Shown here: piece by piece, positions 1 through 5,672 of the stretch
How positions within the stretch are numbered: position 1 is the stretch's first letter
How the letters are laid out: each line of letters begins with the position of its first letter
NCBI GenBank assembly: GCA_018262455.1
Contig: JAGSPR010000420.1
Span: 1-5,672, forward strand
Source of the DNA: Deltaproteobacteria bacterium
Lineage (GTDB): Bacteria > Myxococcota > Polyangia > Haliangiales > Haliangiaceae
Reading direction: 5' to 3'
Length of the DNA: 5,672 bases
Translations under genes and position numbers: made by a program
Notes under the pieces: model-generated
Told to the model about the DNA's origin: nothing
The model's input: the letters and a program-made list of their open reading frames with translations, nothing else
The model's database searches: none

Positions 1-378
1 ATCGACGTCGCCGGGCCGGCGGTCGGGCTGGTGCTCGAGCTGTTCGGCGACTACGCGGCGAAGGGCCCGACCGACGACGAGGTCGACTTCGCGCGCAGCT
101 ACCTCGTTGGCTCGATGCCATTCCACATCGCGACCGCTCGCCAGCGCATGCAACTCGCCGTACGCGACGCGGTGTTCGATCTCCCTGCCGGCTTCACGGC
201 GCGGCTACCCGAGGCGCTCGGTGCCCTCGCCGCCTCCGATGTCCGGGCGGCGTGCGCGCGGTGCCTGCGTCCGGACTCGCTCGTCACCGTCGCCGTGACC
301 ACGGCCGACCAGGCGAAGGACGCGCTCGAGGCGTCGGGGGCCGGCACGCTCACGATCGTCGACCACGACGAGTACTGA
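1..378 (+). CDS. M16 (insulinase-like) family protein, C-terminal fragment
   Basis: This is the last 125 codons of a gene that begins left of the window; the frame is open from base 1 and ends at TGA 376-378. The fragment reads like the C-terminal end of an M16 peptidase domain. It has a helix leading to a GPTDDEVDFARSYLVGSMPF stretch (the family's 'G-x-T-x-x-E-hydrophobic-x-x-A-K/R-x-Y-L' pattern), then a helix ending in AVFDLPAGF. An ALAASDVRAACARCLRPDSL segment follows (the usual 'hydrophobic - T/S - x-D-V - ... - L - x-P-D' element), then a beta strand VTVAVTT. The zinc-binding HxxEH motif of M16 peptidases lies N-terminally and is not visible, so it is unknown whether the full protein is catalytic or one of the inactive M16 partners. 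The lipoprotein gene follows 35 bp downstream on the same strand and could share its transcript. Confidence 0.72.
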   Translation: MDVAGPAVGLVLELFGDYAAKGPTDDEVDFARSYLVGSMPFHIATARQRMQLAVRDAVFDLPAGFTARLPEALGALAASDVRAACARCLRPDSLVTVAVTTADQAKDALEASGAGTLTIVDHDEY

Positions 379-413
379 TCCACGGCCAGCTCCTGGGTTA
401 TCGTAGTGGTTCC

Positions 414-1826
414 ATGATGATCCGAACCGCATGGTGGGTGACCGCGTTGCTCTTCGCCTGCGCGAGCTGCGACAAGTCCAAGGTTTCAGCGGCTGGGACC
501 GCGGGCTCGTCGGAGGCGCCCACCGGAAGCGGCGCCGCGATCGCTGCGGCCGACCCATGGGCCGGCTCGGCCCCACCGGCCGATTCGTCGAAGTCCAAGC
601 TGGGTGAGAAGACCGGCGATGACCTGAGCAAGATCGATCCCTGGGGCAGCGGCAACACCGCCGCGCCCACGACCCTCGCCGCCAAGGTCGACGTCGCGTT
701 GATCGCCCAGCCGGTCGCCGACAAGGTGTCGCTCAAGAGCCTCACGGGCGCCTCCAGTGCCGGCTTCAAGGTGACGTACAACCCGTCGGCCAACGCGACG
801 CACGAGGAGTACCGCAAGCTGTTCGAACAGAATCACGTGTTCGAGGAGGTCGCGGAGGGGCTCAACCGGACCGTCCGGATCCCGATCTCGGTGGACATCA
901 ACACCGTCGACTGCAACACGATCAACGCGTTCTACGATCCGAGCAGCAAGCGGATCATCGTCTGCTACGAGCTGGTCTCGTACTTCCTCGGCGTGTTCAA
1001 GCCCACGGCAAAGAACGACACCGAGCTCGGCAACGCCGTGATCGGCGCGTTGATCTTCAGCTTCTTCCACGAGAGCGGACACGGCCTGATCGACATCCTC
1101 GACCTCGCCGCGGTCGGCCGCGAGGAAGACTCGGTGGATCAGCTCGCGACCCTGATCCTGATCGCCTCGGGTGACGAAGGCGTCTCGATGGCGCTGTCGG
1201 GCGCCTACTGGTTCCACCTTCAGTCCGAGGGTGGCCACAAGACACCGTTCTGGGACGAGCACGCCTTCGATGCCCAGCGCTTCTACAACATCCTGTGCCT
1301 CATCTACGGCTCCGATCCGAAGAAGTACGGCGAGTTCCTGACGTCCGGGAACCTGCCGCAGGACCGCGCCCAGCGCTGTCCCGGGGAGTACGCCAAGATC
1401 AAGCACGCCTGGGAGAAGCTGCTCGGTCCTCACCTCACGAATGGCGCGGCGCTCAACGTCGACTTCAAGCCGAGCGTCCCGGTTGCCGAGGCCCCGAAGT
1501 CCACCACCCAGGATCCGTGGGGTGGCTCGCCGACGCCCGTTGCGCCGACGCCCGAGCCCCCCGCCGAAGACGCGCCCCCGACGCACGCGATCACCTGCGA
1601 GGCCGTCGGCCAGAAGGCCGCCGAGCTGATCGGTGCGGAGGCCGAGCAACGCGCGAAGTCGATGTCCGAGGACGAGATCGCGGAGCTCAGAGCCAAGCTC
1701 GAGTCCGAGCTACCTGCCGCGATGGAGCAGATCCTCGCCGAGTGCGCCAAGGTTGACTGGTCGGATGCCTCGCGCAAGTGCGTGATCAACGCGCGCACGC
1801 TGGCGCAGGCGTCGAAGTGCAACTGA
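414..1826 (+). CDS. Putative lipoprotein metallopeptidase, DUF4344-like, with HESGH zinc motif
   Basis: This encodes 470 residues. ATG 414 was chosen over in-frame upstream codons from 252 because it begins a signal peptide: MMIR, then a hydrophobic stretch (residues 6-15), then cysteines at 16 and 19 preceded by LFA and CAS, a lipoprotein-like site. The ribosome binding site is weak. Residues 20-105 are a low-complexity linker with DPWA and DPWG motifs (47-50, 75-78). The core, about 115-342, matches what I know of DUF4344 putative metallopeptidases. It shows DCNTINAFYDP and IIVCYEL (Cys167, Cys184), then HESGH (219-223) as the HExxH zinc and catalytic site. GREEDSVDQ (235-243) follows, with acidic residues that could give the third zinc ligand, then FYNILCLIYG and LPQDRAQRCPGEY (Cys295, Cys322). 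A Pro-rich linker with a third DPWG (367-370) leads to a helical tail (391-470) with Cys395, 444, 456 and 469. The protein is likely anchored in an envelope membrane. Its substrate is unknown and activity is inferred only from the motif. Confidence 0.85.
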   Translation: MMIRTAWWVTALLFACASCDKSKVSAAGTAGSSEAPTGSGAAIAAADPWAGSAPPADSSKSKLGEKTGDDLSKIDPWGSGNTAAPTTLAAKVDVALIAQPVADKVSLKSLTGASSAGFKVTYNPSANATHEEYRKLFEQNHVFEEVAEGLNRTVRIPISVDINTVDCNTINAFYDPSSKRIIVCYELVSYFLGVFKPTAKNDTELGNAVIGALIFSFFHESGHGLIDILDLAAVGREEDSVDQLATLILIASGDEGVSMALSGAYWFHLQSEGGHKTPFWDEHAFDAQRFYNILCLIYGSDPKKYGEFLTSGNLPQDRAQRCPGEYAKIKHAWEKLLGPHLTNGAALNVDFKPSVPVAEAPKSTTQDPWGGSPTPVAPTPEPPAEDAPPTHAITCEAVGQKAAELIGAEAEQRAKSMSEDEIAELRAKLESELPAAMEQILAECAKVDWSDASRKCVINARTLAQASKCN

Positions 1827-1838
1827 CCGAGGTCGGTC
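1825..1838. repeat. Short inverted repeat at the convergent gene junction
   Basis: GACCG (1825-1829), a four-base spacer and CGGTC (1834-1838) form a perfect 5-bp stem that starts in the stop codon of the lipoprotein gene. It lies within the junction between two convergent genes, where terminators are expected. No T-rich tract follows on either strand, so an intrinsic terminator is not supported. The repeat is real as sequence, but any role in ending transcription is speculation. Confidence 0.35.
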
Positions 1839-1848
1839 GAGCTCGCAG

Positions 1849-3432
1849 CTACCAGATCACCTGCGCCTGAAGCTTGAACACGTCGCTGTCGGGCTCGGTC
1901 TCGAGCGGCACCTGGCCCGCGCGGAGATGGACCTTGTCGCCGTACGTGTAGTGCGAGTACATGAAGAACAGCTCGCCCCAGGTGTCGAGCGGGAACGTCA
2001 CGCGCGGCGAGACCACGCGGAAGCTGTTCTCGGAGTCGTAGAGGTCGAGGACGACGCGGTCGTAGCGCAACGAGACGGCGAGCTGCTTGAGGACCTTGTA
2101 CGACGGCTCGAGCCCCCACTTGAGGTAGAGCCGGCGGTCGCGATTGGCCAGCGGATCCATCTCGTCGACCTGTCTCGAGCGGACCCAGGTCGCCATGCCG
2201 AACGCGCGGACGCCGATCTTGTCGTTGACCTTCACCGGGACGTCAGTCGCGAGCGTGTACATCCGACCGGTGCCGTCCTCGCTCGCGTCGGTCCCGAGGA
2301 AGTTCTCGGTCAGGCCGCGACCACCGGTCGAGTGCATCACCTCGAGCGCCGGTGCGAGGTAGAGCACCTTCTTCATGTTGTAGAACGAGAACGCGAGGTA
2401 GGCGGTGCCGCGATCGCCGGGGAGCTTGTAACGCCCATCGAGCCCGGCGACCCACATCGTGCCGTCCTGGATCGGGCTGAGCTGACGTTGATCGCGCGTC
2501 CACGAGCGCAGGAGGTAGGCGCCAACCTCGACCCCGCGGACCGGATACGAGCCCGCGACGTGCGCGATCGGCGTCATCCCGAGGTTCTGCTGGAGCTCGG
2601 CCTGGTGGATGCCGATGCCCGCCTGGACCTTGCCATTGCCCGGGAGCTTGTACGCGACCTTGACGCCGCCCTGGTGGGTGCGACCGAACACGTAGGTGTC
2701 GTACGCCGGCAGGTAGCCGAAGCGATCCCAGAACACGCCGAGCTGTACCGAGAGGGGCTCGACATCGAGGAACTTCTCGGCGGTGACACTCGCCTGCGCG
2801 ATCCCGAGCTGGTTCTCGAGCCGCGCGCTCGCGTAGTCCGAGTACAGCGACGCGAAGATGCCAAACTCGGCCTTGTAGTTGCCGCGCCGGGCCGAGAAGA
2901 ACAGCTCGGACCAGTCGGGCTCGTAGAGCCGCGTGTAGGCGAAGCCGGACAGGAAGTAATCGTTGTCGACCAGGTACGGCTCGCGCTTGCCCTGCGCCGA
3001 CAGCGGCATCCGCGCGTAGCCGTGAAGCTCGAACCGCACGTCCTTGACGTTGATCCCTGCATCGGTCGCGCCCGGCTTGGCGACCGTCCCCACGGTGTCG
3101 GACGAGCTGATCGACTCGACCGCCGCAGTGGACTTGTTCGTCGAGGGAACGGCAGTGGCCGGTGGCTTGCCGGGCGCGACCGGGATCGCGTTGGCGACGA
3201 CCGGCTTGCCAGCGGGCTCCACCAGGGGCTTGGCCGCGTCGGCGTCGGAGTCGGCGTCGGCCGGGGCCGGGGCCCCTGCCCGCGCGACGCACTTCTGCTC
3301 GACCCAGGCGATGCACGGCGCCTCGGGATCGGCACCCGCGACGACCTTGGTTGGATGCTTCGGGTTGCCACCGGCGTGGGCGCCGACCGTCCACAACATG
3401 CTCGCGACGACCAGGCTCTTGCAGACCTTCAT
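1849..3432 (-). CDS. Outer-membrane beta-barrel (porin-like) protein, last gene of the sugar-transport operon
   Basis: This encodes 527 residues. The start at 3432 is favoured over an in-frame ATG at 3453 because GGAGGTGG lies just upstream and the protein then opens with a signal peptide, MKVCK plus a hydrophobic run ending AHA, with likely cleavage after residue 20. Residues 21-130 are a non-barrel extension. It holds a Cys40-Cys48 pair, an acidic DADSDADA patch and a long Ala/Pro/Lys/Ser/Thr linker. From FELHGYARMPL (134-144) to the end the sequence alternates polar and hydrophobic or aromatic residues in strand-sized blocks separated by turns such as KLPGNGK and KLPGDRG. It ends in QAQVIW, and a terminal aromatic residue is the usual outer-membrane barrel signature recognised by the BAM machinery. 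The FxLHGYxR opening recalls carbohydrate porins, but I do not recognise a named family. The start overlaps the stop of the permease-binding protein fusion by 4 bases (ATGA). A role in sugar entry across the outer membrane is inferred from this coupling. Confidence 0.83.
   Translation of the reverse strand: MKVCKSLVVASMLWTVGAHAGGNPKHPTKVVAGADPEAPCIAWVEQKCVARAGAPAPADADSDADAAKPLVEPAGKPVVANAIPVAPGKPPATAVPSTNKSTAAVESISSSDTVGTVAKPGATDAGINVKDVRFELHGYARMPLSAQGKREPYLVDNDYFLSGFAYTRLYEPDWSELFFSARRGNYKAEFGIFASLYSDYASARLENQLGIAQASVTAEKFLDVEPLSVQLGVFWDRFGYLPAYDTYVFGRTHQGGVKVAYKLPGNGKVQAGIGIHQAELQQNLGMTPIAHVAGSYPVRGVEVGAYLLRSWTRDQRQLSPIQDGTMWVAGLDGRYKLPGDRGTAYLAFSFYNMKKVLYLAPALEVMHSTGGRGLTENFLGTDASEDGTGRMYTLATDVPVKVNDKIGVRAFGMATWVRSRQVDEMDPLANRDRRLYLKWGLEPSYKVLKQLAVSLRYDRVVLDLYDSENSFRVVSPRVTFPLDTWGELFFMYSHYTYGDKVHLRAGQVPLETEPDSDVFKLQAQVIW
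3236..3259 (-). repeat. Four-copy hexamer repeat inside the barrel gene's linker
   Basis: Three copies of GCGTCG and one GAGTCG variant (plus-strand reading) lie head to tail. On the minus strand they encode the acidic DADSDADA stretch (about residues 59-66) in the extension before the barrel. The block is in frame, so copy-number change by slippage would lengthen or shorten the acidic patch by two residues per unit without a frameshift. Confidence 0.6.
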
Positions 3433-5630
3433 TTGCCACCTCCAAGCCTGCATGCAGGCAGCTCGCTTGCCGTGAGGAATCCGCTGTCGACCAGCAGCGA
3501 CTTGACGTTCTCGGTCGTGACCACGACGACGCGCACCGCGACGACCGGAACCTCTCCACCTCCGAGCGAGACCTTGCCGTCTGACTTCGGGAGCTGATGA
3601 TCGAGCACGGCCTTCGCGACGTCAGCCGCGGTCGTGGCGAGCGGCGCGATGTCCTTCAAGACCTCGATCGACTGCTTGCCCTGGCACACGAAGTTCACGT
3701 TCGCGGCGTCGGCGTCCGCGCCGGCGATGAACACGTGCTCGGCGCCGGCCGCGGTGACGGCCTGCACGGCCCCACGTGCCATGCCGGAGTTGTTCGCGAG
3801 GATCGCATCGAGCTTGCCGCCCGATCGCGTCAGCGCGTCCTCGACGGTGCGCAGCGCCTGCTCCGGGGACCACGAGCTGTGGTTCTGCTTCATCACGATC
3901 TCGATGTCTCCGCGCGCGATGTACGGCGCGAGCGTCTCCTCGTAGCCGCGCGTGATCTCCGTCGCGACCGAGTGACCGGACTGCCCCGAGAGCAGCACGT
4001 ACTTGCCCTTGCCGCCGGTCGCGGCGATCGCGGCCTCGGCCTGGAGGACGCCGACCTTGTAGCTGTCGTGCGAGACGTAGTAGTCGAGGTCCTTCGACAC
4101 GATCGCGCGGTCATAGGCGATGACCTTCGCGCCGCGCTCGTGCGCGAGCGTGACGTAGGCCGCGGCGGCCTTGCTGTCGGTCGGCTGGATCACGAGCACC
4201 TTGGCGCCGAGCGTGAGCGCATCCTCGACCTGCGCCATCTGCTTGGCGTTGTCGTTGTCGGCGGCGAACGTGACGGTCCGGAACCCGAGCTCCTTCGCGT
4301 GGGCCTCGAAGTACTTGAGGTCCTTCTGGTAGCGTTCCTCCTGCAGCGTCGAGAGCAGGAACGCGACCTCGGGTCGGTCCGCCTCCTTGGGAGCTGCCGC
4401 GAACGCGACCAGGCCGACCACGACGAGCGTGAATCCGGCGAGCAGGATGCCGAGCGTCCGGGTGCCGCGACCACTCTTGACGACCACGTCGATCAACACC
4501 GCGAGCAGCAGGATCATGCCGGTGAACATGAGCTGCCAGTTCGAGTCGATGCCGAGCAGGCTCATGCCGTTGGCGAGCGTCGCGAACACGAGCGTGCCGA
4601 GCACCGTTCCGACCACCGAGCCGCGACCGCCCGCGATCGACGTCCCGCCGATCACCACGGCCGTCACCGCATCGAGCTCGAGCATCGAACCCTGGTTACT
4701 GGCGGTGACGCCGTTGACGCGCGCCGCGGCGACAAGGCCTGCGAGGCCGGTCAGGACGCCCATGATCATGTAGACCGCGAGGGTGACGCGCTTGACCGAG
4801 ATCCCCGACAGCCGCGCGGCCTCTGGATTGCCGCCGATCGCGAACAGATGCCGGCCAAACCGCGTGCGTTTCGTGAGGAACACGCCACCCAGCGCGACGG
4901 CACCGGCCACGAGCACGGGCACCGGCACGCCGCGGTCGCCAAAGACCGCGAGCAACAGGCCCGCGAGCAAGATCTGTCCCGCCATGCGGATCGCGACCGC
5001 GGTGGTGGTGAGCGGCTCGAGCCCGAATGCGCTGCGCCGGCGCGCCTCGCGGAACACGAGAAACAGGCCGAGCGCGAGGATGCCCACGATGATCGCCCAC
5101 GTCGCTCCGACCGGCAGCGTGCCGTTGAGGAACGCGAAGTCGTCGTGCATCTGCAGGCCCGTCGCGTTGGAGGCGACGAGCGCCCCGCCGCGATACGCCT
5201 TGAACCCGGCGAGCGTGACGATGAAGGCCGGCACGCCAAGCCAGCCTGTCCAGTAGCCGTGCCACGCTCCGATCGCCGCGCCACACGCGAGCGCTGCGAG
5301 GATCGCCCACGGCGCCGACATCCCGAGCTTCACCTGGACCAGCGCGGCGACCACGCCGGTCAACGCGATGCCCGCACCGACGGACAGATCGATGCCGCGG
5401 ATCAGGATCACCATCGTCATCCCGACCGAGACGATCAACAGCACCGAGTACTGCGAGAGCAGCGTCGCGATGTTGCCGCGGGTCAGCACGAGGGAGCGGG
5501 TCGCTGGCAGCGCGGCGAGGAGCGCCCACATGACCACGAGCACGCCGGCCATCGCCCACGTGTTGAGCTCGATGCGGCGGCCTGCCCGCGCGCGCGCGCC
5601 ACCCGGATCTGCATTTCGTTCGAGCTTCAC
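3429..5630 (-). CDS. xylH-xylF: Sugar ABC transporter permease fused to periplasmic sugar-binding protein (XylH-XylF-like)
   Basis: This 733-residue protein starts at GTG with GAGGAG 7 bases upstream. Residues 1-387 resemble the D-xylose permease XylH (BPD_transp_2, CUT2 family): GIDLSVGAG (79-87), VPAFIVTLAG (133-142), DRGVPVPVLV (232-241), IGGNPEAARLSGI (265-277), VIGGTSIAGG (326-335) and ILLLAVLID (373-381), with about ten hydrophobic segments. Residues 388-413 add one more hydrophobic segment shaped like a signal peptide (RGTRT, hydrophobic core, AFAAAP). Residues 420-720 resemble XylF (Peripla_BP_4): EERYQKD (431-437), AYDRAI (505-510), SSWSPEQAL (585-593), LANNSG (611-616), GADAD (637-641), LKDI (658-661) and DSGFLTASEL (715-724). 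From recalled XylF sequence, candidate sugar contacts Arg433, Asp507/Arg508, Trp587, Asn614, Asp639 and Lys659 are kept. E. coli XylH and XylF are separate proteins of roughly 390 and 330 residues, so the length is a simple sum. It would sit in the inner membrane with the binding domain in the periplasm. Xylose is the best guess; another pentose or hexose is possible. Confidence 0.92.
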   Translation of the reverse strand: MKLERNADPGGARARAGRRIELNTWAMAGVLVVMWALLAALPATRSLVLTRGNIATLLSQYSVLLIVSVGMTMVILIRGIDLSVGAGIALTGVVAALVQVKLGMSAPWAILAALACGAAIGAWHGYWTGWLGVPAFIVTLAGFKAYRGGALVASNATGLQMHDDFAFLNGTLPVGATWAIIVGILALGLFLVFREARRRSAFGLEPLTTTAVAIRMAGQILLAGLLLAVFGDRGVPVPVLVAGAVALGGVFLTKRTRFGRHLFAIGGNPEAARLSGISVKRVTLAVYMIMGVLTGLAGLVAAARVNGVTASNQGSMLELDAVTAVVIGGTSIAGGRGSVVGTVLGTLVFATLANGMSLLGIDSNWQLMFTGMILLLAVLIDVVVKSGRGTRTLGILLAGFTLVVVGLVAFAAAPKEADRPEVAFLLSTLQEERYQKDLKYFEAHAKELGFRTVTFAADNDNAKQMAQVEDALTLGAKVLVIQPTDSKAAAAYVTLAHERGAKVIAYDRAIVSKDLDYYVSHDSYKVGVLQAEAAIAATGGKGKYVLLSGQSGHSVATEITRGYEETLAPYIARGDIEIVMKQNHSSWSPEQALRTVEDALTRSGGKLDAILANNSGMARGAVQAVTAAGAEHVFIAGADADAANVNFVCQGKQSIEVLKDIAPLATTAADVAKAVLDHQLPKSDGKVSLGGGEVPVVAVRVVVVTTENVKSLLVDSGFLTASELPACRLGGGK
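3436..3443 (-). promoter_or_regulatory. Shine-Dalgarno site for the barrel gene
   Basis: On the minus strand GGAGGTGG is followed by CAA and then ATG at 3432; the GGAGG core sits 6 bases from the start codon. The site lies wholly within the last codons of the upstream gene, where it encodes the Gly-Gly-Gly of its LGGGK tail. It settles the start choice for the barrel gene and supports coupled translation across the ATGA overlap at 3429-3432. Confidence 0.8.
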
Positions 5631-5671
5631 GACGCGACTCCTCGTTGATCCTGCTGAATGTGCGCCGCCGA
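5627..5671 (-). CDS. C-terminal end of an upstream operon gene, possibly the transporter ATPase
   Basis: One minus-strand frame entering from the right edge reads SAAHIQQDQRGVAS and stops at TGA 5629-5627. That stop overlaps the GTG start of the fusion gene in the arrangement GTGA, matching the ATGA junction at the other end of the fusion. The transporter needs a nucleotide-binding subunit (XylG-like) and none is encoded elsewhere in the window, so this position is a natural place for it. Fourteen residues are too few to recognise a family, and the identity rests on context alone. Other frames here are also open, so the coding call itself is tentative. Confidence 0.45.
   Translation of the reverse strand, partial: SAAHIQQDQRGVAS
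5638..5643 (-). promoter_or_regulatory. Shine-Dalgarno site for the permease-binding protein fusion
   Basis: GAGGAG on the minus strand precedes the GTG start at 5630 by 7 bases. The frame is open upstream of this GTG to the window edge, so the site is what decides the start, together with the GTGA overlap with the upstream gene's stop. It lies inside the upstream coding sequence, as does the site used by the next gene. Confidence 0.7.
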
Positions 5672-5672
5672 G

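What the first reader, a model, noticed from the sequence alone, without database searches (positions are those of the whole stretch)
3429..5630. Sugar ABC permease and its binding protein encoded as one polypeptide
Both halves are recognisable at full length: XylH-like motifs to about residue 387 and XylF-like motifs from about 420 to 724, with no stop or frame change between. In the CUT2 sugar family the binding protein is normally a free periplasmic protein. Permease-tethered binding domains are well known in amino-acid and osmolyte importers (GlnPQ-type, OpuA-type) but not, to my knowledge, as a standard arrangement for xylose/ribose-type systems. If the permease works as a dimer, each transporter would carry two permanently attached receptors, fixing the stoichiometry and possibly favouring scavenging at low sugar levels.
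Basis: partly seen in the sequence, partly recalled or inferred. Interest (0 to 1): 0.75.

Follow-up and report, generated by a model that had tools for sequence, protein, structure and literature searches.

The report
Sugar importer with built-in sugar receptor
A probable myxobacterium makes the membrane channel and the sugar-catching receptor of a sugar importer as one protein, while near relatives make them as two with the receptor apparently held by a fat anchor, and the family tree suggests that the joined form arose several separate times.

Summary
ORF 3429-5630(-) is one intact 733-aa frame: CUT2 permease, an 11th membrane helix, and a XylF-type binding domain. It is no assembly error: the 56 best database rows carry both domains, 52 of them at 700 aa or more.

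Ten of 35 genomes of the nearest relatives' order, and eight more in the same class, encode the halves as two genes at the same locus. In all 18 the binding protein begins with a lipoprotein-like signal (judged by eye); in the ten, the genes overlap by 4 nt. The fused proteins lack that lipobox cysteine and keep a membrane helix instead.

A tree needs 5 switches between the states, and AU tests reject uniting the fused forms. So a lipid-anchored receptor probably became a helix-anchored one repeatedly.

In most relatives the operon also holds a GH15-like exported glycosidase, the ATPase and a maltoporin/ScrY-like barrel; the window shows the barrel.

The architecture itself is not new: Streptomyces and ChvE/GguB-type proteins have the same domain order, and a CUT1 MalE-MalF fusion is published. 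The sugar, the topology and the lack of cleavage are untested.

The parts
3429..5630 (-). fused gene: CUT2 permease, membrane helix, XylF-type binding domain, 733 aa; GTG start, TGA stop
   Evidence: open frame; Pfam and NCBIfam; 52 full-length relatives
4467..5630 (-). permease half, residues 1-388, ten hydrophobic segments
   Evidence: BPD_transp_2 at 53-378; Kyte-Doolittle scan; tblastn limits
4392..4448 (-). 11th hydrophobic helix, residues 395-413, at the place of the lipoprotein signal peptide of split relatives
   Evidence: helix 390-410 in the model
3432..4373 (-). XylF-type sugar-binding domain, residues 420-733
   Evidence: Peripla_BP_4 at 422-678; model matches 4ywh and E. coli XylF 3ma0
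5627..5671 (-). likely last codons and stop of the upstream ATPase gene (XylG-like), overlapping the fused gene's start by 4 nt
   Evidence: frame reading ...GVAS and stop, same last four residues as the XylG of fused relative L008; inferred, too short for a search
1849..3432 (-). outer-membrane barrel, maltoporin/sucrose-porin-like in a low-confidence model; its ATG overlaps the fused gene's stop by 4 nt
   Evidence: overlap; present in 21 of 24 related loci, two of the three misses at contig ends; model mean pLDDT 60 and Foldseek

Best explanation
The gene encodes the membrane subunit of a CUT2-type monosaccharide importer whose binding protein is permanently tied to it by a transmembrane helix. 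Two copies would pair and work with one XylG-type double ATPase, so that two receptor domains serve one docking site. The fusion arose from an overlapping gene pair, permease plus lipoprotein-anchored receptor: the lipoprotein signal peptide became the 11th helix and its lipobox cysteine was lost. This happened several times in the class. Together with a GH15-like exported glycosidase and a maltoporin/ScrY-like barrel it would form a route that releases, admits and imports a monosaccharide, possibly glucose. Shown: the fusion, its conservation, the split lipoprotein-like relatives, the operon, the tree. Inferred: topology, lack of cleavage, direction of the change, stoichiometry, substrate.
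For: Domains and intact frame. The helix between the halves: all 52 full-length fused rows have net positive charge before it and a 19-residue window of Kyte-Doolittle 1.88-2.89, then 10-32 residues (median 14) to the binding domain (the region before the helix was mis-parsed in one row, P0027). A cysteine lies in that region in 1 of 52 (P0012), inside the helix. In 18 of 18 split loci the binding protein has a lipobox-like end and cysteine before the same core; in 10 of 10 loci of the window's group it starts inside the permease stop with a 4-nt overlap, in the other group in only 2-3 of 8. In the window's group Lys stands at +2 in 9 of 10, Arg in the tenth, and Lys+2 goes with inner-membrane lipoproteins in Myxococcus xanthus, 8 of 12 (abstract and passages of PMC3222651). 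IQ-TREE: 5 changes, 5-5 in bootstraps, at least 3 forced by well-supported branches. AU: all fused as one clade p 3.7e-47, group A p 5.0e-4, group B p 1.7e-4, group A without P0015 p 3.2e-61. Permease and binding-domain trees apart also need 5 each (FastTree). Operon in 24 related loci: XylG in 20, GH15-like in 18, barrel in 21. XylG has two ABC stretches.
Against: P0015 as a separate origin is not supported (p 0.18). The AU groups were named after a first tree had been seen, and change counts cannot tell fusion from fission. AxA-like motifs stand near the helix end in 29 of 52 fused rows, the window's included, so cleavage by signal peptidase is not excluded. In M. xanthus a +2 Lys did not hold FibA in the inner membrane. 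Lipoboxes were judged by eye, not by a predictor. Both equivalog models fall below cut-off (GguB 266 of 450, xylF 224 of 390 bits), so the sugar is open. One locus, L071, lacks both GH15-like gene and barrel with ample flank.
Confidence: 0.78

Rival explanations
1. Polyprotein: the internal helix is a cleavable signal sequence; signal peptidase frees the binding domain, which acts as a free periplasmic protein made 1:1 with the permease.
For: The window's helix ends in AAAP, and an AxA motif stands near the helix end in 29 of 52 fused rows.
Against: 23 of 52 fused rows have no AxA there; in Ala-rich helices the motif is expected by chance; the helix is 19 or more residues long with no polar c-region in the window. 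Split relatives keep a lipid anchor, so freeing the receptor would go against the pattern.
Confidence: 0.12
2. Fission: the fusion is old and the split, lipoprotein form derives from it several times.
For: Parsimony counts cannot tell gain from loss.
Against: Each fission would have to create a stop, an overlapping start and a lipobox at one place; both groups have the split form with lipobox, and the fused junctions differ in length and sequence between groups. The outgroup L068 is split but very distant.
Confidence: 0.08
3. The fused form is a sensor or a dead importer: a tethered receptor signals rather than feeds.
For: A relative of the binding protein occurs without its permease and ATPase in L006 and fused to the GH15-like enzyme in P0064.
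Against: The fused permease half is conserved with third-position excess, and XylG stays next to it in the fused loci L065 and L067, and in part in L066 and L008.
Confidence: 0.05
4. Assembly or sequencing artefact that joins two genes.
For: Near relatives have two genes, 4 nt overlapping, so one indel could join them.
Against: The window's fused group holds 19 rows in the tree with support 100/100, from many contigs up to 2.7 Mb, and its linker is hydrophobic and in frame.
Confidence: 0.01

Closest known systems
Streptomyces 'ABC transporter permease/substrate-binding protein' (RbsC-RbsB-like, about 650 aa)
   Same: BPD_transp_2 first, a hydrophobic segment, then Peripla_BP_4; one polypeptide
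   Different: 30-34% identical to the window's protein; ribose-type halves; Gram-positive hosts. Whether split lipoprotein relatives lie behind it was not tested
ChvE/GguB-type fusions (about 790 aa; names seen: Solidesulfovibrio, Maridesulfovibrio, Thiorhodovibrio, Syntrophorhabdaceae)
   Same: same domain order with a hydrophobic segment between; both domains in the 70 best of 120 listed rows
   Different: about 30% identical to the window's protein; longer linkers in the rows examined
Split XylH/XylF-like systems at the same locus in Polyangia relatives (L001-L005, L007, L069-L080 except L068 counted as outgroup)
   Same: same operon, 56-75% identical halves in the window's order
   Different: two genes; lipoprotein-like binding protein instead of an 11th helix
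OpuA and GlnPQ (receptor domains joined to the membrane subunit)
   Same: works alike: a receptor covalently tied to the membrane subunit; two receptors per OpuA dimer (passages of PMC11065425)
   Different: other permease and receptor families: Pfam here gives BPD_transp_2 and Peripla_BP_4; no helix-for-lipid-anchor history known to me
MalE-MalF fusion (Licht et al. 2019)
   Same: a sugar importer with its receptor fused to a membrane subunit; title seen in the reference lists of PMC9045158 and PMC7756565, whose text calls MalE fused to MalF transport-competent
   Different: CUT1, with two different membrane subunits; paper itself not held

Membership tests
CUT2 carbohydrate importers | permease of the BPD_transp_2 family | tested here: met
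   135.1 bits against cut-off 26.8
CUT2 carbohydrate importers | binding protein of the Peripla_BP_4 type | tested here: met
   179.4 bits against 35.1; E. coli XylF fold at 36% identity
CUT2 carbohydrate importers | partner ATPase with two ABC domains in one chain | tested here: inconclusive
   adjacent XylG with two ABC stretches in relatives; the window holds only its likely last 14 codons
CUT2 carbohydrate importers | binding protein as a separate chain (usual arrangement, not a defining homology feature) | tested here: not met
   one frame in the window
NCBIfam XylF (TIGR02634) and GguB (NF040906) equivalogs | score above the curated cut-off | tested here: not met
   224 of 389.55 and 266.1 of 450 bits; so no claim of xylose as substrate
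OpuA/GlnPQ-type importers | receptor domain covalently tied to the membrane subunit | tested here: met
OpuA/GlnPQ-type importers | membership of their permease families (BPD_transp_1, name recalled) | tested here: not met
   the Pfam scan lists BPD_transp_2 and no other permease family
Lipoprotein binding proteins (split relatives) | lipobox with cysteine before the receptor core | tested here: not met
   no cysteine in the window's linker; met by eye in 18 of 18 split relatives

The most novel reading that the evidence does not exclude
Within one class of bacteria, lipid-anchored sugar receptors have been turned into helix-anchored ones fused to their own permease at least four times independently, from the same overlapping gene pair, so that holding the receptor at the inner membrane beside its importer, rather than the fusion as such, is what selection keeps.
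Probability: 0.55. Interest if true: 0.6.

Novelty: new variant of a known kind. Interest (0 to 1): 0.45.

Why it matters
Gram-negative binding proteins are usually thought of as free in the periplasm and in excess over the importer (passages of PMC9045158 and PMC8416018). Here one operon family offers fused and split forms of the same importer side by side, with several apparently independent switches. That is a natural experiment on what tethering a receptor does, and a clear case of a lipoprotein signal peptide becoming an internal membrane helix. The operon also suggests a complete route for sugar from a polymer-cutting enzyme through the outer membrane to the cytoplasm.

Tried and rejected
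Artefact: rejected on the conserved relatives. Uniqueness of the architecture: rejected. Xylose as the sugar: left open, both equivalog models below cut-off. P0015 as a fifth origin: not supported (p 0.18). Fold matches of the permease half: the listed rows cover the binding domain only, so the permease fold was not tested. My first memory of the M. xanthus sorting rule was wrong and was replaced by what PMC3222651 says.

Literature: ten searches. No listing or passage that I saw describes a CUT2 permease fused to its binding protein; I read passages or abstracts only, and most subscription papers are not held, so absence from print is not shown.

Dropped rows: four short fused rows left out of the 52; 17 near-copies and doubtful rows left out of the 84-row tree to give 67, then the long outgroup to give 66. 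Permease-only rows (nine, six) count as split because their frame ends after the permease; their binding-protein genes were not seen. L005, L012 and L080 are cut by contig ends. G023 and G006 were left unclassified as fused or split.

Full report

Is it real. Of the 120 listed hits, the 56 best carry both domains, 52 at 700 aa or more. The window's own fused group stands in the tree with 19 rows at support 100/100. A codon comparison with the fused L008 shows constraint on both halves and a loose linker. No whole genome is held for the window. Names of near rows (Kofleriaceae, Myxococcales, Deltaproteobacteria MAGs) place it among the Myxococcota by inference.

Relatives with two genes. The scan of genome contigs gave seven loci at 67-78% identity. 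In six of them the permease ends in its own stop and the binding protein follows in another frame; the seventh, L006, has a binding protein but no permease at this place. In the order of L002, 35 genomes are held: 5 fused (G010, G024, G027, G028, G029; G027 cut at a contig end), 10 split (G001-G005, G007, G009, G011, G030, G031), 2 with near but unclassified matches (G006, G023), 2 with distant matches (G008, G013), 16 without a match at 1e-30. In the class, searched with P0042, 33 of 317 genomes matched at 1e-50; eight outside that order carry the system and all eight are split. The fused members of that second group come only from the protein search.

The anchor. In all 18 split loci the binding protein has a short hydrophobic stretch ending in a lipobox-like motif with cysteine before the core (by eye). 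In the window's group the start lies 4 nt inside the permease stop in 10 of 10; in the second group in 2-3 of 8. Distance from cysteine to core is 9 residues in eight of the ten, and the window's helix ends about as far from its core. In 52 of 52 full-length fused proteins the helix is preceded by net positive charge, as expected if that side is cytoplasmic; 51 have no cysteine in the region and P0012 has one inside the helix. Lys stands at +2 in 9 of 10 split receptors of the window's group. In M. xanthus 8 of 12 inner-membrane lipoproteins have Lys there, though Lys+2 alone did not hold FibA back (PMC3222651, abstract and passages). In the second group +2 is variable (G, E, E, E, H, G, N, D), so the rule does not carry over to it. 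So in the window's group both forms are predicted to keep the receptor at the inner membrane.

How often. On permease plus binding core without the junction, FastTree on 84 rows and IQ-TREE on 67 rows each need 5 changes of state. Permease-only and binding-only FastTrees also need 5 each. AU tests reject all fused as one clade (p 3.7e-47) and group A as one (p 5.0e-4), group A without P0015 (p 3.2e-61) and group B (p 1.7e-4); uniting P0015 with the window's group is not rejected (p 0.18). The groups were chosen after seeing the first tree. I read this as at least four fusions: in both groups the split form carries the lipobox, and a fission would have to recreate stop, start and lipobox together. 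Direction is inferred, not shown. With a 4-nt overlap the genes lie in different frames, so joining needs a frameshift, not just loss of a stop.

The operon. In 24 related loci (25 searched, outgroup L068 left out) the order is GH15-like exported protein (18 of 24), XylG (20 of 24), permease, binding protein, barrel (21 of 24). Most misses lie at contig ends; L071 lacks both GH15-like gene and barrel in spite of ample flank, L006 lacks XylG and permease, and L070 has XylG about 6 kb away. The GH15 match is above cut-off but partial in three proteins tested (36.4, 24.4 and 26.3 bits against 22), and in P0064, where a MYXO-CTERM sorting domain also passes its cut-off; in the three others no such domain was listed. 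The barrel has no Pfam family. Its model is weak (mean pLDDT 60.2), with maltoporin and sucrose porin as best Foldseek matches (E 4.9e-9 and 1.4e-8, TM by target 0.54-0.57). In the window the barrel's start and the likely XylG end each overlap the fused gene by 4 nt; the GH15-like gene lies outside the window and is inferred from relatives.

What is known. The same order of domains stands in Streptomyces and Nocardiopsis proteins of about 650 aa, which databases already call permease/substrate-binding protein, and in ChvE/GguB-type proteins of about 790 aa. Order was checked by Pfam on four proteins of each. At about 30% identity to the window's protein they are probably separate fusions, but no tree tests that. 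In print I saw OpuA (PMC11065425 passages) and, by title and one passage, a MalE-MalF fusion. So the kind is known; the variant is the repeated exchange of a lipid anchor for a fused helix.

Noticed in passing
L006:3614-7080: XylG and permease are missing; the GH15-like gene runs straight into a lipoprotein-like binding protein whose start overlaps its stop. A receptor without its own importer.
   Followed up: partly
protein P0064 (unnamed contig): 1102-aa protein: GH15-like enzyme with a MYXO-CTERM sorting domain fused to the same binding domain.
   Followed up: partly
window 414-1826 (+): Lipoprotein-like protein with DUF4344 (putative metallopeptidase), convergent to the operon; relatives lie near the operon in L006, L007, L065, L067 and L073.
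   Followed up: partly
window 1-378 (+): C-terminal part of a protein without a Pfam match; relatives near the operon in L073 and L080. It reminded me of M16 peptidases; recalled, not tested.
   Followed up: no
L070:9710-15680: About 6 kb inserted between permease and XylG, with a frame that looks like a small transposase (likeness recalled, not tested).
   Followed up: no
protein P0012, helix between the domains: The one fused protein of 52 with a cysteine in the junction, inside the helix; possibly a remnant of the lipobox.
   Followed up: no
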